Shown here in pieces: positions 1-42,384 of a stretch of 42,384 nucleotides of DNA. The notes under the pieces are model-generated. The model searched no databases. It had not been told where the DNA came from and saw only the letters and a program-made list of their open reading frames with translations. The DNA lies in assembly GCA_947504705.1 (NCBI GenBank), contig CANNIA010000030.1, forward strand, positions 1-42,384, read 5' to 3'. Source of the DNA: Paracoccaceae bacterium (GTDB taxonomy: Bacteria; Pseudomonadota; Alphaproteobacteria; Rhodobacterales; Rhodobacteraceae). The translations under genes and the position numbers were made by a program. The first letter of the stretch is position 1. The number at the start of each line of letters is the position of its first letter.

Positions 1-84
1 CGTCAGCGAGCCACGGCGCTTCAGCGCTTCATTGTAGGCGGGCCAGTTCCTGGTCTTGTAAGCAGGGGGTGTAGGTTTGCTCAT
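1..84 (-). CDS. IS5-family transposase, N-terminal fragment (cut by window edge)
   Basis: The minus strand starts at an ATG at 84 and stays open to the window edge. The 28 residues begin MSKPTPPAYKTRNWPAYN and continue with EALKRRGSLT. This is the typical N-terminus of IS5-family DDE transposases of alphaproteobacteria, which normally continues with a Trp/Asp-containing segment that is not visible here. The catalytic DDE residues lie outside the window. The IS end just upstream (129-147) supports the call. Whether the element is intact cannot be judged. Confidence 0.8.
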   Translation of the reverse strand, partial: MSKPTPPAYKTRNWPAYNEALKRRGSLT

Positions 85-128
85 GCCGTCCAGCTACCAC
101 ACTGGATTCACAAGATGAATCCCTCACA

Positions 129-147
129 GGATTTGTGCAACAGAGCC
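129..147. mobile_element. Terminal inverted repeat (end) of the IS5-family element
   Basis: Read on the minus strand this segment is GGCTCTGTTGCACAAATCC, which matches the end sequence commonly found on IS5-family elements of proteobacteria. It lies 45 bp upstream of the transposase start, as expected for the 5' end of such an element. The element therefore runs leftward from about position 147 out of the window. The target duplication cannot be checked because the other end is missing. Confidence 0.7.
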
Positions 148-318
148 CCGTCCCTTGTTAAAGCGATGCTATTTTTGCCAGACAGTAAGGAATTATTCCC
201 AATTCGGAGCAAGCAGTGTTTCTTTCGGCATATTGCCCAGCCTAGGCCCTTCGGGGTTGTGTGTCGCGGGCCCTTGTGGTCTGGTTCGAAAAAGCACTTC
301 AGTCGGCAGGGGACGTGA

Positions 319-609
319 ATGAGGAACCTCGTATTCGGTATTTTGGTCGCATCGACCGCAATTCTGGGATTCTTTGCCTATCAGAGCAGCCAAAAGCTGG
401 TCGCCGCCAATGCGGAACTTTCAGCCAAATCCGAGGCTGCTGCATCGCTTGAGGCTGAAAAAGTGGCACTCGTGGCTCAGGTTGCAACCCTGCAAACGCA
501 GGTCGACACGCTGACCAAGGCTGCCGCCGATGCCACCGCTGCGCTTGGGGCGACGACGACCACGGAAGGTGCTGCGTCGACCGAGGGGGCAGCCACAACG
601 ACGCCCTAA
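319..609 (+). CDS. Small membrane-anchored or exported coiled-coil protein, unknown function
   Basis: This is a 96-residue protein. Residues 1-20 (MRNLVFGILVASTAILGFFA) form one hydrophobic segment, either a signal anchor or a signal peptide. Residues 22-75 are an Ala/Glu/Lys-rich heptad-like helix. The tail is low-complexity Ala/Thr/Gly. An AGGGGAC ribosome site ends 4 nt before the ATG. The stop codon overlaps the stop of the convergent tetR gene (shared bases at 606-609). I do not recognise a family. The coiled coil and anchor resemble small envelope proteins, and the neighbour is an envelope-stress locus, but a link is only inference. The predicted frame has normal high-GC codon use. Confidence 0.6.
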   Translation: MRNLVFGILVASTAILGFFAYQSSQKLVAANAELSAKSEAAASLEAEKVALVAQVATLQTQVDTLTKAAADATAALGATTTTEGAASTEGAATTTP

Positions 610-1244
610 GGTGCGGGTATAGCACCTCGGTCGGGGTGCACCACGGCTTGGCGCGCCCCGGCGACAAGTGCCATCACCAGCGCGGCCACTTCTTGGCGTA
701 GCGCGGCCTCGGGCAGGCCAACCAGTCGTGCCTGCAGCGCCAGATGCACGACGCCATGCACTGCGCCGAACAAAGTCCTGACCCGATACCTAAGCTCATC
801 GGCCGGCAGGTCCGGTCGGATAGCGGCAAGCGGTGCGCCGATCCTGGCGATCAGAACCTCATGATCCTGTCGATGCCAGTCCGCCATTTCGACCCCATCG
901 GGCAGGCGGTGCTCGAAAAGCGCCGACCAGAGCTTTCTGTTCTGCAACGCAAAGACCGCATAGGCGTCTGCAAGGGCAAGCATGACCACTTCCGGGGTCG
1001 CCGCGGCTGAGGCTGGTGCCAGCGCCTCGCCCAATCTGGCCAAAGTGCGCGAGTTCACCCTTTGCACCAGTTCGTCCAGATCGGCGACGGCGTTGTAGAT
1101 TGCGCCAAGTGCACAACCTGCCAATTGCGTCACGTCTCGCGCCTTAAGCCCTGCAAGGCCCTTTTCAGCGATTTTGGATTCTGCCGCGTCAATCAGCCGG
1201 GTTCGCAAATCGGGTCTGCGGTCGGTCGTTCTGGCGTCGCTCAT
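606..1244 (-). CDS. TetR/AcrR-family transcriptional regulator
   Basis: This is a 212-residue TetR-type repressor. An N-terminal helix-turn-helix (about residues 12-60, with AGCALGAIYNAVADLDEL as recognition region) is followed by an all-helical ligand/dimer domain of the type seen in WHG-containing TetR proteins. The open frame extends upstream to a TTG at 1277, but that TTG sits inside an operator-like palindrome. The ATG at 1244 has AGGAA about 6 nt upstream, so I chose it. It is divergent from pspA, and three copies of TGAAC-N3-GTTCA lie between the two genes, so autorepression and control of pspA-yiaAB are likely. The ligand is unknown. Confidence 0.85.
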   Translation of the reverse strand: MSDARTTDRRPDLRTRLIDAAESKIAEKGLAGLKARDVTQLAGCALGAIYNAVADLDELVQRVNSRTLARLGEALAPASAAATPEVVMLALADAYAVFALQNRKLWSALFEHRLPDGVEMADWHRQDHEVLIARIGAPLAAIRPDLPADELRYRVRTLFGAVHGVVHLALQARLVGLPEAALRQEVAALVMALVAGARQAVVHPDRGAIPAP

Positions 1245-1262
1245 CTGTGTTCCTGCGTCATT

Positions 1263-1277
1263 TTGAACGTTGTTCAA
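1263..1277. promoter_or_regulatory. Operator-like palindrome 1 (tetR side)
   Basis: TTGAACGTTGTTCAA is a perfect inverted repeat with 6-bp arms and a 3-bp centre. It lies 19 bp before the tetR ATG, where a bound repressor would block tetR transcription. It shares the core TGAAC-N3-GTTCA with two more sites nearby (1286-1298 and 1315-1327). Confidence 0.65.
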
Positions 1278-1285
1278 TTTTTCCT

Positions 1286-1298
1286 TGAACGGCGTTCA
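1286..1298. promoter_or_regulatory. Operator-like palindrome 2
   Basis: TGAACGGCGTTCA is the second copy of the TGAAC-N3-GTTCA core, centred 22 bp (about two helical turns) from copy 1. A possible -35 element for pspA (TTGAAC, 1285-1290) overlaps it, so binding here would block RNA polymerase. Confidence 0.65.
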
Positions 1299-1307
1299 TG
1301 AAACTGT

Positions 1308-1327
1308 AACAGTGTGAACACTGTTCA
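1308..1327. promoter_or_regulatory. Operator-like palindrome 3 (pspA side), with overlapping inverted repeat
   Basis: TGAACACTGTTCA (1315-1327) is the third copy of the core, centred 29 bp from copy 2 and ending 17 bp before the pspA start codon. A second, offset inverted repeat overlaps it: AACAGTG (1308-1314), TGAA, CACTGTT (1319-1325). The two cannot be bound symmetrically in the same way at once, which could mean two modes of binding or simply chance. Confidence 0.6.
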
Positions 1328-1344
1328 TAAGCAAGGAGCTACAG

Positions 1345-2022
1345 ATGTTCAACACGATTGTCACTTTGGTCAGGGGCCGCAGCCATGATGCGGCGCAGGG
1401 ACTGGCAGATGCGAATGCCCTTGCGATCCTGCGGCAGCAGGTCCGGGATGCGGCGTCAGGCGTAGACGCCGCCCGTCGTGCGGTTGCCGTTGTCATGGCC
1501 TACGCCGACCGCGAACGCCGGGCGCTGGTCCGGATCACTGCACAGCTTGCTGACCTTGAAGCCCGTGCGCTTGCCGCATTGGGGCAGGGGCGCGAAGATC
1601 TGGCCACCGAAGCCGCAGCGGCCATCGCCCAGCTTGAGGCCGGGCGTAATACGACAGAAACCGCCCTTGCGACCTATAAAATTGAAATCTTTCGGCTTCG
1701 CGACGAGGTATCGGGCGCCGAAACCCGTCTGCAGGACTTGCAGCAGGGTCTGCAACTCGCCGATGCCGCGCAGAAGTCGCAGACGGCGCGCGGAGTCGTG
1801 ACCCGCCCGGTTGCTGCCTCGCTTGCCGAGGCCGAGGCGACGCTCTCCCGCCTGCAGGCCAGGCAAGCAAATGCCGAAGCCACCGCCGCAGCGGTCACCG
1901 AACTGACCACTGGACTGTCTGCCGAAACGGTCTCGGCCCGGCTTGCCGCAGCAGGATGCGGCCCTTCGCTGAAGCCGGACGCCTCGGCTGTGCTTGCCCG
2001 GCTTAAGAAAACGGTCGGCTGA
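1345..2022 (+). CDS. pspA: PspA/IM30-family envelope-stress protein
   Basis: This is a 225-residue, almost wholly helical protein starting MFNTIVTLVRG, the amphipathic membrane-binding N-terminus typical of PspA/Vipp1. Long Ala/Glu/Arg/Gln coiled coils follow (about residues 25-190). PspA proteins are ESCRT-III-like and coat damaged inner membrane to keep the proton gradient. AAGGAG lies 7 nt before the ATG. The gene is followed 37 bp later by a YiaAB membrane protein and preceded by a divergent TetR gene. The classical partners PspB, PspC and PspF are absent, so control here is probably by TetR and not by a sigma-54 activator. That is inference from layout. Confidence 0.85.
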   Translation: MFNTIVTLVRGRSHDAAQGLADANALAILRQQVRDAASGVDAARRAVAVVMAYADRERRALVRITAQLADLEARALAALGQGREDLATEAAAAIAQLEAGRNTTETALATYKIEIFRLRDEVSGAETRLQDLQQGLQLADAAQKSQTARGVVTRPVAASLAEAEATLSRLQARQANAEATAAAVTELTTGLSAETVSARLAAAGCGPSLKPDASAVLARLKKTVG

Positions 2023-2059
2023 CTGTCGAAGACTTAAAAATAAATCAAGGAGATGAATC

Positions 2060-2344
2060 ATGAGTGACCTTCCCCAAATTCCGCTTCGCACGTCGCAAGC
2101 CTTCACTTGGTTCAGTTTTGTGAACTTTGCCGTGGCAGGAACTATGATGGCCGGTGGCATCTACTTTCTCGAAGCAAGCTTCTCTGCCAAGGGCTTTTAC
2201 GCAATGGCCACGCTGATGCTGGTCAGCTCGACTGTGGGCATCACCAAAGCCATGCGCGACAAAGAGGAATCCGACCGACTTCACAACAAGCTGGAAGAGG
2301 CCCGTACCGAACGGCTGCTTGCCGAAGTCTCGCGTGACCGCTAA
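2060..2344 (+). CDS. YiaA/YiaB-family two-helix inner-membrane protein
   Basis: This is a 94-residue protein with two hydrophobic helices, about residues 16-37 and 44-62, joined by a short turn (YFLEASFSAKGFYAM). This is the YiaAB two-helix domain layout. A charged cytoplasmic tail (KEESDRLHNKLEEARTER) could form a coiled coil. A strong AAGGAG site precedes the ATG. It is co-directional with pspA, 37 bp away, and likely in the same transcript. YiaAB proteins have no settled function; the pairing with PspA suggests a membrane anchor or sensor for it. Confidence 0.8.
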   Translation: MSDLPQIPLRTSQAFTWFSFVNFAVAGTMMAGGIYFLEASFSAKGFYAMATLMLVSSTVGITKAMRDKEESDRLHNKLEEARTERLLAEVSRDR

Positions 2345-2368
2345 GGCGGTTACCCGCAACCAACAAGT

Positions 2369-2387
2369 CGGGGCCGCCTAGGCCCCG
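2369..2387. terminator. Hairpin between convergent yiaAB and galM
   Basis: CGGGGCC (2369-2375), loop GCCTA, GGCCCCG (2381-2387) is a perfect 7-bp stem at the meeting point of the two convergent genes, and it overlaps the galM stop codon. There is no real T-tract on either strand, so it may be a weak bidirectional terminator or only a GC-rich accident. Confidence 0.35.
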
Positions 2388-3424
2388 GCGATCCGGTCCA
2401 CTTCAACCGGCGTGAAGTCGAAGAACGCAAGATGGCGGTAAAGTTGACCGGGTTCGAGCCGGGTTGAAGGAAACTGTGGATGGTTTGGGGAATCCGGAAA
2501 TTTTTGGGTTTCCAGCGCCACACCGGGAAAGCGATCATAGGTCACGCCGCCCTTGCCGGGCTGGCTGCCATCGAAATGCGCACCGGTATAGACTTGAAGG
2601 CCGACCTCGGAGGTCCATAGCTTCAAGGACCTACCAGACGCAGGATGTATCAGTTCCGCAGCCGGGCGCAGATTTTCACCGTGCAACGATTGGACCGGGG
2701 CCGAGAGACAGAAGTTGTGGTCAAACCCCTCTGGCCCCGGCGTTGCTTCGCTGATCTGGCGCGGGCCAGTGAAATCAAAAGGGGTACCGGCCACGGAACG
2801 GATCTCGCCCGTTGGAATATTGGTGGGATCAACCGGCGTATAGTGCCGGGCATGAACTTTCAGCTGCTGGTCCAGAACATTGCCAGCCCCGTGGCCCGCA
2901 AGATTGAAGTAGGGGTGGCTGGCCAGATTGACGACCGTCGGAGCCGAAGTTGTGGCGCGCATCTCGATCATCAAGGCGAAATCGCCGATCAGCCGATACG
3001 TGCAAGAAACCTCCATCGCGCCGGGAAAGCCCATCTCGGCATCCGGGGACTGGGTGGCAAAGACCACATGGTCGGGCGACTGGTCCGCTACGCGCCAGAT
3101 CTTGCGGTCAAACCCATCGCTGCCACCGTGAAGCTGATGCGGGCCATGGTTACGCTCAAGCACCACCTCGCGACCATCCAGCGGAAAGCGGGCAAAGGCA
3201 ATGCGGTTGGCAAAGCGCCCGCAGATCGTGCCGATATGGCCACCGACAGTCAGGTAGTCCTCGGGACGATCATGACCAAGCACGACATCGGCAAAGGTCC
3301 CGTTCCGGTCCGGTGCCCAAAGTGCAGTCATTCGCGCGCCAAGGGGGAGCAGGTCAAGCCTGATGCCGCCCTTTCGGGAAATAGTAATGGTTTGAAGGGA
3401 TTGCACAGCAGCAGAGTCAGCCAA
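2378..3424 (-). CDS. galM: Aldose 1-epimerase (galactose mutarotase)
   Basis: This 348-residue protein interconverts alpha and beta anomers of aldoses in the cytoplasm. Family marks are the substrate-loop segment GRFANRIAFARF, the HQLHGG stretch, the catalytic-His motif NLASHPYFNL and the C-terminal catalytic Glu in VALETQKFPDSPNHPQFP. The start is TTG at 3424: a full AGGAGG lies 5 nt upstream and no ATG or GTG is better placed. It is the last gene of a three-gene operon, 14 bp after the sugar dehydrogenase. It would supply the anomer used by that dehydrogenase. Confidence 0.9.
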   Translation of the reverse strand: MADSAAVQSLQTITISRKGGIRLDLLPLGARMTALWAPDRNGTFADVVLGHDRPEDYLTVGGHIGTICGRFANRIAFARFPLDGREVVLERNHGPHQLHGGSDGFDRKIWRVADQSPDHVVFATQSPDAEMGFPGAMEVSCTYRLIGDFALMIEMRATTSAPTVVNLASHPYFNLAGHGAGNVLDQQLKVHARHYTPVDPTNIPTGEIRSVAGTPFDFTGPRQISEATPGPEGFDHNFCLSAPVQSLHGENLRPAAELIHPASGRSLKLWTSEVGLQVYTGAHFDGSQPGKGGVTYDRFPGVALETQKFPDSPNHPQFPSTRLEPGQLYRHLAFFDFTPVEVDRIAGA

Positions 3425-3438
3425 TTCCGCCTCCTGGG

Positions 3439-4350
3439 TCAGAAACTGAAAGGATCAACACTCGCCCGACGACCCAGCGTCATGGCATCGGACACATGAA
3501 CCATTGGCGAGAGGTCAACATCACTTTCACCCAGCCGGACAAGTTCGGCCATGCGCGCGTAAAGTGCGGGATATTCGCCCATGATCGAGCTGGTCCCAGC
3601 AACAGTATTGCCGTCGATCTCAAGCACGTTGCCGCCCATGCGCAGGGCAAGCTGGCCTTCGTTCGTTTCAACCTCGATATCCCAAGTCTGATGGCCCTCT
3701 TGCCGCCAGTCAAAATCGGCAGTGACATTGCCCGAAAATGTCAGTCGCGCTGCTATTGGGGTCTGCCGGTTCGACGGGAAGTCGAGATCCGCTGCAGTCA
3801 GATGCACAGGTGTCGGCAGGATTTTGGTCAGGATCGATAGCGCGTTGCTGCCCGGGTCGAAGACACCCATGCCGCCGGGTTCAAATACCCAGTCCTGACC
3901 GGGATGCCATTTCCGCACATCCTCGCGCCAGGTGATATGGGCGCGGGTCACGGTCTTGCTCTGCAGCCATGCCTTGGCCGGGGCCACCGCATGCGCCATC
4001 CGGCTGTGCCAGGTGGCGTAAAGTGTCAGGCCCCTCTCTTCAGCGAGGGCTTGCAACGCGTGGACTTCGGCAAGTGTCGCTCCCGGCGGCTTTTCCAGCA
4101 TCACATGCTTGCCCGCCTGCAGCGCCGCCCAAGCATAGGCAAAGCGCGGCACCGGGGGCAGGGCGAGCGAGACAACTTCAACCTCGGGTCGGGCGGCCAG
4201 CATCGCCTCGATGGCCGCAAAACTTTCGACCCCCTCGACATGGCCCTTGCGGCTGACGGTCGCTGCTAGCTCCCAATCGAGGCTGGCGGTGATCGCAGGG
4301 ACATGCTGATCGACCGCGATCTTGCCGATACCGACGAGAGCAAGCTTCAT
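3439..4350 (-). CDS. Gfo/Idh/MocA-family sugar 1-dehydrogenase (D-galactose/L-arabinose type)
   Basis: This is a 303-residue NAD(P)-dependent oxidoreductase. The Rossmann domain begins MKLALVGIGKIAVDQHVPAI and holds the family signature EKPPGATLAEV near residue 96, whose Lys helps catalysis. The C-terminal half is the substrate domain (WHPGQDWVFEPGGMGVFDPG). The sequence most resembles dehydrogenases that oxidise D-galactose or L-arabinose at C1 to the lactone. The frame is open 46 codons further upstream, but the ATG at 4350 shares its A with the TGA of the dehydratase gene. That overlap is the usual sign of translational coupling, so I chose it. Specificity for galactose versus arabinose cannot be decided. 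Confidence 0.8.
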   Translation of the reverse strand: MKLALVGIGKIAVDQHVPAITASLDWELAATVSRKGHVEGVESFAAIEAMLAARPEVEVVSLALPPVPRFAYAWAALQAGKHVMLEKPPGATLAEVHALQALAEERGLTLYATWHSRMAHAVAPAKAWLQSKTVTRAHITWREDVRKWHPGQDWVFEPGGMGVFDPGSNALSILTKILPTPVHLTAADLDFPSNRQTPIAARLTFSGNVTADFDWRQEGHQTWDIEVETNEGQLALRMGGNVLEIDGNTVAGTSSIMGEYPALYARMAELVRLGESDVDLSPMVHVSDAMTLGRRASVDPFSF

Positions 4351-6092
4351 CAGTGGCTTTCCCGCGCAACGGCGTTGCCCCGGCAACCCACCAGAAAGTC
4401 CATGTCCGCGCCCTTGTCGGCTCCCTGAACGTGGTCGTGGTACAGCTTGGCATAGCCGCTGGCGGGCGGCTCGACCGCCGGTTTCCACGCGGCTAACCGC
4501 TCTGCCAGTTCCGCCTCGGGGATATCCAGATGCAGACGGCGGGCCACCACATCCAGTTCGATCATGTCGCCGGTCCGCACCACCGCCAGCGGTCCACCGC
4601 GCGCAGCCTCGGGAGAGGTGTGCAGAACCACGGTTCCGTAAGCGGTGCCCGACATCCGTGCATCCGAGATCCGGACCATGTCGGTAATCCCCTTGCGCAG
4701 CACCTTGGGAGGTAGGCCCATGTTGCCGACCTCGGCCATGCCGGGATAGCCGCGCGGTCCGCAGTTTTTCAGGACCATCACGCAGGTCTCGTCGATCTCC
4801 AGCGCCTCGTCGTCGATGCGGGCCTTGTAGTCGTCGATGTCCTCGAAGACGACCGCGCGACCCCGGTGCTGCATCAGTTGCGGGCTCGCAGCGGAAGGTT
4901 TCAATACCGCCCCATCCGGCGCAAGGTTGCCCTTCAGCACCACGATGCCGCCCGACTGGGTCAGCGCCTTGTCAGTGGGAAGGATCACATCGTCATTGTC
5001 GATCCGCGCATCCTTGACCTCATCCCAGACCGGGCCGCCGGAAACCGTCAGCGCGTCCTTGTTCAGAAGTCCTGCCTCCCCCAGCCGCTTGATCACGGCA
5101 GGCAGGCCCCCGGCGTAGAAGAATTCCTCCATGAGATACTTGCCTGATGGCATCAGGTTCACGATCGTCGGCACATCGCGGCCCCACTGGTCCCAGTCGT
5201 TCAAGGAAAGATCGACCCCCATCCGCCCGGCAATCGCCAGAAGATGGATCACCGCATTGGTGCTGCCTCCGATGGCCGCATTGGTGCGGATCGCATTCTG
5301 AAAGGCGTCGCGCGTCAGGATGTCAGAAGGCTTCAGATCATCCTTCACCATCTGCACGATCCGCCGCCCGGTCAGATGCGCCATCACTCGGCGGCGGCTG
5401 TCGACCGCCGGGATCGCGGCATTGCCCGACAGCGTCATCCCCAGCGCCTCGACCATGCTGGCCATTGTGCTGGCCGTGCCCATCGTGTTGCAGGACCCCG
5501 GGCTGCGCGACATCGACGCCTCTGCCTCGACAAACTCCGCCGCCGTCATCTCGCCCGCCTTCACAGCTTCAGAGAATTTCCACAGATGCGTGCCCGATCC
5601 GACCCGTTCCCCCCGGAAATAGCCGTTCAGCATCGGTCCGCCCGAGACCATGATGGTCGGCAGATCGCAACTTGCTGCCCCCATCAAAAGCGAGGGCGTG
5701 GTCTTGTCGCAGCCGACAAGGCAGACGACCCCATCCATCTGCTGGCCCCGGATGGTCTCCTCGACCGCCATGGCGGCAAGGTTGCGGAACATCATCGCGG
5801 TGGGGCGGAAGCCGCTTTCGCTGACAGAAAAGACCGGGACAATGACCGGCAGACCACCGGCCTCATACACCCCGTGCTTTACCCGCTCGGCAAGGTCATT
5901 CAGATGTGCATTGCAGGGGTTCAACTCACTGAAAGTGTTCAGGATCCCGATCACCGGGCGGCCGTCGAACAGATCGGCGGGCAGGCCCTGGTTCTTCATC
6001 CAGCTGCGATGATAGATCGCGTCCTTCGAGCTTCCGGCGAACCATTCCTGCGAACGAAGTTTGCGGGGCCACTTGGCGGGCTTGAAGGTCAT
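4350..6092 (-). CDS. IlvD/Edd-family sugar-acid dehydratase (L-arabinonate dehydratase type)
   Basis: This 580-residue enzyme would convert an aldonate to a 2-keto-3-deoxy acid. Iron-sulfur cluster cysteines are visible in NPCNAHL, VGCDKTTPSLLMG and SPGSCNTMGTASTM; the C-terminal TCVMVLKNCGPRGYPGM and ISDARMSGTAYG are family blocks. The N-terminus KLRSQEWFAG and overall length fit the arabinonate/pentonate dehydratases more than IlvD itself. The frame extends to 6176, but the ATG at 6092 has AAAGGAC 6 nt upstream and lies after the predicted promoter, so I chose it. It is first in an operon with the sugar dehydrogenase and mutarotase, together the first steps of the non-phosphorylative pathway. 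Confidence 0.85.
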   Translation of the reverse strand: MTFKPAKWPRKLRSQEWFAGSSKDAIYHRSWMKNQGLPADLFDGRPVIGILNTFSELNPCNAHLNDLAERVKHGVYEAGGLPVIVPVFSVSESGFRPTAMMFRNLAAMAVEETIRGQQMDGVVCLVGCDKTTPSLLMGAASCDLPTIMVSGGPMLNGYFRGERVGSGTHLWKFSEAVKAGEMTAAEFVEAEASMSRSPGSCNTMGTASTMASMVEALGMTLSGNAAIPAVDSRRRVMAHLTGRRIVQMVKDDLKPSDILTRDAFQNAIRTNAAIGGSTNAVIHLLAIAGRMGVDLSLNDWDQWGRDVPTIVNLMPSGKYLMEEFFYAGGLPAVIKRLGEAGLLNKDALTVSGGPVWDEVKDARIDNDDVILPTDKALTQSGGIVVLKGNLAPDGAVLKPSAASPQLMQHRGRAVVFEDIDDYKARIDDEALEIDETCVMVLKNCGPRGYPGMAEVGNMGLPPKVLRKGITDMVRISDARMSGTAYGTVVLHTSPEAARGGPLAVVRTGDMIELDVVARRLHLDIPEAELAERLAAWKPAVEPPASGYAKLYHDHVQGADKGADMDFLVGCRGNAVARESH

Positions 6093-6144
6093 CTGAAGTC
6101 CTTTCTTCGGAGCCTGTGGTGGCGCCATGATCGCTAAAAGAGCA

Positions 6145-6181
6145 TGACTTGGGAAATAGTCCGAACTGTTGCCCAAGTCAA
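6145..6181 (-). promoter_or_regulatory. Sugar-acid operon promoter nested in a 9-bp inverted repeat (candidate operator)
   Basis: On the minus strand TTGACT (6181-6176) and TATTTC (6158-6153) are spaced by 17 bp, a good -35/-10 pair 61 bp before the dehydratase ATG. A perfect inverted repeat, TGACTTGGG (6145-6153) and CCCAAGTCA (6172-6180), brackets it. One arm covers the -35 and the other lies next to the -10 and start site. This is the layout of a repressor operator. The divergent GntR regulator at 6937 is the nearest candidate repressor. Confidence 0.55.
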
Positions 6182-6194
6182 AAGGCCGGGAGGG

Positions 6195-6842
6195 CTAATC
6201 CCACAGTCTGGTCAGGAAATCGCCAAGGTCGGCGGTGTGGTGGTGAATATGCGGCTCGGACATGGGTTCCGGCGCGACATGCACAGTGCGCATACCAAGT
6301 GCGTCGGGAACTTGCAGGTTCCGTGCGTCATCTTCGAACATCGCCGAAGTGGTCGGGTCCAGCCCATCCCGGGCAAAGACCGTGGCAAAGGCCCGGGCCT
6401 CGGGTTTGGGGTGGAAATTGGCTTCCTCGACCCCATAAACCGCATCGAAAAGGCCAGCCAGGCCGCGCGCCTCGACGACCTTTACGGCATAGGGCACGCA
6501 GGCGTTGGTGTAGATGATCTTGCGGCCGGGTAGGGCTGCGATGGCCGCCGCCAAGTCAGGGTCTGGGGACAGCACGGAAAAGTCGATCTCATGCACTTCG
6601 GTCAGATAGGGGCCGGGGTCGACGCCATGCTCGGCCATCAGCCCCGCCAGCGTCGTGCCATAGGTCTGCCAGTAATGCGCGCGCAGATGGTCGGCCCGCG
6701 CACGGTCGACCTGCAACGCGCGCATGACCCAATCGGTCATCTTTATCTCGATCTGGTCGAAGAGGCGCATGTGCGGCGGGTAAAGCGTGTTGTCGAGGTC
6801 GAAGACCCAGGTCCGGACGGCAGCGAAGTGTTTGCGTGGCAT
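6195..6842 (-). CDS. HAD-superfamily pyrimidine 5'-nucleotidase
   Basis: This is a 215-residue haloacid-dehalogenase phosphatase. Motif I is VFDLDNTLYPP with the nucleophile Asp near residue 15. Motif II is IIYTNA, motif III the Lys in HPKPEARAF, and motif IV FEDDARN. A helical cap lies between motifs I and II. The YTNA and FEDDARNL forms are typical of the SDT1/PHM8-like pyrimidine nucleotidases that dephosphorylate UMP/CMP. It lies upstream of the sugar operon in the same direction, but 100 bp and a separate promoter intervene. It is divergent from the GntR gene with 94 bp between starts. Confidence 0.8.
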   Translation of the reverse strand: MPRKHFAAVRTWVFDLDNTLYPPHMRLFDQIEIKMTDWVMRALQVDRARADHLRAHYWQTYGTTLAGLMAEHGVDPGPYLTEVHEIDFSVLSPDPDLAAAIAALPGRKIIYTNACVPYAVKVVEARGLAGLFDAVYGVEEANFHPKPEARAFATVFARDGLDPTTSAMFEDDARNLQVPDALGMRTVHVAPEPMSEPHIHHHTADLGDFLTRLWD

Positions 6843-6880
6843 GCGGATCGTCTAGCGGCAGGATGTCTGATTTGGAAGGG

Positions 6881-6909
6881 TTGATTGAGTGGGGGCAGGG
6901 GGCTAGGGT
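6881..6909 (+). promoter_or_regulatory. Candidate promoter of the GntR regulator gene
   Basis: TTGATT (6881-6886) and TAGGGT (6904-6909) are spaced by exactly 17 bp and sit 27 bp before the GTG start at 6937. The match to the consensus is partial (4/6 and 3/6), so this is a weak prediction. It fits the chosen start, since the frame is closed by a TAG at 6904. Confidence 0.35.
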
Positions 6910-6936
6910 CTCGCCGCAGGTTCTGGGGGCCCATCC

Positions 6937-7572
6937 GTGCAGAAAGATGCCTATACGCTGATCCTCGAAGCGATCGAGGCAGGGCTTTACAAGCCCGGCG
7001 ATCGGCTGGTCGAAAGCGAGCTGGCCGAACGGCTTGGCGTGTCGCGCACCCCGGTGCGTGAGGCGCTGCAGCGGCTGGAAACCCAGGCGATGCTGACCCG
7101 GGATGGGCGCAGCCTGATCGTAGCGACGCTTGACCACAACCAATTGGCCGAGCTCTACGCCGTCCGAAGCGAGCTTGAAGGTCTGGCAGCTCGGCTTGCG
7201 GCACGGCATGCCACGCCTGAAGAAGTCCGAGTTCTGCAAAGCATGGTTGCGGAAGACCGCGCGCTCTTGGGCGGCGATCCACGGGCGCTAAGCCGGGCAA
7301 ACAAGCGCTTTCACAAGCAGATCCATCTGGCCAGCCACAACCGGTTTCTGGTGCAGCAACTCGACCTTGTGCATCGGTCGATGGCGCTGATGGCGAATAC
7401 TTCTTTTGCTGCCGAAGGCCGGGACGAGGTCGCCTTGGCCGAACATGACCAGATCGTTGCCGCAATCGCAGCAGGCGACGGTGAAGCGGCCGATCAGGCG
7501 CTGCGGACCCATATCAGCCGAGCCTTTGAAACCAGGCTTCGGGTCGAGGCGGGTGAGCTGAAACTGCGCTAG
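6937..7572 (+). CDS. GntR-family regulator with FCD ligand domain
   Basis: This is a 211-residue protein. The winged helix-turn-helix occupies about residues 5-65, with the hallmark PGDRLVESELAERLGVSRTP and VREALQRLE. The C-terminal FCD helical domain (about 75-200) has the metal-binding Asp/His pattern (RANKRFHKQIH, EHDQIVAAI, RTHI). FCD regulators usually bind sugar acids or other carboxylates. Its position next to an aldonate dehydratase operon fits that. The GTG start is the first possible one in the frame, with a G-rich stretch 7 nt before it. It is most likely a repressor of the operon through the inverted repeat at 6145-6180; that link is inferred. Confidence 0.85.
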   Translation: MQKDAYTLILEAIEAGLYKPGDRLVESELAERLGVSRTPVREALQRLETQAMLTRDGRSLIVATLDHNQLAELYAVRSELEGLAARLAARHATPEEVRVLQSMVAEDRALLGGDPRALSRANKRFHKQIHLASHNRFLVQQLDLVHRSMALMANTSFAAEGRDEVALAEHDQIVAAIAAGDGEAADQALRTHISRAFETRLRVEAGELKLR

Positions 7573-7644
7573 CTTTTGGCCGGGGGGCAAAAATCCGCGA
7601 TTTAAGTCGCGATTTCCGCCAGAAATCGCTGCCTTGGGCTTGGG

Positions 7645-9528
7645 TCAACGTTTCTCGGCCAAGTGGTCGAAAATGCCATGCCGGGTCTTGTCCCAGAAGA
7701 ATGGCTTCGTGGCGATCTCGAAAACGGCCTTGTAAGCAGCCAGACAGGCCAGCGAAAAGTATACAGACATGGTCGCAACCCACCACAGGCTCAGACGATG
7801 GCGCGTTCGGGTCAGCCCGACGACGCCAATCGCAAGGTTCACACCTTCGCAAATCACGAAGGTTACGGTCATCAGCAGCATCGCCGGGCGCGGCATAGCA
7901 TCGTAGAGCGGGTGATGTAGCCCGAGGGGTACGATCAGCAGGGACAAGAGAAGGGGCGCTAGCAGGAATTGCAAGCTCGTCCCAATGAACATGATCTGAA
8001 AGCCCAGAAAGGCGCGGGGGCCAAGCTGGCGATACAGAAGCCTCGGCTGGCGCATATGGACAGCCCAAGTCATAAGGTACCCCTTGATCCAGCGCGACCG
8101 TTGTTTGACCCAAGCTAGCGGACGGCAGTTCGCCTCTTCCTCGGTCGTGGTGGCGATCATCTCGGTCCGAAATCCGTGCCGTGCCAGGCGAATGCCAAGG
8201 TCGGCGTCCTCGGTCACGTTATAGGCGTCCCAGCCCCCGACCCGCTCAAGCAGATCGCGGCGCAGAAACAGGGTCGTCCCTCCCAGTGGAACCGCCAGCC
8301 CCAGCCGGGCGATCCCGGGCAGGATCAAGCGGAACCAGCCGGAATATTCGACTGTGAAGCAACGACTTAGCCAGTTGGTGCGGGGGTTATAGTAATCAAG
8401 GATCCCCTGCAGGCAGGCCACTTCGGGGGCCGAAGCCCGGAACTGCGCGACCACTTGCAGAAGTTGCCTCGGATCGGGCGCGTCTTCGGCGTCATAGATG
8501 CCGATCAGACTGCCACGGCAGAACTCCAGTGCATGGTTCAAGGCGCGCGGCTTGGTTCGGACCGCCCCTTTCGGAACCACTACCACCCGCATCCAGGCCG
8601 GAAGCTCGGCAATTGCCAAGGCGTCGCGGGTTACTCTGTCTTCAGTTTCGACAGCTAAGATCACGTCCAACCTGTCAATGGGATATTCAAGCCGCGCAAG
8701 GCGCTGTATCAAGCGCGCGGCGATATCGGCCTCACGGTAGAGCGCCACGATGATAGAAAAGACCGGCAGTGTGTCATCGTCCGGCGCACAAGGGGCGGCG
8801 TGCATCGGCGACCTAAACGCGGCGTGCATCGCCAGAAGCTTCAAGCCGATGATCAGGATCAACGAGCAAAGGGAAAAGCCGAGCAGCACCAGTCCGACAC
8901 CAATCGGAGCAATCAATGTCGCAACCACGGCTGCCAAAAGCACAGCCATCGCCCGCGGTGCCCGATGCAGCTTGACCCAGCCCCGGCAACTTTCGGACGC
9001 AGGAAAGCACGTTTCGGACTGACGGGCGATATCAGGCCCATAACGGGAATGGATAGCGGCGATGATGTCGCGTTCCGGCGCAAGGGCGGTGACGACCGGT
9101 CCCAGATCAGCTTCAACGGTCGGGCGGATGGCTGCGAACTCTTCAGGGCGTGACAGGGCGATGACCGTCACGTCCCCGGCCCGGCGCAAGGGAACAAAGC
9201 CGTACATCAGGCAGGTCAGCGGGCCGATGGCGGCGACCAAGCGCGGGTCCGGCAAGGCCGAGGCCAGATCGATCGTCTGGATCCCCCAGCTTCCCGCCGT
9301 GATCTCCAGCACGTCGCGTTCCTGGATCAGGCCGCGCGCGCGCAGGGTGTCGGTCAGGCGCCCCGCCTCACGCCTCGGGCGCGCAAGGGCCTGGACGATA
9401 TCGTCCGAGCTGACAAGGCCTCGACACAGAAGCTCAACCCCAATCGCCCGCCGCCGCGCGCCGCGCGGGGTCACGGGAACCGGGGCGATCCCGGGATCGG
9501 CAAAGATGTGACGTTCGGCCCGTGCCAT
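7645..9528 (-). CDS. GT2 glycosyltransferase with N-terminal MshEN/GspE-N domain
   Basis: This is a 627-residue membrane enzyme. Residues about 25-160 contain the paired helical motifs of the GspE-N/MshEN fold (ELLCRGLVSSDDIVQAL, then GRLTDTLRARGLIQERDV and a WGIQTIDL strand). Two membrane helices follow (about 190-235). The cytoplasmic processive GT2 domain holds DAEDAPDP, TEDADLG and the QRSRWIKG (QxxRW) motif. Four or more C-terminal membrane helices follow. It should polymerise or extend a polysaccharide and push it across the membrane. The frame is open to an ATG at 9561 without a ribosome site; the ATG at 9528 has GGGGA 5 nt upstream, so I prefer it. No other polysaccharide genes flank it. 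Confidence 0.85.
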   Translation of the reverse strand: MARAERHIFADPGIAPVPVTPRGARRRAIGVELLCRGLVSSDDIVQALARPRREAGRLTDTLRARGLIQERDVLEITAGSWGIQTIDLASALPDPRLVAAIGPLTCLMYGFVPLRRAGDVTVIALSRPEEFAAIRPTVEADLGPVVTALAPERDIIAAIHSRYGPDIARQSETCFPASESCRGWVKLHRAPRAMAVLLAAVVATLIAPIGVGLVLLGFSLCSLILIIGLKLLAMHAAFRSPMHAAPCAPDDDTLPVFSIIVALYREADIAARLIQRLARLEYPIDRLDVILAVETEDRVTRDALAIAELPAWMRVVVVPKGAVRTKPRALNHALEFCRGSLIGIYDAEDAPDPRQLLQVVAQFRASAPEVACLQGILDYYNPRTNWLSRCFTVEYSGWFRLILPGIARLGLAVPLGGTTLFLRRDLLERVGGWDAYNVTEDADLGIRLARHGFRTEMIATTTEEEANCRPLAWVKQRSRWIKGYLMTWAVHMRQPRLLYRQLGPRAFLGFQIMFIGTSLQFLLAPLLLSLLIVPLGLHHPLYDAMPRPAMLLMTVTFVICEGVNLAIGVVGLTRTRHRLSLWWVATMSVYFSLACLAAYKAVFEIATKPFFWDKTRHGIFDHLAEKR

Positions 9529-9595
9529 GCGCGTCCCCGGAAAATGCCAAGGCCCCAGCATGCGCGCGCTGGGTTAACGGGACGTTAATCTCGTC

Positions 9596-10750
9596 TCAGG
9601 CCGCGCGACGGGCCTGCATGGCGGCTGCAAACCGCTCGAAAAGATAAAAGCTGTCCTGCGGTCCGGGGCTCGCTTCGGGGTGGTACTGCACCGAATAGAT
9701 CGGCTTCCCATCCACCGCGATGCCGCAATTGGTGCCGTCGAATAGGCTGACATGGGTCTCCGACACGCCCTTTGGCAAGGTATCAGCATCGACCGTAAAG
9801 CCATGGTTCATCGACGTGATCTCGACCTTGCCGGTAGTCAAGTCCTTGACCGGGTGGTTCGCACCATGATGCCCGTGGTTCATCTTGCGGGTCTTGGCAC
9901 CCAGCGCCAGGGCCAGCATCTGGTGACCAAGGCAGATCCCGAACAGCGGCAGGTCCTTCGCCAGAACTCCCTTGATCATCGGTACGGCATAGCCGCCCGT
10001 CGCCGCCGGGTCGCCCGGGCCGTTCGACAGGAACACGCCTTCCGGGTTCAGGGCCAGCACGTCCTCTGCCGTCGCCGTGGCGGGAAGCACGGTGACTTCG
10101 CAGCCAACTGACGCCAGACAGCGCAGAATGTTGCGCTTGGCACCATAGTCGACGGCCACGACGCGGAAACCAGCACCCTCGCGGCGGGTATAGCCCTCGG
10201 GCCAGGCCCAACGTTTTTCGTCCCAGCGATAGCTTTGCGCGCAGGTCACTTCCTTCGCTAGATCAAGCCCGACCAGACCTTTCCAGGCCCGCGCCTTCGC
10301 GACCAGCTTCTCGATGTCGAACTTGCCCGCGGGGTCATGCGCCAGCGTCACATGCGGCGCGCCCTGTTGGCGGATGGCACGGGTCAAGCGGCGCGTGTCG
10401 ATGCCCCCAATGCCGATCCGACCGATCTTGGTCAGCCACTGGGTCAGTTCGCCCGTCGAGCGCCAGTTCGACGGCTCCTTCGGGTCCCACTTCACCACCA
10501 TGCCAGCGGCGACGGGAGTGGCGGTCTCGTCATCCTCAGGTGTCACGCCGGTGTTGCCGATATGGGGGAAGGTGAAGGTCACAACCTGCCCCGCATAGGA
10601 AGGGTCGGTCATGATTTCCTGATAGCCGGTCATCGCGGTGTTGAAGACCAGTTCGGCTACCGTCTCGCCCGTTGCCCCAAAGCCGTGACCGTAGAAAATC
10701 GTCCCATCGGCAAGTGCGAGGCAGGCGGTAGGCTTCTGCGGCGCAGGCAT
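9596..10750 (-). CDS. carA: Carbamoyl-phosphate synthase small (glutaminase) subunit
   Basis: This is a 384-residue protein of normal family length. The N-terminal half is the CarA-specific domain (GATGETVAELVFNTAMTGYQ). The C-terminal half is a class-I glutamine amidotransferase, with the nucleophile Cys in FGICLGHQML, the oxyanion part FLSNGPGDP and the His/Glu pair in VQYHPEASPGP. It hydrolyses glutamine and channels ammonia to CarB for arginine and pyrimidine synthesis. CarB is not in the window. GATAGGAG precedes the ATG. It is divergent from yqeY. Confidence 0.97.
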   Translation of the reverse strand: MPAPQKPTACLALADGTIFYGHGFGATGETVAELVFNTAMTGYQEIMTDPSYAGQVVTFTFPHIGNTGVTPEDDETATPVAAGMVVKWDPKEPSNWRSTGELTQWLTKIGRIGIGGIDTRRLTRAIRQQGAPHVTLAHDPAGKFDIEKLVAKARAWKGLVGLDLAKEVTCAQSYRWDEKRWAWPEGYTRREGAGFRVVAVDYGAKRNILRCLASVGCEVTVLPATATAEDVLALNPEGVFLSNGPGDPAATGGYAVPMIKGVLAKDLPLFGICLGHQMLALALGAKTRKMNHGHHGANHPVKDLTTGKVEITSMNHGFTVDADTLPKGVSETHVSLFDGTNCGIAVDGKPIYSVQYHPEASPGPQDSFYLFERFAAAMQARRAA

Positions 10751-10780
10751 GGGCGACTCTCCTATCGGTAAATTGCGCGG

Positions 10781-10809
10781 AACCTAAGGGCAGGGGGGGC
10801 AAGGGTCAA
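10781..10809 (-). promoter_or_regulatory. Candidate carA promoter
   Basis: On the minus strand TTGACC (10809-10804) and TAGGTT (10786-10781) are spaced 17 bp apart, about 30 bp before the carA ATG. The -35 matches the consensus at 5 of 6 bases; the -10 is weaker at 3 of 6. Confidence 0.5.
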
Positions 10810-10867
10810 GTGCGGATGGGAAAAGGATTGTAACGCAAAATCAATGCCTTGAGAAAATTTCCGCCGG

Positions 10868-10896
10868 TTGCGATTGGGGAAGGTTACGCGTATTGT
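10868..10896 (+). promoter_or_regulatory. Candidate yqeY promoter
   Basis: TTGCGA (10868-10873), 17 bp spacer, TATTGT (10891-10896), 34 bp before the ATG at 10931. A frame-compatible TTG start at 10868 would lie on the -35 element itself, which is an argument for the downstream ATG as true start. Confidence 0.5.
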
Positions 10897-10930
10897 CCGA
10901 AACTTGGAAAATGACCGGGATATCTGCACC

Positions 10931-11389
10931 ATGCTGCTGCGTGATCGACTGCAAACCGCGCTGAAAGAGGCGATGAAAGCCAAGGCGGCGGATCGCCTGT
11001 CCACGCTTCGCCTGATCAATGCTGCGATCAAGGATCGCGAGATCGCCGTCCGCGGCGAGGCGGATGCCGGTGAGGTTGGTGAGCCGGAAATCCTCCAGAT
11101 CATGGGCAAGATGGTAAAGCAGCGCCAGGAATCGGCCCGCGCCTATGAACAGGGAAAACGGCAGGAGCTGGCGGACAAAGAACTGGCTGAAATCGGCGTC
11201 ATTCAGGAATTCCTCCCCCGCCAGATGGGTCAGGCCGAGATTGCTGCGGCTGTCGATGCCGCAGTGGCAGAAACCGGGGCTGAAAGCATTCGCGATGTCG
11301 GCAAGGTGATGGCGGAGCTGAAGGCCAAATACACCGGCCAGATGGATTTCGGCGCGGTAGGTGCGCTGGTGAAAGGGCGGTTGGGGTAG
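10931..11389 (+). CDS. yqeY: GatB/YqeY domain-containing protein
   Basis: This is a 152-residue helical protein with the whole YqeY fold: MLLRDRLQTALKEAMKA, then STLRLINAAIKDREI, KMVKQRQESARAYEQGKR and EFLPRQMGQAEI. The domain equals the tRNA-binding tail of GatB and is thought to work on charged tRNA or translation quality, but a precise role is not established. The ATG at 10931 was chosen because YqeY homologues begin with this segment and a promoter can be placed between it and the earlier TTG. The ribosome site is weak. Confidence 0.9.
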   Translation: MLLRDRLQTALKEAMKAKAADRLSTLRLINAAIKDREIAVRGEADAGEVGEPEILQIMGKMVKQRQESARAYEQGKRQELADKELAEIGVIQEFLPRQMGQAEIAAAVDAAVAETGAESIRDVGKVMAELKAKYTGQMDFGAVGALVKGRLG

Positions 11390-11828
11390 GGCACGCGCCG
11401 ACCCAAGGCTCTGGGCGTTAACCCGTTGGCGGGGCTTGGCTTTGCGGGGCTTCCCTACGTCTTCCATGCGTCTTCCATTGAGGAAGACTTGGGGCGCGTT
11501 AACCATGCTCTAGCAGTACCGCTTGGTCACCCAATTTTGCTGTTGCCCTTCGGCCCAAAGGGCGCCTAGGTTGTCCGATCCGGGGACAGCGGCAGGTCCT
11601 TGATGATCTCGCGGTCGCGGCTGTTCCTGAATTGGGCGAGCCTGACCACCCAAATCGCGCCCAAAGGACCGGGCCGCCATTCACGCCCAACATGGGACCG
11701 GCGTCAGAACCGAAGCTACCCCGATGACCCAGACGTACCCGGCTTGGATCAGCCACCACTTCGGCCAGAGGTGGAGGCGCTGGGTCCCGACGTCGAGGGA
11801 AAGCCGTTCGTAGGGCTTGGGACGTCAA
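11390..11828. other. Gene-free stretch between yqeY and the deoxyribosyltransferase-like gene
   Basis: No gene is supported here. Frames on both strands (for example 11600-11836 plus, 11499-11828 minus) lack ribosome sites and recognisable domains. A 10-bp direct repeat CGTCTTCCAT occurs at 11458 and 11469, a hairpin at 11470-11488, and two GTTAAC sites near 11416 and 11498. It may be the decayed edge of the accessory insert that follows. Confidence 0.4.
11470..11488 (+). terminator. Possible terminator after yqeY
   Basis: GTCTTCC, loop ATTGA, GGAAGAC is a perfect 7-bp hairpin 81 bp after the yqeY stop. Only TT follows it, so a rho-independent role is doubtful. Confidence 0.35.
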
Positions 11829-12613
11829 TCACATGACCGATGTTTCAGGAGCCACTATTACGCTGCTTTGATCGCCGGCCTTAAGAAGTTTTTCTTTGTT
11901 CTGTTCAATTGTGTTGTTTAGTTTCTCGGATAGCTCCTGGTGATTAGAAAAGTAGATTATGTTCATGTGTATATCGAAATGGATTTTGGTGGGAGTACCC
12001 GGCTTCAAAACGCTGTTCTGACTTGCCATATAGATTACAGGCTTGCGCAACGCTTCGGCATATCCTGCTTCAAAGTAACAGGACGGGCGCTCGTCTGTAA
12101 GATCGGCTATGATAAATGCAGAGGCGTGAATTTCTTTTTTGATGCGGGTGACGAGATCTTCGAGGGCATGCTCTCGGTCGATTCGAACCAAAATTCCGCC
12201 GAAAGTCGCAACTACCGACTCAACCTTTGCGAACCGCTCATCAAACTCGCGAAGTATACGCTGTTGCTCTTGGTCTCCATGCTTGGAGCCCTGAATCGGC
12301 GTGATCATGAACACCCGAAATTTGTTTGTAGCCAGAAGCACTTCTGCCTTCGCTCGTAGCTTTTCGAAGAGGTTTTTCTTTCCCTTGACGTAGTCCGAAA
12401 GTGAAACACCTGACTTCTTATCCCATGCATCTTTTGTCTGATAAATGCGCATTTCGAGAACATTGTAGGTTCTGCTCTGCTCGCCCCACTTTGCGGAAAA
12501 AAACCCGAGGCAACAAAGGGCAGTACGACATCAGCGAAAATCTGATCTTCAGATTTGTTTACGATCACTTTCTGCTTACCGCCAGAAAGGTTTGCTATTG
12601 CATGAAGTTTCAC
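11829..12613 (-). CDS. Nucleoside deoxyribosyltransferase/TIR-like protein, reading frame interrupted at a T7 run
   Basis: Two overlapping frames together make one protein of about 261 residues. Frame 1 starts with GTG at 12613, 5 nt after a GGAG site, and encodes MKLHAIANLSGGKQKVIV to VASGFF. At a run of seven T (minus strand; 12503-12497) it must slip back by one base to continue as SAKWGEQSRTYNVLEMRIYQ and the 207-residue frame that ends at 11829. That second frame has an ATG at 12452 without a ribosome site. The C-terminal domain carries FIIADLTDERPSCYFEAGYA and KPVIYMA, typical of deoxyribosyltransferase-like/TIR-like nucleotide enzymes often found in defence loci. The cause may be programmed -1 slippage, a natural mutation or a base-calling error. 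The AT-richer composition suggests recent transfer. Confidence 0.6.
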
Positions 12614-12655
12614 TGTTGCTCCAATTCGATGAAATTTCTGTCAATATTTAAAAGT

Positions 12656-12681
12656 CGGCCCCAAGGTTTCCCTTGGGGCCG
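12656..12681 (-). terminator. Rho-independent terminator of ctaD
   Basis: A perfect 11-bp stem, CGGCCCCAAGG (12656-12666) and CCTTGGGGCCG (12671-12681), has a 4-nt loop. On the minus strand it is followed by ACTTTTAAA, and it lies 20 bp after the ctaD stop. Confidence 0.8.
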
Positions 12682-12700
12682 TTCGGTACTTCAAACCCGC

Positions 12701-14404
12701 TTAATGCGCGTGGCTGTGGTCCCAGTCGCTCTGCTTAGGCAGCTGCTCGAACGTGTGTTCGGGCGGCGGGCAGGGCAGGGTCCATTCCAGCGTGTCGGCG
12801 TATTCGTTCCAGTAGTTGTTCACGGTGATCTTCTTGCCCCACAGAAGGGTGTAGAACACGATCCCGATGAAGAACACGAAGGACGCGAAGGACAGGAACG
12901 CACCCATCGTCGAGTACCAGTTCCAGTAGGCGAATGCCTCCGGATAGTCGATATACCGACGCGGCATGCCCTGACGGCCAAGGAAGTGCTGCGGGAAGAA
13001 CGTCAGGTTTGACCCGATGAACATCGCGTAGAAGTGCACCTTGCCCGCCCATTCGGGGTACTGACGGCCCGACATCTTGCCGATCCAGAAATAGACCCCG
13101 GCGAAGATCCCGAACACCGCACCAAGCGACATCACATAATGGAAATGGGCGACCACATAGTAGGTGTCATGATAGGCACGGTCGACCGGGGCTTGTGACA
13201 GCACGATCCCGGTCACCCCACCAAGAGTGAAGAGGAACAGGAAGCCCAAGGCCCAAAGCATCGGCGTCTTGAACTCGATCGAGCCACCCCAGATCGTCGC
13301 GATCCAGGAAAAGACCTTCACGCCCGTCGGCACCGCGATGACCATGGTGGCCAGCATGAAGTAGGACTGCTGCGTCAGGCTAAGGCCCGCAGTGTACATG
13401 TGGTGCGCCCAGACGACGAAGCCCAGAACACCGATTGCCACCATAGCATAGACCATCGGCAGATAGCCGAAGATCGGCTTCTTCGAGAAGGTCGAGATGA
13501 CCTGGCTGATAATGCCGAAGGCCGGGATGACGATGATGTAAACTTCCGGGTGTCCGAAGAACCACAGGATGTGCTGGTAAAGTACCGGGTCACCACCGCC
13601 AGCCGGCGAGAAGAAGGTGGTCTCGAAGTTGCGGTCGGTCAGCAGCATGGTGATTGCACCCGCCAGAACCGGCAGCGCCAGCAGGATCAGCCAAGCCGTC
13701 ACGAAGATCGACCAGCCAAACAGCGGCACCTTGTGCATGGTCATGCCGGGGGTGCGCATGTTCAGGAAGGTGGTGATCATGTTGATCGCGCCCAGGATAG
13801 ACGAGGCACCCGACAGGTGAACCGCAAAGATCGCAAGGTCCATCGCATAGCCGCCCTCGGCCGTGGTGGTCAGCGGTGGGTACAGAACCCAGCCGACACC
13901 AGCGCCCGACCCAAGGCCGGTGGTCAGCGAACCGTTACCCCCCGGCGACAGCATCGAGGCCACACCCAGCGAGGTTCCGGCGATATAAAGCCAGAACGAC
14001 AGGTTGTTCATCCGCGGGAAGGCCATGTCCGGCGCGCCGATCTGCAGCGGCATGAAATAGTTGCCAAAACCGCCGAAAAGCGCGGGAATGACCACGAAGA
14101 ACATCATCAGGACGCCGTGATAGGTGACCATCACGTTCCACAAGTGCCCGTTCGGTGTGCAGACGTCCGAGGAGGCGATAAACCGCGCGCCTTCCTGACA
14201 CATGTACTGGACACCCGGATGCATCAGCTCCAGCCGCATGTAGACGGTGAACATAACCGAGATCAGGCCGACGAGGCCGCCTGCGAACAGGTAAAGGATC
14301 CCGATATCTTTATGGTTCGTGGACATGAACCAGCGGGTGAAGAACCCGGGTCTGTGGTGCCCGTCTGAGTGGTCATCGTGACCGTGAATGGCTGCGTCCG
14401 CCAT
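12701..14404 (-). CDS. ctaD: Cytochrome c oxidase subunit I (aa3 type)
   Basis: This is a 567-residue heme-copper oxidase core subunit with 12 membrane helices. It starts [17 protein letters not shown] and soon reaches [15 protein letters not shown]. Key blocks are the heme a ligand region [14 protein letters not shown], the proton-channel segment [11 protein letters not shown], the CuB ligand and cross-linked Tyr in [17 protein letters not shown], and heme a/a3 ligands in [14 protein letters not shown]. The frame extends 97 codons further upstream, but GGGAG lies 7 nt before the ATG at 14404 and homologues begin here. Subunits II and III are elsewhere. The presumed electron donor gene cycA lies directly upstream. 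Confidence 0.97.
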
Positions 14405-14483
14405 AGGCGTCTCCCGCTTTTTCGTTGTCTTCATGCCTGCCATTTGCGCCCGCAGGCTTCCCGGCCGGTTTTCTGGTAGCCTG

Positions 14484-14512
14484 TCTTTAACTGGGCCAGA
14501 CCAAGGTCGCAA
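14484..14512 (-). promoter_or_regulatory. Candidate ctaD promoter
   Basis: On the minus strand TTGCGA (14512-14507) and TAAAGA (14489-14484) are separated by 17 bp, between the cycA terminator and the ctaD start. This leaves a leader of about 75 nt. Matches are only moderate (4/6 and 3/6). Confidence 0.4.
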
Positions 14513-14557
14513 TGCATGACTTTGCCGCAGGGGGCAGAATTCCAGTGTCAAAAGAGA

Positions 14558-14587
14558 ATGGCGCGGCGCCTTGCGAGGCCGCGCCAT
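14558..14587 (-). terminator. Rho-independent terminator of cycA
   Basis: ATGGCGCGGC (14558-14567) pairs perfectly with GCCGCGCCAT (14578-14587) around a 10-nt loop. On the minus strand it is followed by TCTCTTTTGA. It lies 22 bp after the cycA stop and separates cycA from ctaD. Confidence 0.7.
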
Positions 14588-14609
14588 CCCAAGGAAACGC
14601 AGGAGGGGA

Positions 14610-15020
14610 TTACTGGACGACTGATGCCAGATAGGCGGCCACGTCGGCGCCGCCCTCGCTGAGCTTGAAAGACATCTTCGACTTGGCAGCCTCATCGCCC
14701 AAAGCGGTCTTCAGATAGCCGCTTGGGTCGGTGACATAGGTGGCAATACTTGCCTCGTCCCAGACGGCGCCAGTCGCGCCAAGGGCCGCCGCCGACTCGC
14801 CATAGGCAAAGTCGGGGTCCGACGCGACCGCACGTCCGATCACGCCATAAAGGTTCGGGCCAGTTCGGCCGCCCTTCTGGATTTCCGTTCCATCCGGGGC
14901 AATGATCGAATGGCAGGCCTTGCACTTCTTGAACGTGTCTTCGCCCACGACTGGGTCACCTGCAAAGGCAGGGGCCGACAGTGCAGCGGCGGCAACGGCA
15001 AGAAGGATGAACTTCGTCAT
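14610..15020 (-). CDS. cycA: Cytochrome c2/c550-type periplasmic electron carrier
   Basis: This is a 136-residue class I c-type cytochrome. A signal peptide (residues 1-20, cleaved after APAFA) sends it to the periplasm. The heme site is CKACH at residues 33-37, the [14 protein letters not shown] block is typical of the c2/c550 group, and the axial Met is in KSKMSFKL near the C-terminus. It carries electrons from the bc1 complex to oxidases. GAGGAC lies 5 nt before the ATG. Its place beside ctaD points to the aa3 oxidase as partner. A perfect 18-bp palindrome lies 76 bp upstream. Confidence 0.9.
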
Positions 15021-15095
15021 GATGTCCTCGTTGGTCAGTCAGCGCTCTAGGCGCATCCACAGAGCGAACATGGGGTTGGGGCGGCTTGATATGCA

Positions 15096-15113
15096 ATAGC
15101 AGCCGGCTGCTAT
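15096..15113. promoter_or_regulatory. Perfect 18-bp palindrome between lipB and cycA
   Basis: ATAGCAGCCGGCTGCTAT reads the same on both strands. It begins 8 bp after the lipB stop and lies 76 bp upstream of the cycA ATG. It has no T-tract, so it could be an operator for cycA or an RNA hairpin ending lipB transcripts. Confidence 0.4.
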
Positions 15114-15121
15114 GCGGCAAC

Positions 15122-15781
15122 TTACCCCAGGCAAGAGCCCTGAAACCGCCGCGCGAATGTCGAAATCAGCGCCGCATCAAGGTCATTCATAGTCACCGGC
15201 AGGCCAAGATCGACCAAACTCGTTACCCCATGGTCACGGATGCCGCAGGGGATGATTCCCTGAAAATGGCTAAGGTCCGGTTCCACGTTGATCGAGATGC
15301 CGTGAAAGCTGACCCAGCGCCGTATCTTTATGCCAATGGCGGCGATCTTGTCCTCGGCGGGTTTGCCGTCTGCACCATGGCGATCCGGCCGGGTGACCCA
15401 GACGCCCACGCGGCCATCCCGAATCTCGCCCGTCACGTTGAACTCGGCCAGTGTTTCGATCACCCAGCGTTCCAATTCGCGCACGAAACAGCGCACATCA
15501 CTGCCCCGCGCCTTCACGTCGAGCATGGTATAAATCACCCGCTGCCCCGGCCCGTGATAGGTATACTGACCGCCCCGCCCGACCGGGTAGACGGGAAACC
15601 GGTCGGGCTGAACCAGATCAACGGGCTTGGCCGAGGTGCCAGCGGTGTAAAGCGGCGGATGCTCCAGCAGCCAGATCGCCTCACCTGCGCGACCTTCGTT
15701 CATGGCTGCGACATGTGCCTCCATGGCCGCAAGCGTCTCAGAATAGGGGGCAAGCCCGGGAATGTGCCGCCATTCGACCAC
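15122..15781 (-). CDS. lipB: Octanoyl-[acyl-carrier-protein]:protein N-octanoyltransferase
   Basis: This 219-residue protein moves octanoyl from ACP to lipoyl domains, the first step of lipoate formation. The signature [12 protein letters not shown] is at about 69-80. The catalytic Lys is in [11 protein letters not shown] and the catalytic Cys in [14 protein letters not shown] near residue 177. These mark LipB and not LplA. The product is completed by LipA, which is not in the window. It is divergent from the 15884 gene; 100 bp separates the coding starts. Confidence 0.95.
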
Positions 15782-15820
15782 GTTTCGCCTCCGTCTTCGG
15801 ACCGCGGTATGAATTCCAGC

Positions 15821-15884
15821 CTTCCGTAAGGAGGCGGAAGTGCTAAGCTCTCATCAGAGCATTTTTTCGATGGGAGTCATGTGA
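15821..15884 (+). promoter_or_regulatory. Leader region with short ORF (14 codons) and hairpins before the 15884 gene
   Basis: A full TAAGGAGG ribosome site (15827-15834) sits in the loop of the hairpin CTTCCG/CGGAAG (15821-15826, 15835-15840). Five bases later GTG (15840) opens a 14-codon frame, [14 protein letters not shown]. Its TGA (15882-15884) shares its A with the ATG of the next gene. Inside the frame, GCTCT-CATC-AGAGC (15847-15860) followed by A and six T looks like a small terminator. The parts are visible; control by attenuation or translational coupling is inference. Confidence 0.45.
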
Positions 15885-17557
15885 TGAAGTTCAACAGGAT
15901 TACAATGGCCATCTTGATGGCATCGGTGGCGCTTTCGCCCGTATCTCCGATCAACACGCCAGCCCGGGCGGATGGCAAAGATGTCATCGCGGGTCTGATC
16001 GTCGGCGGTATCATCGGCAGCGCAGTTGCCAACGATAACAACAGGAAGAAGAAATCCACTGGAACGTCGACGGCTTCGTCTGCGGCGCGGACCGCAAACA
16101 AAGAGGTTCAGACTGCACTGAACTACTTTGGCTACAATGTCGGCACACCGGACGGGTCGATCGGACCAAAGTCCCGTGCAGCAATTTCCGAGTATCAGGC
16201 CTTCCTTGGTTATCCCGCCACGGGTGAGCTGACCGAAAACGAACGCCTGATTCTCGTCACCGCCTACCAGCGCGGCATGGCGGGGGGCTCTTTGGTTGCA
16301 GAAACCGTCTCCAGCAGCCCGTATGGCATGAAAGCCCTGCTGGTTGCCCAGCGTGACGAAATGTCCGGGCTCGCCCCAGCAACCTCGCTGGCAGAAGGCA
16401 CTGTCGCCCCGGCGGATGGCTCAGTTGGCGCGGCCACCGCCGCTGCCCTGCCGCGCCTTGTGCCCGAGACCGAGGACGACACGGCCGAAATTACCGAAGC
16501 CGCCGCAACCGATGAGGCACCCGCACTTCCCTCCTTCATCGGAGACGCCGGCGCCAAGGGTTCGCTTGCGTCTGAATGCGACTCGATCAGTCTGGCGACA
16601 GCCGGCAATGGCGGCATGGCCACTGCCGACACCATGCAGGACGCAAGCTTTGCATTGGGCGAACAGTTCTGCCTGGCGCGCAGCACGGCGATCGACACCA
16701 GCACCGCTTTGACCGCCAAGCTTGCCAGCTTCACGCCGGAACAGATCGCCCAGCAATGTGCCGCCTTCGGCCCGGTCCTGAAAGAGCATGTTGCCGCCCT
16801 GTCACTGAAGCCCGCCGCCGAAGTGCTTGAAGGTGTGGAAGGGTTCGTCCTGACTTCGGGCATGTCTCCTGCGCAACTTTCAGGCACGGCGAAGGTCTGT
16901 TTGGGAACCGGTTACGCTCAGGACGACATGAACGTCGCTATCGGTTCGGCGCTTTTGCTGACCGCCTTGGGTGAACGGGCCTATTCCGAATACCTGGGCC
17001 ACCACCTCAGCCAAGGCTATGGCGCGACCGAACGGCCCGACCTCGCGATGGATTGGTACCAGATGGCGATTGACGCGATGGACCAAGGGCAAATGGTTGT
17101 CGCCCCCGAGGTGTCGGGGCGTGATCTCTTGATCCAGAAAGCCTCTTACGCGATCAATGGCCGGACCGAGGAAATCACTTCGGTGGTCGAGACCGAGGAA
17201 GCCGCCGTTGTGGTGACTGAGCCCACGCCCGAAGCCGCCCCAGCCGAGGAGGTGGTCGAGGTGGCTGCAGAACCCGCCGCAGAACCTGCCGCAGAACCCG
17301 CCGTCGAGCCTGAAGTGACTGTCGTCGCGACCGAATCGACCGACGGTGCAACGGATGAAGACGTGGCTGCAGCTCAGGTCGCGACTGCCGAGGCCGACGA
17401 AGCTCTGCCCGAGGCTGTCACGACCGAAGTCGCAGTGGCCGACGCGGCAGCCGACGCTCTTGCCCCGGTGCCTGTTGTCGATCCGTCGGACGCCATGAAT
17501 GCGCAACTCGTCCTTCTGGCCGTGCGTCTGCCGCTGATGATCTTCACGCCTTACTGA
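15884..17557 (+). CDS. Secreted peptidoglycan-binding-domain protein with Ala/Glu/Pro-rich tail
   Basis: This is a 557-residue exported protein. Residues 1-30 are a signal peptide (ending NTPARAD), followed by a glycine-rich hydrophobic patch (IAGLIVGGIIGSAVA). A PG_binding_1-like domain lies at about 73-128 (VQTALNYFGYNVGTPDGSIG, then SRAAISEYQAFLGYPATG). The middle is helical with paired Cys and no family I recognise. The tail (about 420-530) is Ala/Glu/Val/Pro-rich with tandem AEPA repeats. GGGAG lies 7 nt before this ATG; a GTG at 15881 is also possible. It probably acts at the cell wall. A leader ORF and a terminator-like hairpin precede it. Confidence 0.7.
   Translation: MKFNRITMAILMASVALSPVSPINTPARADGKDVIAGLIVGGIIGSAVANDNNRKKKSTGTSTASSAARTANKEVQTALNYFGYNVGTPDGSIGPKSRAAISEYQAFLGYPATGELTENERLILVTAYQRGMAGGSLVAETVSSSPYGMKALLVAQRDEMSGLAPATSLAEGTVAPADGSVGAATAAALPRLVPETEDDTAEITEAAATDEAPALPSFIGDAGAKGSLASECDSISLATAGNGGMATADTMQDASFALGEQFCLARSTAIDTSTALTAKLASFTPEQIAQQCAAFGPVLKEHVAALSLKPAAEVLEGVEGFVLTSGMSPAQLSGTAKVCLGTGYAQDDMNVAIGSALLLTALGERAYSEYLGHHLSQGYGATERPDLAMDWYQMAIDAMDQGQMVVAPEVSGRDLLIQKASYAINGRTEEITSVVETEEAAVVVTEPTPEAAPAEEVVEVAAEPAAEPAAEPAVEPEVTVVATESTDGATDEDVAAAQVATAEADEALPEAVTTEVAVADAAADALAPVPVVDPSDAMNAQLVLLAVRLPLMIFTPY
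17267..17314 (+). repeat. Tandem 12-bp coding repeat (AEPA units)
   Basis: GCAGAACCCGCC occurs three times in tandem (17267, 17279 and 17291, one base changed in the middle copy). A diverged fourth unit follows. It encodes AEPAAEPAAEPAVEPE in the tail of the secreted protein. Such arrays expand or shrink by slippage. Confidence 0.7.
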
Positions 17558-17585
17558 GGCCGCGAATGATCGACCGGGGAAGTGA

Positions 17586-17613
17586 AGGGATGGATGCGAA
17601 TCCCTCTTTTCTT
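17586..17613 (+). terminator. Terminator after the peptidoglycan-binding protein gene
   Basis: AGGGAT (17586-17591) pairs with ATCCCT (17600-17605) around an 8-nt loop and is followed by CTTTTCTT. It lies 28 bp after the stop codon. An outer pairing CCGGGGAAG/CTTCCCCGG surrounds it, giving an alternative larger hairpin. Confidence 0.55.
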
Positions 17614-17660
17614 CCCCGGAGACTGTCGCTAGATAGCGGGCGTCCGAAACCAGACCCTCT

Positions 17661-17747
17661 GCGGATGTGGCGGAATTGGTAGACGCGCAGCGTTGAGGTC
17701 GCTGTTCCTTAACCGGAGTGAAAGTTCGAGTCTTTTCATCCGCACCA
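17661..17747 (+). tRNA. tRNA-Leu (anticodon GAG)
   Basis: This is an 87-nt class II tRNA with an encoded CCA end. The acceptor stem pairs GCGGATG (17661-17667) with CATCCGC (17737-17743). The anticodon stem-loop is CAGCG-TTGAGGT-CGCTG, which gives anticodon GAG, reading CUC and CUU codons. The long variable arm (TGTTCCTTAACCGGAGTG region) and T-loop GTTCGAGTC are as expected for leucine. A weak -10 (TAGATA, 17631) lies upstream and a strong terminator downstream. Confidence 0.97.
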
Positions 17748-18062
17748 GGGTCGGGTTTTGGCAAAGCAAAGGGCGCGAGGGTGCAAACCCCCGCGCCCTT
17801 CGCCTTTTCGGGGCGGCAAGAAGTATCCCCGCCCGGTGGATTGAAAAACGCAGAATCGCCTGATTTTCCGGCAAATATCCGCCAAAGTGACCGCCAAGAT
17901 TCCAAAGACTTGCCCAATTTCCCGATAGGGCCAATTCAAACCGTCGTTGTCCGGAATCTGGAGTCATCGCCCGGAAAATCTGCGTTGCATTGCTATGGAA
18001 ATCTCGCTTAAGTCGACTACGGTTAGAAGGCGCTAAGCGCCCAGGCCATCGGGGAGAAACGG
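17748..18062 (+). other. tRNA 3' region and ABC-operon leader, no gene
   Basis: This 315-bp stretch holds the tRNA terminator (17769-17800), then about 240 bp without a credible ORF. A weak promoter can be placed at TTGCAT (17985-17990), 17 bp, TTAAGT (18008-18013). A 13-bp palindrome GGCGCTAAGCGCC (18029-18041) lies 21 bp before the ATPase start, possibly an operator for the transporter operon. Confidence 0.45.
17769..17800 (+). terminator. Terminator of the tRNA-Leu gene
   Basis: AAGGGCGCG (17769-17777) pairs with CGCGCCCTT (17792-17800) and GGGT with ACCC inside, with one A/C mismatch, around the loop GCAA. The sequence continues CGCCTTTTC. It lies 21 bp after the tRNA CCA end. Confidence 0.75.
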
Positions 18063-19163
18063 GTGACTTCAGAACCGCGCAGCGACGCCTTTGTCGCTTT
18101 TGAACATGTCCAGAAAAGCTATGACGGCGTTTCGCTTGTTGTAAAGGATCTGAACCTGTCCATCGGCAAGGGCGAGTTTCTGACAATGCTTGGCCCGTCC
18201 GGCTCGGGCAAGACCACCTGCCTGATGATGCTTGCGGGATTCGAAACCGCGACCCATGGCGAAATCAAGCTTGACGGCGTGAACATCAACCAGGTCCCGC
18301 CGCACAAGCGCGGCATCGGGATGGTGTTCCAGAACTACGCACTTTTCCCGCACATGACTGTGGGCGAAAACCTTTCCTTCCCGCTGGAAGTCCGCGGCAT
18401 GGGCAAGGACGAACGTGAGGCGAAGATCAAGCGCGCGCTGGACATGGTGCAGATGGGGGCCTTCGCCAGCCGCCGCCCGGCCCAGCTTTCGGGCGGCCAG
18501 CAGCAGCGGATTGCCCTGGCCCGCGCATTAGTCTTCGATCCCTCGCTGGTCTTGATGGACGAACCCCTTGGTGCGCTGGACAAGCAACTGCGCGAACACA
18601 TGCAGTTTGAAATCAAGCACCTGCACGAATCGCTGGGCATCACGGTCGTGTACGTCACCCACGACCAGGGCGAAGCATTGACCATGTCCGACCGGATCGC
18701 CGTCTTCAACGATGGCCGGATCCAGCAGCTTGCCCCGCCCGCCGACCTGTACGAACGCCCCGAAAACAGCTTCGTCGCCCAGTTCATCGGCGAGAACAAC
18801 AAGCTGCTTGGCACCATTGAAGAACTGACCGGCGACAAGGCCCTTGTCCGCCTGACGACCGGTGAACTGATCGACGCAACCGCCGTCAATGCCAAGGAAA
18901 AGGGTCTCAAGACCCTCGTTTCGATCCGCCCCGAACGGGTGGAATTCAAACCCGAGATGATGCCGCCCGGCGCCCATACCATCGACGCCGAGGTGATCGA
19001 GCTCATCTATATGGGTGACATCCTGCGCGCCGTGCTAAAGGTCGCAGGCTCGGACAACTTTGTCATGAAGATGCGCAACACGCTGGGGCAGACCAAACTT
19101 GCCCCGGGACAGAAGATCAAGGTGGGCTGGCATCCGCAAGATGCCCGCGCGCTCGACCCCTGA
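18063..19163 (+). CDS. ABC transporter ATP-binding protein, spermidine/putrescine (PotA) type
   Basis: This 366-residue ATPase drives import of polyamines or a related compound. Walker A is GPSGSGKTT (about 46-54), the signature LSGGQQQR, Walker B LVLMDEPLGALD and H-loop VYVTHDQGEA. A C-terminal TOBE-like domain (about 250-360) contains SIRPERVEFKP. The start is GTG with GGGGAG 6 nt upstream. It is the first gene of a four-gene operon; the binding protein follows after 67 bp. Members of this family with the same gene order import polyamines, opines or small peptides, so the substrate is open. Confidence 0.92.
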   Translation: MTSEPRSDAFVAFEHVQKSYDGVSLVVKDLNLSIGKGEFLTMLGPSGSGKTTCLMMLAGFETATHGEIKLDGVNINQVPPHKRGIGMVFQNYALFPHMTVGENLSFPLEVRGMGKDEREAKIKRALDMVQMGAFASRRPAQLSGGQQQRIALARALVFDPSLVLMDEPLGALDKQLREHMQFEIKHLHESLGITVVYVTHDQGEALTMSDRIAVFNDGRIQQLAPPADLYERPENSFVAQFIGENNKLLGTIEELTGDKALVRLTTGELIDATAVNAKEKGLKTLVSIRPERVEFKPEMMPPGAHTIDAEVIELIYMGDILRAVLKVAGSDNFVMKMRNTLGQTKLAPGQKIKVGWHPQDARALDP

Positions 19164-19230
19164 TTCCTCCCGGCGGGTCTGCCGGTCGGAAAAGAGCAAG
19201 AAACCAACTTTCAACCACGGGAGACTGCGA

Positions 19231-20301
19231 ATGAAGAAGATACTCATCCTTTCCACCGCGCTGACGTCCCTGGCTTTCGCAGCCAAGGCCGACATCACGG
19301 TTATGTCCTGGGGCGGCGCCTATGGCGAAGCCCAGACCGAAGCCTTCGTCAAGCCGTTCATCGCGGCCACCGGCAAAGCCACTGTCATGGTCGACAGCGA
19401 CAACCCGGCTCCGGCGATCAAGGCGATGGTCGAAGCTGGCAACGTCACCGTTGACGTGGCCTCGGTCGAGTATGCCGACGGTATCCGCCTGTGCGACGAA
19501 GGCGTGCTGGAACCGATCGACCCGGCCAGCCTGCCGGCAGCCCCCGATGGCACTGCCGCCATCGACGACTTCCTGCCCGGTGCTGTGACCGAATGCGCAG
19601 TGTCGACCGACATCTGGGCCAACGTCTACGGCTACGACACCACCAAATTCACCGGTGACGTCCCGACGACCGCTGCCGACTTCTTCGACCTGGCCAAGTT
19701 CCCGGGCAAGCGCGGCCTGCACAAGTCGGCCAAGGCCGTTCTGGAATTCGCTCTGATCGGCGACGGCGTGCCGGTCGGCGAAGTCTACAACGTTCTGTCG
19801 ACCCCCGAAGGCGTGGACCGCGCCTTTGCTAAACTCGACAGCATCAAGGCGGACGTCGTCTGGTGGGAAGCTGGCTCGCAAGCGCCGCAGCTTCTGGCTG
19901 ACGGCGAAGTCGTGATGACCACCGCCTACAACGGTCGTCTCTTCGCTGCCGCGATGAACGAAGGCAAGCCGTTCCAGATCGTCTGGGATGGTCAGGTCTA
20001 CGAAAACGAAATGTTCGTGGTTCCGAAGGGCGCACCGAACAAAGAGGACGCGATGGCATTCATCGCTTTCGCCACCTCGACCGAAGGCCTGCGTGCCTCG
20101 GCACAGCAGATCTCCTACGGCCCGGCCCGCAAGTCGTCGATGGCTGAAGAGATCATCTACAAGGACGGCACGACGGTGATGGCACCGCACCTGCCGACCG
20201 CGCCTGAAAACCTGACCAACGCGCTTCTGTCGTCGTCCGACTTCTGGGTCGACCACGACGCAGAACTGAACGAGCGTTTCCAGGCCTGGCTCGCCCAGTA
20301 A
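19231..20301 (+). CDS. Periplasmic substrate-binding protein of the polyamine-type ABC transporter
   Basis: This is a 356-residue protein. The signal peptide (MKKILILSTALTSLAFAAKA) is cleaved before DITVMSWGG, giving a mature protein with the PotD/PotF-like two-lobe fold. The family segment is SWGGAYGEAQTEAFVKPF near the N-terminus; YNGRLFAAAMNEGK and WDGQVYENEMFVVPKGAPNK are typical of this cluster. GGAG lies 7 nt before the ATG at 19231. A frame open from 19099 has no support because it overlaps the ATPase gene. A perfect hairpin follows its stop, which probably raises its message level over the permease genes. Confidence 0.9.
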   Translation: MKKILILSTALTSLAFAAKADITVMSWGGAYGEAQTEAFVKPFIAATGKATVMVDSDNPAPAIKAMVEAGNVTVDVASVEYADGIRLCDEGVLEPIDPASLPAAPDGTAAIDDFLPGAVTECAVSTDIWANVYGYDTTKFTGDVPTTAADFFDLAKFPGKRGLHKSAKAVLEFALIGDGVPVGEVYNVLSTPEGVDRAFAKLDSIKADVVWWEAGSQAPQLLADGEVVMTTAYNGRLFAAAMNEGKPFQIVWDGQVYENEMFVVPKGAPNKEDAMAFIAFATSTEGLRASAQQISYGPARKSSMAEEIIYKDGTTVMAPHLPTAPENLTNALLSSSDFWVDHDAELNERFQAWLAQ

Positions 20302-20309
20302 TAAAGACC

Positions 20310-20337
20310 CCGGGCGCGAGGATGTCCTCGCGCCCGG
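20310..20337 (+). promoter_or_regulatory. Intra-operon hairpin after the binding-protein gene
   Basis: Thirteen bases (20310-20322, starting CCGGGCGCG) pair perfectly with 20325-20337. The stem directly follows the binding-protein stop and is not followed by T residues. Such hairpins protect upstream message from 3' exonucleases and let the binding protein be made in excess. Confidence 0.55.
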
Positions 20338-20358
20338 ACCCAATTGCATGAGGCAGGC

Positions 20359-21612
20359 ATGGCCGAGGCCACCCAGGAACTTCTGACAACCGCCGATGGC
20401 CGCCCGCTGAAAGAGGCGTTGGCTACTGCACAGTCACGCGCCAAGCGTCGCGCATTCCTTCTGGTATTGCCGCTTCTTCTGTTCATCGTCCTGACCTTCC
20501 TCGTCCCGATCGGCTACACGCTGAAACGATCTTTCGAGCATGACGGCTTCGCCGCGTCTGCCCCCGCCCTTGCTTCTTGGTTCCGGGCGAACCCAGACTT
20601 CGACCCAGCAAATCCGCCGGAAGAGGCTTATGCGGCCCTTGTCGAAGACCTTGCCCGGATGCAGGTGGAAAAGACCACGGGCCTCGCGGGTGCGCGGATC
20701 AACTATTCGGTTCCCGGCACAATCTCGCTGTTCAAGAAGGGCTCACGTGAAGCAAAGACTCTGCCCCCCCCCTTCAAGGACTCGCTAATCGCCCTGGATC
20801 CCGACTGGGCAAAGCCCGCCTTGTGGCGCGGCATGGCTTCGGCCTCGCACGTCTACACGACCGAATTCTACTATGTCGCCTCGGACATGAAGCTGAACGA
20901 TGACGGCTGGGAGCGCGGCGAAGACAAGGAACGGATCTATCTCTACCTGTTCTTCAAGACCTTCATCGTCTCAGGCATCATCACGGTCCTTTGCCTTCTA
21001 TTGGCCTTCCCGGTCTCGCATTTGCTGGCCACTTTGCCGATGGCCAAATCTTCAATCCTGATGATCTTCGTCCTGCTGCCATTCTGGACTTCGCTTCTGG
21101 TGCGCACCACCAGTTGGATTGCGCTTCTGCAAGAGCAGGGGGTGGTAAACGATCTTCTCGTCGGCATTGGCCTGATCAGCGAGGATGGGCGGATGACGAT
21201 GATGTACAACATGACTGGCACGATTGTGGCGATGACGCATGTGCTGCTTCCGTTCATGATCTTGCCGCTCTATTCGGTGATGAAGGTAATCCCGCCCAGC
21301 TATGCCCGCGCTGCCCGCAGCCTTGGTGCGACCAGCTGGACGACGTTCCGCCGCGTCTACCTTCCGCAGACCTTGCCCGGCATCGCTGCGGGATCGCTGC
21401 TCGTCTTCATTCTGGCAGTCGGCTACTACATCACGCCCGCTTTGGTTGGCGGCGCGGATGGCGCGCTGATCTCGAACATGATCGCCGCAAACATGAAGAA
21501 CTCGAATTGGTCGCTGGCCGCCGCTGTCGCAGCGATGTTGCTGGCTGCGATTTTGGTCCTGTACTGGCTTTATGACCGGCTGATCGGCATCGATCGGCTG
21601 AAGCTCGGGTAA
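20359..21612 (+). CDS. ABC transporter permease 1 (PotB type)
   Basis: This is a 417-residue inner-membrane protein, longer than ordinary PotB (about 280). Helix 1 is at about residues 32-54 (AFLLVLPLLLFIVLTFLVPIG). A long extracytoplasmic insert of about 130 residues follows, then five helices. The EAA loop for contact with the ATPase is AARSLGATSWTTFRRVYLPQ. The ATG at 20359 was chosen; an upstream TTG at 20344 is in frame but poorer. The next permease gene starts 10 bp after its stop. Confidence 0.9.
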   Translation: MAEATQELLTTADGRPLKEALATAQSRAKRRAFLLVLPLLLFIVLTFLVPIGYTLKRSFEHDGFAASAPALASWFRANPDFDPANPPEEAYAALVEDLARMQVEKTTGLAGARINYSVPGTISLFKKGSREAKTLPPPFKDSLIALDPDWAKPALWRGMASASHVYTTEFYYVASDMKLNDDGWERGEDKERIYLYLFFKTFIVSGIITVLCLLLAFPVSHLLATLPMAKSSILMIFVLLPFWTSLLVRTTSWIALLQEQGVVNDLLVGIGLISEDGRMTMMYNMTGTIVAMTHVLLPFMILPLYSVMKVIPPSYARAARSLGATSWTTFRRVYLPQTLPGIAAGSLLVFILAVGYYITPALVGGADGALISNMIAANMKNSNWSLAAAVAAMLLAAILVLYWLYDRLIGIDRLKLG

Positions 21613-21622
21613 AGAGGAAACC

Positions 21623-22591
21623 ATGGCCCTACCCACCTATGCTTCGCCGCTAGAGCGCGCTTGGTATTACACTTACCTCGTGATCTGCGGGCTGGTGTTC
21701 CTGTTCCTGATCGCGCCGATCCTGATCGTGATTCCGCTTTCCTTCAACCCCGACTCCGACTTCTCCCTTGGGCGCGAATTTCTGGACCCGCGCACCTACT
21801 CGCTGCGCTGGTATGACACGCTTCTGACGCTTGGCCATTCGGCAACTGAAGGGGCGGTGCGCGACAGCACCTGGTGGTCCGAAGTCTGGCACCGCGCAAC
21901 ATGGGTGCAAGCGGCGAAGAACAGCTTCTGGGTCGGGCTTTGGGCCACGGTTCTGGCCACGATCCTTGGCACCATCGCGGCGCTTGGCCTGTCCCGCCCC
22001 GAAATGCCCTACCGCCGCCTGATCATGGCGCTGCTCATCAGCCCCATGATCGTACCGATCATCATCATCGCCGTGGGGATGAGCTTCTTCTTCGCCAAAG
22101 CCTGCATCGCCCCCGACAGCGCCATTGGCGCGATCTTCGGCGTCTTCCTCAGCGACAAGGGCTGCCTCGCAAACTCCTACCTTGGCGTGATCGTGGCCCA
22201 TGCGGTCCTTGGCATCCCCTTCGTCATCATCACGGTAACCGCCACGCTGACCGGGTTCGACCAGTCCCTGATCCGCGCCGCGCATTCGCTGGGGGCCAAC
22301 CCGCGCACCACCTTCTTCAAGGTGATCATGCCGCTGATCCTGCCCGGCGTCATCTCGGGCGCGCTTTTCGCCTTTGTGACGTCATTCGACGAAGTGGTGG
22401 CCGTCCTCTTCATCGCCGGCCCCGCGCAGCAGACAATCCCGCGCCAGATGTTCAACGGCATCCGCGAGGCGATTTCCCCCGCGATCCTCTCCGTCGCCAC
22501 GATCCTTGTCGTGATCTCGGTCCTGCTACTGATCGCGGTCGAGCTTCTGCGCCGCAGGTCCGACCGGTTGCGCGGCGTTACCGGGCGCTAG
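21623..22591 (+). CDS. ABC transporter permease 2 (PotC type)
   Basis: This is a 322-residue inner-membrane protein with six helices. Helix 1 is at about 14-40, followed by an extracytoplasmic loop of about 60 residues, again longer than in classical PotC. The EAA motif is RAAHSLGANPRTTFFKVIMP. AAAGAGGAAACC precedes the ATG. Its stop overlaps the stop of the convergent AEC gene in the four bases CTAG (22588-22591), so the transcripts meet without a gap. With the ATPase, binding protein and permease 1 it completes an importer. Confidence 0.9.
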   Translation: MALPTYASPLERAWYYTYLVICGLVFLFLIAPILIVIPLSFNPDSDFSLGREFLDPRTYSLRWYDTLLTLGHSATEGAVRDSTWWSEVWHRATWVQAAKNSFWVGLWATVLATILGTIAALGLSRPEMPYRRLIMALLISPMIVPIIIIAVGMSFFFAKACIAPDSAIGAIFGVFLSDKGCLANSYLGVIVAHAVLGIPFVIITVTATLTGFDQSLIRAAHSLGANPRTTFFKVIMPLILPGVISGALFAFVTSFDEVVAVLFIAGPAQQTIPRQMFNGIREAISPAILSVATILVVISVLLLIAVELLRRRSDRLRGVTGR

Positions 22592-23526
22592 GGCAGAACC
22601 TGCAGCCAGAACCACGCGGTCAGCACGGCAAGTCCCGTTGCGATCAGGATCGAGCTTGCCGCTACGCGCTTGCCGACCCCGTACATGTTGGCAAAGAGAT
22701 AGGCGTTGATTCCGGGCGGCATCGCACTGGTGATAGTAGCTGACCGAAGCTCTGGCACAGTCAGTTCAAGGCTTTGCGTTCCAAGCGCCCAGGTGATCAA
22801 CGGGTGCAGGATCAGCGATAATCCGGTAATCATCGCGACGATCCGCAGGTCGCCGTCAGGCCGATAGCGGACCAGCACCCCGCCAAGCCCGAAAAGCGCG
22901 GCCGGCAACCCCGCCGATCCAATCAGCTTCACCGCATCCAGCGTGAAGACCGGCAGCGTAAGCCCTGACAGGTTCACGACAAACCCCGCGCTGATACCGA
23001 TGATCAGCGGGTTGGTGACCAGCCCCGACCCGATCTGCATCATGACCCGCGACATCGCCAGACCCTGACCGTGGGTCTTGACCACCTCCATTGCGGTGAT
23101 GCCAAAGGCATACATCAGCGGCGAATGCAGCGCGATCAGCGCGTAATTGGTCGCCAGCGCATCCGCGCCATAGGCCCGTTCCGTAATCGGCAGGCCCAAA
23201 AGCAGCGTGTTGGAAAACAGGCAGGCAAAGCCGATGGCCACGCAATCCGGCCCCGGACGCCCAAAGATCAGGCGCGCGCCGAACCCGCCAAGGACAAAGC
23301 AGACAACGGCTCCGGTATAGAAGGCGAAGAACGGCGCCAGTGTTAGATCATGGCCAAGGTCCAGATTGGCGACCCCAAGGAACAGCACGCAGGGCACTGC
23401 GATGCCTTGGGCAAAACGCATCAGCCCGTCGATGGCCTCTGACGACAGATACCCGCGCCAAGTGGCAAGATAGCCAGCGCCCATAACCAGAAAGACCGGG
23501 AGGATGACGTCGAGGAGTGCGCTCAT
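22588..23526 (-). CDS. AEC-family (auxin efflux carrier-like) transporter
   Basis: This is a 312-residue membrane protein with about ten helices in two repeats. It begins MSALLDVILPVFLVMGAGYLA, the usual first helix of bacterial AEC proteins. Conserved family features are FLGVANLD and the Asn/Pro-containing helix GLVTNPLIIGISAG. Bacterial members move malate, malonate or other carboxylates. The frame is open to 23562, but AAAGGG lies before the ATG at 23526. It faces the polyamine ABC operon tail to tail, and its substrate is not evident from neighbours. Confidence 0.85.
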   Translation of the reverse strand: MSALLDVILPVFLVMGAGYLATWRGYLSSEAIDGLMRFAQGIAVPCVLFLGVANLDLGHDLTLAPFFAFYTGAVVCFVLGGFGARLIFGRPGPDCVAIGFACLFSNTLLLGLPITERAYGADALATNYALIALHSPLMYAFGITAMEVVKTHGQGLAMSRVMMQIGSGLVTNPLIIGISAGFVVNLSGLTLPVFTLDAVKLIGSAGLPAALFGLGGVLVRYRPDGDLRIVAMITGLSLILHPLITWALGTQSLELTVPELRSATITSAMPPGINAYLFANMYGVGKRVAASSILIATGLAVLTAWFWLQVLP

Positions 23527-23571
23527 TTTCGGCCCTTTGCGGATAATCTGGGCCAGAAGCAATGGCTACGA

Positions 23572-24378
23572 TTACAGGATGTTCTCATAGACCACGTCCC
23601 GACCGTCATAGGCAGGGGTGACATGCGGCGGCAGTTCGGCCAGCAGCGTTTCATAGTCCAGATCAAGGTGCATGTTGGTCAGGATCGCACGGACGGGTTT
23701 CGCGCGGGCGATCCAGGAAAGCGTCAGTTCCAGATGCGCATGCGTCGGGTGCGGCTTGCGACGCAAGGCATCGACGATCCAGCAATCCAGCCCCTCCAGA
23801 ACCGGCCAGCTTTCATCGGGAATCCGAACCACATCCGGCAGATAGGCAAGCGGGCCAATGCGGAAGCCAAGCGCGTCCATGCTGCCGTGATCGGCGCGGA
23901 ACGGGGTGAAGGTGATCTCGCCACCCGCCCCCGGAATGCTCACTGGCCCGTCAATCGACCGCAGGTCAAGGATCGACGGATAGGGTGAACCTTCTGGCTG
24001 CACGAAAGCATAGCCGAACCGCGACAGCAGCGCCTCTTGTGTCGGGGCATCGGCCCAGACCGGCAGGCGCTGGCGCTGGTTCAGAACGATCTGGCGCAGG
24101 TCGTCGATGCCGTTCATGTGGTCGGCGTGGCTGTGGGTATAGATCACCCCGTCCAGCCCACTGACCTCTGCATCCAGAAGCTGCTCGCGCATGTCGGGCG
24201 AAGTGTCGATCAGAACCCGCGTTGTCCCGTCCGCAGTCTCGCGCGTGACCAGCATCGAACAGCGGCGGCGGCGGTTCTTGGGGTTTGTGGGCTCACAATC
24301 GCCCCAGTGATTGCCGATCCGGGGCACCCCGCCTGACGACCCGCAGCCGAGGATCCTGAAGGTCAGCCGCGCCATCAT
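23572..24378 (-). CDS. MBL-fold metal-dependent hydrolase (PhnP-like)
   Basis: This is a 268-residue metallo-beta-lactamase-fold protein. The metal motif is YTHSHADHMNG (about 81-91), with further ligands in RADHGSMDALG and TNMHLDLDYETL. The N-terminus LTFRILGCGSSGGVPRIG and the Cys-containing NRRRRCSML stretch are typical of the PhnP-like group, which cleave cyclic phosphodiesters. No phn genes are nearby. Its ATG overlaps the tatD stop by 4 nt (ATGA), so it belongs to the holB-tatD operon. This trio is common in alphaproteobacteria. Confidence 0.88.
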   Translation of the reverse strand: MMARLTFRILGCGSSGGVPRIGNHWGDCEPTNPKNRRRRCSMLVTRETADGTTRVLIDTSPDMREQLLDAEVSGLDGVIYTHSHADHMNGIDDLRQIVLNQRQRLPVWADAPTQEALLSRFGYAFVQPEGSPYPSILDLRSIDGPVSIPGAGGEITFTPFRADHGSMDALGFRIGPLAYLPDVVRIPDESWPVLEGLDCWIVDALRRKPHPTHAHLELTLSWIARAKPVRAILTNMHLDLDYETLLAELPPHVTPAYDGRDVVYENIL

Positions 24379-25181
24379 GCCGCCTTTGCGCTGCGTGCGG
24401 CGCGGGTGAAGAGCCGGTCAAAATTCGCGGTGGTCTGGGCGGCGAAGTCTTCAAGGCTCAGGCCAAAGACCGGTGCCATGGCGGTTGCGGTATGGGCGAC
24501 GTAGGACGGTTCGTTGCGTTTGCCGCGATAGGGTGGCGGGGCAAGATAGGGGCTGTCGGTTTCCAGGATCAGCCGGTCCAGCGGGGTCTTGGCGAAAATG
24601 TCGCGCAATTCCTGAGACTTGGGGAAAGCCGCTATCCCTGAGATCGACAGGGTAAAGCCCATCTCAAGCGCCGCCTCGGCGAGGCGCGGGCCAGAGGAAA
24701 AGCAATGCATGACGCAAGTATAGGGGCGGTTCTTCATCCCCTCGGCAAGGATCGCCTCCACGTCCTCATCCGCCCCACGGGCGTGGATGATCAGCGGTAA
24801 GCCGGTTTCCTGCGCAGCTTCGATATGGATGCGGAGGCTGGTTTGCTGGATCGCTTTTGACTCTGCCGTGTAATGGTAATCAAGCCCGGACTCACCTATC
24901 CCGACAAAGCGGGTATTGCGGGCGAGCGCCACCAATTCTTGAACGCTTACAAGGGGCTCCTCGGCGGCGCTCATCGGATGGGTGCCGGCGGCATAGAAGA
25001 CCTCAGCATGGGCTTCGGCAATCGCCCGGACCCGGGGTTCGTGCTTCAGGCGGGTGCAGATCGTAACCATCCGGTTCACCCCGGCAGCTCGGGCGCGGGC
25101 GATCACTTCGGGAGTTTCCCCAGCAAGATCAGGGAAGTCGAGGTGGCAGTGACTGTCAACCAGATCGGGCAGGGGGATCAT
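24375..25181 (-). CDS. tatD: TatD-family metal-dependent hydrolase (DNase)
   Basis: This is a 268-residue TIM-barrel protein. Metal ligands are visible in DSHCHLDF (residues 9-16), the Glu of GIGESGLDYHY, IIHARGADED, MHCFSS and ETDSPYLAPPP. TatD proteins are 3'-5' exonucleases with roles in DNA repair and decay. The gene begins 7 nt after the holB stop and overlaps the MBL gene by 4 nt, so the three are translated as a unit. Confidence 0.92.
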   Translation of the reverse strand: MIPLPDLVDSHCHLDFPDLAGETPEVIARARAAGVNRMVTICTRLKHEPRVRAIAEAHAEVFYAAGTHPMSAAEEPLVSVQELVALARNTRFVGIGESGLDYHYTAESKAIQQTSLRIHIEAAQETGLPLIIHARGADEDVEAILAEGMKNRPYTCVMHCFSSGPRLAEAALEMGFTLSISGIAAFPKSQELRDIFAKTPLDRLILETDSPYLAPPPYRGKRNEPSYVAHTATAMAPVFGLSLEDFAAQTTANFDRLFTRAARSAKAA

Positions 25182-25188
25182 CGCGGGG

Positions 25189-26319
25189 TTACCTTTGGGC
25201 GAGGGAACCCGCCGTCTCGTCTACCTTCAAGAGGATATCCATCAGAAGCGCGGCAGGGTCAAGGTTGACCGCCTTGCCCCTGCGGGCGCGGGCTGAAAGG
25301 GTCTGCGCGAGCTCGGCCCATGCGCGGGCGGCCTGGGGGTGGGGGGCGAGACGGTGCAGGAGTTGGCCCTCGTTCGGGGCGGCCTCGGGCGGGGTCTGAC
25401 CGGTCGCACCGAAGCGGGCGAGGCGGGCAAGGAAAAGGTCGATCAGGGTGACGATCAGATCGAAGGTTTCAGACGCACCCTTGGCGGCGGCGAGGTCGGC
25501 GAGGGCAAGGGCCTGCGGGCGGTCAAGGCGGGGCAGGGTGGAGAAAAGGCGGGTCAGGGCGGTGTAAAGCTTGAGGCCGTCAAGGTTGGTCAGCCGGAAG
25601 GCTTCGCCCACGGAACCGCCGGAAAGCTCGGCCAGGGCGGTACGATCCTTGGGGTCAATATCACCCCCGGCCTGGGTCAGGGCGTCGGCCAGGTCCTGCG
25701 GGCCAAGGGGTGTCAGGCGGAGTTCCCGGCAACGGGAGCGGATGGTGGGGAGGAGTCGGGCGGGCTGGTGGGCGATCAGGAACAGGGTGACGTTGGCGGG
25801 GGGTTCTTCCAGCAGCTTCAGCAGCGCGTTGGCGGCGTTGGGGTTCATCTCGTCGAGGCTGTCGATGATCGCGGTCCGGCGGCCGCCGTCGGCGGCGGAG
25901 AGGGAGAAGAAGCTCTTCATCTTGCGGACCTCGTCGACCGAGATGACTTGGGAAAGCGCGGTTTCCTTGTCGTTCGGGCCGCGACGGAGGAGGAAATGCC
26001 GGGGCTCGGCCAGCTGGAGAAGACGGCGGGCGACGGGGGTGGCGGGGTCGATGTCGAGGGTTGCGGGTGGGGGGGCCGCGAACATGCCGCCGTCATCCTC
26101 GGGGGTGGCGAGGAGGAACCGGGAGAGCCGCCAGGCGAGGGTGGCCTTGCCGACCCCCTTCGGGCCGGTCAGCATCCAGGCGTGGTGGAGGCGGCCGGAG
26201 GTGAAGGCCTGCAGAAAATCAGCCTCGGCCTGGGGTTGGCCGAAGAGGGTGCCGGTCTCGCGCGGGTGGGGGGCACCTTCAAGGCGGTCGGGGTCGGGGA
26301 GGGGGTCTGTCGTGGCCAT
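25189..26319 (-). CDS. holB: DNA polymerase III subunit delta'
   Basis: This 376-residue protein is a clamp-loader subunit. The AAA+ core begins LFGQPQAEADFLQAFTSG; Walker A is LTGPKGVGKAT, the sensor/SRC region is LPTIRSRCRELRL, and EPPANVTLFLIAH is typical of delta'. A long linker carries acidic insertions. The start is uncertain: ATG at 26319 or GTG at 26334, neither with a clear ribosome site. In related genomes the thymidylate kinase gene (tmk) usually precedes holB; here about 480 bp of non-coding DNA lies upstream. Confidence 0.9.
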   Translation of the reverse strand: MATTDPLPDPDRLEGAPHPRETGTLFGQPQAEADFLQAFTSGRLHHAWMLTGPKGVGKATLAWRLSRFLLATPEDDGGMFAAPPPATLDIDPATPVARRLLQLAEPRHFLLRRGPNDKETALSQVISVDEVRKMKSFFSLSAADGGRRTAIIDSLDEMNPNAANALLKLLEEPPANVTLFLIAHQPARLLPTIRSRCRELRLTPLGPQDLADALTQAGGDIDPKDRTALAELSGGSVGEAFRLTNLDGLKLYTALTRLFSTLPRLDRPQALALADLAAAKGASETFDLIVTLIDLFLARLARFGATGQTPPEAAPNEGQLLHRLAPHPQAARAWAELAQTLSARARRGKAVNLDPAALLMDILLKVDETAGSLAQR

Positions 26320-26334
26320 GAGATCAGATTGCAC

Positions 26335-26799
26335 GGGCAGAGGGGCGGGGGGAAGAGGGTTCTGGGGGTCCCGTGGTGTCCACGCGGGACAGGAACGGGA
26401 TGTGGCTTGGAATCAAGGGGTTGGCTGTGGACGTTAGGGGTTTGTTAGCGGGGTTGGAGCGAGACTGGGGCCGCAAGAGGTGCCGGGTTGTGCTTGACAG
26501 GGCGGGTGGGGCGGGATTCCTTGTGGCTATAGGGCAATGCATTCGCGTGGGGGTTGGATTGGGGTTCGGTATTGGATGGGGCAAGGCGGTGCGCAGAGCG
26601 GGCGGGCTTCTCACGGGCGCAGGGGGTTGTGGTGATGGCAGGGTTGCGGTTGGTTTTGGGGGGGTGGGGGTGGTGGCCGCGCTGCGCCTCATTGGTGGAG
26701 ATGGTGGGTTGGCATCCAACTTGCGCTTGCTAAGCTCGCTTGTTCAACCAGTGGTGGCGAGCACATGGGTAGAACCAGCAAGAAAGGAAGTCGGGTACG
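26335..26799. other. G-rich non-coding stretch upstream of holB
   Basis: No credible gene is seen. Open frames on both strands are by-products of composition: Gly/Val-rich on plus, Pro/Thr-rich on minus, with no ribosome site. The plus strand is strongly G-skewed with many GGGG runs (26560-26690), which could form G-quadruplexes. It contains one copy of a composite intergenic element (26377-26438). Confidence 0.5.
26377..26438 (+). repeat. Composite intergenic element, copy A
   Basis: It opens with TGTCCACGCGGGACAG, an imperfect palindrome. Thirty-six bases from its start comes TCAAGGGGTTG, then GTGG and CGTT. Copy B at 36811 has the same blocks at exactly the same spacing. It lies upstream of holB, pointing away from it. 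Confidence 0.55.
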
Positions 26800-27033
26800 A
26801 TGCTTAGAGGAGCTTTCAATTTGTTTTCCAGGCTGGTGGACTATTCTCCCTTTTTGGCGTTCACCTTCGCTGTGTGCCTTAATTTTTCAATTGCATTTAT
26901 CATTGCTCCAATTTGGACGGACGAAGATTTGCCTATGTTAATTAGAATTATTGCGATCTCGACCATAGCAATTCCAGCGAGACTTGGCTACATTTTCTAT
27001 CGTGCGTGGGTGGAATCAAAGAAAAAGAAGTGA
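26800..27033 (+). CDS. Small two-helix membrane protein, unknown
   Basis: This is a 77-residue protein. Two hydrophobic helices are visible at about residues 18-38 (PFLAFTFAVCLNFSIAFIIAP) and 45-63 (PMLIRIIAISTIAIPARLG). It ends with a basic KKKK tail, so both ends are likely cytoplasmic. GAAAGGAAG lies about 9 nt before the ATG. Codon use is AT-richer than in its neighbours (many ATT, TTT, AAT), which suggests recent arrival. I recognise no family. The perfect hairpin at 27062-27079 may end its transcript. Confidence 0.55.
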   Translation: MLRGAFNLFSRLVDYSPFLAFTFAVCLNFSIAFIIAPIWTDEDLPMLIRIIAISTIAIPARLGYIFYRAWVESKKKK

Positions 27034-27431
27034 TACTTGCCCACATCAGCGTCCCTGTAGCGTGCGTGATTTCACGCACCGTACTTTGATCGAAGCCCAC
27101 CTGCGTCCGGTCGCATTGCCTCCCTGCAGAACCTCTTCGTGAGATGCGGATAGTGGAGCGCATGAATGCACACCCTACAAGGTAGGCGGCATCTATCAGG
27201 GCCAGCCCTTGGATTGCCCCCCGAAAAAGGCTCCCCATGCCCGAAAAGGCGGTTGTGGTCGGGAACGGGGGGCGCTTATGATTGGCACCTCTGCGGGCGG
27301 GGGCTGTTCGGGCGGGATCGCCGGGATGAGGTCAGCGCCCACAGGGGACTGAGGCGTAGACCGGGGGGGTGGGGGATTTCTGTCATCGTGGCCGGTTTCG
27401 GGATGAAACCTAGCAGAAGAGCTTTTGGCGC
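27034..27431. other. Non-coding stretch before the cyanophycin locus
   Basis: No supported gene in 398 bp. The minus-strand frame 26948-27238 overlaps the small membrane protein and has no recognisable domain. The only clear structure is the palindrome at 27062-27079. Control signals for cphB should lie in the last 150 bp, but I could not place a convincing promoter. Confidence 0.4.
27062..27079. terminator. Perfect palindrome after the small membrane protein gene
   Basis: GTGCGTGA (27062-27069) and TCACGCAC (27072-27079) are exact reverse complements separated by TT. It lies 28 bp after the preceding stop. The downstream bases (CGTACTTTG) give only a short T run, so it is a terminator or an operator. 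Confidence 0.4.
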
Positions 27432-28307
27432 ATGTGTCCTGCCAAACTGAACCGAACCGAAGAACGCGGCTTCATCATCCCGATTGGCGGGGGCGAGGAC
27501 CGGGTCAAGGACATGTTGATCCACCGCCGGTTTGTCGAGCTTTCGGGCGGGCCGAAGGCGGATATCGTGGTGATCCCGACCGCCTCGCAACTGGAAACCA
27601 CCGGGGCGGATTACAACCGGATTTTTCGCGATCTGGGGGCGGCGCAGGTGGAATTCCTGCCGATCACCAGCCGGGCCGATTGCGAGAACCCGCACTATGT
27701 CGAGATGCTGGGGCGCGCGACCGGCATTTTCATCACCGGCGGCAACCAGCTGCGGCTGTCGACCATCCTTGGCGGCACGGCGATTGCGCAGGCGATCCGG
27801 CGGCGGAATGCGGCGGGGGTGGCGGTTGCGGGAACCTCGGCCGGGGCGTCGATCATGTCGGAACATATGATCGGCGGCGGGCAAAGCAATGTGGGTCCCA
27901 TTGAGGGCGCGGTGACGCTGGCGCCGGGGTTGGGGCTGACGAATGCGGTGATCATCGACCAGCATTTCACCCAAAGGAACCGGCTGGGGCGGCTGTTGAC
28001 GGCGTCGTCCTTCAACCCGTTCCTGATTGGTCTTGGGATTGATGAGGATACGGCGGCCTTCATCGGGCCGGACAATGTGCTGGAGGTTGTGGGGTCGGGC
28101 ACCGTCACCGTTGTCGATGCGGGGCAGATGACCCATTCCTCGATGTGGAATGCGCGACCGGGGCAGGCGCTAAGCCTGCTTGGCCTGCGGGTCGATGTGA
28201 TGGGCGAAGGGTGCCGCTATGACCTGCGCGAGCGCCGCGCCTATCCACCAGATGCCGAGCTGGGTCTGGGGCAGATTGCTGCCGAAGACGGAACGAAGGA
28301 AGCCTGA
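27432..28307 (+). CDS. cphB: Cyanophycinase
   Basis: This is a 291-residue serine peptidase of the S51-like fold that cleaves cyanophycin to beta-Asp-Arg dipeptides. The start of the fold is GFIIPIGGGEDR. The nucleophile Ser is in AVAGTSAGASIMSEHMI near residue 136. FITGGNQLRLS and the His-containing VIIDQHFTQRNRLGRL are typical of the family. There is no signal peptide, so it acts in the cytoplasm on the stored polymer. The ribosome site is weak. cphA follows 53 bp later in the same direction. Confidence 0.92.
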   Translation: MCPAKLNRTEERGFIIPIGGGEDRVKDMLIHRRFVELSGGPKADIVVIPTASQLETTGADYNRIFRDLGAAQVEFLPITSRADCENPHYVEMLGRATGIFITGGNQLRLSTILGGTAIAQAIRRRNAAGVAVAGTSAGASIMSEHMIGGGQSNVGPIEGAVTLAPGLGLTNAVIIDQHFTQRNRLGRLLTASSFNPFLIGLGIDEDTAAFIGPDNVLEVVGSGTVTVVDAGQMTHSSMWNARPGQALSLLGLRVDVMGEGCRYDLRERRAYPPDAELGLGQIAAEDGTKEA

Positions 28308-28360
28308 CTGCAACAAACGTGCGGGGGCAACGTATCCCCGCCGAGAACGGGGAGAATGCC

Positions 28361-31162
28361 ATGAAGATCGTCTCGACCAATGTCTACGTCGGCCCGAACA
28401 CCTGGGCGAGTTTCCCCGTCATCCGCCATGTGATCGATCTGGGCGTGTTGGAGGACTGGCCCTCGGTCAAGCTGGGCCCTGCGTTCATCGATGCGCTGGT
28501 GGCGGCGCTGCCGGGGCTGGCCGAACATGGCTGTTCTTATCGCGTGGAAGGCGGGTTCCTGCGGCGGCTGCGGGAGGATGAGGGCACCTGGATGGGCCAT
28601 ATCCTGGAGCATTGCGCGCTGGAGATTCAGGGCGGGGCGGGGTCGGACGTCAGCTTTGGGCGCACGCGGTCCGCGGGCGTGCCCGGCCAGTACAACATGG
28701 TCTATGCCTACAAGCAGCGCGATGTGGGCTTGGACGCCTGCCAGTTGGCGATCCGGCTGTTGATGCATATCCTGCCCGATCATGTGAAGGCGATGGTGGA
28801 TTATGCTTTTGATCCGGAGTTTGATTTTCAGGCCGAGATGACCAGTTTCATCAAGGCCGCCCAGCGACGGGAATTGGGGCCCTCGACGGCCAGCCTGGTG
28901 AAGGCGGCAGAGGATCGGGATATTCCTTGGCTGCGGCTGAACGATTATTCGCTGGTCCAGTTCGGGCATGGCAAATACCAGAAACGGATCATGGCGACGA
29001 TCACCTCCGAGACCCGCTGCATCGGGGTGGAGATTGCCGGGGACAAGTCGGAAACCTCACGCCTGTTGAACGATCTGGGCCTGCCGGTGCCGCAGCAGAT
29101 GATCGTCTATTCCGCCAAGGAAGCGGCGCGGGCTGGGCGGCGGATCGGCTTTCCGGTGGTGGTGAAGCCGTTGGATGGCAACCACGGGCGCGGGGTGTCG
29201 ATCAACCTGATGACGGAAGAACAGGTCGAGGTGGCGCATGCTGAAGCTTACGCGCAGGGCAAGTCCAGCGGGGTGATTGTGGAAAGCTTCATCACCGGGT
29301 TTGACCACCGGATGCTGGTGGTGAACGGCACGCTGGAGGCAGCGGCCAAGCGGGTGCCGGGGCATGTGGTGGGTGACGGGAAGCTGACGATTGCGCAGCT
29401 GGTCGAAGAGGTGAACAAGGACCCACGCCGCGGCATCGGGCACCAGAAGGTGCTGACGAACCTTGAGCTGGATTTCCAGGCCGAACGTCTGATGACCGAG
29501 GCGGGGCTGACGGCGGAATCTGTGCTGGAGGCGGGGCGGCTGTTCTATCTGCGCTCGACCGCCAACCTTTCCACCGGTGGGACAGCGATTGACGTGACCG
29601 ACATCGTCCACCCCGACAACAAGGACATGGCCGAACGCGCGGTGATCGCGGTGGGGCTGGATGTGGGCGGGGTCGATTTCCTGATCGACGACATCACCAA
29701 ATCCTACAAGGACATCGGCGGCGCGATTGTCGAGGTGAACGCCGCCCCCGGTTTCCGCATGCACGTGGCGCCCTCCGAAGGCCAGCCCCGCGATGTGTCG
29801 GGCAAGGTGATGGAGATGCTGTTCCCGCTCGGGTCCAAGGCGCGCATTCCGATTGCAGCGATCACCGGCACCAACGGCAAGACCACGACCAGCCGGATGC
29901 TGGCCCATATCATGAAAGCCACCGGCCACAGGGTTGGTCTGACCTCGACCGATGGGGTTTATGTCGACGGCAAGGTGACGGTGAAGGGCGACATGACCGG
30001 CCCGACCTCAGCCCAGATGGTGCTGCGCGACCCGTCCGTTGACTTCGCGGTGATGGAGACGGCGCGCGGCGGCATCCTGCGGGCGGGGCTTGGGTACAGG
30101 CGCTCGGACGTGGCCGCCTGCCTGAACGTGACCGAGGATCACATGGGCCTTGGCGGCATCAACACGCTGGAGGAGATGGCGCGGGTCAAGCGGGTGGTGG
30201 TGGAAAGCGCCACGGAAACCGTGGTCCTGAACGCTGATGACATCCATTGCTTGCGGATGGCGGATTATGTGACCGCCAAGACGATCTGCTATGCCACGAT
30301 GAACGCCGAACATGCCTTGGTGAAGGAGCATATCCGCGCCGGGGGCCGCGCGGTCGTGCTGGAACGCGGCATGAATGGCGACATGATCACCATCTACAAC
30401 AACGGCACGCATTTGCCGGTGCTTTGGTCGCATCTGATCCCCGCGACGTTCGAGGGCAAGGCCGCCTATAACGTGCAGAACGCGATGTTTGCGGCTGCCA
30501 TGGCCTTCAGCTTTGGCGTTGACCTTGACAACATCCGCCATGGCTTGCGCACCTTTGACACCAGCTTCTTCCAGACGCCGGGTCGGGGGAACGTGTTTGA
30601 CGAGCATGCCTTCAAGGTCATCCTCGATTATGCCCACAACCCGGCGGCCTTTAACGCGCTGTCGGGGTTGGTCGACCAAATGGACATTCCGGGCAAGCGG
30701 ATCTTTGTCATCTCGATCCCCGGCGACCGGCGGGATGAGGATGTGGTGACAGCAGCCCGCATTCTGGCACCGCATTTCGATGTCTTCATCTGCAAGGCCG
30801 ATGGCAACCGCAGGGGCCGGGGGAACGACGAAATTCCGCGCCTGATGCAGGCGGCGCTGATGGAAAACGGCGTGGATGCGTCCGCGATCCATATCATCCC
30901 CGAAGAACCCGATGCCGTCGCCTTTGGTCTGAACATGGCCGCAGAGGGTGACCTACTGGTGATCAACGGCGACGATACCGTGCGCTGCTGGAAGCAAATC
31001 ATCTACTTCAAGGACCCGAACAAGGTCACTGAGGCTGCCGATGCGGCCAAGCCGCGTCCGATTCCGGCGGGGATGGAGGATCTGATCACCGACGCCGATG
31101 TCATCGTGCGCGACGAACGCGGCGTGCGTCTGGCGCGGGATCAGGGCGAAGGCGGCGATTGA
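28361..31162 (+). CDS. cphA: Cyanophycin synthetase
   Basis: This 933-residue enzyme joins Asp and Arg into multi-L-arginyl-poly-L-aspartate. It has the full CphA1 plan: an N-terminal domain (1-160), an ATP-grasp domain (about 220-480, with VVVKPLDGNHGRGVSI and VEVNAAPGFRMH) that adds Asp, and a Mur-ligase domain that adds Arg. The Mur P-loop is ITGTNGKTTTSR at about 501-512, followed by ETARGGILRAGLGY and ILDYAHNPAAF. The ATG at 28361 has GGGGAG 6 nt upstream; an earlier frame-open start at 28319 overlaps the leader. All three catalytic parts look intact. A second Mur-ligase gene follows after 7 bp. Confidence 0.95.
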   Translation: MKIVSTNVYVGPNTWASFPVIRHVIDLGVLEDWPSVKLGPAFIDALVAALPGLAEHGCSYRVEGGFLRRLREDEGTWMGHILEHCALEIQGGAGSDVSFGRTRSAGVPGQYNMVYAYKQRDVGLDACQLAIRLLMHILPDHVKAMVDYAFDPEFDFQAEMTSFIKAAQRRELGPSTASLVKAAEDRDIPWLRLNDYSLVQFGHGKYQKRIMATITSETRCIGVEIAGDKSETSRLLNDLGLPVPQQMIVYSAKEAARAGRRIGFPVVVKPLDGNHGRGVSINLMTEEQVEVAHAEAYAQGKSSGVIVESFITGFDHRMLVVNGTLEAAAKRVPGHVVGDGKLTIAQLVEEVNKDPRRGIGHQKVLTNLELDFQAERLMTEAGLTAESVLEAGRLFYLRSTANLSTGGTAIDVTDIVHPDNKDMAERAVIAVGLDVGGVDFLIDDITKSYKDIGGAIVEVNAAPGFRMHVAPSEGQPRDVSGKVMEMLFPLGSKARIPIAAITGTNGKTTTSRMLAHIMKATGHRVGLTSTDGVYVDGKVTVKGDMTGPTSAQMVLRDPSVDFAVMETARGGILRAGLGYRRSDVAACLNVTEDHMGLGGINTLEEMARVKRVVVESATETVVLNADDIHCLRMADYVTAKTICYATMNAEHALVKEHIRAGGRAVVLERGMNGDMITIYNNGTHLPVLWSHLIPATFEGKAAYNVQNAMFAAAMAFSFGVDLDNIRHGLRTFDTSFFQTPGRGNVFDEHAFKVILDYAHNPAAFNALSGLVDQMDIPGKRIFVISIPGDRRDEDVVTAARILAPHFDVFICKADGNRRGRGNDEIPRLMQAALMENGVDASAIHIIPEEPDAVAFGLNMAAEGDLLVINGDDTVRCWKQIIYFKDPNKVTEAADAAKPRPIPAGMEDLITDADVIVRDERGVRLARDQGEGGD

Positions 31163-31169
31163 TCAGCCC

Positions 31170-32903
31170 ATGAGCGAGGATATTGCTGATGCGCTGGAGA
31201 TCCCGATTGCGGGCTCGGACGCACTGAAATCCGGGGAGGCGCGCCGGCTGACCGGGCCGGGGCTGCTTTTGGACCGACCGGGGGCGACGCTTGAGGCGGA
31301 GTTCACCGGCTTTCCCCCCGCGCGGGTTCAGGCGCTGTGGCATCACCACGCCCGTCGCGTGCTGGAAGGGGTCGGCTGGGGGGCCGAACGCAGCGTCGCG
31401 CGGGTGTTTGACGGCGGTATAGCCGTGGCTATTTCGGCCCCGATGGACCGGCTGTATTCAGCGTGCTTCGTCGTGCAGACCGCCTGGCATTTCGTGACGG
31501 CGGACCTGCTCTGGCAACCTCGTGGCGACTATGGTGCGATGCTTGCTGACCTTCGAGACGTGATGGCGCGCGAGGCCAATCCGCCGCTTCTGGCCTTGGT
31601 GAATGCGGCAGAGGCGCGGGGGATCGAGGTTCTGGCGGATGAGGATTTTGTCACGCTGGGCCATGGGGTTGCGTCGCGAAGCTGGAGTGCCGTCGCAATT
31701 CCGGCACCTGAGGCGGTGGATTGGACCGGGCTCGGCAACCTGCCGCTGGGTCTGATTACCGGCACCAATGGCAAGACGACGACGACGCGGCTGGCGATGG
31801 CGATGGCCGAAGCGGCAGGTAAGGTCGCGGGGTTGACTTCAACTGATATGGTAAGAGTCGGCGGCAAGGTGCTGGAAAAAGGTGATTTTTCAGGTCCCGG
31901 CGGCGCGCGGCTTTTGCTGCGTGACCCCACGTTGGAGCTCGGCTTTCTGGAACTCGCGCGCGGCGGCATCCTGCGCCGGGGTCTGCCTGTGCGGCAGGCG
32001 CGCGCGGCGGTGGTGACCAATGTCGCCGATGATCACTTGGGCGAATACGGTATCAACTCGGTCGCTGAACTGGCCGAGGTGAAATTTGCCATCCGGCATG
32101 GTCTTGGCGCGGGCGGGGTGATGATTCTGAACGCCGACGACCCGCCTGTCGTGGCCGAGGCCGAGCGGCTGGGGCTGAAGGCGGCGTGGTTCTCCTTGCG
32201 CGACGATGCGCCCCAACTGCAGGCCGCGCGGGGTGAGGGGCGGCTTCATGGCTTCCTCCGCGATGGGGCGATCTGGCTGCAGGACGGAGAGGCGCAAAGG
32301 ATCGTGGCGGTCGCGGATGTGCCGATCACCATGGGCGGCGCGGCAAGTTACAATATCCTGAACGCGCTGGGGGCGGCCTGTCTGGCCTATATTCTGCGGG
32401 TGGATATCGGCTCCATCGCCAAGGCGCTGGCAGGCTTCCGCCCCGACCCCAGGGACAACCCGGGTCGGATGAATGAATTCCGCCATAACGGCGCACGGCT
32501 GTTTGTCGATTTCGCCCACAACCCGCATTCGATTGCCGCTGTGACCGGTGCCCTGTCGGCGATGCCTGCCAAGCGCAAGTTCGTGCTGATGGCCCAGGCC
32601 GGGGACCGATCCGACGACGACATTCGCGGCCTTGCCCGTGGCGCCTGCGCCTTTGGCCCGGATGTGGTGGTGGTGGCCGAGCTTGACGGCTATCGCCGCG
32701 GGCGCGAGGTGGGTGCGGTGCCAGCGATCCTGCGGGCGGAATGCCTGAGGCAGGGGGTGGCCGAGGCCGATGTGCTGATGGTCGATGCGCCCTCAGCCGG
32801 GGTGGCGCGGATCATGCGGCTGGTCCAGCCGGGGGATCTGGCGCTGTTGCTGGTGCATTCGGAACGCGACAAGATCTTCGCGATGCTGGGCGGTGAGGCG
32901 TAG
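31170..32903 (+). CDS. CphA-like Mur ligase without ATP-grasp domain
   Basis: This is a 577-residue protein whose C-terminal two thirds match the Mur-ligase half of CphA. The P-loop LITGTNGKTTTTR is near residue 198, then GLTSTDMVRVGG, LELARGGILRRGLPV, NVADDHLGEYGI and FVDFAHNPHSI. The N-terminal 190 residues are not an ATP-grasp and I do not recognise them. The ATG at 31170 was chosen because it directly follows the cphA stop; the ribosome site is poor, which suggests coupling. P-loop and ligase residues are kept, so it is probably active. It may add an amino acid to cyanophycin, prime it or modify a related peptide; its substrate is unknown. Confidence 0.75.
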   Translation: MSEDIADALEIPIAGSDALKSGEARRLTGPGLLLDRPGATLEAEFTGFPPARVQALWHHHARRVLEGVGWGAERSVARVFDGGIAVAISAPMDRLYSACFVVQTAWHFVTADLLWQPRGDYGAMLADLRDVMAREANPPLLALVNAAEARGIEVLADEDFVTLGHGVASRSWSAVAIPAPEAVDWTGLGNLPLGLITGTNGKTTTTRLAMAMAEAAGKVAGLTSTDMVRVGGKVLEKGDFSGPGGARLLLRDPTLELGFLELARGGILRRGLPVRQARAAVVTNVADDHLGEYGINSVAELAEVKFAIRHGLGAGGVMILNADDPPVVAEAERLGLKAAWFSLRDDAPQLQAARGEGRLHGFLRDGAIWLQDGEAQRIVAVADVPITMGGAASYNILNALGAACLAYILRVDIGSIAKALAGFRPDPRDNPGRMNEFRHNGARLFVDFAHNPHSIAAVTGALSAMPAKRKFVLMAQAGDRSDDDIRGLARGACAFGPDVVVVAELDGYRRGREVGAVPAILRAECLRQGVAEADVLMVDAPSAGVARIMRLVQPGDLALLLVHSERDKIFAMLGGEA

Positions 32904-32985
32904 TCAACAGCCAGTGACCCTTGGCCGCGAGGGCCTTGAAGGCATGGGCGGGCAGGCCTAGTGTCCCGGCGATGAACATGAGGGC

Positions 32986-34158
32986 ATGATGGCCGGAAAA
33001 CGCAGCATATTTGAAGAGGTCTCGGACACGGGGCCGAAGGCATTGGCGAGCAAGGCGGGCGGCATTGACGCGCGGCCAACGGGGGCGCGGAATGGCATCC
33101 GGCTGTGGCTGGCGGTCCTGTTCCTGATGGTCGTGGCGATGATCGCGGTGGGCGGGCTGACCCGGCTGACCGATAGCGGGTTGTCGATTACCGAATGGAA
33201 GCCGGTCACCGGTGCGCTGCCGCCAATGACCGATGCCGCCTGGGCCGAGGAATTCACGAAGTATCAGGCCAGCCCGGAATACCAGTTGCAGAACAAGGGC
33301 ATGAGCCTTGAGGACTTCAAGTCGATCTTCTGGTGGGAATGGGGGCATCGCCAGTTGGGCCGGATGATCGGCGTCGTCTGGGCGCTGGGCTTCCTTGGCT
33401 TTCTGGTGGCGCGGCAGATCCCTTCGGGCTGGAAGAAGCCTCTTTTGCTGGTGGGTGCCTTGGGAGGCGCTCAGGGGGCGATTGGCTGGTGGATGGTGTC
33501 TTCGGGCCTGACGGGGGCGATGGTGGATGTGGCCAGTTATCGGCTGGCGACGCATCTGGGGCTGGCCTTTGTCATTCTGGGGGTGATCGGCTGGTATGTC
33601 CTGTTACTGGGGCGCAGCGAGGTGGAGCTGATGACGGCCCGGCGCGGCCGCGAGGCCAGGCTTTACAGCCTTGCGACCGGGTTGATGTATCTGGCCTTCC
33701 TGCAGGTGGTTCTAGGCGCCTTGGTGGCGGGGATTGATGCGGGCCGCGCCTATCCGACCTGGCCCCTGATGAACGGCAGCTTCTTCCCGGCGGATGCCTT
33801 CTATGTGCCGGATGGCAACGGGGCCAGTCTGCCGGTCTGGCACGCCTTCTTTGAAAACCCCGGTCTGGTGCAGTTCATGCACCGGATGTCGGGGTACTTG
33901 CTGTTCATCTTTGGCGTCATCGTCTGGCTGAAGGGTCGGCGGTCGGCCTATCAGGTGACCACGCGTGCCTATCATGCGGTGATGGCGATGCTGACAGCCC
34001 AGATGACCTTGGGCATCTATACCGCGCTGACGGCGGCGCAGGTGCATGTGGCGATCACCCACCAGATCGGCGCGGTGATCTTGTGGGTGCTGATCCTGCG
34101 GGCGCGGCATTTGTCTATGTACCCCGTGGCGGGGTCGATCCGGGAAGGTACGGCATGA
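32986..34158 (+). CDS. ctaA: Heme A synthase (COX15/CtaA)
   Basis: This 390-residue membrane enzyme oxidises the heme O methyl group to formyl, giving heme A for the aa3 oxidase encoded by ctaD. Eight helices are expected. Conserved parts are GGLTRLTDSGLSITEWKPVTG, WWEWGHRQLGRMIG, YRLATHLGLAF, QFMHRMSGYLLF and VAITHQIGAVIL, whose His residues bind heme. The gene opens with two ATGs (32986, 32989). Its stop overlaps the peptidase gene start by 4 nt. Confidence 0.95.
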   Translation: MMAGKRSIFEEVSDTGPKALASKAGGIDARPTGARNGIRLWLAVLFLMVVAMIAVGGLTRLTDSGLSITEWKPVTGALPPMTDAAWAEEFTKYQASPEYQLQNKGMSLEDFKSIFWWEWGHRQLGRMIGVVWALGFLGFLVARQIPSGWKKPLLLVGALGGAQGAIGWWMVSSGLTGAMVDVASYRLATHLGLAFVILGVIGWYVLLLGRSEVELMTARRGREARLYSLATGLMYLAFLQVVLGALVAGIDAGRAYPTWPLMNGSFFPADAFYVPDGNGASLPVWHAFFENPGLVQFMHRMSGYLLFIFGVIVWLKGRRSAYQVTTRAYHAVMAMLTAQMTLGIYTALTAAQVHVAITHQIGAVILWVLILRARHLSMYPVAGSIREGTA

Positions 34159-35624
34159 GCGCGTTTGATGATTTGATGGCGTTCCAGCGCCAGACCGAGG
34201 CTTTGGCGCAAGTGGCGGGACGCTTGGGCTGGGATCAGGAAACGGTGATGCCGGAAGGATCAGCCGGGCAGCGGGCCGAGGAGATTGGCGCACTGGAAGG
34301 CGTGTTGCACGCGCGGCGGACTGATCCGCGGATTGCCGAGTGGCTGGACAAGGCCAAGGCCCCCGATGCGGTGGGTGAGGCGCAGCTTCGCCAGATCCGG
34401 CGGATGCACAAGCGGATGTCGAAGGTCCCGGCCAAGCTGGCCGAAGAAATCGCGACGACGATGTCGCTGGCCCAAGGGGTCTGGGCCGAGTGTCGGGCGA
34501 AGGAGGATGTCGCTGGCTTCCTGCCCACCTTGCGCAAGGTGGTGGGGTTGAAGCGCGCCGAGGCAGAGGCTTTGGCCGAGGGCGGCGATCCCTATGACGC
34601 CTTGGTCGATGACTATGAACCGGGGATGACCGGCGCCGAGATGGCGGCGATGTTCGATGCGATGCGACCCCGGCTGGTGGCCCTGCGTGAGCGGGTGCTG
34701 GGGGCTGCGGCTCCGAAAGGGCTGGTCGGGAGTTTTGACCGGGCGGGGCAAGAGGCGATCAGCCGGGAACTGGCCACCGTCTTCGGCTATGACTGGTCAC
34801 GCGGGCGGATTGATATGGCGGTGCATCCGTTTTCGTCCGGGTCCGGCCATGACGTGCGGATCACGACGCGGGTGTCCGAGACCGACCCGTTCAACTGCTT
34901 TTACTCGACGATCCACGAGGTCGGCCATGCCGCCTATGAACAGGGGATCAACCCGGCCTATGCTCTGACACCCATTGGGCAGGGCGTGTCGATGGGGGTG
35001 CATGAAAGCCAGAGCCGGTCCTATGAAAACCAGCTTGGCCGCAGCCGCGCCTTTACCGGCTGGCTGTTCACCCGGATGCGGGAGGTGTTCGGCGAGTTCG
35101 GGATTGCGGATGCCGAGGGGTTCTACAAGGCGGTGAACCGGGTCCATCCGGGCTATATCCGCACCGAGGCGGACGAGGTCCATTACAACCTGCACGTCAT
35201 GCTGCGTTTTGATCTGGAGCGCGCGCTGATCAAAGGCAAGCTGGAGGTGTCAGGTCTGGAAGATGCCTGGAACACCCGGTTCCGCGCCGACTTTGGCGTG
35301 GCGGTCGACCGGCCCTCGAACGGGATGCTGCAGGACGTGCATTGGTCCTGCGGGTTGTTCGGCTATTTCCCGACCTATACCTTGGGCAACGTCTATGCTG
35401 GGTGCCTCGTCAAAGCTATGCGGGCCGATCTGCCGGGGCTGGATGGGCGTGTCGCCAAGGGGGACCTGTCTGAGGCGACGGGCTGGCTGCGTGACAAGCT
35501 GCAACGCCACGGCGGGCTTTATGAGCCGCGGGATGTGGTACGCCGGGCTTGCCGGTTTGAACCCTCCGAGGGTCCGCTCTTGGACTATCTGGAAGCCAAG
35601 TTCGGCGGGATCTACGGGGTGTGA
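34155..35624 (+). CDS. M32-family metallocarboxypeptidase (Taq type)
   Basis: This is a 489-residue zinc carboxypeptidase. The HEVGH motif is near residues 254-258 (STIHEVGHAAYEQG), the third ligand region is VSMGVHESQSRSYEN, and IRTEADEVHYNLH and GYFPTYTLGNVYA are family blocks. It removes C-terminal residues from peptides in the cytoplasm. The ATG at 34155 lies in an ATGA overlap with ctaA; the frame extends further up inside ctaA but that is not used. Its GTG-TGA end overlaps the MFS gene. Coupling of heme synthesis, peptidase and exporter genes has no obvious metabolic logic. Confidence 0.92.
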   Translation: MSAFDDLMAFQRQTEALAQVAGRLGWDQETVMPEGSAGQRAEEIGALEGVLHARRTDPRIAEWLDKAKAPDAVGEAQLRQIRRMHKRMSKVPAKLAEEIATTMSLAQGVWAECRAKEDVAGFLPTLRKVVGLKRAEAEALAEGGDPYDALVDDYEPGMTGAEMAAMFDAMRPRLVALRERVLGAAAPKGLVGSFDRAGQEAISRELATVFGYDWSRGRIDMAVHPFSSGSGHDVRITTRVSETDPFNCFYSTIHEVGHAAYEQGINPAYALTPIGQGVSMGVHESQSRSYENQLGRSRAFTGWLFTRMREVFGEFGIADAEGFYKAVNRVHPGYIRTEADEVHYNLHVMLRFDLERALIKGKLEVSGLEDAWNTRFRADFGVAVDRPSNGMLQDVHWSCGLFGYFPTYTLGNVYAGCLVKAMRADLPGLDGRVAKGDLSEATGWLRDKLQRHGGLYEPRDVVRRACRFEPSEGPLLDYLEAKFGGIYGV

Positions 35625-36808
35625 AAAGCTCCACGGGTCCTGCAGTCTGGCTGCTGGCGATTGGCCAGACGCTGATCTATGCGGGCTGCTACTATTCGTT
35701 CCCGGCGTTGCTGCCGGATCTGGAGGCGGCGACCGGTTGGGACAAGTCGGTACTGGCCTTCGGGCCGACGCTGGGGTTTCTGATCATGGCCGGGCTGACG
35801 GTGATCAGCGGTCGGCTGGTTGATCGGGGTCTGGGTGGCGAGATGCTGATCTGGGGGCCCGTCGGCGTTGCCGTCGGGGTGGCAGGGCTCGGGTTCGCTG
35901 TGACGCCGGTCCAGTGGTATCTTTGCTGGGCGTTGATCGGGGTGGCGCAGGCGGGGTGTCTTTACGAGACCTGTTTTTCCTTCTTGACCCGGCGGCTGGG
36001 CGATGGCGCGCGGTCGGCGATCACCAAGGTGACGCTGGTGGCGGGCTTTGCCGGGACGCTTGCTTTCCCGCTGGGCCACTGGGTCGGCGCGGTGTTTGGC
36101 GGGCAGGGCGGGATGCTGGCCTTCGCGGCGATGCCGCTGCTCGCGGCCCCTTGCAACCTGATCGCGGTCCGGTCGCTGCGGCGGCGGGAACGGGCGGGGG
36201 TCACGCTGGCCCCGACCCCGGCGGGCACTTTGCAACGGGCACTACGGAAGCCCGCGTTCTGGATGCTGGCGGCGGCGTTCATGGCGATCTATCTGAACCA
36301 CGGGGTTTTGCTGACCTATGTGCTGGTCCTGTTCGCCGACCGGGGGGCTGCGGCGGGGATGGCGGCGGTGGCGGCGGCGTCGATCGGACCGGCGCAGGTG
36401 GCGGGGCGGCTGGTCTTGCTGGCGGCGGGCGGGCGGGTGACGACGGGGCAGGCGACGCGGGCCTCGGTCGCCGGGATGGTGGTGGCCAGTCTGGTGCTGT
36501 GGCTGGCGGGGGTGGCACCGGGGCTGATTTTTGTTTTTGCGGTGGTGCAGGGCGGGGCGATCGGGGTGATGTCGATCCTGCGGCCGGTGCTGATTGCCGA
36601 GGTTCTGGGGCGGGAGGGGTTCGGCGTGATCTCGGGCGCGGTGGCGGTGGCCCCGATCCTTGCAGCGGCGGCGGCACCTTCGGTGGGGGCGGGGCTGTTG
36701 GCCTTGGGCGGCGCGGGGCTGGTTTATGGGAGTTGTCTGGCGCTGGCGGTCTTGGGGCTGGGGATGACGGTGCTGCTATTGCGCGGGCGGGACGGGTTGG
36801 CGGGGTGA
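35621..36808 (+). CDS. MFS transporter
   Basis: This is a 395-residue major facilitator protein with about 12 helices. The loop 2-3 motif appears as GRLVDRGLG near residue 64, and a proline/glycine-rich helix 5 carries FAGTLAFPLGHWVG. The start is GTG overlapping the peptidase stop by 4 nt (GTGA). The substrate is unknown. The third position is extremely G/C-rich and the second half is Ala/Gly-rich. A 17-bp palindrome starts 2 bp after the stop. Confidence 0.85.
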   Translation: MKSSTGPAVWLLAIGQTLIYAGCYYSFPALLPDLEAATGWDKSVLAFGPTLGFLIMAGLTVISGRLVDRGLGGEMLIWGPVGVAVGVAGLGFAVTPVQWYLCWALIGVAQAGCLYETCFSFLTRRLGDGARSAITKVTLVAGFAGTLAFPLGHWVGAVFGGQGGMLAFAAMPLLAAPCNLIAVRSLRRRERAGVTLAPTPAGTLQRALRKPAFWMLAAAFMAIYLNHGVLLTYVLVLFADRGAAAGMAAVAAASIGPAQVAGRLVLLAAGGRVTTGQATRASVAGMVVASLVLWLAGVAPGLIFVFAVVQGGAIGVMSILRPVLIAEVLGREGFGVISGAVAVAPILAAAAAPSVGAGLLALGGAGLVYGSCLALAVLGLGMTVLLLRGRDGLAG

Positions 36809-36809
36809 T

Positions 36810-36826
36810 CTGTCCACGGTGGACAG
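36810..36826 (+). terminator. Palindrome directly after the MFS gene
   Basis: CTGTCCAC, G, GTGGACAG is an exact inverted repeat starting 2 bp after the stop. It could form a hairpin but lacks a T-tract. It is also the first block of the composite element copy B. Confidence 0.4.
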
Positions 36827-36872
36827 GTGCGCGGGGTTTAGGGATTTCAATGGGTTGCGCGTGGGCGTTCAG
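36811..36872 (+). repeat. Composite intergenic element, copy B
   Basis: TGTCCACGGTGGACAG is followed, 36 bases from its start, by TCAATGGGTTG, then GTGG and CGTT. Copy A at 26377 has the same blocks in the same places. The first 17 bases match at 15 positions and the last 26 at about 19, while the 19 bases between are not conserved. Confidence 0.55.
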
Positions 36873-37204
36873 GAAATCTTAACGTCTTGGCGGATGGGAG
36901 CGGTTTTCAAATTGAACGCCCTTGCAGGCGCATGTTTCTTGTCTCGTCGTCGGGCTTCGCCTCCTCCTCGGGCCTGGGGGCGCTTCGCCCCCCACGTCGA
37001 TGGTTTCAGAGAAACCATCTCCTTCCCCCCGAGGATATTTGGGGAAGAGAAAGCCGTTGGAGTGGGTTCGGTGCCCGCGGCGCGGGACCGGGAGCTGCGG
37101 GCGATCGTGGCTGACCTGTCAGCCGGGTGCGCCGTTCGAGGGTGCGGCTGCCTGGCGGCCCTTGACGGGACGCCAGGCTGGGAGTGTGGGCTGAGGTGCG
37201 CGGG
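36827..37204. other. Intergenic stretch with tandem hairpins, no gene
   Basis: Plus-strand frames here (36819-37220 and others) have no ribosome site or domain and are rejected. The stretch holds GGGGGCG-CTT-CGCCCCC (36976-36992), then GATGGTTTC-AGA-GAAACCATC (36999-37019), then the repeat block at 37025-37053. The rest is unremarkable. Confidence 0.5.
36976..37053 (+). repeat. Hairpin plus CCGAGGATATTT block (Rhodobacterales-type intergenic repeat), copy 1
   Basis: Two hairpins (36976-36992 and 36999-37019) are followed by CCCCCCGAGGATATTT (37025-37040) and GGGGAAGAGAAAG (37041-37053). Copy 2 at 40290-40336 has one GC hairpin followed by CCCCCGGAGTATTTT and CGCCAAGAGGAAG. The shared order suggests one mobile intergenic repeat family. 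Confidence 0.5.
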
Positions 37205-37912
37205 TCAGTTCCAGCTTTGAAAGTTTAAGAGCCTGTTGTCGCCCTTGCTTCCAAGGTCGAAGCGGGCCCTGACGTACCAGAGCGCGCCTTTGTAGGTCGG
37301 GCTACCGCCGCCGAAGGTGTTGCCGTGGCGGGCGGAATCGGCATAGATTTCAGTGCCGTCGTTGATGTAATAGCCAAGGCCAAGGCGCGCGACGTGGTAG
37401 AAACCGGCGCCGCCATAGTCGGAATTCTGCAGCCCGGCCCGCAGGTTCAGCGACCCGGTAAGGGCATAGCTGCCGAAAAGTTCGGCCATCGTGAAGGGTT
37501 CGTTATCGTCAAAGCTGCTGCCAAGGCGGGCTTCGACGCGCAGGGGGCCAGAGATGCAAAGGCCTTCCGCGGCGTAAAGATAGATGCCCCCGTCGTTCAG
37601 ATCGCTGGCACCCATGGCACCGAGGCGCAGCTTGTCGGAGACATCGGTCGTCAGGTGCAATGTGGCCGTAGGGAACTGGCGGAAATCGAGCAGAACTGAG
37701 CTGTCGACTTCGCTGAGATAGCCGAGGCCGATCTGCGCGCCAACCGTGCCGAAATCCCAGGCGGCATCGCCATAGGCTTCGGCGGTGTCGACGTTGAGGC
37801 CCAGGCCATCATCATAGTGCTGGTACTGGAGATCGACCGCAGCCCCCTCGAAAGTCTGCGCGGTGGCGGGCAGGGGGAGGCGGGCCAGAAGAGTGAAAAG
37901 TGAGAATTTCTT
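37205..37912 (-). CDS. Outer-membrane beta-barrel-like protein, no recognisable start codon
   Basis: The minus frame is open from a TGA at 37970 to the stop at 37205. From 37912 it reads KKFSLFTLLARLPLPATA, a textbook signal peptide, then QTFEGAAVDLQYQHYDDG and alternating strands (AAWDFGTVGAQIGLGYL, LNLRAGLQNSDYGG, ARLGLGYYINDGTEIY) like a small porin-type barrel of about 235 residues. There is no ATG, GTG or TTG before the first Lys; the codon at the expected start is CCC. The first TTG is at 37660, in the middle of the protein. Either the start was lost by mutation, a CTG or ATA is used, or a base is wrong. The upstream bases resemble the intergenic repeat, which may have replaced the start. 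Confidence 0.5.
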   Translation of the reverse strand, partial: KKFSLFTLLARLPLPATAQTFEGAAVDLQYQHYDDGLGLNVDTAEAYGDAAWDFGTVGAQIGLGYLSEVDSSVLLDFRQFPTATLHLTTDVSDKLRLGAMGASDLNDGGIYLYAAEGLCISGPLRVEARLGSSFDDNEPFTMAELFGSYALTGSLNLRAGLQNSDYGGAGFYHVARLGLGYYINDGTEIYADSARHGNTFGGGSPTYKGALWYVRARFDLGSKGDNRLLNFQSWN

Positions 37913-37969
37913 GGGGAAGCTTGCAAATCTTGCCTTCGCCGAAGGTATTTCAGCGGCGCGGCGCTGTCA

Positions 37970-38761
37970 TCAGGGGCTGGGGGTTTTCCCGGGCCCTTTA
38001 TCTATGAACCTTTGAATACCTTCAGCGGTCGCCGGGAAAAGCGCGTTTTCCACCATCTCGGCCCCGGCGAGGGCATAAGCTTGCGGCAGGGGTTGGCCAA
38101 GTTGGGCCTGGAAGACACGTTTGCCAAGACGGATCGCGGCGGGGTCTTTGGCGGCGATGCTGGTGGCGAGGGCGAGGGTCTCGGCTTCAAGCTGATCGGG
38201 GCTTGCCAGTCGGTTCACGACGCCAAGCGCGTGGGCGCGAGGGGCGGACATGAAATCGCCGGTGGTCAGAAGCTCGAATGCCATGCCTGGGGCAAGGCGG
38301 CGAGACAGGGCGACGGCGGGAGTGGAGCAGAAGAGGCCGAGGTTGATGCCGTTCACGCCGAAGCGGGCGGTCGCGGATGCGACAATCAGGTCAGCGGTGC
38401 AGGCCAGTTGGCAGCCTGCGGCGGTTGCAACACCCTGGACCTGGGCGATGACGGGTTGGGGCAGGGCGTGGATCTGCTGCATGACGCGCGAGCAAAGGTC
38501 GAAGAGGGTTTGCAGTCCGGCGCGGCCATGGTCGGGGGCGTTGCGGTAGGCCTGCATTTCCTTCAGGTCATGGCCCGCCGAGAAGGCCTTGCCTTCGGCT
38601 TTCAGGATCACGACCCGCGTTGAGTTGTCCTTGGCGATCCGGGCAAAGATTTCGGCCAAGGCCGTCAGCATATCGGTGGAAAGCGCGTTCAGCGTTTCGG
38701 GCGAGGACAGCGTTACCGTGGCAATGCCGTCGCCAACCTGACCGGTCACGATCCCGACCAT
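37970..38761 (-). CDS. Crotonase (enoyl-CoA hydratase/isomerase family, ECHDC3-like)
   Basis: This is a 263-residue crotonase fold protein. The CoA-binding segments are FSAGHDLKEMQ and VQGVATAAGCQLACTADL. The two catalytic Glu of true enoyl-CoA hydratases are not seen: the first site reads GCQLA and the second GINLGLFCSTPAVA. That pattern is typical of the ECHDC3-like subgroup, whose reaction is not settled. The ATG at 38761 lies 4 nt after the bactofilin stop, so both are in one operon. Automatic naming as enoyl-CoA hydratase would probably be wrong about the reaction. Confidence 0.85.
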   Translation of the reverse strand: MVGIVTGQVGDGIATVTLSSPETLNALSTDMLTALAEIFARIAKDNSTRVVILKAEGKAFSAGHDLKEMQAYRNAPDHGRAGLQTLFDLCSRVMQQIHALPQPVIAQVQGVATAAGCQLACTADLIVASATARFGVNGINLGLFCSTPAVALSRRLAPGMAFELLTTGDFMSAPRAHALGVVNRLASPDQLEAETLALATSIAAKDPAAIRLGKRVFQAQLGQPLPQAYALAGAEMVENALFPATAEGIQRFIDKGPGKTPSP

Positions 38762-38765
38762 GGGC

Positions 38766-39143
38766 TTAGCCCTTGGGCTTGAGGAAGCGGCCGTCGATTT
38801 CAGCCCCGCTTTCGATCACGATGGCATTGGTGCGGACATCGGCTTTGACTTGGGCCGTCGAGCGCAGGGTAAAGCTTTCGCATCCGATCTTGCCATCGAA
38901 GCGGCCCTTGATTTCCACCGAATGTGCAGAAACCGAGCCCTTCACCCGACCCTCTTGCCCGATGATCAGGCCGTTGGCGGTGATATTGCCGTCAATCTCG
39001 CCCAGAACTTCGACCGAGCCGGTCGAGCTGATCTCGCCCGTAATGCGCAGATCGGGGCCAAGGACCGAGCGGGCGGAGTTGCTTCCCGATGTTGCCGGGC
39101 GGGCGGTCGGGGCAGAGATCGGGTCGGCGGTCTTGGAGAACAT
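38766..39143 (-). CDS. Bactofilin
   Basis: This is a 125-residue bactofilin-domain protein (DUF583). The disordered N-terminus (MFSKTADPISAPTARPATSG) precedes a right-handed beta-helix with regular short repeats: LRITGEISSTGSVEVLG, ANGLIIGQEGRVKGSVSA and VEIKGRFDGKI. Bactofilins polymerise without nucleotide into filaments at the membrane that organise cell shape or polar proteins. AAGGAAG lies 8 nt before the ATG at 39143. The frame is open to 39362, but that part is Pro/Ser/Thr-rich intergenic DNA. Confidence 0.92.
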   Translation of the reverse strand: MFSKTADPISAPTARPATSGSNSARSVLGPDLRITGEISSTGSVEVLGEIDGNITANGLIIGQEGRVKGSVSAHSVEIKGRFDGKIGCESFTLRSTAQVKADVRTNAIVIESGAEIDGRFLKPKG

Positions 39144-39319
39144 CGCAGGCTTCCTTGGAAAAGCAGTTGAGCTGATAAGGCGGAAGAAGGGCGGCGGGGT
39201 CAAGGGGGCTTGTCGGGGGCTTGTCGGGGAAGGCAGCTTTCCCCCCTTGCGATGTCGCGGGTTGACCTGACTTGGGGGGTTCGGGATGGTCAGATGGGAT
39301 CGGGAATCAGGGGGATGCG

Positions 39320-40282
39320 ATGGACAAGTTCTTTCAGCCGGTGTCGGGGTTCGATTTGCCACGCTTTGCCGGGGTACCGACCTTTATGCGGTTGCCGCAT
39401 GTGCCGTTTGACCATCCCTGGTTTGGCGAGGTGCAGATTGGTCTGATCGGCGCACCCTGGGATGGGGGGACGACGAACCGTCCGGGTCCGAGGCACGGGC
39501 CTCGGCAGTTGCGCGATCTGTCGACGATGATCCGGGCGCAGAATGGGGCGACCTGGGTGGCGCCGTTCGAGCTGGCGCGCTGTGCGGACCTGGGGGATGT
39601 GGCGCCGAACCCTGGGGACCTCATGGATTCGATGGCGCGGATGGAGGCTTTCTATACGAAGGTGGTCGCGGCGGGGATCATGCCCTTGACCGGGGGTGGG
39701 GATCATTTGTGCAGCTTGCCGATCCTGCGGGCGGTGGCGAAGGCGCGTCCGGTGGGGATGATCCAGTTCGACAGCCATACTGACCTGAATGACATCTATT
39801 TCGGGACGTCTCGGTACAATCACGGCACGCCCTTCCGCCGTGCGGTCGAGGAGGGGTTGATCGACCCCAAGCGCTATTGCCTGATCGGCATTCGCGGAAC
39901 GGCCTATGGGCGCGAGGACTGGGACTTTGCGGCGGCGAACGGGATCAAGATCATCCCGATTGCCGAGTTCCACGCGCGCGGGGCGGATGACGTGATGGCC
40001 GAGGCGCGGGAGATTGTGGGGTCGGGGCCGGTGTATGTGACCTATGACATCGACTTCGTCGACCCGACCTTTGCTCCGGGCACCGGGACGCCGGAGGTGG
40101 GCGGGCCGAATTCATGGCAGGCCTTGCAGGTGGCTCGGGGGTTGAGGGGGCTGGATGTGGTGGGGGCGGATCTGGTGGAGGTCTCGCCGCCGTTTGATCC
40201 TTCGGGCGGGACGGCCTGGCTGGGGATTTCGCTGATGTTCGAGATGCTGTGCGTGATGGCCGAACGGGTCGCGCGGGGCTGA
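39320..40282 (+). CDS. speB: Ureohydrolase (agmatinase/guanidinobutyrase family)
   Basis: This is a 320-residue binuclear manganese enzyme that splits a guanidino compound into an amine and urea. Metal ligands are in LTGGGDHLCSLP, IQFDSHTDLND and VTYDIDFVDPTFAPGTGTPE. The N-terminus (RFAGVPTFMRLPHVP) and PGPRHGPRQLR are usual for agmatinase-type members. Agmatinase, guanidinobutyrase and guanidinopropionase cannot be told apart by eye, so the symbol is tentative. GGGGGA lies about 5 nt before the ATG. The frame continues upstream to 39272 without a better start. The nearby cyanophycin genes would be a local source of arginine. Confidence 0.85.
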   Translation: MDKFFQPVSGFDLPRFAGVPTFMRLPHVPFDHPWFGEVQIGLIGAPWDGGTTNRPGPRHGPRQLRDLSTMIRAQNGATWVAPFELARCADLGDVAPNPGDLMDSMARMEAFYTKVVAAGIMPLTGGGDHLCSLPILRAVAKARPVGMIQFDSHTDLNDIYFGTSRYNHGTPFRRAVEEGLIDPKRYCLIGIRGTAYGREDWDFAAANGIKIIPIAEFHARGADDVMAEAREIVGSGPVYVTYDIDFVDPTFAPGTGTPEVGGPNSWQALQVARGLRGLDVVGADLVEVSPPFDPSGGTAWLGISLMFEMLCVMAERVARG

Positions 40283-40289
40283 TGTTGGA

Positions 40290-40336
40290 GCGGGGGCCTG
40301 CCCCCGCACCCCCGGAGTATTTTCGCCAAGAGGAAG
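40290..40336 (+). repeat. Hairpin plus CCGGAGTATTTT block (intergenic repeat), copy 2
   Basis: GCGGGGGC-CT-GCCCCCGC (40290-40307) is an exact hairpin. It is followed by CCCCCGGAGTATTTT (40309-40323) and CGCCAAGAGGAAG (40324-40336). The AGAGGAAG at its end lies 7 nt before the ATG at 40344 and so serves as ribosome site for the amidohydrolase gene. Confidence 0.55.
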
Positions 40337-40343
40337 CTGAAAG

Positions 40344-41996
40344 ATGCAGGCTGAGATGATCATCACCAATGCGAAGGTTCTGACCATGGACCCGGCGCAC
40401 CCGAGGGCGGAAGCCGTGGCTTTGGGTGGAGGGCGCATTCTGGCGGTGGGCAGCTGGGCCGAGGTTGAAGCGCTTGCCGGGTCGGGGTGCAAGGTGATGG
40501 ATGTGGGGGGGCGGACGCTGCTGCCGGGCTTTGTGGAAAGCCATCTGCATCTGGTTCTTGGTGCGAACGAATTGACCCAGTTGCAGCTGGGCGGCGTAAG
40601 CGGGTTTGACGCGCTCGCCTCGGCATTCCGGGCCTATGCGGTGGCGAACCCCGGTCTGCCAATGGTGATGGCGCAGGGGGCGGCCTATGAAATCCTGGAG
40701 CATTCAGTAACGCGGGTCGATATGGATCGGGTGATTGCGGACCGCCCCATCGCGATGATGTCGCCGGACCACCACACGGTCTGGGCCAATACGGCAGCCC
40801 TGACGGCAGCGGGGCTTTTGCACGGGGCCGAGATGCCTGCGGGGCATGTCGTGATGATGGGGGCAGATGGCACGGCTACTGGTGAGCTCCGCGAGTTCGA
40901 GGCCTTCAGCCCGGTGCTGGCGCTGACGGGTGATCTGCATCTGCAGCTGGGGATTGCCACGGGCGAGGAACCGAACCCCTGGCCAAGTGCCGAACAGCGG
41001 GCGAAGGACAAGCAGAAGGTGGCGGCGGGTCTGGCGCATTGCGCGGCGCATGGGATCACCAGCATGGTGAACATGGATGGCAACCGTTATACTTGCGTGC
41101 TGCTTGCCGAGATGGAGGCGGAAGGTACGCTGACCGCGCGGGTCAAGGTTCCCTTTCATTTCAAGCCACATATGGAACTGTCCGAGTTGGAGCGCGCCAG
41201 CGCTCTGACGGCGGAGTTCACCAGCGACTGGGTGAGTTCGGGCTTCGTGAAGATGTTCATGGACGGGGTGGTCGACAGCCGCACGGCCTATATGCTGCAG
41301 GACTATCCCGAAACGGTGGAACGGGGCGAACCCCTGTTTGAGGCCGAGCGGTTCAAGGAGATCTGCCGCGCAATCTCGGCGAGGGACCTGCAGATTGCGG
41401 TCCATGCCATCGGCGACGGGGCTGTGCGCCAGACGATTGACGGATACGAAGCGGCAGGTCGGCCCGATTTGCGCCACCGGATCGAACATATCGAACTGAT
41501 CGACCGGAACGATGTGCCAAGGCTGGGAGCCCTGGGGATCACCGCAAGCGTACAGCCGCCCCATCCGCCGGGTGCGATGGATTTCCCGATCTCGTCGATG
41601 GAGCATGTCTTCCACCGCAACCGTTGGAAAGACGCATATCTGACCCTAACCCTTGTCGAACACGGCGCGCCGTTGGCCTTTGCCAGCGATTGGCCGGTGA
41701 CAGATGTCAGCGTGATGCGTGGCATTCAGGCGGCGCTGACGCGCGTACCCTATGAGGGTTGTCAGGATGAACGGGTCGGGCTGCTGGAGGTGCTGCGGGC
41801 CTATACGGCAGGCGGGGCCCAGGCTGCGCATATGGAGGGTCTGACGGGAACTCTGCGGGTCGGGATGGCGGCGGATCTGGTGCTGATCGATGGGGATATC
41901 GAGGCGATTCCGGCGGAAAAGATGGGCCAGACGGGAATCGCCCTGACGATTGCGGGGGGCAGGGTGACGCATGACCCCGGCAAACTGGCACCGTAA
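40344..41996 (+). CDS. YtcJ-like amidohydrolase (Amidohydro_3)
   Basis: This is a 550-residue metal-dependent amidohydrolase with a TIM barrel and a split beta-sandwich. The first metal motif is GFVESHLHLVLG, further ligands are in IAVHAIGDGAVRQTIDGY, HRIEHIELID and FASDWPVTDVSVM. The ends (IITNAKVLTMDPAHPRAEA and GTLRVGMAADLVLIDGDIE) form the sandwich. The usual substrates of this group are N-substituted amides or formamides, but few are known. It follows the ureohydrolase by 61 bp, separated by the intergenic repeat, and could be co-transcribed. Confidence 0.88.
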   Translation: MQAEMIITNAKVLTMDPAHPRAEAVALGGGRILAVGSWAEVEALAGSGCKVMDVGGRTLLPGFVESHLHLVLGANELTQLQLGGVSGFDALASAFRAYAVANPGLPMVMAQGAAYEILEHSVTRVDMDRVIADRPIAMMSPDHHTVWANTAALTAAGLLHGAEMPAGHVVMMGADGTATGELREFEAFSPVLALTGDLHLQLGIATGEEPNPWPSAEQRAKDKQKVAAGLAHCAAHGITSMVNMDGNRYTCVLLAEMEAEGTLTARVKVPFHFKPHMELSELERASALTAEFTSDWVSSGFVKMFMDGVVDSRTAYMLQDYPETVERGEPLFEAERFKEICRAISARDLQIAVHAIGDGAVRQTIDGYEAAGRPDLRHRIEHIELIDRNDVPRLGALGITASVQPPHPPGAMDFPISSMEHVFHRNRWKDAYLTLTLVEHGAPLAFASDWPVTDVSVMRGIQAALTRVPYEGCQDERVGLLEVLRAYTAGGAQAAHMEGLTGTLRVGMAADLVLIDGDIEAIPAEKMGQTGIALTIAGGRVTHDPGKLAP

Positions 41997-42384
41997 CAGG
42001 TGCGGAGACTTTCTAAGCTACTGATATTGCATAGTAAGACGACGGTTCCGAAAAAATCGTCATCTTGGTGTCATTTTCTGCTTGCGGGTTCTGGGGGCCA
42101 GACGTAAAAGCCCCCTCACCGAAACGGACCAGCGATGGAACGGGACGGGGGCGGCGAGAAAATCGTCGCAGGATATCTGGAGGCACGACGGCAGTTACGC
42201 CAGAAGTTCTGGTGTGCTGCAAGTTTTGTGTCCGCGCTCTTTGAAGTTATTTGGTTAATGAAGGGATATGCGGGCGGTTTGGGCGCATCGGCGTCTGATC
42301 GCAGCATATCGGCCTAGTAGGGTGAGCAATCATCCGATGATCTAGGTGTCAGCTTCACTACTTGTGGGTCACGTTGTTCGCAAG
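41997..42384. other. Right edge, no gene recognised
   Basis: Frames at 42135-42317 (plus) and 42013-42222, 42116-42307 (minus) have no ribosome site or recognisable domain. The composition falls toward AT near 42230. A terminator for the amidohydrolase gene is not obvious. A gene entering from beyond the window cannot be excluded. Confidence 0.4.

Follow-up and report, generated by a model that had tools for sequence, protein, structure and literature searches.

The window, a 42,384-nucleotide stretch of DNA from a Paracoccaceae bacterium, carries a locus of three genes on one strand for cyanophycin, a polymer that stores nitrogen: a cyanophycinase gene (cphB), a full-length cyanophycin synthetase gene (cphA1) and a third gene, called X here, whose product resembles part of a synthetase. 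The genes and the features discussed below are as follows.

27432..28307, forward strand: cphB, cyanophycinase, 291 aa (TIGR02069, 252 bits; cut-off 126.6)
28361..31162, forward strand: cphA1, full-length cyanophycin synthetase, 933 aa, of the clade with an X partner (TIGR02068, 1114 bits; cut-off 850)
31010..31159, forward strand: C-terminal extension of CphA1 (residues 884-933), with variable linker, conserved motif and acidic end (in 42/42 partnered CphA1s)
31103..31138, forward strand: conserved tail motif of CphA1, IVRDERGVRLAR (codon-position entropy, 27 genes)
31148..31159, forward strand: acidic C-terminus of CphA1, EGGD-COOH (ExxD; last residue Asp in 42/42)
31170..32903, forward strand: gene X, stand-alone N + M (Mur) cyanophycin-synthetase-like ligase, 577 aa
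31170..31727, forward strand: predicted divergent CphA N domain of X, residues 1-186, including the first part of the stretch that leads into G in CphA1 (AlphaFold2, Foldseek, hhalign)
31737..32855, forward strand: Mur ligase (M) domain in X, residues 190-562 (PF08245 and PF02875 of Pfam both pass their cut-offs; conserved residues)

The three genes are as tightly packed as the sequence-only reading of this DNA had claimed, their coordinates leaving gaps of 53 and 7 bp. Alignment with homologues favours ATG 31170 as the start of X; with the alternative in-frame ATG, at 31098, the protein would be extended and its gene would overlap cphA1. Elsewhere, with starts chosen by script, X begins between -11 and 30 nt from the cphA1 stop in 17 of 18 loci, and in the eighteenth (L011, the same locus as L079) 15 nt separate the two. 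A scan of the genome's contigs gave one distant Mur-type match, at 27% identity.

What kind of protein is X? Its only Pfam matches above cut-offs are Mur_ligase_M (residues 196-406; 69 bits, cut-off 24) and Mur_ligase_C (residues 432-560; 44 bits, cut-off 28.4), which place it in the Mur ligase superfamily. Neither the Pfam ATP-grasp families nor the Pfam family of the CphA N domain (PF18921) gave a match to X up to E = 1. TIGR02068 scores 326.9 bits with X, below its cut-off of 850, and aligns over model positions 478-850 only, which is the Mur half. CphA1 proteins, which make cyanophycin from Asp and Arg, combine three domains, N, G (ATP-grasp) and M, in a single chain; X has N and M only, and the segment of approximately 280 residues in which the neighbouring CphA1 has its G domain is missing from it.

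The N domain of X was recognized by its fold. An AlphaFold2 model of the whole protein (18-row alignment) has a mean pLDDT of 90.8, and the structures that it resembles most closely are full CphA1 chains, with a TM-score of 0.82 normalised by X length. When residues 1-186 were modelled alone (20 rows, pLDDT 94.3) and searched with Foldseek, all 13 matches with E ≤ 0.001 were CphA1 or CphA2 proteins (TMq 0.48-0.56), CphA2 chains coming first. Profile comparison by hhalign of X with 28 CphA1 N regions gave E = 1.1e-5 for residues 116-169, which in CphA1 form the passage from N to G, and the residues before 116 are assigned to the CphA N domain by predicted fold only. (A joint MAFFT alignment of X and CphA1 wrongly matched the N domain of X to the G region of CphA1, so that use was made of the M part of that alignment only; hhalign and folds served for the N domain instead.) Judged from these models, X is a divergent CphA N domain joined directly to an M domain. 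The earlier description of the N-terminal 190 or so residues as unlike ATP-grasp accords with the Pfam result, but the novelty that it hinted at does not survive, since the fold is that of a CphA N domain. The structure prediction proposed with that description thus gave neither a normal nor a decayed ATP-grasp, and a decayed ATP-grasp at the N-terminus of X is ruled out both by the Pfam search and by the fold modelled for that part.

HxxEH is the motif of the N-domain peptidase (endo-cyanophycinase) that makes primers, according to passages of PMC9262961. It is present in all 42 partner CphA1s (35 + 7; HILEH in the window) and in none of the 34 X proteins compared. Because HxxEH is missing from every one of these X proteins, the suggestion that X makes primers is unlikely to hold for the known route, that of the N-domain endo-cyanophycinase, and X as a primer-making peptidase was ruled out by the missing motif.

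The Mur site of X is intact, as had been noted from the letters, with a P-loop (ITGTNGKTTTTR) at residues 196-207 and DFAHNPHS at 447-454. Residues K202, E261, D288, H289, K305, R433, D447 and H450 are invariant in 34/34 X proteins, which reach down to about 29% identity with the window's X, and T203 is T or S. By alignment these residues match K499, E558, D585, H586, K602, R731, D745, H748 and (for T203) T500 of solved CphA1s; K499, T500, E558, R731 and H748 contact ATP or Mg in TeCphA1 (PMC9427784, section 10), and the mutation D585A/H586A inactivates the SuCphA1 M domain, as a passage of PMC9262961 states. The X M domain is about 35% identical to that of the neighbouring CphA1 and has conserved changes of its own relative to CphA1, namely Ser for the second Arg of GDRRD (position 481) in 29/34 proteins and Arg270 in 34/34. 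On its residues, then, X is most likely a working isopeptide (side-chain) ligase.

The distribution of X was surveyed in overlapping genome samples. A CphA-type Mur match was found in 26 of 292 genomes of the order sample (X in 18 of the 26), in 28 of 394 of the family sample (X in 11/28), in 9 of 385 of the class sample (X in 4/9), in 29 of 398 of the phylum sample (X in 5/29), in 14 of 274 genomes from the class of G1008 (X in 6/14), and in 2 of 11 from the order of G511 (X in both). With each genome or record counted once, X loci number 42, among which plasmid records may duplicate some genomes, and X lies directly after cphA1 in 42/42, although such co-occurrence counts are not independent because related sequences share history. 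The gene-neighbourhood survey that the sequence-only reading had proposed therefore finds X conserved with cphA1. The 42 loci comprise the 18 of the order sample; G511, G369, G1009, G1007, G903 and G1008; four plasmid records; nine from the family and G1008-class samples; G1291, which shows the first 47 residues of X before the contig ends; and four congeners. The plasmid records are two from Ruegeria, one from Shinella and one from 'Roseateles' XES5, the last marked unverified, and in all four X is annotated only as 'Mur ligase family protein'. These named relatives of X suggest a place for the window's organism near Roseobacter-type Alphaproteobacteria. X is one conserved family, found in Alphaproteobacteria and in at least one other class of the same phylum (G1008, G1551, G1455, G1546, G1345 and G1476). 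In the window's genus this cphA1 occurs in 5 of 32 genomes, the window included, and X adjoins it in 5/5, so that the unit has a patchy distribution and has probably been mobile on an evolutionary scale. A cphB homolog accompanies 21 of 24 loci and 8 of 10 further X loci. The recurring unit in the 24 loci is cphB-cphA1-X, an iadA-like cluster being present in 6/24 and other neighbours in fewer; a wider conserved cluster around X is ruled out, as this unit alone recurs.

X and its partner vary in step. In a tree built from 79 M domains the X proteins form a clade with support 100, and so, with support 99, do the 25 partnered CphA1s, the window's among them. Identity to the window's CphA1 is 57-73% for partnered CphA1s of the first set, at least 56.9% for those of later loci and 72-95% for congeners; for unpartnered CphA1s it is mostly 37-47%, two X-less relatives standing at about 55%. 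In a mirror-tree comparison the pairwise identities of X and of CphA1 correlate with r = 0.946 over 34 pairs, a value as high as this being reached in 0 of 2000 permutations. Against two congeners X has dN/dS ratios of 0.135 and 0.149 (496 and 495 codons), about twice those of CphA1 in the same comparisons (0.063 and 0.075). X is under purifying selection within the genus and, given these ratios and its presence in 42 loci, is not a product of chance or decay. The retention of active-site residues across distant homologs, together with the dN/dS values, rules out a pseudogene.

The partnered CphA1s have a C-terminal tail, consisting of an RGVR-type motif and an acidic end, in 42/42 cases, a feature that the sequence-only reading had not noticed. 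The linker before the motif varies from 37 to 64 residues (27 genes), and the tail is therefore probably flexible. The motif is approximately [LIV][IV]RDERGVRLA, with RG in 40/42 and SG in 2/42. The last residue is Asp in 42/42; 41 of the proteins have Glu at position -4 and one has Asp there, and position -2 is a small residue (A, G or S) in 38/42; the distance from motif to end is 14 residues in 28, 13 in five and 11 in two of 35 proteins. Among 29 unpartnered CphA1s, all of which finish at a real stop codon, the motif is found in 0/29 and a terminal Asp in 0/29, and a further unpartnered CphA1 (G1276) is also without the tail. Could the conservation reside in the DNA rather than the protein? 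In 27 genes, positions 1 and 2 of the motif codons are near-fixed (low entropy) whereas position 3 is variable (high entropy), so it is the protein that is conserved, and a ribosome-binding or regulatory cause of the conserved cphA1 end is unlikely. The motif was also tried as a genome-wide tag; it gave one DNA match beyond cphA1, and the total was the same as that of a backward control (one forward and one reverse match each).

Two X-less relatives, G1045 and G1559 (one genus), have CphA1s about 55-57% identical to that of the window. X is absent from both assemblies searched, that of G1559 being 83% complete. The G1045 protein joins the base of the partnered clade, with support of 59 for the partnered clade without it; G1559 is outside the tree. 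HxxEH was seen in neither CphA1. Both tails keep RGVRI and end in ...QRRE and ...QRGD, without E at position -4, the G1559 protein thus ending in Asp despite lacking X. Since RGVR is present in these two X-less proteins, it is not tied to X, and its role may lie in CphA1 itself; ExxD, the acidic end, is tied to X, on a small sample in which the contrast comes from one genus only. This contrast fits either the gain of X and ExxD together or the loss of both.

We consider it moderately probable that X is an isopeptide ligase that arose from a CphA-like ancestor by loss of the G domain and that works with the tailed CphA1 clade via the tail. For X we infer the activity, the acceptor, the donor amino acid, the physical contact and the direction of change (loss of G). 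By this scheme a CphA-synthetase-like ancestor would have lost its ATP-grasp domain, leaving the N domain directly on M. The resulting protein would spend ATP on activating the carboxylate of a side chain, probably one belonging to a C-terminal Asp, to which an amino acid would then be joined; X would be unable to extend the backbone since, without a G domain, it should not add Asp to it. X would work in contact with the CphA1 tail (the RGVR motif and the E-x-x-D-COOH end). Either the tail would merely dock X beside CphA1, X adding a residue to the growing polymer, or the terminal Asp of the tail would itself be the acceptor, CphA1 then carrying its own primer. Against this reading, the partner CphA1 has a motif-intact M domain and HxxEH, and therefore no evident need of help with either Arg loading or priming.

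The second of these options amounts to protein priming, for which glycogenin in glycogen synthesis is a self-priming analogue. X would load an amino acid, Arg being the simplest, on the side chain of the C-terminal Asp of the CphA1 tail, perhaps also on a nearby Glu or Asp, and the G domain of CphA1 would extend there, so that the first chain is built on the enzyme. The terminal Asp occurs in 42/42 despite varying motif-to-end spacing, so the end itself is conserved; together with the small residue at -2 it resembles the acceptor of the M domain, which requires an unmodified C-terminal Asp on the chain (as described in part of PMC9427784). A GD-x-[ST]-GP stretch is common to X and CphA1, and ExxD is missing in the X-less relatives. 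On the other hand, a partner with HxxEH should make primers anyway, protein-bound cyanophycin is not prominent among the literature matches listed, the X-less G1559 CphA1 also ends in Asp, and conserved acidic ends can be plain docking sites. We regard such loading of the tail as possible but doubtful, and the wider claim, that cyanophycin synthesis in this lineage is protein-primed, with X modifying the tail Asp and polymer grown from there, as rather unlikely. A role for X in decoration, in which a non-Arg residue (Lys being the first candidate) would be added to Asp side chains of the polymer to give mixed or capped cyanophycin, we would put forward only tentatively, as something that may or, more probably, may not be so. 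It draws on the lid of X, which differs from that of CphA1 (GDRRD to GDRSD-like, the Ser481 change noted above), and on a gene for L-piperidine-6-carboxylate dehydrogenase (NF050084; lysine degradation), which one Ruegeria locus has upstream of the operon and which, independently, comes immediately behind X in G1008. Such genes, however, flank only 4 of 24 loci (G1008 and three of Ruegeria type, these three recognised from annotation or clustering; two of the four were compared with the family model), and none was found beside the window's operon. Nor can the lid change be read as a substrate, as the literature, so far as consulted, does not settle which M-domain residues bind Arg and set donor specificity. 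The dehydrogenase neighbours are accordingly a lead for Lys and no more; capping or a different isopeptide, both raised by the sequence-only reading, is possible.

Two simpler roles were weighed against the same evidence. X might be a second Arg ligase that helps CphA1, speeding the side-chain step or repairing missed positions, as its retained ATP and catalytic residues and its place beside cphA1 in the loci seen would allow; yet the partner has, judged by its motifs, an intact M domain of its own, and no other CphA1 clade in these searches has such a partner, and we think this unlikely. A non-catalytic or regulatory subunit that binds polymer or CphA1, catalysis having been lost, would account for the faster evolution of X than of CphA1 (the twofold difference in dN/dS) and for the disappearance of HxxEH from the N domain, but would leave the retention of the Mur active-site residues in all 34 X proteins, down to the most distant, without a reason, and this we hold to be very improbable.

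Primer supply can limit the yield of cyanophycin in heterologous hosts (from a passage in PMC9262961). A ligase of the X type, paired with a CphA1 tail that ends in the M-domain's target residue, bears on priming or on decoration, and the pairing suggests a new way of starting or modifying cyanophycin. It could also yield a polymer whose composition differs, or provide a natural side-chain ligase that stands alone and can be used by itself. In a literature search that was not exhaustive we found no paper on a G-less CphA paralog, and the portion consulted of the survey PMC10206079 makes no mention of an X-type protein. PMC3646047, so far as consulted, has a supplementary tree with 'cyanophycin ligase-like proteins', and X may sit in a tree of that type.

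How does X compare with known systems? Neighbouring cphA copies are recorded in non-cyanobacteria (a passage of PMC10687191, citing Fuser and Steinbuchel 2007); as here, two cphA-like genes adjoin, but there both copies are called cphA. G891 and G953 in our searches have two neighbouring matches each, whose open frames, at 857-924 aa, are as long as a complete CphA1. With MurE and other Mur ligases X shares Mur_ligase_M and Mur_ligase_C, but it gave no match to the N-terminal Mur_ligase family of Pfam and its predicted N domain is of the CphA type instead. Its score with the best MurE-type model is 73 bits (cut-off 373) as against 327 bits with TIGR02068, so that it is closer to the CphA M domain.

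In CphA2 the site that remains is the G domain, the Mur site having been lost. X is the mirror image, as the sequence-only reading held, with an intact Mur site and no ATP-grasp. By the usual definition of CphA2, a working G domain and a lost Mur site, X falls outside that group, having no G domain and keeping the Mur residues in 34/34 proteins. The likeness is that both are CphA-family enzymes minus one active site, and the chains nearest to the X N-domain model are those of CphA2 (cyanobacterial; PDB 8fxi, 7ta5). The CphA2 N domain is also without HxxEH, according to part of PMC9262961, and CphA2 repolymerises dipeptides with its one active site, as part of PMC10206079 describes. With CphA1 (PDB 7lg5, 7wae; the whole-model TMq of 0.82) X has in common the predicted N fold and, in the M domain, the residues for ATP, Mg and catalysis; it differs in being without the G domain and HxxEH, both of which CphA1 has.

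Among 32 genomes from the genus to which the window belongs, just five have a cphA1 of the window's kind (28361-31162), and all five also have X, the stand-alone cyanophycin-synthetase-like ligase without ATP-grasp. In named Ruegeria and Shinella records the cphA1-X unit is carried on large plasmids. The unit is thus patchy in its distribution and probably mobile.

In several loci the cphB-cphA1-X unit is adjoined by isoaspartyl dipeptidase genes, which a polymer with beta-aspartyl links would lead one to expect:
L075, 6027-7193
L090, 14098-15255
L086, 8646-9518
L089, 7247-8188
The iadA neighbours scored above the TIGR01975 cut-off in both cases tested, and the iaaA-like neighbours scored below the model cut-off in both.

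Genes of lysine degradation also adjoin the operon, and may mean that the polymer contains lysine. In one Ruegeria locus (L047) they lie 5' of cphB. A distant genome, G1008, which is from another class of the phylum, has the dehydrogenase gene of that locus directly 3' of X:
L047, 1014-3635: saccharopine-dehydrogenase-like gene (by annotation) and L-piperidine-6-carboxylate dehydrogenase gene (NF050084)
L091, 7327-8859: L-piperidine-6-carboxylate dehydrogenase gene (NF050084)

Two other arrangements are of note. On contig 8 of G369, a genome with X, a CphA1-like protein is spread over two separate open frames (L071/L099), one corresponding to an N/G-like part and the other to the M part. In G1045, an X-less relative, cphA1 is followed by a cyanophycinase gene:
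L153, 9589-11775: single chain with two separate cyanophycinase (TIGR02069) matches in a profile search
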